In this document: positions 1 through 64,000 of the stretch, one piece after another
How the letters are laid out: the number at the start of each line of letters is the position of its first letter
Position numbering within the stretch: the stretch's first letter is position 1
Assembly: GCF_002157855.1 (NCBI RefSeq)
Contig: NZ_CP020880.1
Location: forward strand, 1,860,001-1,924,000
Reading direction: 5' to 3'
From: Sutcliffiella horikoshii
GTDB lineage: Bacteria; Bacillota; Bacilli; Bacillales; Bacillaceae_I
DNA: 64,000 nucleotides
The notes under the pieces: model-generated
The model's input: the letters and a program-made list of their open reading frames with translations, nothing else
Database searches by the model: none
What the model was told of the DNA's origin: nothing
Translations under genes and position numbers: made by a program

Positions 1-1
1 A

Positions 2-141
2 GAGTCAGTGGAAAACGGGATCCCTTGCTTGACTTCACTTGATACAGCAAAAGCAATCCTGAGAGTACTAGAATCGATGACTTTCTCCATCGAATCGATT
101 GAAACGTTAGAAAGCACAGAAAAAGAGGCGGTGTACAGCTA

Positions 142-142
<1 letters not shown>
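2..142 (+). CDS. carB: Carbamoyl-phosphate synthase large subunit, C-terminal end (partial)
   Basis: The window opens inside a reading frame whose last 46 residues ([20 protein letters not shown] and onward, ending EKEAVYS) resemble the C-terminal methylglyoxal-synthase-like allosteric domain of the large subunit of pyrimidine-type carbamoyl-phosphate synthase. The stop codon TAA overlaps the ATG of pyrK by one base (TAATG), as expected for translational coupling in a pyr operon. The assignment rests on this short tail plus its position just before pyrK. The 5' part lies outside the window, so pyrAB (Bacillus name) versus a second carB copy cannot be distinguished. Confidence 0.8.
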
Positions 143-2537
<2,395 letters not shown>

Positions 2538-2541
<4 letters not shown>

Positions 2542-3182
2542 ACGAGCTTATGAACAGAACAGTGGCAGAAGATTTATTGGAAATTAAAGCGGTATTTTTC
2601 CAACCCAATGACCCTTTTACATGGTCTTCAGGAATTAAATCACCTATTTATTGTGACAACCGTTTGACCATTTCTTATCCACGAGTTAGAAAAAACATTT
2701 CTGAATCTTTGTCACGATTGATTGTTTCAAAGTTTCCTAATGTGCAGGTGGTAGCAGGCACAGCGACAGCAGGCATTCCACATGCTGCATTAGTGAGCAA
2801 TGAACTGAACCTGCCGATGTGCTATGTTCGAAGCAAGGCGAAAGCACATGGAAAAGGAAATCAAATTGAAGGAAGAGTAGAAGCCGGGCAGAAGGTAGTT
2901 GTCGTGGAAGATTTGATTTCCACAGGCGGGAGTGCCATCGCGGCAGTTGACGCACTAAGAGAAGCCGGATGCGAAGTGCTTGGTGTGGTCGCCATTTTTA
3001 CATACGGTCTGGAAGTAGCCGATGATAATTTATCCAATTACGAGATTGAAGCCCATGCATTGTGTGATTATCAGACTTTGATGGATGTTGCGATTGAAAA
3101 GGAATACATTGGAGAAGGTGACCGCAAGAAGCTTTCGAAGTGGGTGGAGAACCCGACAAGCGAGACTTGGATGGAGTTTTAA
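2538..3182 (+). CDS. pyrE: Orotate phosphoribosyltransferase
   Basis: PyrE joins orotate to PRPP to make OMP. The 214-residue protein shows the type I PRTase PRPP loop [13 protein letters not shown] and the orotate-side [13 protein letters not shown] motif near residue 35. The start ATG at 2538 overlaps the pyrF stop (ATGA) and follows a purine-rich GGGAGTGGAG. It is the last gene of the pyr operon: a hairpin terminator follows within 20 bases. Regulation by PyrR would act at leaders upstream of this window; no such leader is present in what is shown. Confidence 0.97.
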
Positions 3183-3199
3183 GGATTGTTTTTGAGGTT

Positions 3200-3235
3200 C
3201 CCTCAGACGGATGTGGTCTGGGGGATTTTTTGTGT
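3200..3235 (+). terminator. Rho-independent terminator of the pyr operon
   Basis: CCCTCAGAC (3200-3208) pairs with GTCTGGGGG with one G-T wobble and is followed by a T-rich tract, 18 bases after the pyrE stop. Confidence 0.85.
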
Positions 3236-3253
3236 TGGGGTTAGATTAATGGA

Positions 3254-3681
3254 ATAGAAGATTACCTACTTTTTAGAATTAGGTAGATGAAGTTGCAAAA
3301 ATGTAGAATATGAGAGTTTAGAGGTAGTAGGGAGGTTGGGAAATGTACAAGCGGATCCGGGAAATGTAGAAGGTCGCACCAAAAGTGATAGAAGGTTGCG
3401 ATTTAAATGTAGAAGGTGGAATTGAAGGGAGGAAGGTTGCTGTTGAAAACATGGGACTCCCCTGATGTCCCAAGCGTGAGGTCCCATTCCTTTGCGAGAA
3501 GCTTGTCGGAGTCACAAAAAATTAGAAGGTTACCTACTTTTGAAATTAGGTAGCTGAAAAGCAAAAGTGTAGAATATGAGAGTTTAAGTGTCGAAGGACG
3601 ACTGGGAAATGTACAAGCGGATCCGGGAAATGTAGAAGGTCACACCAATAGTGGTAGAAGGTTGGGATTTAACTGTAGAAC
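3254..3681. repeat. Duplicated ~165-bp intergenic repeat made of degenerate 21-22-bp units
   Basis: Two diverged copies, about 3254-3418 and 3522-3681, share long blocks: TAGAAGNTTACCTACTTTT, TGTAGAATATGAGAGTTTA, GGGAAATGTACAAGCGGATC and GGATTTAANTGTAGAA-type stretches. Inside a copy the core TAGAAGG or TACAAGC recurs near 3346, 3367, 3389 and 3410, a spacing of 21-22 bases. No convincing gene lies in 3183-3818: the only open frames are low-complexity and lie in the repeat on the minus strand. The ~100 bases before the next gene (3700-3818) hold nothing recognisable. Confidence 0.7.
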
Positions 3682-3818
3682 CTCCACGAAGAACCCCAAC
3701 CAGTCCAGTAAACCCAATAATTAGAATTGAAAAATCCAAAAAATCTCTAAATAAAGCAGGGAACCCACCAATAAATGTCGAAATATGTAACTAAACAAAA
3801 AAAGAAAGGTGTGAAGTA

Positions 3819-4856
3819 TTGAATAAACAAACATACCGTCGTTCTATCATGCAATGTAAGCTTGATGCCTTACATAGAAGGCTGTCACCTCAACATGAAA
3901 AATACCCCCAGATTGAGAGTGAATTAGGCAAAAGACGTTCTGGAGACTTTGGTGAAAACTCCATAGATTATTATTTGTCGCAATCAAGTGGAATTCAAGA
4001 TTGTATAATAGTAAAAGGGGCAAGGCTACTCCTTAATAATCATCATTTCCAAATGGATACTCTTCTACTGTTTCCTTCATTTTTTATCCTCTTAGAAACC
4101 AAACACTTAACTGGAACACTTCTTTTTGATCCGGATTACCAACAACTCATTCAAATTAAGAAAGAAGATTTAAATCATGAGATTTCTAGGCAAGAGCCGA
4201 TCCTCCAAGTGAAAATGCAATATAATCAATTTAAGCGGTGGTTAGAAAACCAAGGGATAGAAGGGTACCCAGGGTATTGTTTTGTAGGTGTGACAAACCA
4301 AAATGCTATTGTAAAAGCACTTTCCAACCCAGCCCTAGTACAAGAATTCGTGGTGAGAAGCCCTGCACTGACAATCAAAATCAACGACATTCAAGCCAAC
4401 CAGCAGCAAACCCGCTCCACCATATATTCCCCAAAAGAAATATCCTTACTGATTACCAAACATCATGCTCTAAGAAACATAAATATCCTCAAAGAGTTCG
4501 ATATAGATCCTACAGAGATAATGACAGGTGTTGCTTGCCCTGATTGCAACAAACTGGCTATGGAGAAGCATCCAAGAAAATGGAGCTGCCCTAATTGCAA
4601 ACACCAATCAAAGAATGCTCACACTCAAACCCTGATTGATTATTCTTTTTTATTTGGTACAAACATTTCAATTAGAGAAATGTGCAGAATTTTACACATA
4701 AATAACGTACGTAGTGTAAGAAGAATGTTAAAAGAGTTATCACTCAATCGAATCGGAACCACTTACAACTCTAGATATTGCCTAGAAAGTCTCCGAAAAC
4801 AACAAAACGCACCCAGTTCAGAGGGTGCGTTTGTTCACTTCATCATATTAGATTAG
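3819..4856 (+). CDS. NERD-domain protein with C-terminal zinc ribbon and helix-turn-helix-like tail
   Basis: 345 residues. Residues ~30-150 fit the NERD (nuclease-related) domain: an acidic GDFGENSIDYYL segment, then DTLLLFPSFFILLETKHLTG with the Asp and Glu-x-Lys positions typical of restriction-endonuclease-like folds. A zinc ribbon follows (C240, C243, C257, C260), then ~50 residues (ISIREMCRILHINNVRSVRR) that look like a DNA-binding helix-turn-helix. Start is TTG at 3819, preceded by AAAGAAAGGTGTG. NERD proteins are thought to be DNA-processing enzymes, but the substrate is not known and none is proposed here. It is monocistronic in an accessory pocket; its last ~17 codons overlap the terminator of the facing gene. 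Confidence 0.75.
   Translation: MNKQTYRRSIMQCKLDALHRRLSPQHEKYPQIESELGKRRSGDFGENSIDYYLSQSSGIQDCIIVKGARLLLNNHHFQMDTLLLFPSFFILLETKHLTGTLLFDPDYQQLIQIKKEDLNHEISRQEPILQVKMQYNQFKRWLENQGIEGYPGYCFVGVTNQNAIVKALSNPALVQEFVVRSPALTIKINDIQANQQQTRSTIYSPKEISLLITKHHALRNINILKEFDIDPTEIMTGVACPDCNKLAMEKHPRKWSCPNCKHQSKNAHTQTLIDYSFLFGTNISIREMCRILHINNVRSVRRMLKELSLNRIGTTYNSRYCLESLRKQQNAPSSEGAFVHFIILD
4801..4832 (-). terminator. Convergent terminator shared by the NERD gene and the SurA-like gene
   Basis: AACGCACCC (4806-4814) and GGGTGCGTT (4823-4831) form a perfect 9-bp stem with an 8-base loop. The T-rich flank (TTTTGTT) is better on the minus strand, so it mainly serves the minus-strand lipoprotein gene, yet it lies inside the end of the plus-strand coding region. 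Confidence 0.8.
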
Positions 4857-5615
4857 CTTTTCAATTTCGCTGTCTTTTTTAAGATCTTCTACAAGAGTTT
4901 GTAGTTTCTTTTGTGTTTCTTCTTGTTCAAGTTGACCGCGAATTTGGTCTTCCACTTCCGCAAGTTCTGGGAATTCGTTTGCAGGCGCTTCTTCTCCTTC
5001 AGGAGCTTCAGCTTGTTGAGCTTCATTTTGCTCTTTTGCTTGGTTATAGTATTCTTTAATCTGCTCGTCCGTTACTTTTGTTTCAGGGAATTCTTTTTCC
5101 ATGTATTTTTGAAGAGCTAGTTCTTCAGAGATTTGAGCCTTCAAAGTTTCCATTGTCAGTGGGCTTTCTTCTAGAGCCTCTTCGAATTTTTCTTCGCTTT
5201 CGTAATTAGCTTTGATGTCCTTGATGTAATCTTCAATTTCTTTTTCGCTTGTTTTATAGCCTTTGCTTTCTACTTCTTGAGAAAGAATTTGTTGATCGAT
5301 CAATGCGTTTAATGTTTGGTCTTTCATCGCTTTAGCGTCTCCGCCTTGACCAAACTGCATCATCATCATTTGAGTTTGTTGAAGCATTTCATTATATTCC
5401 TGGCCTTTGATTTCCTGACCGTTAACTTTGGCCACAACTTTTTCAGGATCCACTTCTTCGACTTCAGGAGTTTGTTGTTCTTGTCCTTCTTGTCCTTCTT
5501 GAGCTTCTTTGTTTTCATTTCCTTCTTTAGAAGCATTGTTACCATCAGAACCGCATGCAGCTAATAGAACAGCTGTTAACATTGCTACTAGAAACATCGT
5601 CAATTTCTTTTTCAT
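4848..5615 (-). CDS. SurA N-terminal-domain lipoprotein (PrsA-like, without PPIase domain)
   Basis: 255 residues from the ATG at 5615, which has GGAGGG eight bases upstream; an in-frame ATG 15 bases earlier lacks a good site. A lysine-rich n-region, hydrophobic stretch and lipobox LLAAC (Cys 21) mark a membrane-anchored lipoprotein. A ~40-residue Glu/Gln/Asn-rich linker follows, then a SurA_N-like region: KVNGQEIKGQEYNEML, LIDQQILSQEV, and a second helical segment VTDEQIKEYYNQ. No parvulin domain is present, so it is likely a chaperone-like extracytoplasmic protein rather than a proline isomerase. Its substrate is unknown. Single gene, converging with the NERD gene. Confidence 0.82.
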   Translation of the reverse strand: MKKKLTMFLVAMLTAVLLAACGSDGNNASKEGNENKEAQEGQEGQEQQTPEVEEVDPEKVVAKVNGQEIKGQEYNEMLQQTQMMMMQFGQGGDAKAMKDQTLNALIDQQILSQEVESKGYKTSEKEIEDYIKDIKANYESEEKFEEALEESPLTMETLKAQISEELALQKYMEKEFPETKVTDEQIKEYYNQAKEQNEAQQAEAPEGEEAPANEFPELAEVEDQIRGQLEQEETQKKLQTLVEDLKKDSEIEKLI

Positions 5616-5753
5616 GTTGTTACCCTCCATTTAAAAAACATTTGAAACTATTTTTCCATTTAAACATGGTTTTTATGAGGAAGCAAATAATTACCCTTCT
5701 TTTTGTTAAAATAAACCTGAATTGTGATTATATTTAAACTAATTCAAGAGAAA

Positions 5754-5780
5754 AGCACCCGCAATACAAGCAGGTGCTCT
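5754..5780 (-). terminator. Terminator of rqcH
   Basis: AGCACC (5754-5759) and GGTGCT (5773-5778) with an inner GC/GC extension form a hairpin just past the rqcH stop. The minus-strand continuation is TTTTCTCTT. Confidence 0.7.
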
Positions 5781-5783
5781 TAC

Positions 5784-7487
5784 CTATTTCCTCAATCCAA
5801 TAATCATTTCCTCATCCGGTGTCACATAAACAGTCTGTTGTTGTTCGTAGATGACAAAACCCGGTTTGGAGCCGGACGGTTTTTTTACATGCCTTACTTT
5901 TGTATAATCAACCGGTACAGAACCGGAATGGCGCGCTTTACTGAAATAGGCAGCGATGGTCGCTGCTTCTTTGATGGTCTCTTCAGAAGGCTCATCACTT
6001 CTAATGACAACATGAGACCCAGGGATGTCCTTTGTATGCAGCCATACATCATCCCTGCGTGCAACACGGTTTGTCAGGTGATCATTCTGTTTGTTGTTTT
6101 TTCCGACTAGAATCTCTGTGCCGTCACTTGACGTGTAAGTTTCAAGAACAGGCTTTTGAGGTTTAAGTTTTTTGCGCTTTTGCTTCATGCGCAAATAGCC
6201 TTCTTCCATCAGTTCTTCCCGGATTTCCTGGATATCCTTTGGAGAAGCGGTTTCTACTTGTTGGTTCAGCATTTCGAAATATTGAATTTCCGACTTGGCT
6301 TTTTCGATTTGTTCCTGCACGATAGCTAGTGAGTTTTTCGCTTTTTGATATTTGTTAAAGTAGCGTTGTGCATTACTTGAAGGGGAACGCTGCGGATCCA
6401 GTGTAATGGTGATGGTTCCGGCATTCTCATCATAATAATTCACCACAGTTACTTCAGTATCTCCCCGTGATATCTGATAGAGGTTGGCGGTCAAAAGTTC
6501 TCCGTAAAGTTGGAATTTTTCAGCGTCCCTGGCATCGTCTAACGTCTTCTCTAGTTTCACAATTTTCTTTTCATTTTTTTGAATTTCATTTGAGATAAAT
6601 CTCTCCAAGTCATTTGCTTGCTGTTTGACTCTGTCTCTTGAGGCTTTCCCGAAGTAGAAGCGATCAAGGGTTTCGCTGAGCGTGGAGAAAGATTTGCTTT
6701 CCCCTTTAATGTGTTCCAAATCAACTAAGTAAAATACCTCTTTGTTTCCATCTGTGATGATTTGAGGGGAGAGGTCCAAAGCTTTTATTTTTCCCACTAA
6801 AGTCATAAAGCTCTTCGGTAAAGTGTCCCTATTGGCAAGACCAGCTCTGAAAACAGCTTCTTTAGCAAACAAAGGAGAAATTCCGGCAAAAGTGTTTACT
6901 AACTGTTTATCAAGTCTTCCTCCGATATAATCAAGTTTTCTTTGTACGGTTTCTTCGGTAGCTTCAAGTGGATTAAGTTTATCCTGAACAGGCGGCAGTA
7001 CATAGATCTGGCCAGGTGTCAGGCTGCGATGTCTGTTTTGTGCCATTGGGACATGTTTGATGCTGTCTAAAATCATCTGCTTTTCTTTATCTACAAAAAT
7101 GATGTTCGAATGGCGTCCCATAATTTCTACGATAAGCTGTTTATAAGAAACATCCCCAATTTCATTTCGTGCTTTCACATCAAAAACGATGATTCGGTCC
7201 ATCTCAATTTGGTGGATCTGGGTGATGATACTGCCCTCTAAATGCTTTCTAAGCAGCATGCAAAACATCGGTGGCTCTGAAGGATTATCATAGGATTCCT
7301 CTGTCAAATGCATTCTTGCATAGCTTGGGTGCGCACTAATTAGCAGCTTATGATTGGTTCTTCCAGAGCGAATGGTTAATATAAGCTCATTTTTATAGGG
7401 CTGATAGATTTTCGTGATTCTCCCGCTTTCTAGCTTTTCCTTCAACTCCGCGGTCATTGCGTATGTAAAAATACCGTCAAAACTCAT
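5784..7487 (-). CDS. rqcH: Ribosome quality control factor RqcH (NFACT/Rqc2 family)
   Basis: RqcH binds stalled 50S subunits and recruits tRNA-Ala to add C-terminal alanine tails that mark nascent chains for degradation. The 567-residue protein begins [15 protein letters not shown], the NFACT-N signature, with [13 protein letters not shown]-type and DVKARNEIG motifs. A coiled-coil of ~120 residues follows (about 280-430), and a C-terminal NFACT-R domain containing [18 protein letters not shown]. It was earlier annotated as fibronectin-binding FbpA or YloA. The start has GAAGGGAAG upstream. It is divergent from the calcium ATPase, as yloA/yloB are neighbours in B. subtilis, though there the two are co-oriented. 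Confidence 0.95.
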
Positions 7488-7646
7488 ATATGTAAACTTC
7501 CCTTCTAATTACAAAACTAATAAATTTCTCTTTTATCATTATATCTTAACAATCTTGATAACACCCAAAAAGTATATCATTTTTTTGGACGAGTCCGAAT
7601 AGACTTTCTTAGATAGATTTTGTGCAAAGGTTGTGAGGTGGAACAG

Positions 7647-10334
7647 ATGAAATGGCATGAAATGAGAGCAGAAGAAGTCGAAGAACAGATCAATTCCGAT
7701 TTTGAAGCGGGCTTAAGTGAATCAGAAGCAAAAAATCGTCTGTTGCAATATGGGACGAATGAACTTCAGGAGGCGGAGAGACCGAACGCCTTTTTAGTGT
7801 TTTTAGAGCAATTTAAAGATTTTATGGTGGTGGTGTTGCTTGCTGCAACACTGATATCCGGTTTGCTTGGGGAATACATCGATGCAGTTGCCATTATTGC
7901 CATTGTGATCATTAATGCATTTTTAGGATTTTTCCAGGAACGAAAAGCAGAAAAGTCCTTACAGGCATTAAAAGAACTCTCGGCACCACAAGTAACGGTT
8001 CTTCGAGAAAAAGAATGGCGAAAAGTGGCCTCAAGAGAAATAGTGGTAGGGGATATTATCAAATTTGGGAGTGGAGACCGTATAGGGGCGGATCTTCGAA
8101 TTGTACAGGCCAGTTCCCTTGAAATTGAGGAGTCTGCTTTAACAGGGGAATCCGTTCCAGCTGTAAAAAGTGATAAACCTGTACATGGCTCGGATATATC
8201 CATTGGAGATCAGGAAAATATGGCCTTTATGGGGACGCTTGTGACCCGTGGTACAGGAGTGGGTGTCGTAGTTGCAACTGGTATGAATACTGCAATGGGA
8301 CAAATTGCCGACCTATTGCAGACTGCTGAGACAACCATTACTCCGTTGCAGCGGAAATTAGAGCAGCTCGGGAAGATTCTGATAACCGTTGCGTTGATAT
8401 TGACAATGCTAGTGGTTGTGGTTGGAGTTCTGCAAGGCCACAGTCTATATGAAATGTTCTTAGCTGGAGTCTCTTTGGCGGTTGCGGCCATTCCAGAAGG
8501 ATTGCCGGCTATTGTGACCGTTGCACTTTCGCTTGGGGTTCAGCGGATGATCAAAAAGAAATCCATTGTCAGAAAGCTTCCTGCAGTAGAGACGCTAGGG
8601 TGTGCTTCTGTTATTTGTTCCGACAAAACAGGAACGCTGACGCAAAACAAAATGACCGTTACGCATGTTTGGTCTGGTGGAACCACTTGGAATGTGAGCG
8701 GTAATGGTTATGAACCGAAAGGGGAATTTATTTCAGAAGGCACTGAAAGCAACATTAAAAATAAATCCTTGCATCAATTGCTGACATTCGGTCTTCTATG
8801 TAATCACGCCAATATAATCCAGAAAAAAAATCAATACATCCTTGATGGAGACCCGACAGAAGGGGCACTTGCTGTTGCAGCCATGAAGGCTGGGTTTACT
8901 CGGGATGGCTTACTAAGTGAGTTTCAGATTGTAAAAGAGTACCCGTTTGATTCGGAGAGAAAGATGATGAGTGTTGTCGTGAAAGATAAGCAAGGGAAAT
9001 TGTTTGTCATCACGAAGGGTGCTCCGGATGTCATCACAAATGTGAGTGACTCTTTATTATGGGAAGGAAAGCGCGAATTGTTTTCTTCCAAATATGAAAA
9101 GGTTGTAGCAGATATGGTCCATACCCTGGCTTCACAGGCTTTGAGAAATATCGCGGTGGCTTTTAAACCGATTACCAACTTTCACGATGGCATGCAGGAA
9201 AGGGAGATCGAAAAAGACCTTGTCTTTATTGGAATTCAAGGGATGATTGATCCACCTCGCCCAGAAGTAAAACAGGCAGTCCGTGAATGTAAAGAAGCAG
9301 GAATCAGGACAGTGATGATCACAGGGGATCATATTGTCACGGCAAAAGCGATTGCAGCCGAAATTGGCATCCTTCCAATGGGAGGAAAGGTGCTGGAAGG
9401 AAAAACACTTCAAAAGATGAGTCAAGAAGAGTTGGAAGACATGGTGGATAACGTATATGTGTTTGCCAGGGTATCTCCTCAACACAAACTTTCCATCGTA
9501 AAAGCACTGCAGAAAAAAGGTCATATTGTCGCCATGACAGGAGATGGAGTGAATGATGCCCCTGCAATAAAAGCTTCTGACATTGGTATTGCGATGGGGA
9601 TTACCGGAACGGATGTTGCGAAGGAAGCAAGTTCACTTGTATTATTGGATGACAATTTCGCCACTATTAAGTCAGCCATTAAAGAAGGGCGTAACATTTA
9701 TGAGAACATAAGGAAGTTCATCCGATATTTATTGGCTTCGAATGTAGGGGAAATTCTTGTGATGCTGTTTGCGATGTTATTGGCTTTGCCGCTCCCACTT
9801 GTTCCGATTCAAATCTTGTGGGTGAACCTTGTAACGGATGGCTTGCCGGCAATGGCGCTTGGACTAGATCAAGCCGAAGGGGATGTCATGAAGCGTAAGC
9901 CAAGGCATCCAAAGGAAGGTGTGTTTGCCAGAGGACTTTGGTGGAAAATTGTCTCGCGCGGTTTTCTGATTGGAATTGCCACGCTCCTTGCATTCATCAT
10001 TGTATACAAACAACATCCAGATAACCTCATCTATGCGCAAACAGTGGCATTTGCAACTCTTGTCATGGCGCAGCTTATACATGTGTTTGATTGCCGAAGC
10101 GATAGATCTATTTTCCATCGTAACCCGTTTCAGAACATGTATCTTGTCGGCGCAGTAGTCTCCAGTATCATTTTAATGCTGATCGTAATTTACTATCCAC
10201 CTTTACAAGGAATTTTCCACACAGTGGCACTTGCTCCGAAAGAGTGGTTATTGATTATTGGGATGGCATCGTTACCGACCTTTTTGTTGGTGGGAACCCT
10301 TTTCACGGGAAAAGCAAAAAAGAATATGGTATAA
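7647..10334 (+). CDS. yloB: P-type calcium-transporting ATPase (YloB, SERCA-like)
   Basis: 895-residue P2A-type ATPase. It carries the N-terminal cation-ATPase segment, the actuator loop ALTGESVP, the phosphorylation site DKTGT with Asp ~326, the nucleotide-domain KGAP loop, the hinge MTGDGVNDAPAIK, and about ten membrane segments. The calcium-site PEGLP motif follows TM4 and NLVTDGLPA marks TM6. The product moves Ca2+ across the cytoplasmic membrane; in B. subtilis the homologue supports germination heat resistance. ATG at 7647 with GAGGTGG nearby is preferred over an upstream TTG frame extension (7620). A strong terminator follows, so it is probably transcribed alone. Confidence 0.96.
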   Translation: MKWHEMRAEEVEEQINSDFEAGLSESEAKNRLLQYGTNELQEAERPNAFLVFLEQFKDFMVVVLLAATLISGLLGEYIDAVAIIAIVIINAFLGFFQERKAEKSLQALKELSAPQVTVLREKEWRKVASREIVVGDIIKFGSGDRIGADLRIVQASSLEIEESALTGESVPAVKSDKPVHGSDISIGDQENMAFMGTLVTRGTGVGVVVATGMNTAMGQIADLLQTAETTITPLQRKLEQLGKILITVALILTMLVVVVGVLQGHSLYEMFLAGVSLAVAAIPEGLPAIVTVALSLGVQRMIKKKSIVRKLPAVETLGCASVICSDKTGTLTQNKMTVTHVWSGGTTWNVSGNGYEPKGEFISEGTESNIKNKSLHQLLTFGLLCNHANIIQKKNQYILDGDPTEGALAVAAMKAGFTRDGLLSEFQIVKEYPFDSERKMMSVVVKDKQGKLFVITKGAPDVITNVSDSLLWEGKRELFSSKYEKVVADMVHTLASQALRNIAVAFKPITNFHDGMQEREIEKDLVFIGIQGMIDPPRPEVKQAVRECKEAGIRTVMITGDHIVTAKAIAAEIGILPMGGKVLEGKTLQKMSQEELEDMVDNVYVFARVSPQHKLSIVKALQKKGHIVAMTGDGVNDAPAIKASDIGIAMGITGTDVAKEASSLVLLDDNFATIKSAIKEGRNIYENIRKFIRYLLASNVGEILVMLFAMLLALPLPLVPIQILWVNLVTDGLPAMALGLDQAEGDVMKRKPRHPKEGVFARGLWWKIVSRGFLIGIATLLAFIIVYKQHPDNLIYAQTVAFATLVMAQLIHVFDCRSDRSIFHRNPFQNMYLVGAVVSSIILMLIVIYYPPLQGIFHTVALAPKEWLLIIGMASLPTFLLVGTLFTGKAKKNMV

Positions 10335-10341
10335 TTTATTA

Positions 10342-10380
10342 AAGGTAGTAGAGGTGTACTCTATTGCCTTTTCTTCTTTT
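10342..10380 (+). terminator. Terminator of yloB
   Basis: A 12-bp stem (10342-10353 with 10359-10370; two G-T wobbles, 5-base loop) runs into TTCTTCTTTT eight bases after the stop codon. Confidence 0.85.
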
Positions 10381-10526
10381 CCCGCCAACAATGAAGATAC
10401 CTCTTAAATTTCTGTAAAAATAGCTTTCAAATTAGGGGAAACAATGCTAATATAGTGGTTGCTTAGCATCAAGAATGGCCAGTTTTCCGGCTCTTTTCTA
10501 TACTTAAGAACGGAAGTGAGTATAAT

Positions 10527-11402
10527 ATGGTGAAAAGTATGACAGGCTTTGGCCGGGCAGAAGCAAAACAAGGTTCCTATCAGATTCTTGTCGAGATGAA
10601 ATCTGTCAACCATCGCTTTTGTGAGATTAATATCCGGATGCCTAAGCAGTTCCTAGCAATGGAAGAGAAAATGAAAAAAGTCGTTCACTCTTATTTGCAA
10701 AGAGGAAGAATAGAAATGTTCATTACGATTGAGGGCCAAGACATACATGATAAGCATTTGAATGTGGATTGGGAGCTTCTTTCGGCATACATAGATTCTA
10801 TACATAAGGTAAAAGATAGATACCAAATTTCCGGTTCCATTGAGATTAATGATATACTTAAATTAGAAAATGTGTTTACCATCATGGAAACACAAACAGG
10901 GATGGAAGCAATAGAAGAAATATTGCTAGACCAAGTCCATTTAGCGTCCAAGCAATTGGTTGCCATGCGAAAGGCTGAAGGCGATCAGTTGCAAAAGGAT
11001 ATTATCACCCATCTAACTTTTATCGAAAACATGTCGGAGCAGCTTGCAAAACTCGGTCCGACCGTTGTGGAAGCGTATCGGTTGCGTTTGGAGAAAAAAC
11101 TGAAGGAATATTTAGGTTCCCAGATCGATGAACAACGTATACTGGCAGAAGCCGCTATTTTTGCTGATAAGGCTGACATTAACGAAGAGTTAAAAAGAAT
11201 TAACAGCCACCTTGGTCAATTCACTCAAACCTTGCAATCTGCAGATCCTGTAGGCAGGAAGCTTGATTTTCTTGTTCAGGAATTGAACAGGGAAGTGAAT
11301 ACCATCGGATCCAAGGCGAACGACGCAAATATCGCAAATCTGGTAGTCGAGATGAAAGCTTGCCTGGAAAAAATTAAAGAACAGGTGCAAAACATTGAAT
11401 AA
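10527..11402 (+). CDS. yloC: YicC/YloC family endoribonuclease
   Basis: 291 residues, starting MVKSMTGFGRAEAK, the diagnostic N-terminus of the YicC family. The C-terminal DUF1732-like part contains DFLVQELNREVNTIGSKAND, another family hallmark. E. coli YicC and B. subtilis YloC have been reported to act in RNA degradation as endoribonucleases; physiological targets are not clear. ATG at 10527 follows GGAAGTGAG. It leads the cluster yloC-remA-gmk-rpoZ, the same order as in B. subtilis. The 190 bases before it hold the yloB terminator and no obvious gene. Confidence 0.93.
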   Translation: MVKSMTGFGRAEAKQGSYQILVEMKSVNHRFCEINIRMPKQFLAMEEKMKKVVHSYLQRGRIEMFITIEGQDIHDKHLNVDWELLSAYIDSIHKVKDRYQISGSIEINDILKLENVFTIMETQTGMEAIEEILLDQVHLASKQLVAMRKAEGDQLQKDIITHLTFIENMSEQLAKLGPTVVEAYRLRLEKKLKEYLGSQIDEQRILAEAAIFADKADINEELKRINSHLGQFTQTLQSADPVGRKLDFLVQELNREVNTIGSKANDANIANLVVEMKACLEKIKEQVQNIE

Positions 11403-11462
11403 TCATTGATTACTAACCTGTGAACACGGTTAGAATAGAGTTTGTAACTAGAGGTGGGAACC

Positions 11463-11726
11463 ATGAGCATAAAGTTGATTAATATTGGCTTTGGTAATAT
11501 CGTATCAGCAAATCGTATCATATCTATTGTTAGTCCTGAATCTGCTCCGATCAAAAGAATCATCCAAGATGCAAGGGATCAGGGTATGTTAATAGATGCA
11601 ACCTATGGAAGACGCACAAGAGCAGTACTAATAATGGATAGCGATCATGTTATCTTATCGGCGGTGCAACCTGAAACAGTGGCACAACGCTTGGTAAATA
11701 AAGATGATATGTCTGATGAAGGGTAG
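11463..11726 (+). CDS. remA: Extracellular matrix regulatory protein RemA
   Basis: 87-residue RemA family protein ([19 protein letters not shown]...). In B. subtilis RemA is a ring-forming DNA-binding protein that activates biofilm matrix operons and osmoprotection genes. The near-invariant SPESAPIKR and [11 protein letters not shown] segments are present; the arginine-rich one contributes to DNA binding. ATG at 11463 with GAGGTGG is preferred to a GTG nine bases upstream, giving the family start. It lies between yloC and gmk, its conserved place in Bacillaceae. Confidence 0.95.
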
Positions 11727-12356
<630 letters not shown>

Positions 12357-12357
12357 T

Positions 12358-12591
12358 ATGCTATACCCATCTATTGATTCCCTAATGCAAAAATTAGATT
12401 CAAAATATACGCTTGTAACCGTGTCTGCACGACGCGCTCGTGAACTGCAACAAGTAAACGACCAAATGATTGAAAAAACGGTTTCCTACAAATTTGTCGG
12501 AAAAGCCCTTGAAGAGATTGATGCAGGCTTACTATCTGCAAAGACAATCAAAACTGCTGAAAGAAGCGAAGGCATCCTAAATCACAAGTAA
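12358..12591 (+). CDS. rpoZ: DNA-directed RNA polymerase omega subunit
   Basis: 77 residues, [20 protein letters not shown], with the conserved omega core SARRARELQ and a helix ending [11 protein letters not shown]. Omega promotes assembly and stability of RNA polymerase by clamping beta-prime. ATG at 12358 is two bases after the gmk stop and follows GGAGG at 12344-12348. The frame is open for 37 codons further upstream within gmk, but that extension is not coding. It ends the operon: a terminator follows at once. Confidence 0.96.
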
Positions 12592-12593
12592 AG

Positions 12594-12626
12594 ATAACAA
12601 CCTAGAAATAGGTTGTTATTTTTTTA
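12594..12626 (+). terminator. Terminator of the yloC-remA-gmk-rpoZ unit
   Basis: ATAACAACCT (12594-12603) and AGGTTGTTAT (12610-12619) make a perfect 10-bp stem followed by eight T. Confidence 0.95.
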
Positions 12627-12633
12627 AAAAGAA

Positions 12634-12911
12634 AGAAGTTTATAAAACGGTTGATTTCCGTTCCAGGCGCTTCGCTTGCCTGCGGGCGGTCCGTGAGCCT
12701 CCTCAGGCTTCGCCTTCCGGGGTCTCACCTGTCCCTTCCTCCCGCGGGCGTCTGGGCGCCTTCCACTCCAATCAACAAGATGACTTCATTTACCTAAGGG
12801 TTTATGAAAGGCACCTAACCGAGTTAACTGAAAATGAAGTAACCTTTCGTTCAAGTAACTTCTAGCTGTGGATTGGAGCAAAAGGCGAAGCCATTTGTGG
12901 AAAGGAACAGC
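12634..12911. repeat. Composite GC-rich structured repeat (reverse unit plus deleted forward unit)
   Basis: A reverse-oriented unit at 12650-12776 ends in GTTGATT/AATCAAC inverted repeats. A ~90-base spacer containing AAGGGTTTATGAAA follows, then a forward unit reduced to 47 bp (12865-12911) with ends GCTGT/ACAGC. The same composite plan recurs at 42.5 and 62.2 kb. The AT-rich left flank AAGTTTATAAAAC (12637-12649) is also shared with the 62.2-kb copy. No gene lies in 12592-13054; open frames inside the repeat are GC-skewed artefacts. Confidence 0.85.
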
Positions 12912-13054
12912 GGCGATTAACCAAACCGCCAAAATTTTAGAATAAAAAGGACCGGGCGGATTTTGCACGGTTTTTCTTAATGAGGCAAGTGCCTTTAGTC
13001 GAAAGATAATATCAGGGTTAAGTGGATTTTCAAGTACATGACGGGGGTTATGAA

Positions 13055-14260
13055 ATGAAAAATAAAAAAATCCTATTGTGTGTGACAGGTGGAATAGCTG
13101 TCTATAAAGCGGTCGCTTTAACAAGTAAGCTCATTCAGCAAGGTGCCGAAGTGAAGGTGATTATGAGCCAGTCTGCCTGCAAATTTGTTACACCATTGTC
13201 TTTTCAAGCTTTATCAAGAAACGAAGTATTTACTGATACATTCGAAGAAAAGAATCCTGCCGTTATTTCCCATATTGACCTTGCAGACTGGGCCGATGTG
13301 GTACTGGTTGCACCCGCAACTGCAAATGTAATCGGAAAGCTTGCGAACGGTATTGCAGATGATATGATCACGACAACTTTATTGGCGAGTACCGCCCCTG
13401 TTTGGATCGCACCAGCTATGAATGTACATATGTATGACCATCCTGCGGTAAAAAATAATATGGAGAGGCTAGTTTCTTTCGGATATCGTTTCATTGAGCC
13501 TGGAGAAGGTTTTTTGGCATGTGGCTATGTTGGAAAAGGAAGATTGGAAGAACCTGAAACGATTGTGGAAGGACTCAAACGTTATTTCCAGAAACAAGAT
13601 GAGATGACGCTTAAAGGGAAAAAGGTACTTGTAACCGCAGGACCGACTGTTGAAAAAGCAGACCCTGTACGTTTTTTCACCAACCGTTCAACAGGAAAGA
13701 TGGGGTATGCCATTGCAGAAGCAGCAGCAAGTTTAGGTGCGGATGTTATCTTGGTATCAGGCCCGACCAACCTTCCTGATCCGCCGAAAGTACAAACAAT
13801 CCGAGTGGAATCTGCTGAAGAAATGTTTCATGCCGTGATGGAACACTATGAAAAGACAGATGTTGTCATTAAATCAGCTGCCGTTGCCGACTATCGCCCT
13901 AAATTTGTGTCAGACATCAAGATGAAAAAACAGGACGGAGACAGTGTGCTTGAATTAGAGCGAACGAAAGACATTTTGAAAACTCTAGGAGAAAGAAAAA
14001 AGCATCAGGTGCTCGTGGGGTTTGCGGCAGAAACGAATAATGTTGAGGAATACGCCAAAGGTAAGCTTGAAAAGAAAAATCTAGATTATGTGGTTGCAAA
14101 CAATGTAACCGTTTCTGGAGCGGGATTCGGCACGGACACGAATCTGGTAACCATCTATAATAAAGACGGTACAAGCATTTCGCTGCCGATGATGTCTAAA
14201 CAGGATGTCGCTTATGCACTTCTTGAGGAAGTTGCAACAGCCCTAGAGGAAAAACAATGA
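13055..14260 (+). CDS. coaBC: Bifunctional phosphopantothenoylcysteine decarboxylase / phosphopantothenate-cysteine ligase
   Basis: 401-residue fusion for two steps of coenzyme A synthesis. The N-terminal CoaC flavoprotein half (VTGGIAVYKAVAL, catalytic histidine in SHIDLADWAD, PAMNVHMYDHPAV motif) decarboxylates phosphopantothenoylcysteine. The C-terminal CoaB half (VTAGPTVEKADPVRFFTNRS, SAAVADYRP) ligates cysteine to phosphopantothenate. ATG at 13055 with GGGGG upstream is preferred over a GTG 33 bases earlier. Its stop overlaps the priA start (ATGA), beginning a long translationally coupled run. Confidence 0.96.
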   Translation: MKNKKILLCVTGGIAVYKAVALTSKLIQQGAEVKVIMSQSACKFVTPLSFQALSRNEVFTDTFEEKNPAVISHIDLADWADVVLVAPATANVIGKLANGIADDMITTTLLASTAPVWIAPAMNVHMYDHPAVKNNMERLVSFGYRFIEPGEGFLACGYVGKGRLEEPETIVEGLKRYFQKQDEMTLKGKKVLVTAGPTVEKADPVRFFTNRSTGKMGYAIAEAAASLGADVILVSGPTNLPDPPKVQTIRVESAEEMFHAVMEHYEKTDVVIKSAAVADYRPKFVSDIKMKKQDGDSVLELERTKDILKTLGERKKHQVLVGFAAETNNVEEYAKGKLEKKNLDYVVANNVTVSGAGFGTDTNLVTIYNKDGTSISLPMMSKQDVAYALLEEVATALEEKQ

Positions 14261-16668
14261 CCTACTATGCCAGTGTGATCGTTGATGTCCCTGCCAAACA
14301 AACGGACAGAGCCTTTGATTATGAGATACCGGCAAAATGGCATGGATTCATTCAACCCGGTATGAGGGTGAATGTACCTTTTGGCCCAAGGCAGATTCAA
14401 GGTTTTGTAGTGGAAGTGAAAGACAATACTACCATACCAAAGACCCGTCCTATTACATCATTAATCGATATCCAGCCAATTCTTACACCAGAGCTTATGC
14501 GATTGGCAGACTGGCTTAGAGATTATACGCTATGTTTTACTATTTCTGCCTACCAGGCAATGTTACCGGCAGCTTTAAAGGCGAAATATGAAAAATGGTT
14601 AATTGCCACTGACCTAGGGGGAGTCCCTGCAGAACTTCAGCCTTTCTTTCACGCATCAAACCGCGTCAAGTTTGAAGAGATGGCAGGAACAAGCCACTTT
14701 AAAACAATCAAACAGCTGATCGAAGAGGACGTTTTAGAGGTTTATTATGAAGTAAAAGATAAACTTTCTAAGAAAACGAGAAGAGTAATGGAGTTACAGG
14801 TGTCAAAAGAAGCCCTACTGAAAGCAAAAGAGAAAATTTCTGCTCGCGCAGCCGCTCAGCATAAACTGTTGGACTTTTTTTTAGAAACAAATACAGAAAA
14901 GATCGATAAAAAAACATTGTTAGAAGAATTGCAGATTGGAACAAGTGCGATCGGGGCTTTAGTGAAACTTGGTATTTTAAAAGAAAAGGATGAAGAAATT
15001 TATAGGGACCCATATGAAAACAGGGAGTTTAAAAAGTCTCAAGCCCTTTCATTAACTCAGCAGCAACAAGAAGCCATCATTCCCATTCTTCATTCAATCG
15101 AACAACATACGCATGAAGCATTTGTTATGTTTGGCGTCACAGGGAGCGGTAAAACCGAAGTCTATATGCAGGCTGTAGATGCAGTATTAAAGCAAGGGAA
15201 AGAAGCAATTGTCCTTGTTCCTGAAATTGCCTTGACTCCACAAATGGTCAACCGTTTCAAATCAAGATTCGGTTCAGATGTGGCTGTAATGCACAGCGGA
15301 CTTGGAATGGGTGAGAAATACGATGAATGGAGAAAGATACACAGAAAAGAAGTCAAAGTGGTTGTTGGCGCCAGGTCTGCTATCTTTGCTCCTTTTGAAA
15401 ACGTAGGTATCATCATCATTGATGAGGAACATGAAACAAGCTATAAACAAGAGGACACTCCACGTTATCATGCCCGCGATATTGCTTTAGAACGGGGCAG
15501 ATATCACCAATGCCCAGTTGTTCTTGGCAGTGCCACCCCCACACTTGAAACCTTCGCCCGAGCATCCAAAGGGGTGTATAAGCTTCTGACGATGGACAAA
15601 AGAATGAGTGAACAAGGAATGCCTTCAGTGGAAATTGTCGACATGAGAGAAGAATTGCGTGAAGGCAACAGATCGATGTTTTCTAGAAGCCTTCTTGAAA
15701 AGCTTCAAACTAGACTAGAAAGAGGAGAACAATCTGTTTTATTTTTAAATAAAAGGGGTTATTCTTCTTTTGTAATGTGTCGAGACTGTGGATATGTGGT
15801 GGAATGTCCTCATTGCGACATTTCATTAACCTACCATCGAAGCAGCAATCAAATGAAATGTCATTATTGTGGCTATGAAGAACCTGTCCGCTCTACCTGT
15901 CCTTCTTGTGACAGTGAACATTTCCGTTTCTTTGGCACAGGTACCCAAAAGGTGGAGGAAGAATTAACAAAGCTACTTCCACACGCTAGGGTCATAAGGA
16001 TGGATGTGGATACAACAAGCAGGAAGGGATCTCATGAAAAACTTCTCCAGCAATTCGGGGACAGGAAAGCAGATATTCTGCTTGGCACCCAGATGATTGC
16101 CAAAGGACTGGATTTTCCGTATGTGACCCTTGTTGGAGTATTGACAGCGGATACGATGCTAAATGTTCCTGATTTCCGTTCATCTGAAAAGACCTTTCAG
16201 CTACTCACACAAGTAAGTGGAAGAGCGGGCAGGCATGAATTAGCCGGTGAAGTGGTGGTCCAGACATACAGCCCGGAACATTACAGTGTCGAGCTTGCCG
16301 GAACGCATAATTACCTGGACTTCTACCAAAAAGAAATGCAGATTAGAAAGCTGCATCAATATCCGCCATTTTACTTTTTGGCGCTTGTAACGGTGACTCA
16401 TCAGGAATTAACGAAAGTGGTTACCGTGACAGAAAAAATCACCAATTTCTTAAACATGCAATTATCCGATGAGGCTGTTATACTTGGACCGGTTGCTTCT
16501 CCTATAGCCAGAATAAAGGACCGCTACAGGTATCAATGCATCATTAAATATAAACGAGAACCAAACTTACACGAAGCATTAAAAACGGTTATTGAAAAAT
16601 ACCAAACACAAATGGATCAAGAAAAGTTAGCTGTTCATATTGATCTAAATCCTTATATGCTCATGTAA
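14257..16668 (+). CDS. priA: Primosomal protein N' (replication restart helicase PriA)
   Basis: 803 residues. PriA recognises abandoned forks and reloads the replicative helicase. The N-terminal 3'-end binding domain is followed by a superfamily 2 helicase core with Walker A VTGSGKTEVY near residue 294 and DEEH at ~389. Eight zinc-binding cysteines are arranged CxxC repeatedly (CRDCGYVVECPHC and CHYCGYEEPVRSTCPSC). Helicase motifs V/VI (GTQMIAKGLDFP, QVSGRAGR) are intact. It overlaps coaBC by four bases and precedes def. Confidence 0.97.
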   Translation: MTYYASVIVDVPAKQTDRAFDYEIPAKWHGFIQPGMRVNVPFGPRQIQGFVVEVKDNTTIPKTRPITSLIDIQPILTPELMRLADWLRDYTLCFTISAYQAMLPAALKAKYEKWLIATDLGGVPAELQPFFHASNRVKFEEMAGTSHFKTIKQLIEEDVLEVYYEVKDKLSKKTRRVMELQVSKEALLKAKEKISARAAAQHKLLDFFLETNTEKIDKKTLLEELQIGTSAIGALVKLGILKEKDEEIYRDPYENREFKKSQALSLTQQQQEAIIPILHSIEQHTHEAFVMFGVTGSGKTEVYMQAVDAVLKQGKEAIVLVPEIALTPQMVNRFKSRFGSDVAVMHSGLGMGEKYDEWRKIHRKEVKVVVGARSAIFAPFENVGIIIIDEEHETSYKQEDTPRYHARDIALERGRYHQCPVVLGSATPTLETFARASKGVYKLLTMDKRMSEQGMPSVEIVDMREELREGNRSMFSRSLLEKLQTRLERGEQSVLFLNKRGYSSFVMCRDCGYVVECPHCDISLTYHRSSNQMKCHYCGYEEPVRSTCPSCDSEHFRFFGTGTQKVEEELTKLLPHARVIRMDVDTTSRKGSHEKLLQQFGDRKADILLGTQMIAKGLDFPYVTLVGVLTADTMLNVPDFRSSEKTFQLLTQVSGRAGRHELAGEVVVQTYSPEHYSVELAGTHNYLDFYQKEMQIRKLHQYPPFYFLALVTVTHQELTKVVTVTEKITNFLNMQLSDEAVILGPVASPIARIKDRYRYQCIIKYKREPNLHEALKTVIEKYQTQMDQEKLAVHIDLNPYMLM

Positions 16669-16686
16669 CTGATGGAGGAATCAAGA

Positions 16687-17166
16687 TTGACTATATTAGA
16701 TATTGTGAAATACCCGGACCCTGTGCTGGAGCAAAAATGTGAGACGGTTACCGTATTTGATAAAAGGCTAATTCGACTCTTATCCAATATGTATGATACG
16801 ATGCTTGAGGCAGATGGGGTCGGACTTGCAGCCCCGCAGATAGGCATCGCAAAAAGAATCGCTATTGTAGATATTGATGATAAACATGGAAAGATAGAAC
16901 TAATTAACCCTGAAATAGTGGATGAAGAAGGGGAACAGGTCGGACCTGAAGGCTGTTTAAGTTTTCCCGATTTGTACGGGGAAGTGAAACGCGCTGATTA
17001 TGTGAAGGTACGTGCTCAAAACCGAAAAGGGAAATGGTATGAGCTCGAGGCGCGTGGATTTCTAGCCCGTGCTATTCAACATGAAATTGACCACTTGAAC
17101 GGTGTATTGTTCACATCTAAAGTGTTAAGATATTTTGAACCAGATGAGTTGGAAGTAGAAGGGTGA
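16687..17166 (+). CDS. def: Peptide deformylase
   Basis: 159-residue metalloenzyme that removes the formyl group from nascent N-termini. All three PDF motifs are present: [17 protein letters not shown] (metal-ligand Cys) and the HEIDHLNG helix (HExxH). The start is taken as TTG at 16687: GGAGG sits eight bases upstream and the product then aligns from [11 protein letters not shown]. The ATG at 16672 contains that GGAGG within its own first codons and would add five unconserved residues. The gene pairs with fmt, its functional partner; the two are separated by five bases. Confidence 0.95.
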
Positions 17167-17171
17167 TAGAG

Positions 17172-18119
17172 ATGAAAAAGAAAATTGTATTTATGGGAAC
17201 GCCTGATTTTGCAGTACCTGTATTGCAACAAATTATCCAAGATGGATATGAGGTAATTGCGGTGGTAACACAGCCTGACCGTCCTAAAGGCAGAAAAAAG
17301 GTGTTAACGCCACCTCCTGTAAAGGTAGAGGCGGAAAAACATAACATCCCAGTGTATCAACCGGAAAAAATTAAAGAGGCTGCAGAGTATGAAAAAATCA
17401 CTTCATTAGAGCCGGATTTAATTGTAACTGCAGCATTTGGACAAATTTTACCTAAGCCCTTGCTTGATGCACCGAAATTCGGCTGTATCAATGTCCATGC
17501 TTCTTTGCTACCAAAACTGCGAGGTGGTGCACCCATTCATTACTCTATCATCCAAGGGCATGAGAAAACTGGTGTAACCATCATGTATATGGTCGAAAAA
17601 CTGGATGCAGGTGATATGTTAACACAAGTGGAAGTGAAAATAGATGAGCGTGACCATGTCGGTACCTTGCATGATAAATTAAGTGTTGCTGGATCTAAAT
17701 TGCTCTCAGAAACCCTTCCGCAACTTTTTGATGAAAAGCTGCAAGCAGAAGTACAAAATCATGAAGAAGCAACATTTGCATCCAACATCAAGCGTGAACA
17801 GGAAAAAATCGACTGGACGAAGGATGGGGAGCAGATCTATAACCATATTCGCGGGTTGCATCCATGGCCGGTTGCCTATACCACCATGGAAGGGCAAGTG
17901 ATGAAAGTTTGGTGGGGGGAGAAAACCCAAATTACCTATGAAGCTGTACCTGGAACCATCATTGGAATCGAGGATGATGGATTCATCGTCAAAACAGGCA
18001 ATTCTACAGGGATTAAAATAACAGATTTGCAGCTGGCTGGTAAGAAGAGAATGACTGGAACGCAATATTTGAACGGCGCAGGAGCTTCATTATCAGAAGG
18101 CACAAAGCTAGGAGACTAA
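17172..18119 (+). CDS. fmt: Methionyl-tRNA formyltransferase
   Basis: 315 residues; formylates initiator Met-tRNA using 10-formyl-THF. The N-terminal Rossmann-type domain has [11 protein letters not shown] and the catalytic segment [20 protein letters not shown] (Asn-His, with Asp in EKLDAGDM). A C-terminal OB-like domain starts near residue 205. ATG at 17172 is preferred over the GTG at 17163. It directly follows def and is followed by rsmB after one base, the conserved def-fmt-rsmB translation-initiation group. Confidence 0.97.
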
Positions 18120-18120
18120 G

Positions 18121-19458
18121 ATGAAAAATGTAAGAGAACTTGCTTTAGAGGCATTGTTAAATGTGGAAAAGAAGCAAGCATACAGTAACTTATTGTTAAA
18201 TAACTATCTGGATTCAGGTAAGTTATCCAAAAAAGATGCCGGGCTTTTTACAGAAATTGTGTATGGTACCATTCAAAGAACGATAACCTTGGACTATTAT
18301 TTGGCTTCCTATATAGAAAAACAAAAAAAGTTGCAGGATTGGGTAAAAGTCCTGTTAAAGATGACTTTGTATCAGATGTTGTATCTAGACAAAGTTCCGG
18401 CACGCGCCGCTATTTATGAAGCGGTAGAAATTGCCAAAAAAAGAGGACACAAAGGTGTTGCATCCGTAGTCAATGGCGTGTTAAGGTCCATTCAGCGTAA
18501 CGGTGTTCCTGATCTTGAGAAAATGGAAAACGATGTGGAGCGCATTTCCATTTCGACAAGCCATCCCAAGTGGTTAGTGGAAAAATGGATCGAACAATAC
18601 GGCGTGCATGATACAGAAAGAATGTGTGAGATGAACCTTGTCCCCCCACATCAATCAGCCAGAGCGAATACTGCAAAGGCTGATGTGGAAGAAGTTTTGC
18701 AAATGCTCACCACTCAAGGATTTAATGTGGAAAAAGGCGAGCTTGCAGAAGAAAGCATTGTCTCTTTAAAAGGAAATATGGCCTATTCTAATGCCTTTAA
18801 AAATGGCTATATGACCATTCAAGACGAAAGTTCCATGCTTGTAGCCCGAGCGCTTGGTGTAGAAAAAGACGATTTTGTTTATGATTGCTGTGCAGCTCCT
18901 GGAGGGAAAACAACACATATTGCCGAATTATTGAAAGATAGTGGTAGAGTCATTTCAACCGACCTCCATGAGCACAAGGTGAAACTTATTAAAGATCAAG
19001 CAGAACGCCTGCAACTTTCCAATATAGAAGCACAGGCCCTTGACAGCCGAAAGGCACAAGAAATTTTTAAGGAAGGACAGTTTGATAAAATTCTCGTAGA
19101 CGCACCATGTTCAGGTTTTGGTGTTATCCGCAGGAAGCCAGATTTGAAATACACGAAGTCGATGCAAGATATCAAGCAACTAGCATCTATTCAATTGGCT
19201 ATACTAAAGGAAGTGGCACCTCTTGTAAAAAAAGGTGGAACTTTGGTATATAGTACATGTACAATTGATAAAGAAGAAAATGCTGATGTAGTAGAAGCAT
19301 TTCTAGAAGCAAACAAAGAGTTTGAAATAGATTTCAACATTAAAGAATTACTGCCAGAAAAGGTAAACAGCTATGTTAAAGAAGGTATGCTCCAACTATT
19401 GCCTCACTATTTTGGTACGGATGGATTTTTTATTGTTAGACTAAAAAGGCAGGTGTAA
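18121..19458 (+). CDS. rsmB: 16S rRNA (cytosine-967-C5)-methyltransferase RsmB
   Basis: 445 residues: an N-terminal NusB-like RNA-binding domain (~1-130) followed by a NOL1/NOP2/Sun methyltransferase domain. The SAM motif is [11 protein letters not shown]. The catalytic cysteines are in DAPCSGFG and [11 protein letters not shown], as expected for m5C enzymes that use one Cys as nucleophile and the other for release. It begins one base after fmt stops and is followed four bases later by rlmN. Confidence 0.97.
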
Positions 19459-19462
19459 AAAG

Positions 19463-20554
19463 ATGGAACATAATACAAAAGAACAAATCAAACAAGAAGA
19501 AGCAACGCGTAAACCGTCCATCTATTCTCTACAATTGCACGAATTGGAAGAATGGTTATTAAGTATCGGAGAAAAAAAATTCAGAACAACACAGATCTTT
19601 GAATGGCTCTATCAAAAGCGTGTGACATCATTTGAAGAAATGTCCAATCTCTCTAAAAGCTTGAGAGACAAGTTAGAAGAGACGTATGCCTTGACTACGT
19701 TGAAAACGATTGTTCAACAAACATCTTCTGATGGAACGATGAAATTCCTATTTGAACTTCATGATGGATATTCCATTGAAACGGTCCTAATGAAGCATGA
19801 ATATGGTAATTCTGTTTGTGTAACGACACAAGTAGGCTGCCGAATCGGATGTACATTCTGTGCTTCTACTCTGGGAGGATTAAAACGTAACCTTGAAGCA
19901 GGAGAAATTGTTGCGCAAGTAGTGAAGGTACAACAGGCTCTTGATGAAATGGATGAACGTGTCAGTCACGTGGTAATCATGGGAATTGGTGAACCATTCG
20001 ATAACTTCGATGAGATGCTCGATTTCTTAAAAATCATCAATCACGACAAAGCGCTTAATATTGGCGCACGTCATATAACAGTTTCCACAAGTGGCATCAT
20101 CCCGAAGATTTATAAATTTGCAGATGAAAACATGCAGATTAACTTTGCTGTTTCTCTGCATGCTCCAAACACAGAAATACGTTCAAGACTGATGCCTATC
20201 AATAGAGCATATAAACTTCCAGATCTAATGGAGTCGATCCGTTATTATATTAATAAAACGGGACGTCGTGTCAGCTTTGAATATGGCTTGTTCGGTGGGG
20301 TCAATGACCAGGTAGAACATGCTGAGGAATTGGCACAGCTGCTAAAAGGCATCAAGTGCCACGTGAATTTAATTCCGGTGAATTACGTTCCAGAGCGTGA
20401 CTATGTGAGAACACCAAAAGAACAAATTAATTTATTTGAAAAAACGTTGAAAAATCTTGGTGTCAATGTAACGGTTCGTCGTGAGCAAGGCCACGACATC
20501 GATGCTGCATGCGGACAGCTGCGTGCGAAGGAGCGGAAAGAAGAGACGAGGTGA
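19463..20554 (+). CDS. rlmN: Dual-specificity 23S rRNA/tRNA adenine-C2 methyltransferase RlmN
   Basis: 363-residue radical SAM enzyme that makes m2A2503 in 23S rRNA and m2A37 in some tRNAs. The [4Fe-4S] motif [10 protein letters not shown] is near residue 130, and [11 protein letters not shown] is the SAM-binding glycine motif. The C-terminal methyl-carrying cysteine is in DAACGQLR. An N-terminal ~35-residue polar extension precedes the usual LHELEEWL start; the ATG at 19463 remains the only good start. Adjacent to rsmB and prpC. Confidence 0.96.
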
Positions 20555-20563
20555 CAATGGTTA

Positions 20564-21313
20564 ATGGTCTTTTTAACAGATAGAGGGAGAGTTCGTTCAC
20601 ATAATGAAGACAATGGGGGAATTTTTGTTAATAAAGACGGCACAATGCTAGCAGTGGTTTGTGACGGAATGGGGGGCCATCAAGCAGGTGAAGTGGCAAG
20701 CGAAAGAGCAGTAAGCCACATCAAGGAAGTGTGGGAAGAGACAACTAACATCTCTTCCCCTGAACCTGCTGAAATCTGGTTGAAGACGTTCATTCTTCAA
20801 GCCAACCAAACACTCTTTGACCATGCAAATTCCCATGAGGAATGCAATGGCATGGGGACTACAATCGTCGCTGCCATTATTGGCGATGGTTTTGTTACCC
20901 TTGCACATGTCGGTGATAGCAGGATTTATCTTGTTTCAGAGGAAAGTGCCAAGCAATTAACGGAAGATCATACTTTTGTTAATGAACTTGTAAAAACCGG
21001 TCAAATATCAAAGGAAGATGCAGAACATCATCCTAGAAAAAATGTTATACTACAGGCTTTAGGGACAGAAAAAACAGTGAAAATAGATATAAAAACCATT
21101 ACATATGATGACCCAGGGTATATTCTCCTTTGTTCAGACGGCTTGAGTGACAAAGTGAAAGACCGGGAACTGGTTGAGGTTTTAAACAACGGGACCCATG
21201 CTTTGTCTGAAAAGGCAGAGGAATTAATAAGACGCGCCAACCATTACGGTGGGGAAGATAATATCACGGTTGCCATCTTGGAATTATCTGTCTCCGAAGC
21301 TGGGAGTGGGTGA
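20564..21313 (+). CDS. prpC: PP2C-type protein phosphatase PrpC
   Basis: 249-residue PPM serine/threonine phosphatase that reverses PrkC phosphorylation. Metal-binding aspartates are seen in the motifs RSHNEDNGG, VCDGMGGHQAG, HVGDSRIYL, CSDGLSD and GGEDNITV, covering the full PP2C motif set. The start ATG at 20564 gives MVFLTDRGRVRSHNED; another ATG seven bases upstream is out of frame. It is followed five bases later by prkC, the conserved kinase/phosphatase pair. Confidence 0.96.
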   Translation: MVFLTDRGRVRSHNEDNGGIFVNKDGTMLAVVCDGMGGHQAGEVASERAVSHIKEVWEETTNISSPEPAEIWLKTFILQANQTLFDHANSHEECNGMGTTIVAAIIGDGFVTLAHVGDSRIYLVSEESAKQLTEDHTFVNELVKTGQISKEDAEHHPRKNVILQALGTEKTVKIDIKTITYDDPGYILLCSDGLSDKVKDRELVEVLNNGTHALSEKAEELIRRANHYGGEDNITVAILELSVSEAGSG

Positions 21314-21318
21314 AATAG

Positions 21319-23292
21319 GTGTTAATAGGTAAAAGATTAAATGATCGCTACAAAATTAAGGAAGTCATTGGTGGCGGTGGAATGGCGAATGTTTACCTTG
21401 CCCATGACATGATTTTGGATCGTGATGTAGCAGTAAAAGTATTACGTTTAGATTTTGCGAATGATGAAGAATTTATTCGCCGCTTTAGAAGAGAGGCGCA
21501 ATCTGCAACAAGCTTAGACCATCCGAATATAGTAAGCATTTATGATATCGGGGAAGAAGATGATATTTATTATATCGTGATGGAGCATGTGTCAGGTAAA
21601 ACATTAAAACAGTACATTCAACAATATGCACCTGTGGAACAATACAATGCAGTGGAGATTATGAACCAGCTGACATCAGCTATTTCTCATGCCCATGAAA
21701 ACGGTATAATCCACCGGGATATAAAACCACAAAATATTTTGATTGATGATTACGGTACTATAAAAGTGACTGATTTTGGTATTGCCATGGCCTTGAGTTC
21801 AACAACAATCACTCAGACCAATTCCCTATTAGGTTCTGTTCATTATTTATCTCCTGAACAGGCTAGAGGAAGTTTGGCAACAAAGAAATCTGATGTCTAT
21901 GCACTAGGTATTGTGATGTTTGAATTGTTAACAGGAAGATTACCGTTTTCTGGGGAATCTGCTGTTTCGATTGCTTTAAAACATTTGCAATCACAAACAC
22001 CGTCTCCAAAGCGTTGGAACCCTACTTTGCCTCAAAGTATGGAGAATGTTGTGTTAAAAGCGATGGCAAAGGATCCACTTCACCGCTATGAATCTGTAGA
22101 CGAAATGCAGGCAGATGTCATGACGGCGCTTGAACCAAGCCGTATGAATGAACCTAAATTTTATATTCCAGATGACGATGAAGAGGCGACAAAGGCCATT
22201 CCAATTATTAAAGGCAGTTTAAATAATATTTCAAATGAAGATGAAACCAGAATTCGGCCACCAGATAATAAACCTGTAAGCGAAAAGGCTGAAGAACCAA
22301 CGCCCCCTAAAAAGAAGAAAAAGAAAAAATGGGTTATCGGGTTGTTACTCTTACTTTTACTGCTTGTTGGTGGTGGAATTGCTGCATTTACACTATTACC
22401 TTCCATGCTTCTTCCTAAGGATGTAACAGTCCCTGATGTGTCAGGTAAAGAGTATGACGATGCTGTCAAAGACCTCATCGATTTAGGTTTTGTTTTAGAA
22501 GAACCAAAAGAGGAACCTAGTGATGAGATAGAAGAGGGTAGAGTGACGAGAACTTTCCCTGAAGCAGGAGAGGTAGTAAAAGAAGGCAAAGCTATTACCA
22601 TTTTCCAAAGCTTAGGCAAAGAAAAAGTCGAAATGGCGGATTACTCTGGACTCCCTGTTAATGAAGCTATCAATAGGATAAAAGCAGCCAACTATGACGA
22701 CCATGATATTGAGGAAATTCACTCTGATGACGTCCCCGAAGGAGAGGTCATCAGTCAAGAACCTGAAGCCGGGGAAAGTGTTGTTCCGGAAGAAACAGTT
22801 GTAAAACTTATTGTCTCTATGGGTTCAAGTCCCATTGAACTGGACGATTTTCAAGGATCTTCCATTGAGTTTGCTCAACGACATCTTGCTAACTTGGGGT
22901 TAGAGCCTGAAGTGACAAGAGAATATAATGATTCTGTGTCAGAAGGGAATATTATTCAACAGGAGCCTGCCCCTAATTCCCAAGTGAAAAAAGGAGACAC
23001 TATTACACTTATCGTTTCCGATGGTCCACAACCTGGAGATAAAACAGTAGATATACCACTAGAAGTAAAATATGATCCAGAAGAAGAAGGCGCAGAGCAG
23101 ACAGTTGAACTGTATCTAGAGGACCTTAACAACACCATGGATGGTGAACCAAAAGAAACCTTCATAATTACGGAGGACTTAATCACAAGTTTCACCGTGA
23201 CTGTGGCATATAAGCAACAGGCTAAATATCGAGTGGTTGTAGATGGAAAAGAAGTAGAAAATGAAACCATCAATTATGACGACATAGAGTAA
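21319..23292 (+). CDS. prkC: Serine/threonine protein kinase PrkC with PASTA domains
   Basis: 657-residue membrane kinase that senses muropeptides through extracellular PASTA repeats and governs spore germination and cell-wall physiology. The cytoplasmic kinase (1-~270) has GGGGMANVYLA, the AVKVL lysine, HRDIKPQNIL, DFG, and an activation loop rich in threonine (SSTTITQTNS). A lysine-rich juxtamembrane stretch precedes one membrane helix (~337-357). Three PASTA domains follow, each opening with a VPDVSG- or DFQGSS-like strand, then a ~75-residue C-terminal domain. Start is GTG at 21319 after GGGAGTGGG, giving the family start MLIGKR. Confidence 0.97.
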   Translation: MLIGKRLNDRYKIKEVIGGGGMANVYLAHDMILDRDVAVKVLRLDFANDEEFIRRFRREAQSATSLDHPNIVSIYDIGEEDDIYYIVMEHVSGKTLKQYIQQYAPVEQYNAVEIMNQLTSAISHAHENGIIHRDIKPQNILIDDYGTIKVTDFGIAMALSSTTITQTNSLLGSVHYLSPEQARGSLATKKSDVYALGIVMFELLTGRLPFSGESAVSIALKHLQSQTPSPKRWNPTLPQSMENVVLKAMAKDPLHRYESVDEMQADVMTALEPSRMNEPKFYIPDDDEEATKAIPIIKGSLNNISNEDETRIRPPDNKPVSEKAEEPTPPKKKKKKKWVIGLLLLLLLLVGGGIAAFTLLPSMLLPKDVTVPDVSGKEYDDAVKDLIDLGFVLEEPKEEPSDEIEEGRVTRTFPEAGEVVKEGKAITIFQSLGKEKVEMADYSGLPVNEAINRIKAANYDDHDIEEIHSDDVPEGEVISQEPEAGESVVPEETVVKLIVSMGSSPIELDDFQGSSIEFAQRHLANLGLEPEVTREYNDSVSEGNIIQQEPAPNSQVKKGDTITLIVSDGPQPGDKTVDIPLEVKYDPEEEGAEQTVELYLEDLNNTMDGEPKETFIITEDLITSFTVTVAYKQQAKYRVVVDGKEVENETINYDDIE

Positions 23293-23310
23293 TAATTAAG
23301 GAGTGAGTGT

Positions 23311-24189
23311 ATGCCAGAAGGCAAGATTGTCAAAGCATTGAGCGGTTTTTACTATGTTTTGACAGCAGATGGCAAAATTACCCAATGTAGAGGAAGAGGG
23401 GTTTTCCGTAAAAATAAGATAACCCCTCTTGTTGGGGATTCCGTTGTATTCCAAGCGGAAAACGACCAAGAAGGATACATTATGGATGTACTTCCTCGGA
23501 AAAACGAGCTGGTTAGACCGCCAATCGCTAACATTGATCAGGCAATACTTGTGTTTTCTGCGATGGAGCCTGAATTCAGTACGGTTCTTTTAGATCGATT
23601 TCTTGTGCTGATTGAATCCAAAGGGGTCAGTCCATTGATTTGTATTTCTAAAATGGACCTTCTTGATGAAGATGCCAAACTGCTGGGGTTTGCCGATTAT
23701 TATCGTTCCATAGGGTACGAAGTGCTGTTGACTTCCACAAAGGAACCTGAGCAGCTTAAAGAAATACTGCCATATCTGAAGGAAAAGTCATCCGTAATTG
23801 CGGGACAATCAGGAGTTGGAAAATCATCTCTTTTGAATGTGTTACGCCCAGAGTTAGAATTAAAAACAGATAATATTTCTTCCCACTTAGGACGTGGAAA
23901 GCACACAACAAGGCATGTCGAGCTGATGGAAATCAACAACGGTTTTGTTGCGGACACACCTGGTTTTAGTTCATTAGAGTTCCTTGAAATGGAAGCGGAA
24001 GACGTAAAAGATTGTTTTCCTGAATTCGTTGAAAAAAGCCATGACTGCAAGTTTCGGGGATGTACGCACCTTAAAGAACCAAAATGTGCGGTGAAAGCAG
24101 CGGTTGAAAAAGAAGAGATTGCGTCATACCGCTATAAACACTACGTTTCTTTTGTGGAAGAAATAAAAGACAGAAAGCCGAGGTACTAA
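23311..24189 (+). CDS. rsgA: Ribosome small subunit-dependent GTPase RsgA
   Basis: 292 residues; a late-stage 30S assembly GTPase and a PrkC substrate in B. subtilis (CpgA/YloQ). An OB-fold (~1-65) precedes a circularly permuted GTPase: the G4-like SKMD motif comes before the G1 P-loop [12 protein letters not shown] and G3 DTPGF. A C-terminal zinc finger with C-x-C-x-H-x-C spacing ([19 protein letters not shown]) follows. AAGGAGTGA upstream of ATG fixes the start. It sits directly downstream of prkC and two bases before rpe. Confidence 0.97.
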
Positions 24190-24191
24190 AT

Positions 24192-24845
24192 ATGATAAAA
24201 ATCGCCCCTTCCATTCTAAGTGCGGATTTTGCTAACTTAGGAAAAGACATTCTAGATGTGGAACAAGGAGGAGCAGACTATATTCATATTGATGTGATGG
24301 ATGGTCATTTTGTGCCAAACATCACCATTGGCCCTCTAATCGTGGAAGCAGTTCGTCCTATCACAAAGCTGCCTCTAGATGTGCATCTGATGATTGAAAA
24401 CCCCGATGCCTACATTGCTGATTTTGCAAAAGCGGGTGCCGATATTATTTCCGTTCATGTGGAAGCATGTCGTCATCTTCACCGCACCATCCAGCATATT
24501 AAATCACAAGGAGTTAAAGCTGGGGTTGTTATCAATCCTGCAACACCAGTTGAGAGCATCATTCCTATTTTGAATGATGTGGATATGGTGCTTTTGATGA
24601 CAGTCAATCCTGGATTTGGCGGTCAAGCTTTCATCCATGATGTTTTGCCCAAAATCAAACAGGTAGCTTCCTTGGCGGAAGAAAGAGGATTGTCCATTGA
24701 TATTGAGGTTGATGGTGGCGTGAATCCTGAAACAGCGAAGCTTTGTGTAGACGCAGGTGCAAATGTTTTGGTTGCCGGATCTGCCATCTACAACAAAGAA
24801 GACCGTAAACAGGCAATCTCCTCCATTAGAAGCAACTTGTCATAA
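24192..24845 (+). CDS. rpe: Ribulose-phosphate 3-epimerase
   Basis: 217-residue TIM-barrel enzyme interconverting ribulose 5-phosphate and xylulose 5-phosphate in the pentose phosphate pathway. Visible signatures are [13 protein letters not shown] at the N-terminus, the metal-binding [22 protein letters not shown], and the second catalytic Asp region DIEVDGGVN. The phosphate-binding VAGSAIY is at the C-terminus. It starts two bases after rsgA. Confidence 0.97.
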
Positions 24846-24899
24846 TTTCGTGATTGCTGCGGCATGCTATTGTTAAATGTAATGGGAGGACTTTGTGAA

Positions 24900-25085
24900 A
24901 TGAATATTTCGAAGGATGACCAGGCAATACTTGAACAAGCATTGCATTCCGCATTGGCCAATAGCACCGACTATAACGAAATTGACATGTATGAACAGCT
25001 GCTAAAGAAATTTTCAACAGTTGAAGTGGAAAATAAACAACTGGACGGATTCCGTTATGATTATGACGACTCCTCCAGTACGTAA
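24900..25085 (+). CDS. Hypothetical 61-residue acidic protein between rpe and thiN
   Basis: A short frame with a strong ribosome-binding site (GGGAGGA at 24884-24890) nine bases before ATG at 24900. It ends exactly one base before a terminator hairpin, so it looks like a real last gene of the coaBC-rpe run. The product is predicted helical and acidic (EQALHSALANSTDYNEIDMY) with a Tyr/Asp/Ser tail (FRYDYDDSSST). I do not recognise the family and see no membrane or metal motif. The frame is open 12 codons upstream (ATG 24864), but that would place the ribosome-binding site inside the gene. Confidence 0.65.
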   Translation: MNISKDDQAILEQALHSALANSTDYNEIDMYEQLLKKFSTVEVENKQLDGFRYDYDDSSST

Positions 25086-25112
25086 AAAGTCTTCGTTAAT
25101 GAAGGCTTTTTT
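25086..25112 (+). terminator. Terminator between the 61-codon gene and thiN
   Basis: AAGTCTTC (25087-25094) and GAAGGCTT (25101-25108) form an 8-bp stem (one G-T) with loop GTTAAT and run into T's. Outer CGTAAAAAG/CTTTTTTACG nearly extends the stem, so it could act in both directions. Confidence 0.85.
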
Positions 25113-25142
25113 ACGTTAAAAAGAAGTAAGGGGAGAGGCAAA

Positions 25143-25799
25143 TTGATTATACATATTGTTGCAGGGGGACCGATAGAGCGGATACCCAAGCTCTATGATT
25201 GGCAAGCAGAAGATGTGATTTGGGTAGGTGTAGATAGAGGGGTTGCTTATTTACTTGAACATAATATCGTGCCAGCCAAAGCCTTCGGAGACTTTGATTC
25301 CATTACAAGAGAAGAACTTTTTAACATAAAAGCACAACTCCCTCACGCAGAAGTATTTCCAAGCGAAAAAAATGAAACAGATACAGAACTTGCTGTAAAC
25401 TGGGCGCTTGAACAAAATCCAGCACTTATTAGAATTTTTGGAGGAACAGGTGGAAGGCTGGATCACTTTTTAGGGAACATACAGCTTCTGTTAAAAGGTC
25501 TTGAAAAAGGGGCATTAATGGAGCTACATGATATTCAAAATAAACTTTTTGCTCATAGAGAGGGTACATACTCTATTACGAAAGATGAGACCTTACCATA
25601 TATCTCATTTATGCCCATCACACCTGATGTAAAAGGAATCACGCTTAAAGGATTTAAATATCCTTTAGAAAAAAAGCATATTCGCTTTGGGGACACACTA
25701 TGTATTAGTAATGAACTTGAAGTGGAAAGTGGTACTTTTTCATTTGAGGAAGGCATATTAATGGTGATAAGGAGCCGTGATTATCATCCATTATCTTAA
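25143..25799 (+). CDS. thiN: Thiamine diphosphokinase
   Basis: 218 residues; converts thiamine to thiamine diphosphate using ATP. The N-terminal catalytic domain shows VAGGP, DRGVAYLLEH, AFGDFDSI (metal-binding DxD) and ETDTELAVNWAL, followed by GGTGGRLDHFLGNIQLL. The C-terminal beta domain (~140-218) is the thiamine-binding part. The start is TTG at 25143 with AGGGGAGAGG just upstream, matching the family start (IIHIVAGGP). It follows a terminator, so it may have its own promoter, though none is evident in the 30-base gap; read-through is likely. Confidence 0.95.
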   Translation: MIIHIVAGGPIERIPKLYDWQAEDVIWVGVDRGVAYLLEHNIVPAKAFGDFDSITREELFNIKAQLPHAEVFPSEKNETDTELAVNWALEQNPALIRIFGGTGGRLDHFLGNIQLLLKGLEKGALMELHDIQNKLFAHREGTYSITKDETLPYISFMPITPDVKGITLKGFKYPLEKKHIRFGDTLCISNELEVESGTFSFEEGILMVIRSRDYHPLS

Positions 25800-25870
25800 G
25801 ACGGTCCCAGCGATCCGCTAATTTGTAACCTGATTTAATAAAAAGGTAAAAGTTCGGAGGAGGGAATGTA

Positions 25871-25951
25871 ATGAAATTTTATACAATCAAACTACCTAGG
25901 TTCTTGGGGGGAATAATCCGAGCTATGCTTGGGTCGTTTAAAAAGGAGTAA
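25871..25951 (+). CDS. spoVM: Stage V sporulation protein M
   Basis: A 26-codon gene encoding MKFYTIKLPRFLGGIIRAML plus six residues. It matches B. subtilis SpoVM almost exactly, with conservative changes such as Lys10 to Arg. SpoVM is an amphipathic helix that recognises the positive curvature of the forespore outer membrane and anchors SpoIVA for coat assembly. Pro9, needed for function in B. subtilis, is present. GGAGGAGGG lies just upstream. In B. subtilis transcription is by sigma-E; no consensus was verified here. It proves a spore-forming host. Confidence 0.97.
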   Translation: MKFYTIKLPRFLGGIIRAMLGSFKKE

Positions 25952-25976
25952 GGCACCTTGAAAGGGTGCTTTTTTT
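25950..25976 (+). terminator. Terminator of spoVM
   Basis: AAGGCACC and GGTGCTTT pair around a short loop immediately at the spoVM stop codon and are followed by a T run. Confidence 0.85.
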
Positions 25977-26040
25977 ATAAATGTTGGGGATTGCTTGAAC
26001 TTGGTGGCTGATTGAGAGTGGGGAACGTGGACATTGAGGT

Positions 26041-26138
26041 CAAATGTCCGAAGATTTGTTGATTTTGACCGAAGTTTCCCTGAAGTTGACCAAAGATTTT
26101 GCGAAGTTGTCCGAAGTTTGCGGATAAATGACCGAACC
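26041..26138. repeat. Degenerate 21-22-bp tandem repeat
   Basis: Four and a half units with a TGNCCGAAGNTT-like core: cores begin near 26045, 26067, 26088, 26109 and 26130. They differ at several positions each. The 370-base gap between spoVM and rpmB otherwise holds only the two terminators and an AT-rich stretch (26139-26264) without recognisable signals. Confidence 0.65.
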
Positions 26139-26264
26139 AATTTTTACTTGCTCAAAAAAGCATCTAAAACCTAAAAATTCAGCCCATTTTTGAATATCCC
26201 CCTAAAATATATACGATAAAATTGTTATGTAAACCATCGATAACTAGATCGACCTGCAACCTAA

Positions 26265-26300
26265 AGTAAAAAGCGACAGGGATTATCTCCCTGTCGCTTT
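26265..26300 (-). terminator. Terminator of rpmB
   Basis: AAGCGACAGGG (26271-26281) pairs perfectly with CCCTGTCGCTT (26289-26299). The minus-strand continuation is TTTACTTT, giving an 11-bp stem plus U-rich tail for rpmB. Confidence 0.9.
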
Positions 26301-26320
26301 CGTATGTGCGCAACTATTAA

Positions 26321-26509
26321 TTAAACGCGCTCAACTTTACCTGATTTTAAAGCTCTTGCAGAAACGTATACACGCTTTGGCTTACCATCTACTAAGATGC
26401 GAACTTTTTGAAGGTTTGCACCCCAAGTACGACGAGTAGAGTTCATTGCGTGAGAACGTGCGTTTCCAGAACCAGTCTTTTTGCCTGTAATTACACATTT
26501 ACGTGCCAT
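26321..26509 (-). CDS. rpmB: 50S ribosomal protein L28
   Basis: 62 residues, [23 protein letters not shown], the canonical L28 N-terminus; cysteine-poor like most Bacillus copies. The start ATG (complement 26509) has AGGAGGG eight bases upstream; a TTG two codons earlier is ignored. It is a minus-strand single gene between spoVM and yloU, the same divergent arrangement with yloU as in B. subtilis. A leader of roughly 160 bases upstream contains a perfect hairpin. Confidence 0.97.
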
Positions 26510-26560
26510 GTTCAATTCCCTCCTAACTACAAAGAAACATCATTCAATATTTTCATTAGT

Positions 26561-26582
26561 AATAAGAAAGTACCTTCTTATT
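26561..26582 (-). promoter_or_regulatory. Hairpin in the rpmB 5' leader
   Basis: AATAAGAA (26561-26568) and TTCTTATT (26575-26582) form a perfect 8-bp stem with a 6-base loop about 50 bases upstream of the L28 start. A possible promoter for rpmB (TTGCAA at 26706-26701, 17-base gap, TAAATT) lies upstream. The role of the hairpin is unknown; it could be a leader structure. Confidence 0.35.
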
Positions 26583-26738
26583 ATTGCGAGAAGAACCATA
26601 CATAAGGTCTACGTCCAAAGAAGTACCCTTCTGCATCGTTTTTCTTTACCAAAATAATCTCTTGAAAATACTTATATAATTTAACATACAACCCCACACA
26701 TTGCAATAGTTCTAAGGAAAGCTTTCAAGAAAAAAACC

Positions 26739-26783
26739 TTGACATACATGTTTTTAGCATTCAGTATAATAATAGTATTATTA
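26739..26783 (+). promoter_or_regulatory. Putative yloU-fakA promoter with overlapping palindrome
   Basis: Perfect hexamers TTGACA (26739-26744) and TATAAT (26765-26770) are present, but 20 bases apart, longer than the usual 17. The -10 overlaps an exact palindrome TAATAATA-G-TATTATTA (26767-26783). The remaining 90 bases up to yloU hold no clear signal. Confidence 0.45.
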
Positions 26784-26873
26784 GAATAGTACCCGCCTGC
26801 TTTTAAATTGAACGTTTTTATAGTAAAATAGCGTGTAGACAAGGTGAAAAATCCAATTGAAGGGGGAACCTTT

Positions 26874-27236
26874 ATGTCCATCGAACTAAAAACATCCTAT
26901 GGTCAAATAGATATTTCTAATGATGTAGTTGCTACTATCGCTGGTGGAGCTGCAGTTGATTGTTATGGAATAGTAGGCATGGCCTCTAAAAGCCAATTGA
27001 AAGATGGGTTATCCGAAATACTTAGAAAAGAGAATTTTACAAAAGGTGTCATCGTGCGCCAAGAAGAAGATCAGTTACATATCGATATGTACATCATCGT
27101 AAGCTACGGGACAAAAATTTCCGAGGTGGCTCACAACGTACAAACGAAAGTGAAATATACCCTGAATCAAATGCTCGGTCTTTCCGTTGATTCTTTAAAT
27201 ATTTATGTACAGGGAGTTCGAGTTACGAACCCGTAA
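26874..27236 (+). CDS. yloU: Asp23/Gls24 family envelope stress response protein YloU
   Basis: 120 residues of the Asp23/DUF322 family (IAGGAAVDCYGIVGMASKS; VSYGTKISEVAHNVQTKVKYTL). Family members coat the cytoplasmic membrane or respond to alkaline and wall stress; the precise role of YloU is unclear. The ATG at 26874 has AGGGGG upstream and is preferred over an in-frame ATG 30 bases earlier. It is followed by fakA, 17 bases away, a pairing conserved across Firmicutes that suggests a link with fatty-acid uptake or membrane homeostasis. Confidence 0.92.
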   Translation: MSIELKTSYGQIDISNDVVATIAGGAAVDCYGIVGMASKSQLKDGLSEILRKENFTKGVIVRQEEDQLHIDMYIIVSYGTKISEVAHNVQTKVKYTLNQMLGLSVDSLNIYVQGVRVTNP

Positions 27237-27252
27237 TAAGGAGGAAATTTTA

Positions 27253-28929
27253 GTGTCAGTAAAAGTTCTAAATGGGAAACGTTTTGCACAAATGGTTATC
27301 CAAGGTGCAAATCATTTATCAAACAACGCCAAAACAGTAGATGCGTTGAACGTTTTTCCGGTTCCGGATGGAGATACGGGAACAAATATGAATCTTTCCA
27401 TTACCTCAGGAGCGAAAGAAGTAAAAGGTAATGTTTCTGAGCATATCGGAAAGGTTGGTTCTGCTCTGGCTAAAGGCCTACTTATGGGTGCAAGAGGTAA
27501 CTCAGGGGTTATTTTATCCCAATTATTCCGAGGATTCTCTAAGCATATTGAAGCTAAAGAAACAATTACAAGCAAAGACTTTGCACAAGCTTTGGAAGCA
27601 GGAGTACAAACAGCTTACAAGGCTGTTATGAAACCTGTGGAAGGTACCATTCTTACTGTAGCGAAAGATGCTGCAAAGAAAGCAGTTGCTGTTGCGAAAA
27701 ACGAAGAAGACATCATTGTTTTGATGGAAGAAACGTTAAAAGAAGCAAATGCTTCCCTTAAGCGCACACCAGACCTTCTTCCTGTCTTGAAAGAAGTAGG
27801 AGTAGTGGACAGCGGCGGACAAGGTTTAGTATATATTTATGAAGGATTCCTTGCAGAACTTAAGGGGCAAAGAATTGAGGACATCGTTCCTACTACTACG
27901 ATGAACGAGCTTGTAAATGCAGAACACCATAAAAGTGTTCACTCTGCAATTAATACAGAAGATATCGAATTTGGCTACTGTACAGAGTTCATGGTCAAGT
28001 TTGAAGAGGATAAAGTGAAAGCTAATCCTTTTACAGAAGAAAACTTCCGTAATGACCTTTCTGAATATGGGGATTCTCTTTTGGTTATTGCTGACGAGGA
28101 AATCGTTAAAGTGCATATTCATGCCGAGCAACCTGGTGATGTTTTGACTTATGCTCAAAAATACGGAAGCCTGATCAATATGAAGATTGAAAATATGAGA
28201 GAACAGCACAGCAACCTTCTTTTTGAAGAAGATGCTTATCCTGCTCCAAAACCTGAAGTAAACAAAAAGCGCGAGAAATTTGGAATCATCACTGTTGCAA
28301 TGGGGGAAGGAATTGCCGAGCTATTCAAGAGCATCGGAGCGAAGGCAGTTATTGAAGGCGGCCAAACGATGAACCCGAGCACAGAGGATATCCTTAAAGC
28401 AATCGATGAAGTGAATGCTGATAACGTAATCATCTTGCCAAATAACAGCAACATCATTATGGCGGCAAAACAAGCTGCAGAAGTTGCGGAGCAAAATGTG
28501 GCGGTTGTTGAAAGTAAAACAGTTCCACAAGGGATGGCGGCAATTCTTGCATTCAACCCGACAGGAGAGCTTGCTGACAATGAAGCGACGATGAAAGAAG
28601 CTCTAGGTTCTGTTAAGACAGGTCAAATCACATTTGCTGTCAGAGATACAAACATCGATGGAGTTGAAATCCAGAAAGATGATTTCATGGGAATAGCTGA
28701 CGGTAAGATTGTCCTTACTAACAAAGACAAAAAATTAGCGGCAAAGGAACTTCTTACATCCATGATGGACGAAGACTCCGAAATTCTTACTGTCATCTAC
28801 GGTGAAGATGTATCTGAAGAAGATGTAGAAGAGCTTGTCAGTGATTTAGAAGAATCCTATCCTGACGTGGAAGTAGAAGTCCATAACGGAAAACAGCCAC
28901 TATATTCCTTTATCTTTTCGATCGAGTAA
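27253..28929 (+). CDS. fakA: Fatty acid kinase catalytic subunit FakA (YloV, DhaL/DegV-like)
   Basis: 558 residues. The N-terminal DhaL-like ATP-binding domain shows NVFPVPDGDTGTNMNLS and GARGNSGVILSQLFRGF, with Asp triads that bind Mg-ATP. A middle domain (~210-330) and a C-terminal DegV-like domain follow. FakA phosphorylates exogenous fatty acids carried by FakB proteins, feeding the PlsX/PlsY route. The start is GTG at 27253 with AAGGAGG eight bases upstream, giving MSVKVLNGKRFAQM. No fakB gene is in the window. PlsX, which can use the acyl-phosphate product, is encoded 4.5 kb downstream. Confidence 0.93.
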   Translation: MSVKVLNGKRFAQMVIQGANHLSNNAKTVDALNVFPVPDGDTGTNMNLSITSGAKEVKGNVSEHIGKVGSALAKGLLMGARGNSGVILSQLFRGFSKHIEAKETITSKDFAQALEAGVQTAYKAVMKPVEGTILTVAKDAAKKAVAVAKNEEDIIVLMEETLKEANASLKRTPDLLPVLKEVGVVDSGGQGLVYIYEGFLAELKGQRIEDIVPTTTMNELVNAEHHKSVHSAINTEDIEFGYCTEFMVKFEEDKVKANPFTEENFRNDLSEYGDSLLVIADEEIVKVHIHAEQPGDVLTYAQKYGSLINMKIENMREQHSNLLFEEDAYPAPKPEVNKKREKFGIITVAMGEGIAELFKSIGAKAVIEGGQTMNPSTEDILKAIDEVNADNVIILPNNSNIIMAAKQAAEVAEQNVAVVESKTVPQGMAAILAFNPTGELADNEATMKEALGSVKTGQITFAVRDTNIDGVEIQKDDFMGIADGKIVLTNKDKKLAAKELLTSMMDEDSEILTVIYGEDVSEEDVEELVSDLEESYPDVEVEVHNGKQPLYSFIFSIE

Positions 28930-28948
28930 GCTAATATAATATTTGAAA

Positions 28949-28978
28949 ACAAAAGAAGGGGTAACACCCTTCTTTTGT
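28949..28978 (+). terminator. Terminator of yloU-fakA
   Basis: ACAAAAGAAGGG (28949-28960) and CCCTTCTTTTGT (28967-28978) form a perfect 12-bp stem with a GTAACA loop. The U's lie inside the stem rather than after it. Confidence 0.75.
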
Positions 28979-29044
28979 ATGTGAATAAATAAGAAAGAAT
29001 ACTGGGGTATGTTACAGTAAACCGACATAGGGGAGTGGGCAGGC

Positions 29045-29707
29045 ATGAAATATAAAAGCGTATTTGATATTATTGGCCCCATTATGATAGGACCATCAAG
29101 TTCCCATACAGCTGGAGCCGCAAGAATCGGACGTGTGGCAAGAAGTCTATTCGGCAGGCAGCCAAAGTGGGCGAACATTTCGTTTTACGGCTCGTTTGCT
29201 AAAACATATAAAGGGCACGGTACAGATGTAGCGATTGTCGGGGGGTTACTAGATTTTGATACTTTTGATGAAAGAATCAAAACCTCTCTACAAATTGCAG
29301 ATTCTTTAGGAGTTTCCATTTCATTTCATGAAGAAGATGCCGTTACAGACCACCCCAATACGGCAAAAGTGGTAATAGGTGATGACGATGGTGAATTAGA
29401 GCTTGTCGGCATTTCGATAGGCGGAGGGAAAATTGAAATTACAGAACTGAATGGTTTTGCTTTAAAACTTTCAGGAAATCATCCAGCATTGCTTGTCGTG
29501 CATGATGACCGTTATGGTGCGATCGCAGGGGTTGCGAATGTGTTAGCGAAGTTTGCCATAAACATTGGCCATATGGAAGTTTCCCGCAAGGAAAAAGGAC
29601 AAAAAGCCTTGATGACCATAGAGGTGGATCAAAATATTGATGATGCAGTGATTCAAGAACTATCAGCACTGCCTAACATCACGCAAGTTACAAAAATTGT
29701 GGACTAG
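29045..29707 (+). CDS. sdaAB: L-serine ammonia-lyase, iron-sulfur-dependent, beta subunit
   Basis: 220 residues. The two-subunit serine dehydratase deaminates L-serine to pyruvate and ammonia. SdaAB has the GPSSSHTAGAARIGR motif at the N-terminus and a C-terminal ACT domain (~145-220; LLVVHDDRYGAIAGVANVLAKF), which probably binds serine or mediates contacts. ATG at 29045 follows GGGGAGTGGG. It lies 60 bases before sdaAA, with a CcpA-type site in the gap. Confidence 0.95.
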   Translation: MKYKSVFDIIGPIMIGPSSSHTAGAARIGRVARSLFGRQPKWANISFYGSFAKTYKGHGTDVAIVGGLLDFDTFDERIKTSLQIADSLGVSISFHEEDAVTDHPNTAKVVIGDDDGELELVGISIGGGKIEITELNGFALKLSGNHPALLVVHDDRYGAIAGVANVLAKFAINIGHMEVSRKEKGQKALMTIEVDQNIDDAVIQELSALPNITQVTKIVD

Positions 29708-29722
29708 CTTTTAGAATAATAA

Positions 29723-29736
29723 TGATAGCGCTTTCA
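29723..29736. promoter_or_regulatory. Candidate cre (CcpA) site between sdaAB and sdaAA
   Basis: TGATAGCGCTTTCA differs from the cre consensus TGWAANCGNTNWCA at one position and is strongly palindromic at its centre. Its position inside the operon suggests a roadblock or an internal promoter under carbon control. Confidence 0.5.
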
Positions 29737-29767
29737 TCTGATATATAGCTCTTAAGGGGGAAAAATC

Positions 29768-30655
29768 ATGTTTCGTAATGTTGCAGAACTGATTGAGATA
29801 GCACAAAGCAGTAATAAGAAGATTTCAGAGATTATGATTGAACAGGAAATGGAATTTACGGGCAGAACGCGTGAGGAAATTTTCGAACAGATGGACAAAA
29901 ATCTTACCATCATGGAGCAGGCTGTTGAAAGAGGGCTTGAAGGGGTGAGGTCTGTTTCTGGTTTAACGGGCGGAGATGCGGTATTGTTACAAAAATATAT
30001 TGAAAAAGGGAATTTCCTTACAGGAAAAAATATTTTAGATGCAGTGAGTAAAGCAGTTGCGACAAATGAAGTTAATGCTGCGATGGGTACAATTTGCGCC
30101 ACCCCAACAGCCGGTTCTGCAGGGGTGGTTCCCGGAACGCTTTTTGCCGTGAAAAATGTGCTTAACCCAACAAGAGAAGAAATGATCAACTTCTTATTTA
30201 CGTCAGGAGCATTTGGATTTGTTGTTGCTAATAATGCCTCTATCTCTGGTGCCGCTGGCGGATGTCAGGCTGAGGTAGGGTCTGCTTCCGGAATGGCAGC
30301 AGCTGCTATCGTGGAAATGGCTGGCGGAACTCCTGATCAATGTGCACAAGCAATGGCCATTACGCTTAAAAACATGTTAGGATTAGTATGTGACCCTGTT
30401 GCAGGGCTTGTAGAAGTACCATGCGTAAAGCGTAATGCAATGGGTGCAGCAAATGCAATGGTCGCAGCAGACATGGCACTTGCCGGAATCACAAGCACCA
30501 TTCCATGTGATGAAGTGATCGACGCAATGTACAAAATCGGACTGACGATGCCTACTGCACTTAAAGAGACTGCACAAGGAGGGTTGGCGGCAACACCAAC
30601 TGGTCGTGAATTAGAAGCGAAAATATTTGGTGTTCCCTTACAAAAAGGTGACTAA
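29768..30655 (+). CDS. sdaAA: L-serine ammonia-lyase, iron-sulfur-dependent, alpha subunit
   Basis: 295-residue catalytic subunit with the oxygen-sensitive [4Fe-4S] cluster. Cysteine ligands are visible in GAAGGCQAEVG and in LVCDPVAGLVEVPCVKRNA. A CATPTAGSAGVVPG motif forms part of the active site. ATG at 29768 has TAAGGGGG upstream. It directly follows sdaAB and overlaps recG by eight bases, so serine catabolism and recG are likely cotranscribed, as in B. subtilis. Confidence 0.95.
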   Translation: MFRNVAELIEIAQSSNKKISEIMIEQEMEFTGRTREEIFEQMDKNLTIMEQAVERGLEGVRSVSGLTGGDAVLLQKYIEKGNFLTGKNILDAVSKAVATNEVNAAMGTICATPTAGSAGVVPGTLFAVKNVLNPTREEMINFLFTSGAFGFVVANNASISGAAGGCQAEVGSASGMAAAAIVEMAGGTPDQCAQAMAITLKNMLGLVCDPVAGLVEVPCVKRNAMGAANAMVAADMALAGITSTIPCDEVIDAMYKIGLTMPTALKETAQGGLAATPTGRELEAKIFGVPLQKGD

Positions 30656-32696
30656 TTTATCCGAAACGACAGTAACATCCTTAAAAGGCATTGGGGAAGA
30701 AACCGCAAACTCTCTGCACGCAATGGGAATTTACTCAGTAGAAGACCTGCTGATGCATTTCCCGTACAGATATGAAGATTATCGGCTTAGAGATATATCA
30801 GAAGTAAAACATGAAGAGAAAATAACGGTAGAAGGGAAGGTTCATGGAGAGCCTTCTCTTATGTATTTTGGCAAAAAGAAATCCAGGCTTACTTTTCGTT
30901 TCTATGTTGGACGTTTTTTAGTGAAGGCAGTATGTTTCAACCGGCCATATTACAAAAACAAGCTCTCCATCAACGATACCATCACCATTACTGGAAAATG
31001 GGATCAGCATCGTCAAACAATCACTGTCATGGAGATTCACTTTGGTCCATTCATGAAAGAAAGTGAAGTGGAACCTGTTTACTCGGTTAAAGGTAATATC
31101 ACCGTCAAGCAGATGCGTAAGTTTATTGGAAACGCACTGCAAACATATGGAAGCGGGTTGGAAAGTGCACTTCCTGTTTCTCTTTTGCAAAAATACAAAC
31201 TGCCGTCAAAAGGTGATTCTGTAAGAGCCTTACATAACCCAGTCAATCAAGAAACGTTGAAACATGCAAGACGCTATTTTGTTTACGAGGAATTTTTACT
31301 TTTCCAACTTAAGATCCAGGCATTAAGAAAATATAAGCGTGAGCAAACAGAAGGGCTTGTACATGAATTTCCTAAAAGTAAGCTTGAACGTTTCATCGCT
31401 ACACTTCCATTTCCTCTGACAGGTGCACAAAATAGGGTATTGGGAGAAATCTTAGGTGACATGACTTCGCCATACCGTATGAATCGCCTGTTACAAGGTG
31501 ATGTAGGGTCAGGTAAAACGGTGGTGGCGGCAATATCTCTATATGGTGCACATCTTTCCGGTTACCAAGGCGCCTTAATGGTGCCTACAGAAATACTTGC
31601 TGAACAACACGCCCAATCGTTAACAAGTCTGTTTAGTGAAACAGAGGTCAACATAGAATTGTTAACAAGTTCAGTAAAAGGCAAGCGACGTAGGGAGCTC
31701 TTGGAGAGATTGGCTAATGGGGAAATTGATATTCTTGTCGGTACACACGCTCTTATTCAAGGAGAAGTGAACTTCAAAAGCCTCGGCCTTGTTATTACAG
31801 ATGAGCAACATCGTTTTGGGGTCGAACAACGAAGGGTACTCCGTGAAAAAGGATCCAATCCGGATGTGCTGTTTATGACGGCGACGCCGATCCCAAGGAC
31901 ACTTGCTATTACAGCTTTTGGAGAAATGGATGTATCCATTATTGATGAAATGCCAGCAGGACGAAAAGCGATAGAGACCTACTGGGCAAAACATCAAATG
32001 ATTGACAGGGTATTGGGGTTCGTCGAAAAGGAACTTCAAAAAGGCAGGCAAGCATATGTGATCTGCCCGCTTATAGAAGAATCGGAAAAGCTTGACGTGC
32101 AAAATGCGATAGATGTCCATGATATGCTTACCCATTACTATCGTGAAAAATGGAAAATTGGGTTAATGCATGGCAGGTTGAGTTCAGATGAAAAAGAAAA
32201 AGTCATGGAAGCTTTCAGCGAAAACGAAGTGCAGCTTCTTGTTTCCACAACCGTTGTGGAAGTCGGGGTCAATGTACCGAATGCCACCATGATGGTGATT
32301 TATGATGCAGAGCGTTTTGGACTCTCACAACTGCATCAGCTTCGAGGCCGTGTTGGGCGTGGGAGTGAACAATCTTATTGCATACTGCTTGCAGATCCCA
32401 AGTCTGAAGTTGGGAAAGAACGGATGAAGATCATGACAGAAACGAACGATGGTTTTGTGCTGTCAGAGAAAGACCTGGAACTGCGGGGCCCTGGTGATTT
32501 CTTTGGCAGAAAACAAAGCGGTGTCCCGGAATTTAAAGTTGCTGATATGGTGCATGATTACAGGGCCCTTGAAGTAGCAAGGCAGGATGCTCATGATCTA
32601 CTTTATTCGGATAGCTTTTGGGTGGATGAGGAGTATAAAGGATTAAGAGAAATGATTGAACACTCAGGGATTTTAGACGGTGACAAGTTGGATTAA
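30648..32696 (+). CDS. recG: ATP-dependent DNA helicase RecG
   Basis: 682 residues. RecG remodels stalled forks and Holliday junctions. An N-terminal HhH segment (LKGIGEETANSLHAMGI) and a wedge OB domain (~60-150) are followed by helicase motifs GDVGSGKTVVA, DEQHRFG, MTATPIPRTLAI and QLRGRVGRG. A C-terminal region with DFFGRKQSG ends the protein. The start is uncertain: GTG at 30648 overlaps the sdaAA stop (GTGACTAA) but lacks a clear ribosome-binding site; an alternative is TTG at 30627. Translational coupling from sdaAA is the best guess. Confidence 0.94.
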   Translation: MTNLSETTVTSLKGIGEETANSLHAMGIYSVEDLLMHFPYRYEDYRLRDISEVKHEEKITVEGKVHGEPSLMYFGKKKSRLTFRFYVGRFLVKAVCFNRPYYKNKLSINDTITITGKWDQHRQTITVMEIHFGPFMKESEVEPVYSVKGNITVKQMRKFIGNALQTYGSGLESALPVSLLQKYKLPSKGDSVRALHNPVNQETLKHARRYFVYEEFLLFQLKIQALRKYKREQTEGLVHEFPKSKLERFIATLPFPLTGAQNRVLGEILGDMTSPYRMNRLLQGDVGSGKTVVAAISLYGAHLSGYQGALMVPTEILAEQHAQSLTSLFSETEVNIELLTSSVKGKRRRELLERLANGEIDILVGTHALIQGEVNFKSLGLVITDEQHRFGVEQRRVLREKGSNPDVLFMTATPIPRTLAITAFGEMDVSIIDEMPAGRKAIETYWAKHQMIDRVLGFVEKELQKGRQAYVICPLIEESEKLDVQNAIDVHDMLTHYYREKWKIGLMHGRLSSDEKEKVMEAFSENEVQLLVSTTVVEVGVNVPNATMMVIYDAERFGLSQLHQLRGRVGRGSEQSYCILLADPKSEVGKERMKIMTETNDGFVLSEKDLELRGPGDFFGRKQSGVPEFKVADMVHDYRALEVARQDAHDLLYSDSFWVDEEYKGLREMIEHSGILDGDKLD

Positions 32697-32699
32697 CAG

Positions 32700-32740
32700 A
32701 GGCAGTGTGAAGCCGTTTAACGGGCTTTCTCTGCCTTTTT
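32700..32740 (+). terminator. Terminator of sdaAB-sdaAA-recG
   Basis: A two-part hairpin: outer AGGCAG (32700-32705) with CTGCCT (32731-32736), inner AAGCC with GGCTT, followed by T's, four bases after the recG stop. Confidence 0.9.
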
Positions 32741-32764
32741 GTAGCTATATCAGGAAATTTTGTC

Positions 32765-32815
32765 TTGCAATATGCTTTTTATGTATATATACTACTATTA
32801 GTACCTAGTCATAAT
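32765..32815 (+). promoter_or_regulatory. fapR operon promoter with FapR operator
   Basis: TTGCAA (32765-32770) and TATACT (32788-32793) are 17 bases apart. ATTAGTACCTAGTCATAAT (32797-32815) matches the FapR box (ATTAGTACCTRNTMYTAAT-like) closely and overlaps the start site, so FapR would repress its own operon until malonyl-CoA accumulates. Confidence 0.85.
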
Positions 32816-32834
32816 AGTTCGGATGGTGTGTAAT

Positions 32835-33401
32835 ATGAGACGAAACAAAAAGGAGCGCCAGTTATCTTTAAAGGATAAGATACAGGAAAACCCTTTTATA
32901 ACAGATGAAGAACTTGCAGATTTTTTTCAGGTCAGCATCCAAACAGTCCGGTTGGATCGTCTGGAATTAAATATCCCTGAATTACGGGAGAGAATTAAAA
33001 ACGTGGCTGCAAGGACGCTTGAGAAAGAAGTGAAATCCCTGCCTCTTGATGAAGTGATCGGTGAGATTATTGATCTTCAATTAGACGAGAGTGCGATTTC
33101 CATTTTTGATGTTCAAAGTGAGCATGTTTTTAAACGAAATCAAATTACACGGGGGCATCACTTGTTTGCACAAGCCAATTCTTTGGCAGTGGCCGTCATT
33201 AATGATGAACTGGCGTTAACTGCAAAAGCTACCATTCGATTTACACGACCTGTTAAATTGGGCGAAAGAATTGTTGCAAAAGCCTTCGTTAGTAAAGTGG
33301 ATAAAGAAAAAGGTAGAACAACTGTAGAAGTGAAAAGCTCTGTCGGAAGCGAAAAAGTATTCCATGGTGAGTTTGAAATGTTTCGCTCTACAAGTTCTTG
33401 A
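32835..33401 (+). CDS. fapR: Transcription factor FapR, malonyl-CoA-responsive repressor of lipid genes
   Basis: 188 residues. An N-terminal DeoR-like helix-turn-helix ([24 protein letters not shown]) is linked by a helix to a hot-dog fold domain (~75-188) that binds malonyl-CoA or malonyl-ACP; [18 protein letters not shown] is the diagnostic stretch. Start ATG at 32835 gives MRRNKKERQ as in B. subtilis; an ATG 12 bases upstream is in frame but not conserved. It heads fapR-plsX-fabD-fabG with an operator overlapping the promoter. Confidence 0.97.
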
Positions 33402-33417
33402 TTAAAGGCAGGTTATA

Positions 33418-34440
33418 ATGATGAGAATTGCCATTGATGCAATGGGTGGCGATCATGCACCAAAGTCTATTGTAGAAGGTGTCATGAAAGCTGTTGAGAA
33501 ATATAATGATGTTACGTTTACCCTTGTTGGGGATGAAAATAAAATACGACCATACTTAACAAATGAAAAACAAATAACGATTTTACATACAGATGAGGTT
33601 ATATCAGGAGATGAGGAGCCGGTACGGGCTGTACGCCGTAAAAAGAACGCCTCAATGGTCTTGATGGCCAAAGAAGTGAAAGAAGCACGAGCAGATGCCT
33701 GCATTTCAGCAGGGAACACAGGTGCCTTGATGACAGCAGGACTATTGATTGTTGGCCGCATTAAAGGGATTGAACGACCTGCGTTATCACCGACTTTACC
33801 AACCGGCGACGGTAAAGGATTTGTCATGATGGATGTAGGTGCCAATGCAGATGCGAAACCAGAACATCTATTTCAATATGCCTTGATGGGATCCATCTAT
33901 GCAGAAAAAGTTCGTGGTATAAAAGCTCCTCGTGTAGGATTATTGAACGTGGGAACAGAAGATAAAAAAGGAAATGAACTGACTAAAGCTGCTTTTGAAT
34001 ATATCAAAGAATCCAATGCAGTTCACTTTGTCGGAAATGTAGAGGCAAGGGACCTTTTAAATGGTGTAGCAGATGTTGTGGTGACAGACGGATTTACCGG
34101 AAATATCACGTTAAAAGCAATTGAAGGAACAGCTCTTTCTGTCTTTGACATGCTAAAAGAGGCGCTGACAAGTGACTTGAAAAGCAAGCTTGCAGCTGCC
34201 GTGTTGAAACCAAAACTAAAAACAATAAAAAACAAAATGGATTACTCTGAATACGGCGGAGCGGCTTTATTTGGACTAAAGGCGCCAGTTGTTAAGGCTC
34301 ATGGTTCTTCAGATGACAATGCAGTGTTCAATGCCATCCGTCAAACACGCGAAATGCTTCAGAAAGAAATGGTTGGTACCATTGCGAACACTATCGAGAA
34401 AATGGAGTTTGTGACTACACAAGAGAACGGAGGAGAATAA
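33418..34440 (+). CDS. plsX: Phosphate acyltransferase PlsX
   Basis: 340 residues. PlsX converts acyl-ACP to acyl-phosphate, the first step of phosphatidic acid synthesis with PlsY. Family landmarks are [31 protein letters not shown], and the C-terminal [25 protein letters not shown]. Two adjacent ATG codons (33418 and 33421) compete; the second is better spaced from AGG at 33410-33412 and would give [10 protein letters not shown]. The stop overlaps the fabD start (TAATG). Confidence 0.96.
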
Positions 34441-35396
34441 TGGGAAAGGTTGCATTTGTTTTTCCAGGACAAGGTTCACAGATTGTTGGCATGGCCCAAG
34501 AATTAGCCACTGAATATAAAGAAGTTCAAACGGTGATTGATCAGGCAGACGAGAAATTAGGTTACAAACTCTCATCCTTAATGTTTGAAGGGCCTCAAGA
34601 AGAACTTACGCTGACCTATAATGCCCAACCTGCTCTTCTTACGTCAAGCATTGCAATCCTGCAACTGCTTAAACAATCAGGGATCAAAGCCGATTATACA
34701 GCAGGACATAGCCTTGGTGAATACTCTGCTCTTGTAGCGGCAGACGCCATCAGCTTTGAAGATGCTGTCTATACTGTGCATATGCGCGGAAAGTACATGG
34801 AAGAAGCAGTTCCAGCTGGTGTTGGTTCCATGGCGGCCGTACTTGGTCTTGACGAAGGTTTATTGAAAGAGGCTTGTGAGGAGGCATCCGTGGAAGCCGG
34901 ACCTGTTCAACTTGCAAACTTAAATTGTCCAGGTCAGATTGTTATTTCCGGGTCCGCAAAAGGTGTGTCGCTGGCTTCTGATAAGGCGAAGGAAAAAGGG
35001 GCCAAAAGAGTGATTCCTCTTGTAGTCAGCGGACCTTTTCATTCCAGTTTGATGAAACCTGCAGCATCTAAGCTTGAAGATACTTTGACCTCCATTTCTA
35101 TTGATGACTCTAAGATTCCTGTCATTGCAAATGTGGATGCGAAAGAAATGACAAGCGCTTCTGAAATTCCAGTAAAGCTAGTCGAGCAGCTCTACTCTCC
35201 TGTACGTTGGGAGCAATCTGTTGAAAAGCTGATCGAACTTGGCGTTGATACGTTTATTGAAGTTGGTCCAGGTAAAGTGTTATCAGGTCTTATTAAAAAA
35301 GTGAATCGCAGAGCAACAACGATTCCGGTATACGATAAGGAAACACTGCAAAAAGCGATCAATCACTTTAAAGGGGAGGGCTCTACAAATGCTTAA
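34440..35396 (+). CDS. fabD: Malonyl CoA-acyl carrier protein transacylase
   Basis: 318 residues; loads malonyl onto ACP for fatty acid elongation. The serine nucleophile is in [10 protein letters not shown] (~Ser 91) and the catalytic histidine in [11 protein letters not shown]. The oxyanion-hole FPGQGSQ lies at the N-terminus. It overlaps plsX by one base and fabG by eight bases, so it is translationally coupled on both sides within the FapR-controlled operon. Confidence 0.97.
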
Positions 35397-36129
35397 AGGA
35401 AAAACAGCCGTTGTTACGGGGGCGTCGCGCGGAATTGGGCGTGCCGTTGCACTTGAACTAGCAGAACAAGGTGCAAATGTAGTGGTAAACTATTCAGGAA
35501 GCGAAGCAAAAGCCTATGAAGTAGTGGAAGCTATTAAAGAAATGGGTAGCGAGGCTATCGCTGTACGTTGTAATGTCGGGAACATGGAAGACGTTCAAGC
35601 AATGATGAAAGAAGCGCTCACTCAGTTCGGTACTATTGACATCCTTGTCAATAATGCCGGTATCACCCGTGATAACCTTCTAATGCGAATGAAGGAAGAC
35701 GAGTGGGATGATGTGATCAATATCAATCTAAAAGGTGTATTTAATGCGACAAAAGCAGTAACACGCCAAATGATGAAACAACGATCCGGACGAATCATCA
35801 ATATTGCGTCCATTGTTGGGGTAATGGGGAATGCAGGTCAAGCAAACTATGTAGCGGCAAAAGCCGGTGTGATTGGTCTTACTAAATCAACGGCACGCGA
35901 GTTAGCTTCTCGCCATATCACCGTAAACGCAATCGCACCTGGATTCATCACAACGGATATGACGGATAAACTAACAGAAGAAGTGAAGGCGGAAATGCTC
36001 AAGCAAATCCCTCTAGCTAGATTTGGAGAAGCAAAAGACATCGCCTCTGTCGTATCTTTCCTAGCATCTGAAAAAAGTGCCTACATCACCGGCCAAACCC
36101 TCCACGTAGACGGAGGAATGGTGATGTAA
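35389..36129 (+). CDS. fabG: 3-oxoacyl-[acyl-carrier-protein] reductase
   Basis: 246-residue short-chain dehydrogenase that reduces 3-ketoacyl-ACP with NADPH. The cofactor motif TGASRGIG, the NNAG motif, the catalytic Ser (INIASIVG) and YVAAK are in order, and [11 protein letters not shown] and the C-terminal [12 protein letters not shown] complete the family pattern. GGGGAGGG precedes the ATG at 35389. It is separated from acpA by a 133-bp structured repeat, whereas the two genes are close in B. subtilis. Confidence 0.97.
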
Positions 36130-36139
36130 TAAGAATTTA

Positions 36140-36272
36140 CCCTGATGACTGGAGTGCAAGGTGTGAGACTCCTGCGGGGGAGAAACGGTAGCTTGAGACC
36201 CCACAGGCGAAGCCGAGGAGGCTCAAGCACCGTCCCGCGGAAAGCGAATACCTGGAACGGAAGTCATCAGGG
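36140..36272 (+). repeat. GC-rich structured repeat, solo forward unit
   Basis: 133 bp in the fabG-acpA gap. Ends are an exact inverted repeat CCCTGATGACT / AGTCATCAGGG. Inside, ACGGT pairs with ACCGT and GCTTGAG with CTCAAGC around a GGCGAAGCC mini-hairpin. The core is shared with units at 12.7, 37.7, 42.5-42.8, 47.9 and 62.2-62.6 kb. Confidence 0.85.
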
Positions 36273-36344
36273 AGTTAATAAATACGACAAACACTAGTTT
36301 TTTAAAGTTAAATTCACTATAATACTTGAGGGGAGGTGAAAGTT

Positions 36345-36578
36345 ATGGCAGATGTATTAGAGCGTGTAACAAAGATCATTGTTGATCGTTTAGGTGTAGA
36401 TGAGTCCGAGGTGAACCTTGACTCCAAATTCAAAGACGATTTGGGTGCTGACTCTCTTGATGTAGTTGAACTAGTAATGGAGCTTGAAGACGAGTTTGAT
36501 ATGGAAATTTCAGACGATGAAGCAGAAAACATTACAACAGTTGCCGATGCGGTAAACTACATAAAAGCAAACGCTTAA
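36345..36578 (+). CDS. acpP: Acyl carrier protein
   Basis: 77-residue acidic carrier for fatty acid synthesis. The phosphopantetheine serine is in [15 protein letters not shown] at 36345 has GGGGAGGTGA upstream; an in-frame GTG nine bases earlier falls within that site. A good -10 (TATAAT, 36318-36323) lies just upstream with a poor -35, so it may have its own promoter in addition to operon read-through. A strong terminator follows. In B. subtilis the gene is called acpA. Confidence 0.97.
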
Positions 36579-36590
36579 TCTTTCTTGATT

Positions 36591-36613
36591 GTCCCACTAA
36601 GGTGGGACTTTTT
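36591..36613 (+). terminator. Terminator of acpP
   Basis: GTCCCAC (36591-36597), TAAG loop, GTGGGAC (36602-36608), then T's. Confidence 0.95.
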
Positions 36614-36742
36614 GTTTTTATGGGCATAATAAACTTTGAAATACAGGATAAAAATACCTTTTAGCAATAAAAGATTACGTAATATACATAATTTAAAGCA
36701 AGTTGCTATTTGTATCCTCTAAATAATTTGTTAAAATAGTAA

Positions 36743-36751
36743 TGTTATACA
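36743..36751 (+). promoter_or_regulatory. Possible extended -10 promoter for rnc
   Basis: TGTTATACA gives a TGN-extended -10 (TATACA) about 70 bases before the rnc start, with no good -35. The rest of 36614-36821 shows no other signal. Confidence 0.3.
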
Positions 36752-36821
36752 ACTTTCATCAACAAAAAGAAGAACGTTGCCATCTTAGTGAAAGAAGATT
36801 GTATGTTGGAGGCTCCTTTAC

Positions 36822-37565
36822 ATGACCAGAAGCAAAAGTAGAATAAATGAAATGAAAAACGAAGCAACAATAAAGAATTTTGTTATGCTTCAAGAAAAAT
36901 TAGGAGTTAAGTTTCATAATGAGAAACTTTTATATCAAGCTTTCACCCATTCATCCTATGTGAATGAGCATCGCAGAAAGCCTTACGAGGACAATGAGCG
37001 TTTGGAATTTTTGGGTGACGCTGTTTTAGAGTTGACCATCTCACAATTTTTATATAAAAAATATCCAATGATGAGTGAAGGTCAATTAACAAAACTAAGA
37101 GCGTCTATTGTATGTGAACCTTCTTTGGTTTCATTCGCCAATGATCTTTCGTTCGGACAATATGTACTGCTTGGTAAAGGAGAAGAAATAACAGGTGGAA
37201 GAGCGAGACCAGCACTGCTTGCCGATGTATTTGAGGCATTTATCGGCGCCTTGTATCTGGATCTTGGCCTAGAGACTGTTTTTCAATTCCTTGAAAAGTA
37301 TGTGTATCCTAAGATTAATGAAGGTGCTTTTTCTCATGTGATGGATTTTAAAAGTCAACTGCAAGAGATGATACAACGAAATGCACTTGGAATAATTGAG
37401 TATGAAGTACTAGAAGAAAAAGGCCCGGCCCACAACCGTGAATTTGTGTCTAAGGTCTCCTTGAACAAAGAAGAGATGGGGATTGGAGTCGGAAGGTCTA
37501 AAAAAGAAGCAGAACAACATGCCGCTCAATTTGCTCTCCAGAAATTAAAAAAAGTCAGAAAATGA
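36822..37565 (+). CDS. rnc: Ribonuclease III
   Basis: 247 residues. Cleaves double-stranded RNA, including rRNA precursors and the scRNA (4.5S-like) precursor. The signature [13 protein letters not shown] with its catalytic acidic residues is near residue 67, with a second catalytic cluster [16 protein letters not shown]-terminal double-stranded RNA-binding domain (~175-247; [24 protein letters not shown]) completes it. TTGGAGG lies nine bases before the ATG. Next genes are smc and ftsY, as in B. subtilis; here a structured repeat separates rnc from smc. Confidence 0.97.
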
Positions 37566-37653
37566 AGGTAGGCGATCCTCTGGTGTCTCAATATACCTTA
37601 AGGATTGCTTACTTTTCTGTTACATAAGGTCCGTAAAATAGTAAACACTTCTA

Positions 37654-37780
37654 GCTGTTAATTGGAGCAAAAGGCGGAGACTTCTGAGGGAGATAGCGCT
37701 AGGTTGAGACCCCGCAGGCTTGCCGAAGAGGCTCTAGCAGCGCCCCTAGGAAAGCGAAACTATTTGCGTAAATTAACAGC
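37654..37780 (+). repeat. GC-rich structured repeat, solo forward unit
   Basis: 127 bp in the rnc-smc gap. Ends are the exact inverted repeat GCTGTTAATT / AATTAACAGC. It belongs to a second subtype: GCGCT/AGCGC replaces the ACGGT/ACCGT arm of other copies and CCCCTAGG replaces CCCGCGG. Confidence 0.85.
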
Positions 37781-37836
37781 GGCGTACCATGGAATCATTA
37801 TTTTATTAGGTTAAGAAACTAAACGAGGTGAGGAAT

Positions 37837-40800
37837 ATGTACCTCAAACGATTGGAAGTAGTAGGGTTTAAGTCGTTTGCTGAAAAAATATCCGTAGATT
37901 TCGTACCAGGTGTCACAGCCGTCGTAGGTCCGAATGGAAGCGGAAAAAGTAATATTATCGATGCCATCAGATGGGTGCTGGGAGAACAATCAGCCAAATC
38001 CCTCCGCGGTTCCAAAATGGAAGATATCATTTTTGCCGGCAGTGATAGCAGAAGAGCATTAAACATGGCAGAGGTTACACTGACACTTGATAACAGTAAT
38101 CGCATCTTGCCGATAGATTATATGGAAGTGAGCGTTACACGAAGGGCGCTAAGGTCCGGTGACAGTGAATTCCTGATAAATAAACAAACCTGCAGATTAA
38201 AAGACATTGTTGACCTTTTCATGGATTCCGGTCTTGGGAAGGAAGCCTTTTCCATCATCAGCCAAGGTAAAGTGGAAGAAATCCTGAGCAGTAAATCAGA
38301 AGAGCGTCGAAGTATTTTTGAAGAAGCGGCCGGTGTGCTTAAGTACAAATCCAGAAAAAAGAAAGCCGAGAGTAAACTTATGGATACCCAAGAGAATCTG
38401 AACCGGGTATCAGATATTTTACATGAGCTGGAAGGACAAGTGGAGCCGTTAAAAATACAAGCATCCATTGCCAAAGATTATCTGGAAAAAAAAGAAGAGC
38501 TTGAACAAATAGAAGTAGGCGTGACGGTGCACGAAATAGAAGAACTTCATCAAAAATGGGAACAAAATTCTCTGGAAGTTAAAAACAGCACCGAAAAAGA
38601 GCTTGTTCTATCTTCTGAATTGAGCCACAAAGAAGCAACACTTGAAAAGTATAAGGACCAAGTGGCGGCGTTGGATGAATCCATTGATTCTTTGCAACAG
38701 GCACTTTTAGTGGCTAGTTCGGAGCTGGAGAAACTTGAAGGAAGAAAAGAAGTTTTGAAGGAGCGGAAGAAGAACGCTACGACAAACCGTGCCCAATTGG
38801 AAAGTTCATCGGTGGAGCTTGCTGAATTTATTGATGCTCAAAAGAAAAGATTGGAAAGCGAAAAACTTCTTTTAGATACCCTTCGTCAAGAATTGGTATT
38901 AACAGAGCAACAACTTAAGGAAAAACAAGTGATCAACGAACAATTTGACCAAAATATCGAAGGAAAAATAGACGCTTTAAAAAGTGATTATATTGAACTT
39001 CTAAATAAACAGGCAGCAATCCGTAACGAAGTTTCTTACTTGGAGCAGCAAGAAAAGCAAGAAGGCATGAAAGTAACCCGTCTTGACGAGGGAAACCGGA
39101 AGTATGTCGATTTAAGGGCTAATACCCAACAGAAGAAAGATAAGGTGCTCACTGACCATAAACAGGTACAGGAAGAGTTGAATCAAACTGTTGACCGCTT
39201 CAGAGCTGAGCAAGCTAATCTGGAACAATTTAAGCAGTCCTATCAGAAAAAAGAAACAACCTTGTATCAAGCATACCAATTCTTGCAGCAAACACGTGCT
39301 CGAAAAGAAATGCTAGAAACCATGCAGGGAGATTTTACAGGATTCTTTCAAGGTGTTAAAGAAATTCTGAAAGCAAGGGATGAGAATAGGCTTACTGGAA
39401 TTAAAGGGGCTGTTGCAGAACTCATCCAAGTAAATCAGGATGTGGAGACAGCAATTGAAATTGCCCTTGGCAGTGCGACACAGCATATCGTTGTGGACAA
39501 TGAGCAAAATGCGCGAACATCCATCCAATACCTGAAAACGAACGGTTTTGGCCGTGCGACGTTCCTGCCAATGACGGTTATGAAACCTAGGACATTATCA
39601 GACTATCAAGTGAATCAGATTAGTCAACATGAAGCTTTTGTAGGATTAGCTGCTTCGCTTGTGGAGTACGACAAAGCCTATGAAAATATCGTCAATAACC
39701 TCTTGGGGAACATTGTCATCGCTAAAGACCTAAAAGGAGCCAATGCGTTGGCAGGCATCCTTCAGCACCGTTACCGGATCGTGACATTAGAAGGGGATGT
39801 GGTAAATCCCGGTGGATCTATGACAGGCGGAGCCGTTAAACAAAAATCGAATTCCCTTTTAAGTAGAGGTCGTGAACTTGATTCTATTTCAGCTAAACTA
39901 GAAGAGATGGAGAATAAAACGGCCCTGCTTGAAGATCAGGTCAAGACACTTAAGAAGAAAATAGAAGAGAAAGAGTCTCAAGTTATAGAACTAAAGGGAA
40001 CTGGCGAGGAACTAAGATATAAAGAACAGCAGGTTGCAAGCTTACTTCGGGAAGTGGAACTAGAAGAGAAAAACGTCAATGAACATTTAAGTTTATATGA
40101 CTATGAAAAGCAACAGCTCACCATATCCATGAAGGATGCCCTCAACAAAAAAGCAAAACTAGATGTTGATTTGAAAACGGTTGGAATGCAGATTGCTGCT
40201 CTAGACAAAGAGATTGCCGAGCTAAACTCCTTAAGGTTGGAGCAACATGCAAACAAAGAAAACGTACAAAACGAGCTGACACAATTAAAAGTTGATTATG
40301 CGGGTAAAAAAGAAAAGCTTACTAATCAATCAGAAAAAGTGGATACTATTGAAACAGACCTTAAACAAGCCACAGAAAGATTGACTGACATTAAAGAAGA
40401 TCTTTCTCTACTACAAAGTGAAATGAATGATAATTCCTCAGGTGAACAAAAACTGGAAGTGGCTGCGGCTGAAAAGTTACAAGACAAAAATACCACTATG
40501 AAGCTTATAGCGGAACGTCGTGCAGAAAGGCTTTCTTACCACGAAAAGGTGGAACAAGAAGAGCTTGAATTGAAAGATTTAAAAAGGCAGTATAAACAGC
40601 TTACTGAAGTTTTGAAGGCGGAAGAAGTGAAAATGAACCGTCTGGATGTGGAATTAGATAATAGACTTCACCATTTAAGGGAAGAGTATATGCTGTCCTT
40701 TGAAGCGGCAAAAGCAGATTATCCACTTGAGATGGAGTTAGAAGAAGCGCGTAAAAAGTTAAAACTGATCAAGCTTGCCATCGAGGAGCTTGGCACAGTC

Positions 40801-41403
40801 AATATCGCGGCAATAGAGGAATATGATCGAGTAAGCGAGCGATATACATTCCTTAAGGTACAAAAGGACGATCTTCAAGAAGCAAAAGACACCTTATTCC
40901 AGGTTATCGGTGAGATGGATGAGGAAATGAAAAAACGCTTTGAGACGACCTTCACCAATATCCGTGCGCATTTCCACGATGTGTTCCGCTCTTTATTTGG
41001 AGGAGGAAGGGCAGATCTTGTGCTAACTGATCCGTCAGACATGCTGAATACGGGCGTAGATATTGTGGCACAACCGCCTGGTAAAAAACTGCAGAATCTT
41101 GGTCTCTTGTCAGGGGGAGAAAGAGCGTTAACGGCAATTGCTTTGTTATTCTCAATACTAAAAGTAAGACCTGTGCCGTTCTGCATCCTTGATGAAGTGG
41201 AAGCGGCGCTTGATGAAGCCAACGTACACCGCTTTGCCCAATACTTAAAGCAGTTCAGTGAAGAAACACAGTTCATCGTCATCACCCACCGCAAAGGAAC
41301 GATGGTATTCAGTGATGTTCTTTACGGAGTAACGATGCAAGAATCCGGTGTCTCTAAATTGGTCTCTGTCCGGTTAGAAGAATCCAAAGAACTTGTTAAA
41401 TAG
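37837..41403 (+). CDS. smc: Chromosome segregation protein SMC
   Basis: 1188 residues. The Smc dimer with ScpAB compacts and resolves the chromosome. Walker A GPNGSGKSNI is at ~32-41; long coiled-coil arms (~170-500 and ~670-1010) flank a hinge (~515-660, containing NPGGSMTGGAVKQ). The C-terminal head has the signature LSGGERALTAIALLFS and Walker B FCILDEVEAALDEANV. The ATG at 37837 follows GAGGTGAGG; an upstream in-frame GTG is not used. After the H-loop, HRKGTMVFSDVLYG differs from the usual EEAD-type sequence. ftsY follows by 19 bases. Confidence 0.97.
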   Translation: MYLKRLEVVGFKSFAEKISVDFVPGVTAVVGPNGSGKSNIIDAIRWVLGEQSAKSLRGSKMEDIIFAGSDSRRALNMAEVTLTLDNSNRILPIDYMEVSVTRRALRSGDSEFLINKQTCRLKDIVDLFMDSGLGKEAFSIISQGKVEEILSSKSEERRSIFEEAAGVLKYKSRKKKAESKLMDTQENLNRVSDILHELEGQVEPLKIQASIAKDYLEKKEELEQIEVGVTVHEIEELHQKWEQNSLEVKNSTEKELVLSSELSHKEATLEKYKDQVAALDESIDSLQQALLVASSELEKLEGRKEVLKERKKNATTNRAQLESSSVELAEFIDAQKKRLESEKLLLDTLRQELVLTEQQLKEKQVINEQFDQNIEGKIDALKSDYIELLNKQAAIRNEVSYLEQQEKQEGMKVTRLDEGNRKYVDLRANTQQKKDKVLTDHKQVQEELNQTVDRFRAEQANLEQFKQSYQKKETTLYQAYQFLQQTRARKEMLETMQGDFTGFFQGVKEILKARDENRLTGIKGAVAELIQVNQDVETAIEIALGSATQHIVVDNEQNARTSIQYLKTNGFGRATFLPMTVMKPRTLSDYQVNQISQHEAFVGLAASLVEYDKAYENIVNNLLGNIVIAKDLKGANALAGILQHRYRIVTLEGDVVNPGGSMTGGAVKQKSNSLLSRGRELDSISAKLEEMENKTALLEDQVKTLKKKIEEKESQVIELKGTGEELRYKEQQVASLLREVELEEKNVNEHLSLYDYEKQQLTISMKDALNKKAKLDVDLKTVGMQIAALDKEIAELNSLRLEQHANKENVQNELTQLKVDYAGKKEKLTNQSEKVDTIETDLKQATERLTDIKEDLSLLQSEMNDNSSGEQKLEVAAAEKLQDKNTTMKLIAERRAERLSYHEKVEQEELELKDLKRQYKQLTEVLKAEEVKMNRLDVELDNRLHHLREEYMLSFEAAKADYPLEMELEEARKKLKLIKLAIEELGTVNIAAIEEYDRVSERYTFLKVQKDDLQEAKDTLFQVIGEMDEEMKKRFETTFTNIRAHFHDVFRSLFGGGRADLVLTDPSDMLNTGVDIVAQPPGKKLQNLGLLSGGERALTAIALLFSILKVRPVPFCILDEVEAALDEANVHRFAQYLKQFSEETQFIVITHRKGTMVFSDVLYGVTMQESGVSKLVSVRLEESKELVK

Positions 41404-41422
41404 AGAGGAAGAGAATGAGAAA

Positions 41423-42421
41423 ATGAGTTTCTTTAAAAAGTTGAAAGAAAAGCTTACCACCCAAACAGATTCCGTAACGGAAAAATTCAGAGAAGGATTA
41501 ACGAAAACTCGTGATTCCTTCTCTGGTAAAGTAAATGACCTTGTCGCTCGTTATCGCAAAGTCGATGAAGATTTCTTCGAAGAATTGGAGGAAATCTTAA
41601 TCGGAGCGGATGTTGGCGTTAACACCGTGATGGAATTGATTGATGAGCTTAGAATGGAAGTGAAACGACGCAACATTCAAGATCCCCGCGAGGTTCAAAG
41701 TGTCATTTCTGAAAAGTTGGTGGAGATCTATCAAGCCGGAGATGACGTGTCTCCGACCATCAACTTTCAACAAGACGGCTTAACGGTTGTTCTGGTTGTA
41801 GGGGTAAACGGAGTAGGGAAAACTACGTCTATAGGAAAGATTGCTAAGAAACTGAAGCAAGAGGGGAAAAGTGTTCTTCTTGCAGCGGGAGATACATTCC
41901 GTGCCGGCGCTATCGACCAGCTTGAAGTATGGGGCGAACGTGTTGGAGTGGATGTGATCAAGCAATCAGAGGGCTCAGATCCTGCAGCTGTTATGTATGA
42001 TGCCCTCCAAGCCGCTAAAGCTCGTAAAGTTGACGTACTTCTTTGTGATACAGCAGGTCGACTTCAAAACAAGGTCAATTTAATGAAGGAACTGGAAAAG
42101 GTGAAGCGTGTCATTGAGCGCGAGGTTCCGGGTGCACCGCATGAAGTTCTGCTAGTTCTGGATGCAACGACTGGCCAGAATGCATTAAGCCAGGCGAAGA
42201 TCTTTTCTGAAGCAACGAATGTTACGGGAATCGTTTTGACGAAGCTTGACGGTACCGCAAAGGGCGGAATCGTTCTTGCTATCCGAAATGAAATGAAAAT
42301 TCCGGTCAAGTTTGTCGGTTTAGGGGAAAAAGCAGAAGACTTGCAGGAGTTCAATGCAGAGCAATATGTGTACGGATTATTTGCAGATATGATGGAAAAA
42401 GAAGAAGCACAAGAAAGCTAA
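41423..42421 (+). CDS. ftsY: Signal recognition particle receptor FtsY
   Basis: 332-residue SRP GTPase that docks Ffh-ribosome complexes at the membrane. The short N-terminal region (FFKKLKEKL) is amphipathic and probably the membrane-targeting helix. The N domain follows, then the G domain with GVNGVGKTTSIGK, DTAGRLQNK, TKLDGTAKGG and GLGEKAEDL. ATG at 41423 after GAGGAAGAG is chosen over an in-frame start overlapping smc. A terminator follows. Confidence 0.97.
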   Translation: MSFFKKLKEKLTTQTDSVTEKFREGLTKTRDSFSGKVNDLVARYRKVDEDFFEELEEILIGADVGVNTVMELIDELRMEVKRRNIQDPREVQSVISEKLVEIYQAGDDVSPTINFQQDGLTVVLVVGVNGVGKTTSIGKIAKKLKQEGKSVLLAAGDTFRAGAIDQLEVWGERVGVDVIKQSEGSDPAAVMYDALQAAKARKVDVLLCDTAGRLQNKVNLMKELEKVKRVIEREVPGAPHEVLLVLDATTGQNALSQAKIFSEATNVTGIVLTKLDGTAKGGIVLAIRNEMKIPVKFVGLGEKAEDLQEFNAEQYVYGLFADMMEKEEAQES

Positions 42422-42438
42422 TAAAAAAATCATCACTT

Positions 42439-42468
42439 GCCGCCCCTCCACTCTGACGGGCGGCTTTT
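42439..42468 (+). terminator. Terminator of rnc-smc-ftsY
   Basis: GCCGCCC (42439-42445) and GGGCGGC (42458-42464) form a 7-bp GC stem followed by TTTT. Confidence 0.9.
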
Positions 42469-42494
42469 ATATAGAGAAGAAATTGTGGGAACCT

Positions 42495-42805
42495 GTTGAT
42501 TTCCGTTCCAGGCGCTTCGCTTGCCTGCGGGCGGTCTGGAAGCCTCCTCGTCTTCGCCTGCGGGGTCTTCCCTATCCCTTCCTCCCGCGGGCGTCTGCGC
42601 GCCTTCCACTTCAATCAACAAGAAGGTTTCATTAATTTAAGGGTCTATGAAAAAGACGTTACATCTACTCAATTTTCAGCTGTGGATTGGAGCAATTGGC
42701 GAAGACTCCAGCGGGGGAGTAACGGTTGATTGAGACCCCGCAACGAAGTGAGGAGGCTCAAACACCGTCCCGCGGAAAGCGAAGCCATATGCGGAAAGGA
42801 ACAGC
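42495..42805. repeat. Composite GC-rich structured repeat (reverse plus forward units)
   Basis: Reverse unit 42495-42619 (ends GTTGATT/AATCAAC) and forward unit 42679-42805 (ends GCTGT/ACAGC) face each other across a 59-base spacer containing AAGGGTCTATGAAAA. Small GC-rich open frames on both strands in this region (42.35-42.96 kb) follow the repeat and are not genes. The remaining ~100 bases before the next promoter show nothing. Confidence 0.88.
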
Positions 42806-42905
42806 GGTGGATAACCAACCAACAAATATTTTTCAAGTATAAAAGAACCTAAGGTGGTAATATGTTTTCTCTCATTTTCGCTTTTCCCCCAGTCAAGAAA
42901 AAAAC

Positions 42906-42934
42906 TTGACATTCCATATTCCAACCTGTAAACT
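42906..42934 (+). promoter_or_regulatory. Promoter of ylxM-ffh
   Basis: TTGACA (42906-42911), 17 bases, TAAACT (42929-42934), 45 bases before the ylxM start. Confidence 0.65.
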
Positions 42935-42979
42935 AAGCTATTGTAAAGGCATTTCACTTAACAAGGGAGAGTGAAGAGG

Positions 42980-43318
42980 ATGCTTGAAAAAACAACGAGA
43001 ATGAACTATCTATATGATTTCTATCAGTCGTTGTTAACACCAAAGCAACGAAGCTATATGTCTTTGTATTACTTAGATGATCACTCCCTTGGTGAGATAG
43101 CAGAGGAATATAACATAAGTCGTCAAGCAGTGTATGATAACATAAAACGTACAGAACAGATGCTTGAGCAATATGAAGAAAAGCTTTTGTTATTTCAAAA
43201 GTTTCAAGAGCGGCAGAAGCTTTTGCAGCAGATGAAAGATGAAGTCGATAAAGCGGAAAGACCGCTTTACGGCCAGTCTCTTTTAGCGCTGATCGAGTCG
43301 CTTGAGAAATTAGATTAG
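42980..43318 (+). CDS. ylxM: YlxM family SRP-associated DNA-binding-like protein
   Basis: 112 residues. A sigma-70 region 4-like helix-turn-helix ([39 protein letters not shown]) is followed by a coiled-coil-like C-terminus. In streptococci YlxM binds Ffh and scRNA and modulates SRP; the function in Bacillus is less clear. ATG at 42980 is preferred over GTG at 42971. It lies 12 bases upstream of ffh, the conserved pairing. Confidence 0.93.
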
Positions 43319-43330
43319 GGGGCGGCATAC

Positions 43331-44677
43331 ATGGCATTTGAAGGTTTAGCCGACCGTTTGCAAAATACGATACAGAAGATCCGCGGAAAAGGTAAGGTAA
43401 GCGAACAAGACGTTAAAGAAATGATGCGTGAAGTTCGACTGGCATTGCTTGAAGCGGATGTTAACTTCAAAGTAGTGAAAGACTTTGTAAAACGCGTGAA
43501 TGAACGTGCAGTTGGACAAGAAGTCATGAAAAGTCTTACACCCGGTCAGCAAGTAATTAAAGTGGTAAAAGAAGAACTCACCGCGCTTATGGGCGGAGAG
43601 CAAAGTAAAATAGCTGTAAGCAGCCGACCGCCAACTGTCATTATGATGGTAGGTCTACAAGGTGCTGGTAAAACGACGACAACAGGAAAGCTTGCAAACT
43701 TATTGCGCAAAAAGCACAATAGGAAGCCGCTTTTAGTTGCGGCGGATATTTACCGACCGGCAGCGATTAAACAGCTTGAAACACTTGGAAAACAACTCAG
43801 CATGCCTGTATTCTCTTTAGGAGATCAGGTAAGTCCCGTTGAAATCGCAAAGCAAGCCATCCAAAAAGCGAAAGATGAGCACCATGATTATGTGCTGATC
43901 GATACTGCCGGACGTTTGCATGTGGATGAAAACTTAATGGACGAGTTAAAACAGGTAAAAGAAATCTCCAACCCGGATGAAATCTTCCTTGTTGTCGATG
44001 CAATGACAGGACAAGATGCTGTAAATGTAGCGCAAAGCTTCAATGAACAGCTTGGCTTGACTGGCGTTGTCTTAACAAAGCTTGATGGAGATACACGAGG
44101 TGGAGCTGCATTATCCGTTAAGGCGGTAACCAATACCCCAATCAAGTATATTGGTATGGGTGAAAAATTGGATGCCATCGAGCCTTTCCATCCTGAACGT
44201 ATGGCCTCTCGTATTTTAGGTATGGGAGATGTGCTGACTCTTATCGAGAAAGCACAATCGAATGTAGATGAAGAGAAAGCCAAGGAGCTTGAACAGAAAC
44301 TGCGTACGATGAACTTTACGTTTGATGATTTTCTGGAACAGCTTGGCCAAGTAAGAAACATGGGCCCACTTGATGAAATACTGGGAATGATTCCTGGAGC
44401 CAACAAGATGAAAGGCTTAAAAAATGTCCAGGTGGATGAAAAGCAGATTGGTCACGTGGAGGCAGTTATCCAATCCATGACCAAAGCGGAGAAAGATAAT
44501 CCAGATCTAATCAACGCTAGCCGCAAAAAGCGGATAGCAAAAGGTAGCGGACGACCTATTCAGGAAGTTAACCGTCTACTCAAACAATTTGAAGAGATGA
44601 AAAAAATGATGAAACAGATGACAAGCATGCAAAAAGGAAAAGGTAAAAAAGGCGGCTTCAAATTCCCTTTCATGTAA
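43331..44677 (+). CDS. ffh: Signal recognition particle protein Ffh
   Basis: 448 residues. Ffh with scRNA binds signal sequences and targets ribosomes to FtsY and SecYEG. The N domain is followed by a G domain with GLQGAGKTTTTGK, DTAGRLHVD, and TKLDGDTRGGAALS. The C-terminal M domain (~300-448) is methionine-rich (KKMMKQMTSMQ) and has GSGRPIQEVNRLL, the scRNA-binding helix-turn-helix. ATG at 43331 after GGGGGCGG. Cotranscribed with ylxM. Confidence 0.97.
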   Translation: MAFEGLADRLQNTIQKIRGKGKVSEQDVKEMMREVRLALLEADVNFKVVKDFVKRVNERAVGQEVMKSLTPGQQVIKVVKEELTALMGGEQSKIAVSSRPPTVIMMVGLQGAGKTTTTGKLANLLRKKHNRKPLLVAADIYRPAAIKQLETLGKQLSMPVFSLGDQVSPVEIAKQAIQKAKDEHHDYVLIDTAGRLHVDENLMDELKQVKEISNPDEIFLVVDAMTGQDAVNVAQSFNEQLGLTGVVLTKLDGDTRGGAALSVKAVTNTPIKYIGMGEKLDAIEPFHPERMASRILGMGDVLTLIEKAQSNVDEEKAKELEQKLRTMNFTFDDFLEQLGQVRNMGPLDEILGMIPGANKMKGLKNVQVDEKQIGHVEAVIQSMTKAEKDNPDLINASRKKRIAKGSGRPIQEVNRLLKQFEEMKKMMKQMTSMQKGKGKKGGFKFPFM

Positions 44678-44727
44678 GCATCAACAGCATTTTTTCTCTT
44701 AATAAATAAAGTGACAAGAAAAAACAC

Positions 44728-44756
44728 TTTACAAACAAGTAACTACTTGTTATCAT
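44728..44756 (+). promoter_or_regulatory. Promoter of rpsP-khpA with an operator-like palindrome in the spacer
   Basis: TTTACA (44728-44733) and TATCAT (44751-44756) are 17 bases apart. The spacer is almost wholly an inverted repeat AACAAGTA-AC-TACTTGTT (44734-44751) that touches both hexamers, a position where a bound repressor would block RNA polymerase. Confidence 0.6.
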
Positions 44757-44795
44757 ACTATCTTGTGTGAAATATTTTCGGAGGTGCTATATTAA

Positions 44796-45068
<273 letters not shown>

Positions 45069-45076
45069 GAGGCAAA

Positions 45077-45307
45077 ATGACAGATCTAATCCAAACAATT
45101 GTGACGTCGTTAGTAGATCATCCAGAAAATGTAGTGGTTACGGAAAAAGAAACAGGTAATGTTCTTACGTACCAACTTACTGTGCATCAAGATGATTTAG
45201 GGAAAGTGATTGGCAAGCAGGGTAGAATTGCAAAAGCAATCCGGACAGTTTTGTTCGCTGCTGCTTCTCACGAGAATAAACGAGTACAATTAGAGATTAT
45301 GGAGTAG
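45077..45307 (+). CDS. khpA: KH-domain RNA-binding protein KhpA (YlqC)
   Basis: 76-residue single KH domain with the GxxG loop in VIGKQGRIAKAIR. KhpA forms a complex with KhpB/Jag and affects cell elongation and division in streptococci and related Firmicutes. It directly follows rpsP and ends in a hairpin. In B. subtilis ylqD lies next before rimM; here no ylqD-like frame is present between khpA and rimM. Confidence 0.94.
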   Translation: MTDLIQTIVTSLVDHPENVVVTEKETGNVLTYQLTVHQDDLGKVIGKQGRIAKAIRTVLFAAASHENKRVQLEIME

Positions 45308-45336
45308 GGGGAGGCTTTGATGCTTCCCCTTTTCTT
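45308..45336 (+). terminator. Terminator of rpsP-khpA
   Basis: GGGGAGGC (45308-45315) and GCTTCCCC (45322-45329) form an 8-bp stem (one G-T) followed by TTTTCTT. Confidence 0.85.
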
Positions 45337-45397
45337 ATGGTTGAATAATGATAATTACTCAAAGTTTAGATTAAAGTGTTCCCTTATAGGGGTACGC

Positions 45398-45403
45398 TAT
45401 AAT
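45398..45403 (+). promoter_or_regulatory. Possible -10 of a rimM-trmD promoter
   Basis: Perfect TATAAT at 45398-45403, but the -35 region is poor. A CCCTTATAGGG palindrome (45381-45391) lies between. It would start transcription just before rimM, after the khpA terminator. Confidence 0.35.
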
Positions 45404-45446
45404 ACATAGAACAGTCAGATAAATACTGCGCGTGGAGGTGCATGAA

Positions 45447-45965
45447 ATGTCAAAATGGTTCAATGTAGGTAAGCTTGTTAATACGCATGGGATAAAAGGT
45501 GAGGTGCGTGTGGTTTCCAGAACGGATTTTCCGGATGAACGTTATAAAAAGGGAAATCTTCTATACTTATTCTTGCCAAATGAAAAAGAACCTGTAGAAG
45601 TTAAGGTGGCATCTAGAAGGGTACATAAATCCTTCGATCTTCTTACATTCGAAGGATTCCATAATGTAAACGAAGTGGAAAAGTTCAAAGGTGCCATTGT
45701 CAAGGTTCCGGAAGATCAACTAGGGGAGCTGGAAGAAGGGGAATATTATTTTCACGAAATCGTTGGGTGTAAAGTCATCCTTCAGGAAACAATGGAGGAG
45801 ATAGGCACTGTTAAGGAAGTACTGACACCGGGAGCAAATGATGTCTGGGTCATACAGGCAAAGAAAGGGAAGGATATCTTGATCCCTTATATCGATCAAG
45901 TAGTAAAGAAAGTGGACGTGCAGGAAAAAACAATCATTATAGAGCCATTAGAAGGATTGTTTTAA
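45447..45965 (+). CDS. rimM: Ribosome maturation factor RimM
   Basis: 172 residues; binds S19 and assists maturation of the 30S head. The N-terminal RimM domain ([18 protein letters not shown]) is followed by a PRC-barrel ([38 protein letters not shown]). ATG at 45447 with GGAGGTG six bases upstream is chosen over an in-frame GTG at 45432. trmD follows after one base. Confidence 0.96.
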
Positions 45966-45966
45966 G

Positions 45967-46707
45967 ATGAAGATTGATATTCTTTCCATTTTTCCGGAGA
46001 TGTTTACAGGTGTTCTTGGATCTTCCATTCTGAGCAAAGCTGCGGAGAAAGGTGCCGTTCAATACAGTGTGACCGATTTCAGAGAGTTCGCGGACAATAA
46101 ACATAAGACAGTCGATGACTACCCTTATGGAGGCGGAGCTGGAATGGTTCTCAAAGCCCAGCCGATATTTGATGCAGTATCATCTCTTACAGAGGAAAAC
46201 CAAACTGGTAATAAACCGAGAGTTATTCTGATGTGTCCCCAGGGAGAGCGGTATACGCAAAAGAAAGCAGAAGAACTGGCACAAGAAGAGCACTTGATAT
46301 TCATCTGCGGTCATTATGAAGGCTATGACGAACGAATAAGAGAACATGTGGTTACAGATGAGATTTCCATTGGCGACTATGTTCTTACCGGCGGGGAACT
46401 TGCTTCAATGGTTATTGTAGACAGTGTAGTGCGTTTACTTCCAGATGTATTAGGAAAAGCGGCTTCCCATGAACAGGACAGCTTTAGTACCGGACTCCTT
46501 GAGCATCCCCATTATACGAGACCGGCTGATTTTCGTGGCATGAAAGTGCCAGACGTACTTCTTTCAGGAAATCATGCACATATTGAAAAATGGCGGACAA
46601 AAGAGTCCATCAGAAGAACTTGGAATAGAAGACCTGACTTATTTGATGAATATCCACTTACAGATCAACAACGAGCATGGCTCGAAGAAATAAAAAAAGA
46701 GGACTAG
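45967..46707 (+). CDS. trmD: tRNA (guanine-37-N1)-methyltransferase TrmD
   Basis: 246 residues. Methylates G37 of tRNAs reading CNN and related codons, preventing +1 frameshifts. The SPOUT trefoil knot is visible in [12 protein letters not shown] and [31 protein letters not shown], with the catalytic Asp in the C-terminal domain ([14 protein letters not shown]). The overlap with rimM is tight, and rplS follows from its own promoter. Confidence 0.97.
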
Positions 46708-46712
46708 GCATA

Positions 46713-46741
46713 TTGATTTTATCTTTCTAATATGCTATTAT
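46713..46741 (+). promoter_or_regulatory. Promoter of rplS (extended -10)
   Basis: TTGATT (46713-46718), 17 bases, TATTAT (46736-46741) preceded by TGC at 46733-46735. It begins right after the trmD stop. Confidence 0.75.
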
Positions 46742-46754
46742 ACTCTTTGTGACT

Positions 46755-46830
46755 TAGCTATTGCTATGTCTAAAAACGATGTTCCGCTGCATCAAATAAG
46801 TATGGTATGAGCATCTGTGGAAAAGGAGCA
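46755..46830 (+). promoter_or_regulatory. rplS 5' leader (candidate L19 autoregulatory leader)
   Basis: About 90 transcribed bases precede L19. Many Firmicutes have a structured L19 leader here. Short complementary elements are visible (GATGTTCCGC with GCATC-type segments), but I could not establish a full consensus match by eye. Confidence 0.35.
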
Positions 46831-46837
46831 GAAAACT

Positions 46838-47182
46838 ATGCAAAAATTAATTCAAGATATTACTCAAGAGCAGTTGAAAACTGATCTTCCTTCTTTCCGT
46901 CCTGGTGACACTGTACGTGTTAACGTTAAGGTTGTAGAGGGAACGCGTGAGCGTATTCAGGTGTATGAAGGAGTAGTAATCAAGCGTCGTGGCGGCGGAA
47001 TCAGCGAAACTTTCACAGTTCGTAAGATCTCTTACGGAGTTGGAGTTGAGCGTGCATTCCCACTTCATTCCCCTAAAATTGAGGGAATTGATGTAGTTCG
47101 TCGTGGTAAAGTACGTCGTGCGAAACTTTACTACCTACGTGCATTACGTGGTAAAAAAGCGCGTATCAAAGAGATTCGATAA
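46838..47182 (+). CDS. rplS: 50S ribosomal protein L19
   Basis: 114 residues, [20 protein letters not shown], followed by [19 protein letters not shown] and [14 protein letters not shown], matching L19 throughout. L19 sits at the 30S-50S interface. ATG at 46838 has AAAAGGAG upstream; an in-frame GTG at 46817 is in the leader. A single-gene transcript is suggested by its own promoter and terminator. Confidence 0.97.
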
Positions 47183-47191
47183 TCAAAAGGG

Positions 47192-47219
47192 GAGCTTGGA
47201 GACAAGCTCTCTTTTTTTA
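47192..47219 (+). terminator. Terminator of rplS
   Basis: GAGCTTG (47192-47198), GAGA loop, CAAGCTC (47203-47209), then TCTTTTTTT. Confidence 0.95.
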
Positions 47220-47249
47220 CTAAAAAAACGGCTGCGCAATATCTAAGTT

Positions 47250-47277
47250 TTGTATAAACCAAAACAAGGTATATAAT
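47250..47277 (+). promoter_or_regulatory. Promoter of lepB
   Basis: TTGTAT (47250-47255), 16 bases, TATAAT (47272-47277), about 70 bases before the lepB start. Confidence 0.65.
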
Positions 47278-47345
47278 TGAAGTAGAATTACATATAAATT
47301 CTCATTTAAACAAGAGAACATAATGAAAACGGCGGAGGAACAGAT

Positions 47346-47897
47346 ATGGCACGTTCTAAAAATGAGCTATGGGAATGGGTAAAGGCCTTAGCTATCGCAG
47401 TAATTCTTGCAGCAGCAATACGCTATTTCTTTTTTGCACCGATTGTGGTAGATGGTGATTCCATGATGCCCACTCTGCATAATCAAGATAGAATGATCGT
47501 GAACAAGATCGGATATAAAGTTGGCGAACCGGAACGATTTGACATCGTTGTGTTCCATGCAACAGAAGATAAGGACTATATCAAGCGTGTCATCGGTCTG
47601 CCGGGCGACGAAGTGGAATACCGGGATGATGTTCTGTATATTAATGGACAAGCTTACGATGAGCCATATTTAGACAGTTATAAGGCTCAGTATCCTGATG
47701 GTCCATTAACGGAAGATTTCACATTGGAAGAAAAGACAGGCCTAAAAAAGGTGCCAAAAGGTCATCTCTTTGTAATGGGAGATAACCGGAGATTCAGTAA
47801 GGATGGCCGTCATATCGGAACTGTTCCACAAGAAGAAGTATTAGGCAAAACCAATATCGTCTACTGGCCGCTACCAGACTTAAGAATGGTAAAGTAG
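47346..47897 (+). CDS. lepB: Type I signal peptidase
   Basis: 183 residues. A single N-terminal membrane anchor (ALAIAVILAAAIRYFFF) is followed by the extracytoplasmic Ser/Lys protease domain. The nucleophile is in VDGDSMMPTL (~Ser 40), the general-base Lys in DYIKRVIGLPGD, and the GDNR-S-D box is seen as GDNRRFSKDGR. It cleaves signal peptides of Sec and Tat substrates. It lies after rplS, not a B. subtilis arrangement, but signal peptidase genes at this site are common in other Bacillaceae. A structured repeat follows. Confidence 0.96.
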   Translation: MARSKNELWEWVKALAIAVILAAAIRYFFFAPIVVDGDSMMPTLHNQDRMIVNKIGYKVGEPERFDIVVFHATEDKDYIKRVIGLPGDEVEYRDDVLYINGQAYDEPYLDSYKAQYPDGPLTEDFTLEEKTGLKKVPKGHLFVMGDNRRFSKDGRHIGTVPQEEVLGKTNIVYWPLPDLRMVK

Positions 47898-47903
47898 AAC
47901 CTA

Positions 47904-48090
47904 GCAGTTGATTAGAGCAAAAGGCGAAGACTCCTCGAAAATGCTACGCATTTTCTTCGTGCGATGTTTCGCTGTCGAAGCCTTCCTTGTCCTGAGGGAG
48001 ATAGCGCTAGCTGGAGACCCCGCAGGCGAAAGCCGAGGAGGCTCCAGCAGTGCCCCTAGGAAAGCGAAGCCATTTGCGGAAATCAACTGC
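47904..48090 (+). repeat. GC-rich structured repeat with 58-bp internal insertion
   Basis: 187 bp between lepB and rbgA. Exact inverted ends GCAGTTGATT / AATCAACTGC. The core has GCGCT/AGTGC and GCTGGAG/CTCCAGC arms, like the 37.65-kb subtype. Relative to that 127-bp copy it carries an insertion (47936-47993) with its own hairpin GAAAATGC-TAC-GCATTTTC, flanked by TCCT on both sides. Confidence 0.85.
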
Positions 48091-48149
48091 GGTGTTTACA
48101 GAAACTCAAAATAAATGTTTTTTTGCAAGGACTTCAGGAGGCAATTCTC

Positions 48150-49007
48150 ATGACAATACAGTGGTTTCCCGGGCATATGGCGAAAGCCCGCAGACAAGTA
48201 ACAGAAAAACTTAAATTGATTGATATCGTCTATGAATTGGTAGATGCCCGCATCCCCGTTTCATCACGAAACCCGATGATCGACGAAATCATCTCCAATA
48301 AACCAAGAATCATCCTATTAAACAAAGCAGATATGGCAGATGCAAAAGTAACCCGGGAATGGTTGGACTATTTTAATCTTCCAGGTTCATCAACTAAAGC
48401 GATTGCCATCGACTCCCAAACTGGTAAAGGTATTCAACAGATTGCAACATTATCAAAAGAGCTGTTAAAAGAGAAGTTTGATAAAATGCAATCTCGCGGA
48501 ATAAGACCTAGAGCAATCAGAGCGTTGATTGTTGGTATCCCCAATGTTGGGAAATCAACGCTGATTAACAGGCTGGCGAAGAAAAATATCGCTCAAACAG
48601 GAGACAGACCAGGTGTAACAAAAGCTCAGCAATGGGTTAAAGTCGGGAAAGAATTGGAGCTGCTCGATACCCCAGGAATTCTCTGGCCGAAATTTGAGGA
48701 TCAGGAGGTCGGCTACCGCTTAGCTACCACTGGTGCCATTAAAGATACGATTATTAACCTGCAGGATATTGCCGTATTTGCTTTAAGATTTTTGACCGAC
48801 GCTTACCCTGAAAGGTTGAAGGATCGTTACGGTCTTGAGGAAATCCCTGAGGATATAGTCGAACTTTTTGATGCGATAGGCTCAAAACGCGGCTGTAAAA
48901 TGAGTGGTGGACATATCGATTATGATAAGACCGCAGAATTGGTTATTCGTGAGATCCGTTCGGAAAAGCTAGGGAAAATCAGTTTAGAAAGACCAGAAAA
49001 ACTATAG
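48150..49007 (+). CDS. rbgA: Ribosome biogenesis GTPase RbgA (YlqF)
   Basis: 285 residues. RbgA is essential for late 50S assembly in B. subtilis. It is a circularly permuted GTPase: G4 NKADM precedes the P-loop [12 protein letters not shown] and G3 DTPG. The N-terminal [16 protein letters not shown] is diagnostic and contains the catalytic His region. The C-terminal ANTAR-like RNA-binding domain spans ~190-285. ATG at 48150 has AGGAGG ten bases upstream; an earlier in-frame TTG-type start is ignored. Confidence 0.96.
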
Positions 49008-49040
49008 AAAAAGGCTGTCATCCGTGCAGCCTTTTTCTTT
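49008..49040 (+). terminator. Terminator of rbgA
   Basis: AAAAAGGCTG (49008-49017) and CAGCCTTTTT (49027-49036) form a perfect 10-bp stem ending in T's, directly at the stop codon. Confidence 0.9.
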
Positions 49041-49061
49041 TGGGGAAATGGAGTGGAAAAT

Positions 49062-49832
49062 GTGGCAAAGCTGTCGATAAAAGAGATAGAACAAATATTA
49101 GCCAAAACGGAAAATGAGCAAGACTCTTTCCTCCTTTCAATAAAAAGTGATGAACGTAAAGGTGTACAGGTACTTTTAAGTAGATGGGAAAAGCGGAAAG
49201 AGGAAAAACAGAAGCTTATAAATCAGTTCAGAGAAATGCAAAAATATGAACGTGCTCTTTGGGAGAAAGGGTCCCGGTACATTGCTGGAATAGATGAAGT
49301 CGGTCGAGGGCCTCTGGCAGGACCGGTCGTTGCAGCTGCTGTGATCTTGCCTGAAAATTTTCAGTTGCCCGGACTGACAGACTCAAAAAAACTCAGCCAG
49401 CAAAAACGCGAGATTTTTTATGATTATATTAAAAAGAATGCTCTTAGTTACGGAATAGGAATTATCATGCCAAGCGATATAGATAAGGTGAATATCTATG
49501 AAGCAACCAAGCTTGCCATGATGGAGGCAGTGAAAAACCTGTCCCTCCTACCTGATCATCTCCTGATTGATGCCATGAAACTAGAAGTAGATATAGCACA
49601 AACATCCATCATAAAGGGAGATGCGACAAGTATATCCATCGCAGCGGCATCTGTGTTGGCTAAAGAGACAAGGGATGCTTATATGAAGAACCTTGCATCT
49701 GAATTTCCACAGTATGGATTTGATAAAAACATGGGATATGGAACCCGAGAGCATTTAATCGCTTTAGAAGAAGTTGGGGTGACCCGAGAACATCGTCGAT
49801 CATTCTCACCAGTAAAGGAATTGGTTGACTAA
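49062..49832 (+). CDS. rnhB: Ribonuclease HII
   Basis: 256 residues. Removes ribonucleotides from DNA-RNA hybrids. An N-terminal substrate-binding helical extension (~1-70), typical of Bacillus RNase HII, precedes the catalytic core with IAGIDEVGRGPLAGPVVAAA, LTDSKKLS and LLIDAMKL supplying the acidic residues. GTG at 49062 with GGAGTGG just upstream is preferred to GTG at 49053 because it gives the family start MAKLSIKEIE. Followed after 12 bases by ylqG. Confidence 0.93.
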   Translation: MAKLSIKEIEQILAKTENEQDSFLLSIKSDERKGVQVLLSRWEKRKEEKQKLINQFREMQKYERALWEKGSRYIAGIDEVGRGPLAGPVVAAAVILPENFQLPGLTDSKKLSQQKREIFYDYIKKNALSYGIGIIMPSDIDKVNIYEATKLAMMEAVKNLSLLPDHLLIDAMKLEVDIAQTSIIKGDATSISIAAASVLAKETRDAYMKNLASEFPQYGFDKNMGYGTREHLIALEEVGVTREHRRSFSPVKELVD

Positions 49833-49844
49833 AAGGAGTTAGCT

Positions 49845-50891
49845 ATGAACATTTCACCGTTAGGCTCTGGAGTCGGAAAAGCCCAAAACCAAGCGACGGC
49901 TTTTCCTGCCACTTCACAAACCGCACAGGTAAGCACTCAGGTACTTATAACCCAAATAGGGGGGAAGATGCCTTCAACCTCTTTAAAAGAAGTAACAGAG
50001 GCTATAGACAGCCTTCCCCCATCACAAAAAGAGAAAGCAATGGAACTGGTTAAAGTATTAGTGCAGCGAAATGGACTTACCAACCTACCTGAGAAGCTTC
50101 AAATGATGGTCACCAGTTTTTCCGATAAGGAAACGATACTACAAAATCTAGCCAAAGTGGAAACTTATCTTGAAAAAGCAAATCTTCCAACACCAGTTCA
50201 GGAAAAATTAATAGATGTCATTCGAAACATGCAACTTCCACAGACTCTTAACAACAAAACAGAAACCTTGCATTTTATTAAACAAGTACTACCTTTACTT
50301 GGATTGAATTTCGAACAAAACTTAAACAATTATATTCGACAAGACCAGCCTTTGTCAGAAGCTAAGTTAGAACAGTTGAAGCCATTACTCTTGAATTATA
50401 TGAACCAGGCAACAACTCCTGAAGAAAAAGCTGCCATTGGCCAGCTCATTTCCAAATTGACGAGTTTTCAACTTCTAACAAGAGAAGAAGGAAACCTGCA
50501 TCATGTTTTTTTACCTATTCCTGTTAACATGGAAAATGAATCAAAAGAATGGTATGTGCATATAAGCTCCAAACAAAAGAACGAGGAGCTGGATTCGGAA
50601 TATTGCCGTGTTGTTCTATTGCTAGATCTGCCTATATTTTCTTCCGTAATGGTGGACGTACTCGTTCAAAAGAAAGTAATCGGTATTTCCTTTCAACATT
50701 CTTATCCTGCGCTAGAATCACTTGTGGAAAAAAGCGCACCACTGCTTAAGGAGAACCTCGCTAAAATAGGCTATACATTAAGCAATGTGAAAACAGAATG
50801 CAAGGAAACGGACCATACTCCTGGGATACCATTAGGTTATCTAAGGACGATTTTGGCGCCACCAAAGGAAGGGGTGGACATCCGAATATGA
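49845..50891 (+). CDS. ylqG: YlqG-like protein with FliK C-terminal-like domain
   Basis: 348 residues. The N-terminal part is Gln/Ser/Thr-rich and low in conservation, followed by helical repeats (~45-215). The last ~110 residues (VVLLLDLPIFSSVMVDVLVQKKVIGISF, then LVEKSAPLLKENLAKIGYTLSNV) resemble the C-terminal domain of the flagellar hook-length regulator FliK. The stop overlaps the ylqH start. Pairing with an FlhB-C-terminal-like protein strengthens the idea of an export-specificity module, but its function is unproved. It matches the position of ylqG in B. subtilis. Confidence 0.7.
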   Translation: MNISPLGSGVGKAQNQATAFPATSQTAQVSTQVLITQIGGKMPSTSLKEVTEAIDSLPPSQKEKAMELVKVLVQRNGLTNLPEKLQMMVTSFSDKETILQNLAKVETYLEKANLPTPVQEKLIDVIRNMQLPQTLNNKTETLHFIKQVLPLLGLNFEQNLNNYIRQDQPLSEAKLEQLKPLLLNYMNQATTPEEKAAIGQLISKLTSFQLLTREEGNLHHVFLPIPVNMENESKEWYVHISSKQKNEELDSEYCRVVLLLDLPIFSSVMVDVLVQKKVIGISFQHSYPALESLVEKSAPLLKENLAKIGYTLSNVKTECKETDHTPGIPLGYLRTILAPPKEGVDIRI

Positions 50892-51184
50892 GTAAAAACA
50901 TCATAAAGCGAAAAAAAGCAGTCGCCATAAAATATGAACAACAAAAAAGTATTGCTCCAGTGGTGCAGGCAAAGGGCACTGGACTCATAGCTGAAAACAT
51001 TCTGGAGGAAGCCAAAAAGCATAATATCCCCGTTCAGGAAGACCAGGCTTTATTGGAAATACTAATGGAATTAGAATTAAATGAAACAATACCGGAAGAA
51101 TTATATGAGGTGGTAGCAGAAGTCTTGGCCTATGTGTACAAGCTTCATAAAGAAGAGAATAAGAATGTGAAAAACACCACGTGA
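50888..51184 (+). CDS. ylqH: FlhB cytoplasmic C-terminal-like protein (YlqH)
   Basis: 98 residues that align with the part of FlhB downstream of its NPTH autocleavage site: KAVAIKYEQQKSIAPVVQAKGTG, AKKHNIPVQEDQALLEIL and ETIPEELYEVVAEVLAYVYKL. No NPTH motif or membrane helices remain. In FlhB this region switches type III export from hook to filament substrates on contact with FliK. ATG at 50888 overlaps the ylqG stop, so the two are coupled. It may be a stand-alone regulator or a relic. Confidence 0.85.
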   Translation: MSKNIIKRKKAVAIKYEQQKSIAPVVQAKGTGLIAENILEEAKKHNIPVQEDQALLEILMELELNETIPEELYEVVAEVLAYVYKLHKEENKNVKNTT

Positions 51185-51302
51185 AGGTTTTTTAACATAA
51201 TGAAAATAGATTGAATAATCTGTAAAATAACACATCTTATTGTTAATTAGCTTCTTTTTCTCGACAAAATAGGATGTCAATCTATTAATTTTTTGAAAAT
51301 AG

Positions 51303-51365
51303 TATAATATTTTTGCAGAAAGGTAGACATTTGTTGGCTCATTTAATAAAATGAAAGCGCAGTCT
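51303..51365 (+). promoter_or_regulatory. sucCD upstream region: -10 and candidate cre site
   Basis: TATAAT at 51303-51308 lacks a good -35 at 17 bases. TGAAAGCGCAGTCT (51352-51365) differs from the cre consensus at two positions and lies downstream of it, where CcpA could act as a roadblock. The gap 51185-51302 is AT-rich with no other signal. Confidence 0.35.
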
Positions 51366-51410
51366 ATTTTTAAATAATGTTCTGTTATACATAAGATTGG
51401 AGGATGGGAA

Positions 51411-52571
51411 ATGAATATCCATGAATATCAAGGAAAAGAGATCCTCAGAAAATACGGGGTGGCTGTTCCAAATGGCCGTGTAGCGTTCACTGTTGAAGAA
51501 GCAGTAGAAGCTGCAAAAGAACTAGGAACAGAAATTTGTGTTGTGAAAGCGCAAATTCACGCTGGTGGCCGCGGTAAAGCGGGCGGAGTGAAAGTTGCCA
51601 AGAATTTGGATGAAGTTCGTGAATATGCGGGTGAAATCCTAGGCAAAACGTTAATTACTCATCAAACGGGCCCAGAAGGTAAGGAAGTAAAACGCCTACT
51701 TATCGAAGAAGGATGCGACATCAAGAAAGAATACTATATCGGACTTGTATTAGACCGTGCAACTTCCCGAGTTGTCCTAATGGCATCTGAAGAAGGCGGA
51801 ACAGAAATTGAAGAAGTGGCAGAGCAAACGCCAGAAAAAATCTTCAAAGAAGTGGTTGATCCTGTTGTAGGATTAATAGGTTTCCAAGCTCGTCGTATTG
51901 CATTCAACATCAACATACCAAAAGAGTTGGTTGGACAAGCGGTTAAATTCATGATGAGCCTATATACAGCTTTCGTGGAGAAAGACTGCTCCATCGCAGA
52001 AATCAATCCACTTGTTGTTACGGGTGACGCAAAGGTTATGGCATTGGATGCAAAACTTAACTTCGACTCCAATGCACTATACCGTCACAAGGACATTTTA
52101 GAATACCGTGATCTGGAAGAAGAAGATGCAAAAGAAATCGAAGCTTCCAAATACGATCTAAGCTACATTTCACTTGATGGAAACATCGGATGTATGGTTA
52201 ATGGTGCCGGCCTTGCTATGGCAACTATGGATATTATCAAACATTATGGTGGGGACCCTGCTAACTTCCTGGACGTTGGGGGCGGAGCAACTGCTGAGAA
52301 AGTAACAGAAGCTTTCAAAATTATCCTTTCTGATGATAATGTAAAAGGAATTTTCGTTAACATTTTCGGTGGAATTATGAAGTGTGACATCATCGCTACA
52401 GGTGTTGTGGAAGCAGCGAAACAAGTAGGACTTGAAGTACCTCTAGTAGTACGTTTGGAAGGTACGAACGTAGACCTAGGAAAGCAAATCTTACGTGAGT
52501 CTGGCTTAAACATCGTGGCAGCAGAATCCATGGCTGATGGTGCACAAAAAATCGTAGCGCAAGTAGGATAA
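51411..52571 (+). CDS. sucC: Succinyl-CoA synthetase beta subunit (ADP-forming)
   Basis: 386 residues. Succinyl-CoA to succinate plus ATP, a TCA cycle step. ATP-grasp domain begins [17 protein letters not shown], with [16 protein letters not shown] binding nucleotide; the CoA-ligase domain contains [18 protein letters not shown] and [19 protein letters not shown] precedes ATG. sucD follows after 18 bases. Confidence 0.97.
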
Positions 52572-52589
52572 GAAAGGCAGGGGACATTC

Positions 52590-53492
52590 ATGAGTGTATT
52601 CATTAATAAAGATACAAAAGTAATCGTACAAGGTATTACTGGTTCCACAGCGTTATTCCATACAAAGCAAATGCTTGAGTATGGCACACAAATCGTTGGT
52701 GGGGTTACACCAGGTAAAGGCGGCACTGAAGTTGAAGGTGTACCTGTATTCAATACAGTAGAAGAAGCTGTCAAAGTTACTGGTGCAAATGCATCCGTTA
52801 TTTATGTACCAGCTCCATTTGCTGCAGATGCGATCATGGAAGCGGTAGATGCTGAGCTTGACTTGGCTATTTGTATTACAGAGCATATTCCTGTACTTGA
52901 TATGGTAAAAGTGAAGCGTTACATGGAAGGGAAAAAGACTCGTCTTGTTGGTCCTAACTGCCCTGGCGTTATCACTCCTGGTGAGTGCAAAATCGGAATC
53001 ATGCCTGGATATATCCATACAAAAGGCCATGTTGGGGTTGTTTCCCGTTCTGGTACTCTAACGTATGAAGCGGTTCACCAATTATCACAAGAGGGCATCG
53101 GTCAATCTACAGCAGTAGGTATCGGTGGAGACCCTGTTAACGGTACAGACTTCATTGATGTATTAAAAGCATTCAATGAAGATGAAGATACGTATGCGGT
53201 TATCATGATCGGTGAAATCGGCGGAACAGCTGAAGAAGAAGCAGCTCTTTGGGTAAAAGAGAACATGACAAAACCTGTTGTCGGCTTCATCGGCGGCCGT
53301 ACTGCACCTCCTGGTAAGCGTATGGGTCACGCAGGAGCAATCATCTCTGGCGGTAAAGGTACTGCAGATGAGAAAATCCGTGTGATGAATGAGTGTGGCA
53401 TTGAAGTTGCCGATACTCCATCTGTAATGGGTGAAACGCTTATCAAAGTAATTAAAGAGCAAGGCATTTACGATAAATGTAAAACTCACTAA
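52590..53492 (+). CDS. sucD: Succinyl-CoA synthetase alpha subunit
   Basis: 300 residues. The CoA-binding Rossmann domain ([24 protein letters not shown]) is followed by the ligase domain. The phosphohistidine is in [37 protein letters not shown] is conserved. It is coupled with sucC in the standard two-gene unit and ends before a hairpin. Confidence 0.97.
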
Positions 53493-53501
53493 TATAATAT
53501 T

Positions 53502-53540
53502 GGAAAAGGGATAGTCGGGTCAGGCTATCCCCGTTTCCGT
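53502..53540 (+). terminator. Terminator of sucCD
   Basis: GGGATAG (53508-53514) pairs with CTATCCC (53525-53531); outer GGAAA pairs with TTTCC (53534-53538). The following T tract is short. Confidence 0.7.
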
Positions 53541-53568
53541 TTCTAAGGAGAGAGGTGTTTTTGCGTAT

Positions 53569-54465
53569 ATGCAAAAGGAGAAAAGAAGATTGATAACCCT
53601 GCATCATTGTCCAGGTCTCACCATAAAGGCACTCCAAAATCTATTAATGAAAGATCCCACGCTTGAACGACTATACACCATGACCCCTTCTGATATTGCT
53701 TCATATTTCACCACTACTCAAAAGCAAGCACAGTCCATTTATCACCATATCCACAACAATAATGTTTCGCAGCTTCTTTCTATTTATAAAGAGCAAAGCA
53801 TAGTACCATTAACCATTTGGGATAAAGATTACCCTGCCCTATTAAAAGAAATTTACGACCCACCAGTTGTCCTATACACAAAAGGAAATCAACATCTGTT
53901 AAAGACCAGGATGCTCGGAATAGTCGGTGCAAGATTGATGTCTTCTTATGGTAAACACTCTTTAAATAAGTTAATTCCCCCTCTAGTAAAAGAAAAATTT
54001 ACAATTGTTAGCGGATTGGCAAAAGGAGTGGACATTTCCGCTCATCAATTAACAATGGAAAAGGGAGGGAACACCATTGCAGTCTTAGGAAGCGGATTTT
54101 TTCAAATTTATCCGAAAGAACACCTGTCTTATGCAGAAAAAATTGCCTCTCACCAGCTACTCCTCTCAGAATATCCTCCATACACACCTCCAACAAGATG
54201 GAATTTCCCACAAAGGAATCGTATTATCAGCGGTTTAAGTGAAGGAGTAATCATTATTGAAGCGAAAGAGAAAAGTGGGTCCCTCATTACAGCAGATCAA
54301 GCGATGGAACAAGGAAGAGAGGTGTTTGCTGTTCCAGGTTCCATCCTTTCTGAAACCTCTAAGGGGACAAATGCGCTTATCCAACAGGGAGCAAAGCTTG
54401 TGACAAGTCATCATGATATTTTAGAAGAATTACGTAGCCGTGAAATGATAAAAATAAATAAATAG
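53569..54465 (+). CDS. dprA: DNA-processing protein DprA (Smf)
   Basis: 298 residues. DprA loads RecA onto single-stranded DNA during transformation. A short SAM-like N-terminal helical part (~1-75) precedes the Rossmann DprA fold (~100-290): MLGIVGARLMSSYGKH, VSGLAKGVDISAH, AVLGSGFFQIYPKEH, RNRIISGLSEGVIIIEAKEKSGSLITADQAMEQGR. The ribosome-binding site AAGGAGAGAGGTG is about 11 bases from the ATG, slightly far. No C-terminal winged helix is present, as in B. subtilis. It implies competence potential. Confidence 0.95.
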   Translation: MQKEKRRLITLHHCPGLTIKALQNLLMKDPTLERLYTMTPSDIASYFTTTQKQAQSIYHHIHNNNVSQLLSIYKEQSIVPLTIWDKDYPALLKEIYDPPVVLYTKGNQHLLKTRMLGIVGARLMSSYGKHSLNKLIPPLVKEKFTIVSGLAKGVDISAHQLTMEKGGNTIAVLGSGFFQIYPKEHLSYAEKIASHQLLLSEYPPYTPPTRWNFPQRNRIISGLSEGVIIIEAKEKSGSLITADQAMEQGREVFAVPGSILSETSKGTNALIQQGAKLVTSHHDILEELRSREMIKINK

Positions 54466-54560
54466 TAAAAGAGATTACAATTAAGTGACAAAAAATTAAC
54501 TATTTTTGAGAGAATTTTCGTTTTTTACTTTACAAATCAATATATGTCTATATTATTATA

Positions 54561-54595
54561 GGGTACAATGATATTAAAAATTGTACCCTTTTTCC
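54561..54595 (+). terminator. Terminator of dprA
   Basis: GGGTACAAT (54561-54569) and ATTGTACCC (54580-54588), 10-base loop, followed by TTTTT. It lies ~95 bases after the stop, so the transcript has an AT-rich tail. Confidence 0.85.
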
Positions 54596-54741
54596 TTATT
54601 AGATGGACTATTCTAATGAGAAAAGTTTGCATAGGCAAGTATATAAAGAAGATTCTGTGTCTACATATAATACATAAGGATAACCGGGATGTTTAATGTG
54701 AGTAAAACTAGGAAATTACATAAATTATTGAAAAGCTCTGT

Positions 54742-54771
54742 TTGACAAACGGTTACATAATATTTGATAAT
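54742..54771 (+). promoter_or_regulatory. Promoter of topA
   Basis: TTGACA (54742-54747), 18 bases, GATAAT (54766-54771). It gives a leader of ~110 bases before topA. Confidence 0.6.
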
Positions 54772-54828
54772 GGTGAAGATTTATAATAATAGATAAAACA
54801 AAAATGAAAATAGAAGCTAAAAACTTTG

Positions 54829-54857
54829 AGAAAACGCATCACCTTAATGTTTTTTCT
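54829..54857 (+). promoter_or_regulatory. Hairpin in the topA leader
   Basis: AGAAAACGCAT (54829-54839) pairs with ATGTTTTTTCT (54847-54857), one mismatch and one wobble. The 3' arm is U-rich, so it could be a weak attenuator. The remaining gap sequence 54466-54888 shows no gene. Confidence 0.35.
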
Positions 54858-54888
54858 AAGAATTTACCCTCTTGAGGAGGATTATTGA

Positions 54889-56967
54889 ATGGCAGATTAT
54901 TTAGTGATTGTGGAATCACCAGCAAAAGCGAAGACAATTGAACGATATTTAGGAAAAAAATATAAAGTGAAAGCCTCCATGGGGCATGTAAGAGACTTAC
55001 CTAAAAGTCAAATGGGTGTAAATGTAGACCATGAATTTGAGCCTAAATATATAACCATCAGAGGGAAAGGTCCCGTCTTGAAGGAATTAAAAACAGCTGC
55101 AAAAAAAGCAAAGAAAATTTTTCTCGCGGCTGACCCGGATCGCGAAGGGGAAGCTATCGCATGGCATCTTGCTCACAGTCTTGATATTGATATCACATCT
55201 GATTGTCGGGTGGTTTTTAATGAAATAACAAAAGATGCAATAAAGGAATCATTCAAACATCCAAGACCGATCAATCTTGATGTAGTGGACGCACAACAGG
55301 CAAGAAGGATCTTGGATCGACTTGTGGGCTACAATATAAGCCCTTTATTATGGAAGAAAGTGAAAAAAGGATTAAGTGCAGGACGCGTTCAATCCGTTGC
55401 GGTTCGGTTAGTTATTGAACGAGAGCAAGAGATAAATGCATTTGAACCGGAAGAGTACTGGTCCATAAAAAGCAGTTTCCTGACAGGAAAATCAAAAGAA
55501 TTTGAAGCAAGCTTCTATGGCGTAGATGGAAAGAAGACAGAGCTTAAATCTGAAGCGGATGTCAATGAGATTCTTGGAAGGCTTGAGGGCAACTCTTTTG
55601 AAATTAAGAGTGTAACCAAAAAAGAGCGTAAACGTAATCCAGCGCTTCCTTTTATCACATCCTCCTTGCAACAGGAAGCAGCGCGTAAACTTAACTTCCG
55701 TGCAAAGAAAACGATGATGATGGCTCAGCAGCTCTATGAGGGCATTGAGCTTGGAAAAGAAGGTACGGTCGGTCTTATCACCTATATGCGTACGGATTCA
55801 ACTCGTATTTCAGAAACCGCAAAAAAAGAAGCGGTGGAATATATCGAAAAGACATATGGCAAACAATTTGTTTCTAATGAAGAAAGAAAAGAGACAAAAA
55901 AGAGCAATGCACAGGATGCCCATGAAGCGATTCGTCCGACATCAACCACGAAGGACCCTCAGTCGATCAAAGAATATTTATCACGCGATCAATTCCGTTT
56001 GTATAAATTGATTTGGGAGCGGTTTGTTGCGAGTCAGATGGCACCTGCAATTTTGGATACGGTCAGTGTGGACTTAACGCAAAATGATGTTCAATTCCGT
56101 GCGACCGGTTCCACGGTCAAGTTCGCCGGTTTCATGAAAGTATATGTGGAAGGTAATGACGATCAACAGGAAGAAAAAGAAAACCTGTTGCCTCCTTTAG
56201 AGAAAGGTGATACAGTCTTCTCCAAAGATATCGATCAAAAGCAACATTTCACACAACCCCCACCAAGGTACACAGAGGCAAGGCTGGTACGTGCCCTTGA
56301 AGAGTTGGGAATAGGAAGACCGTCCACATATGCTCCTACACTGGATACTATCCAGAAAAGAGGCTATGTAGCGCTTGATAACAAAAGATTTGTTCCAACA
56401 GAGCTTGGGCAGATTGTCATTCAATTGATTTTGGAGTTCTTCCCGGAAATCATCAATGTCGAATTTACAGCAGATCTTGAAACGAACCTGGATAATGTGG
56501 AAGATGGTAAAGTAAATTGGGTAAATATCATTGACGGCTTTTATCATGAATTTGCCAAGCGTTTAGAAAAAGCGGAAGCGGAAATGCAGGAAATAGAAAT
56601 AAAAGATGAACCTGCAGGTGAAGATTGTGAGCTTTGCGGTCACGAAATGGTCTTTAAAATGGGTAGGTATGGAAAGTTCATGGCGTGCTCCAATTTCCCT
56701 GACTGCCGCAATACAAAACCTATCGTAAAAGATATCGGCGTCCCTTGTCCTAAATGTGAAAAAGGGAATATCGTCGAAAGAAAAAGTAAAAAGAAACGAA
56801 TTTTCTATGGTTGTGACCAATACCCTACTTGTGAATTTCTATCCTGGGATAAGCCTATTGCCAGAAAATGTCCGAAGTGTGAATCCTTACTGGTCGAGAA
56901 AAAGCTTAAAAAAGGTGTACAGGTTCAGTGCGTAGAGTGCGATTATAAAGAAGAACCACAAGGATAA
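54889..56967 (+). CDS. topA: DNA topoisomerase I
   Basis: 692-residue type IA topoisomerase relaxing negative supercoils. The Toprim domain has [16 protein letters not shown] and [13 protein letters not shown]. The active-site tyrosine is in [14 protein letters not shown]. The C-terminus carries three zinc-ribbon repeats with CxxC pairs: CELCGHEM...[15 protein letters not shown]...CDQYPTC and CPKCESLL...CVECDY. GAGGAGG precedes the ATG. It lies between dprA and trmFO, as in B. subtilis. Confidence 0.97.
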
Positions 56968-56984
56968 GCTTTATTATAGTAAAG

Positions 56985-57025
56985 AGGGGACTGACACTTG
57001 AGTGGTTGGGTCAGCCCTTTTTCCT
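56985..57025 (+). terminator. Terminator of topA
   Basis: AGGGGACTGAC (56985-56995) pairs with GTCAGCCCTTT (57010-57020), one mismatch and two wobbles, followed by TTCC. Confidence 0.75.
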
Positions 57026-57083
57026 TTGTAAAAAAAATAGTGAGTGCAGCAATAATCTTACAACGTTTTTGGAGGTATCAGTT

Positions 57084-58388
57084 ATGACAAACACAGTAGT
57101 TAATGTAATTGGAGCGGGCCTTGCCGGTAGTGAAGCAGCATGGCAGCTTGCAAATAAAGGGATTAGGGTCCATTTATACGAAATGCGCCCAGTCAAACAA
57201 ACTCCTGCCCATCATACAGATAAATTCGCAGAGCTTGTTTGCTCCAATTCCCTGCGCGCGAACAACCTGACAAATGCAGTTGGGGTGTTAAAGGAAGAGA
57301 TGAGAATGCTTGACTCCGTCATTATCCGTTCAGCAGATGACTGTGCGGTTCCTGCAGGCGGTGCTCTTGCGGTGGACAGGCATGAATTTGCTGCTAAAGT
57401 TACGGAAAGAGTAAAAGAACATCCTAATGTGACAGTATTTAATGAAGAAATGGAACAAATCCCGGAAGGACCGACGATCATAGCAACAGGACCGTTAACT
57501 TCCAAAGCCCTTTCAGACCAACTTCGTTCCTTAACAGGAGAAGAGTATCTATATTTCTACGATGCTGCAGCTCCAATTATTGAAAAAGACAGCATCAATA
57601 TGGATATTGTTTATTTGAAATCCCGTTATGATAAAGGGGAAGCTGCCTACTTGAATTGCCCGATGACAGAAGAGCAGTTTAATCGTTTTTATGATGCATT
57701 AGTTGAAGCAGAAACCGTACCATTAAAGGAATTTGAAAAAGAAATTTTCTTTGAAGGGTGTATGCCGATTGAAGTCATGGCAAACCGCGGAAAGAAAACG
57801 ATGCTTTTTGGACCTTTGAAGCCTGTTGGGTTAGAAGATCCTAAAACAGACAAACGCCCATATGCAGTCGTGCAACTCCGACAAGATGATGCGGCAGGCA
57901 CTTTGTATAATATTGTTGGTTTTCAGACACATTTAAAATGGGGTCCACAAAAAGAAGTAATCCGTCTTATTCCTGGTTTGGAAAATGCAGAGATTGTAAG
58001 GTACGGTGTAATGCACCGTAATACCTTTATCAATTCACCTAATCTGTTGAAGCCAACGTATCAATTCAAAGAAAGAGAAGATCTTTTCTTTGCAGGACAA
58101 ATGACAGGTGTGGAAGGTTATGTGGAATCTGCAGCGTCAGGACTTATTGCCGGGATGAATGCGGCACGCCTCGTTCTTGGAGAGGAACCGTTGGTGTTCC
58201 CTAAAGAAACGGCGATTGGAAGTATGGCGCACTATATTACTTCTACAAACGCGAAAAACTTCCAACCGATGAATGCAAACTTTGGGTTATTTCCAGATCT
58301 TCCGAAGAAAATAAAAAATAAACAAGAGCGAAATGAAGCGCATGCTAGGAGAGCGTTGGAAACAATTCAGAATTTTGTAAAAAATTAA
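57084..58388 (+). CDS. trmFO: Methylenetetrahydrofolate-tRNA-(uracil-5-)-methyltransferase TrmFO
   Basis: 434-residue FAD enzyme that makes m5U54 in tRNA using methylene-THF. The dinucleotide motif [16 protein letters not shown] is at residues ~7-22, followed by [27 protein letters not shown], a GidA-family hallmark with the catalytic Cys, and [20 protein letters not shown] at the C-terminal FAD site. TTTGGAGG precedes ATG at 57084; upstream in-frame codons lie inside the topA terminator. xerC follows after a perfect hairpin. Confidence 0.97.
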
Positions 58389-58401
58389 TCAAATTAATTG
58401 C

Positions 58402-58440
58402 AAGGGCTACTAAATTGTGATAATATTTAGTAGCCCTTGT
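58402..58440 (+). promoter_or_regulatory. Perfect 15-bp hairpin directly before the xerC ribosome-binding site
   Basis: CAAGGGCTACTAAAT (58402-58416) and ATTTAGTAGCCCTTG (58426-58440) pair without mismatch around a 9-base loop. No U-run follows; two bases later the GAGGTG ribosome-binding site of xerC begins. It is either a non-canonical terminator for trmFO or an mRNA leader structure. Confidence 0.6.
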
Positions 58441-58452
58441 GAGGTGATAAGT

Positions 58453-59361
58453 ATGCAAAATGTTAACGTTCCATTAATTTCTTTTCTAGAATATTTACAA
58501 ATTGAAAAAAATTACTCAAAATATACTATTGTATTTTATCAGAAGGATATTGAAGATTTTTTTGATTTTATGAAAGAGGAAGCCATTTCAAGCATCAATG
58601 AAGTCACTCATACAGAAGCACGTATGTATTTAACCAGGCTGCATCAAAAAAAGTACGCACGAAAATCGGTTGCAAGAAAAACATCAAGCTTACGCAGTTT
58701 CTATAAGTTTCTACTGCGAGAAGAGAAGGTGGAGCAAAACCCTTTTACCAGTGTTTCCTTGCCAAAACAGGAAAAGCGGCTTCCGCAGTTCCTGTATAGT
58801 GAAGAACTTGATAAGTTGTTTGCTGTATCAGATTTGGAAACACCATTAGGTCAGAGGAATCAAGCCATTTTAGAATTGCTCTATGCAACTGGTATCCGAA
58901 TTAGTGAATGTTGTCACATTCAAATTCATGATATTGACTTTCAAGTCGGTACCATCCTTGTCACTGGAAAAGGGAATAAACAGCGTTACATCCCGTTTGG
59001 AAGTTTTGCACAAGACGCCATGAAGACCTATTTAGAAGATGGCCGAAAAACACTGCTTGATAAGCAAAAAACGCCTAATTCCACCAAGCATCTTTTTCTT
59101 AATTTCCGTGGAGGTGCCCTTACCCCCCGAGGTGTAAGGCTGATACTTAATGACATGGTACAACAGGCATGTTCAACCTTACATATTAGTCCACATATGC
59201 TTCGGCATACTTTTGCCACTCATATGTTAAATGAAGGAGCAGACCTTCGTGTTGTACAAGAATTGCTCGGACATGCCAGTTTATCATCCACCCAAATCTA
59301 TACACATGTGACAAAAGAACATTTGCAAAAGACGTATAATCAATTTCATCCTCGTGCATGA
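58453..59361 (+). CDS. xerC: Tyrosine recombinase XerC (CodV)
   Basis: 302 residues. With a XerD-type partner it resolves chromosome dimers at dif. The N-terminal SAM-like core-binding domain (~1-95) is followed by the catalytic domain with Arg in TGIRISE, Lys in [20 protein letters not shown] (His-x-x-Arg), and [15 protein letters not shown] (His and the Tyr nucleophile). ATG at 58453 has GAGGTGATAAG upstream. It begins the xerC-clpQ-clpY-codY operon seen in B. subtilis. Confidence 0.96.
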
Positions 59362-59383
59362 GGAACGAATGGAGGATCTTTTC

Positions 59384-59926
59384 ATGTCATCATTTCATGC
59401 TACCACGATATTTGCAGTCCAGCATAAGGGACAATGCGCAATGTCAGGTGACGGTCAAGTTACATTTGGAAACGCAGTTGTCATGAAGCATACAGCACGA
59501 AAAGTGCGCAAGCTTTTTAACGGACGGATTCTTGCGGGTTTTGCAGGATCTGTGGCAGATGCATTTACCTTATTCGAAATGTTCGAGGCGAAGCTTGAGG
59601 AATATAACGGCAATATCCAACGCTCAGCAGTTGAGCTTGCCAAAGAATGGCGTAGTGATAAAGTGTTGAGAAAGTTGGAAGCCATGTTGATTGTAATGGA
59701 TGAGTCCAGCATGTTGTTAGTTTCCGGAACGGGTGAAGTTATTGAACCTGATGACGGAATACTTGCAATTGGTTCAGGCGGGAACTATGCACTTTCTGCA
59801 GGCCGTGCTTTAAAACGATATGCAGGTGATCATATGACAGCACGTGAGATAGCAAAAGCATCCTTGGAAACAGCAGGTGAAATTTGCGTGTACACTAATG
59901 ACAATATCATTGTAGAAGAACTATAG
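59384..59926 (+). CDS. hslV: ATP-dependent protease subunit ClpQ (HslV)
   Basis: 180 residues. Proteasome-like peptidase of the two-component ClpYQ protease. The chosen ATG at 59384 (GGAGGATC upstream) encodes [16 protein letters not shown], so after Met removal the N-terminal residue is serine, as in B. subtilis CodW, rather than the threonine of E. coli Hsl[10 protein letters not shown] and [14 protein letters not shown] are conserved. clpY follows after 17 bases. Confidence 0.96.
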
Positions 59927-59943
59927 AAAAGGCGGTTGTGGAC

Positions 59944-61344
59944 ATGAGTACAAAATTAACCCCTAGGCAAATAGTAGATATGCTCGATCAATATATTGTA
60001 GGTCAAACAAATGCGAAAAAGGCTGTTGCGGTTGCACTGAGAAACAGATATAGAAGAAGTCTTCTCAAAGGCAGTCTTCGTGATGAAGTAGTCCCTAAAA
60101 ACATCCTGATGATCGGTCCGACTGGTGTCGGAAAGACTGAAATAGCCCGAAGAATTGCCAAACTTGTTGGTGCACCATTCATCAAAGTAGAAGCAACGAA
60201 ATTCACAGAAGTTGGCTATGTAGGCCGTGATGTTGAATCGATGGTACGCGATTTGGTGGAAACATCCGTCCGTCTTGTAAAAGAAGAAAAGATGGCGAGT
60301 GTAAAAGAAAAAGCCCTGGAAAATGCAAACAAACGCTTGGTGGAACTACTTGTTCCTGGCAAGCAAAAAAGCGCGTCCTATAAAAATCCGCTTGAAATGT
60401 TTTTTGGAGGAAATGCTAACTCCAACGACACGGAAGAGCAGGAAAAGCAAGAAGAAGTATCAATCAAAGATCAAAGAAGAAGAATGGCCCATCAACTTGC
60501 TCTAGGAGAACTAGAAGACCGTTATGTCACGGTTGAAGTGGAAGAACAGCAAGGGTCCATGTTTGACATGCTGCAAGGCTCGGGTATGGAACAAATGGGC
60601 ATGAACATGCAAGATGCCCTAAGCAATCTCATGCCGAAGAAAAAAAAGAAAAGAAGGCTGACTGTCCGTGAGGCAAGACCAGTACTTGCACATGAAGAAG
60701 CACAAAAACTAATTGATATGGATGAAGTGACACAAGAAGCTGTTAATAGAGCAGAACAAAATGGAATCATCTTTATAGATGAAATCGATAAAATCGCTAA
60801 AAAGAACAGCGGTTCTTCTGCAGATGTGTCCCGTGAAGGAGTTCAGCGTGACATCCTCCCTATTGTGGAAGGATCAACGGTAGTAACAAAATACGGCCAA
60901 GTAAAGACAGATCATGTTTTATTTATTTCTGCAGGGGCCTTCCATATCGCCAAGCCTTCTGATCTCATTCCAGAATTGCAAGGTCGTTTTCCGATTCGTG
61001 TGGAATTGACCAAACTATCAATAGATGACTTTGTAAGAATTTTAGTGGAACCAGATAATGCTTTACTTAAACAATATACGGCATTATTGGAAACGGAAGG
61101 TATAAAAGTCGAATTTTCTGACGATGCTATTCGTAAACTAGCTGAAGTAGCGTTTCAGGTGAACCAGGATACCGATAATATCGGTGCCCGTCGTCTTCAC
61201 ACTATCCTTGAGAAATTGTTGGAGGACCTGTCATTTGAAGCGCCAGATATCAACCTGGAGAAAATCGTCATCACACCGAAATATGTGGACGAAAAACTAG
61301 GCAATATCGTAAAAAATAAAGATTTAAGCCAATTTATCTTATAG
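59944..61344 (+). CDS. hslU: ATP-dependent protease ATPase ClpY (HslU)
   Basis: 466-residue AAA+ unfoldase partner of ClpQ. Walker [14 protein letters not shown] (~58), Walker [12 protein letters not shown] (~275), and an intervening I-domain (~110-245) rich in charged residues with a lysine run. The C-terminal FIL tail, which activates HslV when inserted in the peptidase, is present as QFIL. ATG at 59944; a GTG six bases upstream is ignored. Confidence 0.97.
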
Positions 61345-61371
61345 AAGTAGATTTTTAGGAGGAAATATAAA

Positions 61372-62151
61372 ATGCCATTATTACAAAAAACAAGAACCAT
61401 CAACGCTATGCTGCAAAGAGCAGCTGGTAAACCAGTTAACTTCAAGGAAATGTCGGAAACACTTTGCAATGTCATTGAAGCAAATGTTTTCGTATTATCC
61501 CGCCGTGGGAAGCTATTAGGCTATTCCATTAACCAACAGATTGAAAACGAGCGTATGATCAAGATGCTTGAAGACCGTCAATTCCCTGAAGAGTATACTA
61601 AGAACTTGTTCAATATCTCAGAAACATCTTCTAACCTGGATGTGGATAGTGAATATACAGCTTTCCCTGTAGAGAACAAGGAATTGTTTAAATCTGGTTT
61701 AACAACAATCGTTCCTATTATCGGTGGAGGGGAACGCCTTGGAACACTGATTCTTGCTCGTCTTCAAGAGCCATTCTCTGATGATGATTTGATTATGGCT
61801 GAATACGGCGCGACAGTTGTAGGTATGGAGATCCTACGTGAAAAATCGGAAGAAATTGAAGAGGAAGCAAGAAGCAAGGCTGTTGTTCAAATGGCAATCA
61901 GCTCCCTTTCTTACAGTGAGCTTGAAGCAATCGAGCATATCTTTGAAGAGCTTGATGGAAAAGAAGGCCTTCTTGTAGCAAGTAAAATTGCAGACAGAGT
62001 AGGAATCACTCGTTCTGTTATCGTAAACGCACTAAGAAAATTAGAAAGTGCCGGTGTTATCGAATCCCGTTCACTTGGGATGAAAGGTACTTATATTAAA
62101 GTGCTAAACGACAAGTTCCTTATGGAGCTTTCCAAACTAAAATCACATTAA
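61372..62151 (+). CDS. codY: GTP-sensing transcriptional pleiotropic repressor CodY
   Basis: 259 residues. CodY represses nitrogen, amino-acid and stationary-phase genes when branched-chain amino acids and GTP are high. The N-terminal GAF domain (~1-155) binds isoleucine and valine. A C-terminal winged helix ([36 protein letters not shown]) binds DNA. TAGGAGGAAAT precedes ATG. It is the last gene of xerC-clpQ-clpY-codY and is followed by a long hairpin terminator, then the flagellar operon. Confidence 0.97.
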
Positions 62152-62164
62152 TGCTAAATATATA

Positions 62165-62220
62165 AAAAAGGGTCTGACTTTTATCTGCATTTCGCAGAAG
62201 AGTCAGACCCTTTTTATTTT
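62165..62220 (+). terminator. Terminator of xerC-clpQY-codY
   Basis: AAAAAGGGTCTGACT (62165-62179) and AGTCAGACCCTTTTT (62201-62215) form a perfect 15-bp stem; inner TCTGC/GCAGA extends it. It could work in both directions. Confidence 0.95.
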
Positions 62221-62228
62221 ATAGTGAG

Positions 62229-62558
62229 AAAGTTTATAAAACTGTTGATTTCCGTTCCAGGCGCTTCGCTTGCCTGCGGGCGGTCCGTGAGCCTCCTCGG
62301 CTGCGCCTGTGGGGTCTCACCTGTCCCTTCCTCTCGCGGGCGTCTGCGCGCCTTCCACTCCAATCAACAAGGTGACCTCATTCATTAAAGGGTTTATGAA
62401 AAGCCATCTAATATGGTTTACGTAATTTTCAGCTGTGGATTGGAGCAAATGGCGGAGACTCCAGCGGGGGAGTAACGGTTGGTTGAGACCCCGCAACGAA
62501 GTGAGGAGGCTCAAGCACCGTCCCGCGGAAAGCGAAGCCATTTGCGGAAAGGAACAGC
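62229..62558. repeat. Composite GC-rich structured repeat (reverse plus forward units)
   Basis: Reverse unit 62244-62368 (GTTGATT/AATCAAC ends) and forward unit 62432-62558 (GCTGT/ACAGC ends) with a 63-base spacer containing AAAGGGTTTATGAAAA. The left flank AAGTTTATAAAAC (62231-62243) matches the 12.6-kb copy nearly exactly. The rest of the gap to flgB (62559-62761) holds a TTGACA (62656-62661) without a well-spaced -10 and no gene. Confidence 0.88.
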
Positions 62559-62761
62559 GGCGTATAAGTTATTAGTAATTTTTCTATCCTAAAATAGCAA
62601 TAGGTCTTTATGCCTATGGAGGAAAATGAGTCAAATTGACGATTTTTTTTAACAATTGACACATAGACATATCGGTTACCTTAATTTACAATAAAAACAT
62701 ACATACATATTTCGACAAAAATATATAATTCGTAACAAAAGATATATTTATGGGGGTACTA

Positions 62762-63151
62762 ATGAAGATTTTTTCGACATCAATCCAAGCATTGGAAAAA
62801 GGTATACAGTATTCGGGTGCAAAACATAAAGCTATTTCACATAATATCGCAAACGTTGATACACCCAACTTTAAACGAAAAGAAATAAAACCGAACTTTG
62901 GTGAAACTTACCAAAGAGCACTTGAAGCAAATAAAACAGATGACAGACATAGAGAATTTTCCGGAAGTTCAAATAAAGCGTTTAAAATGGATAACACATC
63001 TTATTCCTACTCACATAATGGCAATAATGTCGACATAGATAAAGAAATGTCAGATTTGGCTGAAAATCAAATATATTATTACACATTAATTGATCAAATG
63101 AGCGGGAAGTTCCAATCCCTTCAAAACGTAATTAAAGGAGGGAGAGGATAA
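62762..63151 (+). CDS. flgB: Flagellar basal body rod protein FlgB
   Basis: 129-residue proximal rod protein. The diagnostic N-terminal segment ISHNIANVDTPNFKRKEI is at ~25-42, and the C-terminal helix ends in QNVIKGGRG. ATG at 62762 has GGGGGT five bases upstream; an in-frame ATG 12 bases earlier contains that site. It opens the fla/che operon after codY, as in B. subtilis; its stop overlaps the flgC start. Confidence 0.94.
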   Translation: MKIFSTSIQALEKGIQYSGAKHKAISHNIANVDTPNFKRKEIKPNFGETYQRALEANKTDDRHREFSGSSNKAFKMDNTSYSYSHNGNNVDIDKEMSDLAENQIYYYTLIDQMSGKFQSLQNVIKGGRG

Positions 63152-63603
63152 TGTCCATGTTTAAAAGTATGAACATCTCGAGCTCCGCTCTTACCGCACA
63201 GAGGCTCAGAATGGATGTTATATCATCAAATATGGCAAACGTCGACTCAACCCGCGGGGAATACCGTAACGGGCAGTGGGAACCGTACAGAAGGAAGCTG
63301 GTAGAAACCGCACCGAAGGAAAACAGTTTCCAATCCTATTTACAAAAAGCCTCTGGAAATGGAAGTGGTTTTGGAAGTGGAGTGAAGGTAACTAGAATTA
63401 AAGAAGATGATGCTCCTTTCCGTGTAATGTTCGACCCAGAGCACCCGGACGCAAATGAAGACGGATATGTTGAACTGCCCAATGTCGATCCTTTAAAAGA
63501 AATGGTCGACCTTATGAGTGCATCAAGGTCCTATGAGGCGAATGTGACGGTATTTAATGCTTCAAAAGGTATTATGATGAAAACGTTGGAGCTTGGTAAA
63601 TAA
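63151..63603 (+). CDS. flgC: Flagellar basal body rod protein FlgC
   Basis: 150-residue rod protein. N-terminal MNISSSALTAQRLRMDVISSNMANVDSTRG and C-terminal PLKEMVDLMSASRSYEANVTVFNASKGIMMKTLEL are typical of FlgC; both helices pack in the rod tube. It overlaps flgB by one base and precedes fliE by 15 bases. Confidence 0.96.
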   Translation: MSMFKSMNISSSALTAQRLRMDVISSNMANVDSTRGEYRNGQWEPYRRKLVETAPKENSFQSYLQKASGNGSGFGSGVKVTRIKEDDAPFRVMFDPEHPDANEDGYVELPNVDPLKEMVDLMSASRSYEANVTVFNASKGIMMKTLELGK

Positions 63604-63618
63604 GTGGAGGTCATATAG

Positions 63619-63915
63619 ATGATTACTAAAATAGCTAATTCTAATCAAATGGTTCAGAATCTAAATAGTGTTCAGAAAACGAGTGGGGATGTGCATCAAC
63701 AGTTTTCTACCTATTTAAAAGATGCTTTAAATGAAGTGAACAATGCACAAGTTGCTTCCAATCAAATTACTACAAAGCTAGTTAATAATGAGGGAGTAGA
63801 GCTTCATGACGTGCTGATTGCTCAGCAAAAAGCAAGTGTAGCCATGTCGCTTACGATGGAAGTAAGAAACAAAGGCGTGGAAGCATATCAGGAAATTATG
63901 AGAATGCAAGTGTAG
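63619..63915 (+). CDS. fliE: Flagellar hook-basal body complex protein FliE
   Basis: 98 residues; FliE links the MS ring (FliF) to the rod. The C-terminal half (LHDVLIAQQKASVAMSLTMEVRNKGVEAYQEIMRMQV) is the conserved family core. GGAGG precedes ATG. The last 85 bases of the window show no start; fliF would be expected next. Confidence 0.95.
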   Translation: MITKIANSNQMVQNLNSVQKTSGDVHQQFSTYLKDALNEVNNAQVASNQITTKLVNNEGVELHDVLIAQQKASVAMSLTMEVRNKGVEAYQEIMRMQV

Positions 63916-64000
63916 CCTAAAGGATATGGCTAAGTAACTCCGCTCAACCTTGATACATAAATAATTTTTGTCACCCAAGCGTGACTGTGATCTTACAGAT

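Follow-up and report, generated by a model that had tools for sequence, protein, structure and literature searches.

A two-gene unit of a FliK-like protein and a copy of the FlhB tail, outside the flagellar operon and conserved across Bacillota

Contact between FliK and FlhB tells the growing flagellum that its hook is done and that the filament can be started, and this export-specificity contact has been studied for decades, with the FlhB half, as part of the membrane exporter, being the difficult one. Here we describe a pair of genes that carries both sides of this contact in small, separate form, for which we use the names ylqG and ylqH of the preliminary description of this DNA, presumably those of the Bacillus subtilis homologues named there. 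The closest described systems are the FlhX/HP1575-type proteins of Campylobacterota, which, like YlqH, are described as short FlhB tails encoded as separate genes. The FlhB-tail homologue HP1575 of Helicobacter pylori reportedly acts as a 'spare part', as the title by Wand et al. from 2006 has it, a title without mention of a FliK partner, unlike YlqH with its YlqG. Passages from several further papers concern such genes and their neighbours: 'flhX-fliK' is named outside the main flagellar cluster of Nitratiruptor, an arrangement like that of the pair studied here (PMC9321776); FlhX is counted among export-apparatus proteins in a survey of Actinobacteria (PMC10746217); ylqH is entered in an Aliarcobacter gene list with type III secretion genes (PMC9235176); flhX is Cj0848c of Campylobacter jejuni (PMC4894983); and Cj0849c, the adjacent number, is one of the genes credited with putative type III secretion signals (PMC2764114). 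Our literature search, to which subscription papers were mostly out of scope, found no study of the YlqG/YlqH pair or of its function. Already known, then, are short FlhB-tail genes (FlhX, FlhB-like) and the flhX-fliK neighbourhood in Campylobacterota; new are the conservation across phyla as a two-gene unit, the joint loss of both genes, the predicted fold of YlqG and its shared terminus.

The gene pair and its setting

The window (the whole stretch of 64,000 nucleotides of Sutcliffiella horikoshii DNA that was analysed) contains the pair and its surroundings as follows.

49053..49832, + strand: rnhB, ribonuclease HII, the neighbour upstream, ending 12 bases before ylqG (open reading frame)
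49845..50891, + strand: ylqG-like gene for a FliK-like protein of 348 residues (open reading frame; weak PF02120 match; protein missed by the OB profile)
50556..50804, + strand: region of the predicted FliK/PscP-type (T3S4) core fold, YlqG residues about 238-320 (AlphaFold2, Foldseek, second aligner)
50607-50792, + strand: PF02120 match in YlqG, residues 255-316 (Pfam)
50865..50876, + strand: putative Shine-Dalgarno-like purine stretch before ylqH, within the K-E-G-V codons of the ylqG tail (sequence, comparison of 41 loci and inference)
50871..50888, + strand: C-terminal GVDIRI of YlqG (comparison; D at -4 invariant in 41 Bacillales homologues)
50888..50891, + strand: ATGA overlap of the ylqG stop and the ylqH start (sequence)
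50888..51184, + strand: ylqH-like gene; its 98-residue product copies the part of the FlhB cytoplasmic tail that follows NPTH (open reading frame from the ATG at 50888; PF01312, TIGR00789 and PDB matches)
50918-51136, + strand: PF01312 match, positions 262-335, within ylqH (Pfam)
51411..52571, + strand: sucC, succinyl-CoA ligase beta subunit, downstream neighbour (open reading frame)
62750..63915, + strand: start of the flagellar operon, with FlgB-like, FlgC-like and FliE genes (Flg_bb_rod and FliE matches; FlgC by reading only)

Both reading frames were found where the preliminary description had placed them, 49845..50891 and 50888..51184 sharing the four bases 50888-50891, an overlap that suggests translational coupling at most, which is less than the stoichiometric pair that had been read from it. 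The pair also lies, as had been said, outside the hook and basal-body operon, which begins 11.6 kb downstream with the FlgB-like gene at 62750 and FliE at 63619, and its setting throughout Bacillales is one of housekeeping genes. Elsewhere in the genome there are a separate full flhB gene (G000:C1:1938945) and a clear fliK gene (G000:C1:1930637), the pair thus being additional to the switch proper. Among sigma-D-like sites near the pair the best has two mismatches, and promoter and terminator scans around it gave little above shuffled sequences. A homologous pair stands at the same place in the B. velezensis record, in keeping with the earlier statement that homologues stand there in B. subtilis. 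The gene at the YlqG position of that record (L125, 2280-3983) is labelled 'glycosyl transferase', apparently a misannotation.

Relationship of the two proteins to FlhB and FliK

YlqH corresponds to the tail of FlhB without its membrane part or the NPTH cleavage site, as had been proposed: it has a start codon of its own, and its match to PF01312 (positions 262-335 of 335, E 5.1e-20) begins past NPTH. It also covers positions 1-82 of the 84 of TIGR00789 (flhB_rel, 'FlhB-like'; E 3.8e-29), the name under which the B. velezensis homologue is annotated, with a score (100.7 bits) that is below the curated cut-off of 117.35. Its best PDB matches are solved FlhB tails, and a profile of YlqH compared with FlhB tails of the same order gave an E of 1.9e-26 over 81 columns. 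For comparison, sets of 31 FlhB and 31 FliK loci were assembled, each consisting of the window genome's own locus and the 30 best-scoring ones; NPTH is present in 31/31 of these FlhB loci, as is the stretch A-D-V-V/I-I-T-N before the cleavage site, and NPTH is absent from the YlqH of the window. No PTH was found within the first 20 residues of any of 40 YlqH homologues from across the phylum (their starts being chosen by script), and a loose search for an NPTH-type motif matched one of 41 Bacillales homologues. According to the passage cited, the cleavage site in the FlhB tail domain separates strands beta1 and beta2 (PMC3640470), and because the first strand of that fold precedes NPTH, YlqH is without it; it thus differs from FlhB-CC/FlhB-CCD, whose tail it matches, in the membrane part, NPTH and the preceding strand.

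The FliK-type C-terminal domain that had been read into the first product is faint in the window copy and clear from its relatives and the predicted fold. YlqG of the window matches PF02120 (Flg_hook) at 17.9 bits, below the curated cut-off of 29.8, which is passed by two homologues that each adjoin a YlqH (in G028 and G021) and by a third frame from a genome (G029) with no YlqH among the matches listed for it. A profile comparison of YlqG with FliK is weak taken alone (E 0.0013, probability 18.5%), and a PDB sequence search with YlqG returned nothing useful. Structure prediction of the C-terminus, the check to which the preliminary description had exposed its claim, gave a FliK-type fold: the AlphaFold2 model of the last 150 residues (pLDDT 82.9, pTM 0.76, from 40 sequences) retrieved from the PDB with Foldseek, at rank 1, the switch (SS) domain of PscP (5cuk, E 2.2e-3, probability 1.00) and, at rank 3, the C-domain of FliK (2rrl, E 0.061, probability 1.00), with no match at E 0.001 or better, and a second aligner put 2rrl on top (Z 5.6, a value shared by unrelated StART-like domains) and gave 5cuk a Z of 4.3. 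These structure scores are not convincing alone and become so jointly with the Pfam matches in relatives. The case for homology of YlqG to FliK stands on those Pfam matches and on the modelled fold, profile comparison alone being too weak for it; it is this fold by which YlqG is grouped with the PscP and FliK switch domains (FliK/T3S4, PF02120) as a protein with a predicted T3S4-type C-terminal fold. One member in each of two scanned sets also matched HpaP.

N-terminally, YlqG probably departs from FliK. The model of a full-length homologue (L063; pLDDT 82.8, and at least 90 in 257 of 431 residues) has a predicted OB-like barrel (29-81), a helical array (91-291) and the switch domain (298-399), with 29-291 mostly folded and low confidence for residues 1-20 and the tail 406-431. 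Its order of core, disordered tail and short terminus is that of FliK; the predicted barrel and helices before the core, and the place outside the flagellar operon, set YlqG apart from it. A barrel profile built from 15 YlqG homologues was found in 36 of the 41 Bacillales homologues and had no match in the window YlqG, L056, L059, L060 or L073, and the window protein is regarded as a shortened copy because this N-terminal barrel is absent. Given the copies that the profile misses, the barrel may be dispensable. A table of evolved B. subtilis clones includes the change P457Q in ylqG (PMC11523185, the table being the part cited).

At its extreme C-terminus, YlqG ends in the pattern hydrophobic-D-x-x-hydrophobic, present in 41/41 Bacillales homologues and 32/39 families phylum-wide against 3 of 372 control frames (stop-to-stop frames of at least 200 codons from both strands, antisense frames included); in Bacillota the end mostly reads hydrophobic-D-hydrophobic-K/R-hydrophobic-COOH. 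Aspartate at -4 alone occurs in 41/41, 33/39 and 25/372, respectively, and D or N at this position in 37/39 of the phylum-wide upstream partners versus 51/372 control frames, which makes it a loose mark by itself. True FliK proteins of Bacillales differ: 18 of 31 carry D or N at -4, more often N (14/31) than D (4/31), and 3/31 end in the strict motif. The G-V of the terminal GVDxKI was also considered as a protein motif, which it probably is not; lying within the Shine-Dalgarno-like stretch, it may instead be kept in Bacillales as part of the ylqH ribosome-binding site. At one locus (L067), which has no overlap of the genes and a separate site for ylqH, the G-V is lost and D-L-R-V is kept, a single case and thus a hint. 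The corresponding end of FliK has a described role: in the passages cited, the last five residues of Salmonella FliK are important for switching (PMC10965912), and removal of the FlhB tail depends on FliK, whose last five residues are proposed to act on the cleaved tail, which is then ejected (PMC13344023, 2026).

Conservation, joint loss and genomic neighbourhoods

Within Bacillales, 40 loci were hand-picked from among the matches listed (41 homologues entering the comparisons), and in these the order rnhB-ylqG-ylqH is found in 40/40, a sucC homologue downstream in 36/40 and the four-base overlap (-4) in 37/40. PF01312 matches occur in 98 of the 101 genomes examined at the level of the order: 91 have two or three, six have the full FlhB only and one (G069) has the short copy only. 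The six FlhB-only genomes (G036, G041, G049, G079, G081 and G088), in which neither gene of the pair is intact, have no YlqG at E ≤ 0.001 apart from a remnant with stops in G088, the weak matches in G036 and G079 (E 0.19 and 0.20) being at chance level. Neither gene stands between rnhB and sucC in G049 and G041, and in G088, which retains FlhB and FlhA, both are decaying together there (L091, 9960-12133). In G041 (L085, 11882-12694), short unrelated reading frames stand where the pair would be. In the three order-level genomes that have no FlhB, neither gene of the pair was found. The pair is thus nearly confined to genomes with FlhB; G069, with an intact pair (L054 and L094, the same place, G069:C28), is a draft assembly with 7% contamination. 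Searches of it found no FlhB, FlhA or flagellin, so that either its flagella were lost recently or the assembly is mixed.

Across Bacillota, 328 of 398 genomes have a PF01312 match, 88 of them one and 240 two or more, as counted by hand from a table in which the second match may not always be YlqH; the 88 with a single match imply that the pair is dispensable. In 324/328, the best match has an E below 1e-80, so the short copy almost always accompanies a full FlhB; the weaker four are G122, G123, G299 and G412, and G122, whose best match is weak (E 3.2e-50), has an FlhB-tail copy and flagellin, with FlhA not found. We then took one YlqH per Bacillota family, from the better-scoring among the matches listed, which gave 40 families, or 39 for counts of upstream genes since one locus (L143) has no readable upstream gene. 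The upstream gene ends between -8 and +100 bases from the ylqH start in 37/39 families; 31/39 of these partners match Flg_hook at E ≤ 0.01 (best E 4e-13), and 38/39 have either that match or D/N at -4. The two without D/N at -4 are L130, a FliK-like protein (19.6 bits), and L154, a chemoreceptor. At the latter locus (2024-3760, in G170), a chemoreceptor with a hemerythrin domain precedes the FlhB-tail gene, with no FliK-like gene directly upstream, and G170 is absent among the genomes listed with FliK-like matches. Independent loss of either gene across many genomes, by which the preliminary description would have seen its claim refuted, was not seen within the order, in any of the nine genomes lacking the FlhB-tail gene; among the phylum-wide loci, L154 is the one FlhB-tail gene without an adjacent FliK-like gene.

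The outer neighbours behave differently. With the longest frame per side taken as the neighbour (possibly antisense at some loci), downstream frames gave 79 Pfam families (E ≤ 1e-5), each in at most two of 40 loci, and the commonest upstream families, RNase HII and YlqF-type GTPase, reached 5/39 each. The pair stays together while its outer neighbours change.

Such pairs extend beyond Bacillota. Pseudomonas aeruginosa encodes a 492-residue FliK-like protein (67.4 bits) and a 111-residue FlhB tail with an ATGA overlap, beside ccmAB, and Cupriavidus campinensis has a FliK-like gene (49.6 bits) and an FlhB tail behind a FliT gene; both FliK-like partners pass the Flg_hook cut-off. The best 80 of 297 relatives of the P. 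aeruginosa tail are preceded by a frame that ends in the same manner, recognised by that ending and not by Pfam except in P. aeruginosa, and nearly all come from Pseudomonas and Stutzerimonas, near relatives that are hardly independent. In an unfiltered reading, D at -4 occurs in 79/80 of the Pseudomonas partners; one extraction, which also gave 79/80, used a pattern that included part of the tail. The Cupriavidus partner has no terminal D.

Some pairs adjoin flagellar genes. In Acetoanaerobium (L172), flagellin follows directly after the pair, and three genomes of one family (L257-L259), chosen for unusually long or strong frames and not at random, have extra pairs beside flagellin, with FliS between in two. 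L257 (2076-12064, in G347) has two tandem YlqG/YlqH-like pairs with a flagellin gene after the second; its first YlqG frame has 2325 residues with repetitive stretches, and the match to the second YlqG is divided between two frames. In L258 (744-5488) and L259 (144-2741), the pairs lie upstream of fliS and flagellin, with YlqG frames of 1459 and 700 residues.

Possible function of the pair

Functionally, we posit, at roughly even odds (a probability of about 0.5), that the pair is a soluble FliK:FlhB-tail module whose two proteins act together on the type III exporter of the flagellum. ylqH would be translationally coupled to the end of ylqG, and YlqG would hold YlqH with its FliK-type core and the conserved residues at its C-terminus. 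Beginning after the cleavage site, YlqH would need a partner strand or surface, for which YlqG is the natural candidate. YlqH could then be a detachable spare FlhB tail, comparable to HP1575, that occupies the place in FlhB vacated when the native tail is removed, with the YlqG:YlqH complex exchanging with the site on FlhB that the switch leaves empty, and the pair would reset, hold or buffer the export state, presumably after hook completion.

How the two proteins might engage is a more tentative matter, and one version that we regard as doubtful is strand exchange, in which the YlqG terminus would stand in for the FlhB strand beta1 that YlqH does not have. In trans, YlqG would complete the fold of YlqH and deliver YlqH to FlhB, whose own beta1 would take over, whereas the FliK tail would act in reverse, extracting the native tail by displacing beta1. 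In that case the pair would amount to a cytosolic form of the export switch that can be loaded again. Such mimicry of beta1 is weaker in Pseudomonas, because the VDETA end of the partner there has a charged residue behind the D, and in Cupriavidus, because the partner has no D at this place.

Since the pair has the same two domains as the switch, while the true fliK and flhB genes stand separately, it might also act by competition from outside the exporter, with YlqH titrating FliK or YlqG capping the FlhB tail so that the switch is delayed or tuned. The idea of the preliminary description, that the pair could tune the real FlhB/FliK switch, is close to this, and the single PF01312 match in 88/328 Bacillota genomes would suit it as well. 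One gene would suffice for a decoy, however, and yet 31/39 partners match Flg_hook, or 38/39 with the terminal D/N included; the D at -4 of YlqG (41/41), where 14 of 31 FliK proteins have N and 4 have D, further hints that the two have separate partners, and we consider a decoy or antagonist unlikely. The variable length of YlqG (348-731 residues across 41 Bacillales, with a coefficient of variation of 0.18 versus 0.11 for FliK frames) would instead suit a second exported ruler, a secreted FliK paralogue timing another stage such as filament start or the cap, with YlqH as its switch target. The 1459- and 2325-residue YlqG frames beside flagellin in one family point the same way, as does, in the passages cited, the putative type III secretion signal of Cj0849c, numbered next to the flhX gene Cj0848c (PMC4894983, PMC2764114). 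The L063 model, though, is largely folded, with its predicted OB-like barrel and helical array, unlike a ruler that could be threaded, and YlqG from two copies within one genus differs in length (348 vs 431 residues), which leaves this reading rather improbable.

A role apart from flagella, for instance at the ribosome or in RNA metabolism, would fit the position of the pair beside ylqF, rnhB and sucCD (rnhB preceding it at every fetched Bacillales locus), the OB-like N-domain predicted in YlqG relatives and the persistence of the pair in G069, where FlhB, FlhA and flagellin were not found. This housekeeping context varies across the phylum, however, the three relatives without FlhB are without the pair, and some lineages have it beside flagellin, FliS or FliT, so that we judge a non-flagellar role decidedly improbable. 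Evolutionarily, the two genes could be leftover fragments of duplicated fliK and flhB that drift without function, as their joint decay in G088 and the divergence between two copies of one genus (YlqG 44% identical, SucC 96%) would allow; invariant residues and the adjacency and terminus conserved across 40 families and a second phylum speak so strongly against drift that a mere relic is very improbable indeed.

Up to 240 of the 328 Bacillota genomes with FlhB-type genes, and Pseudomonas as well, have a natural soluble pair of the switch domains. Such a pair can be purified, crystallised and deleted, which would offer a testable version of the export switch, and its conserved terminal residues are a target for point mutations that would test the idea directly. 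Strand exchange, if true, would moreover explain how FliK removes the FlhB tail.
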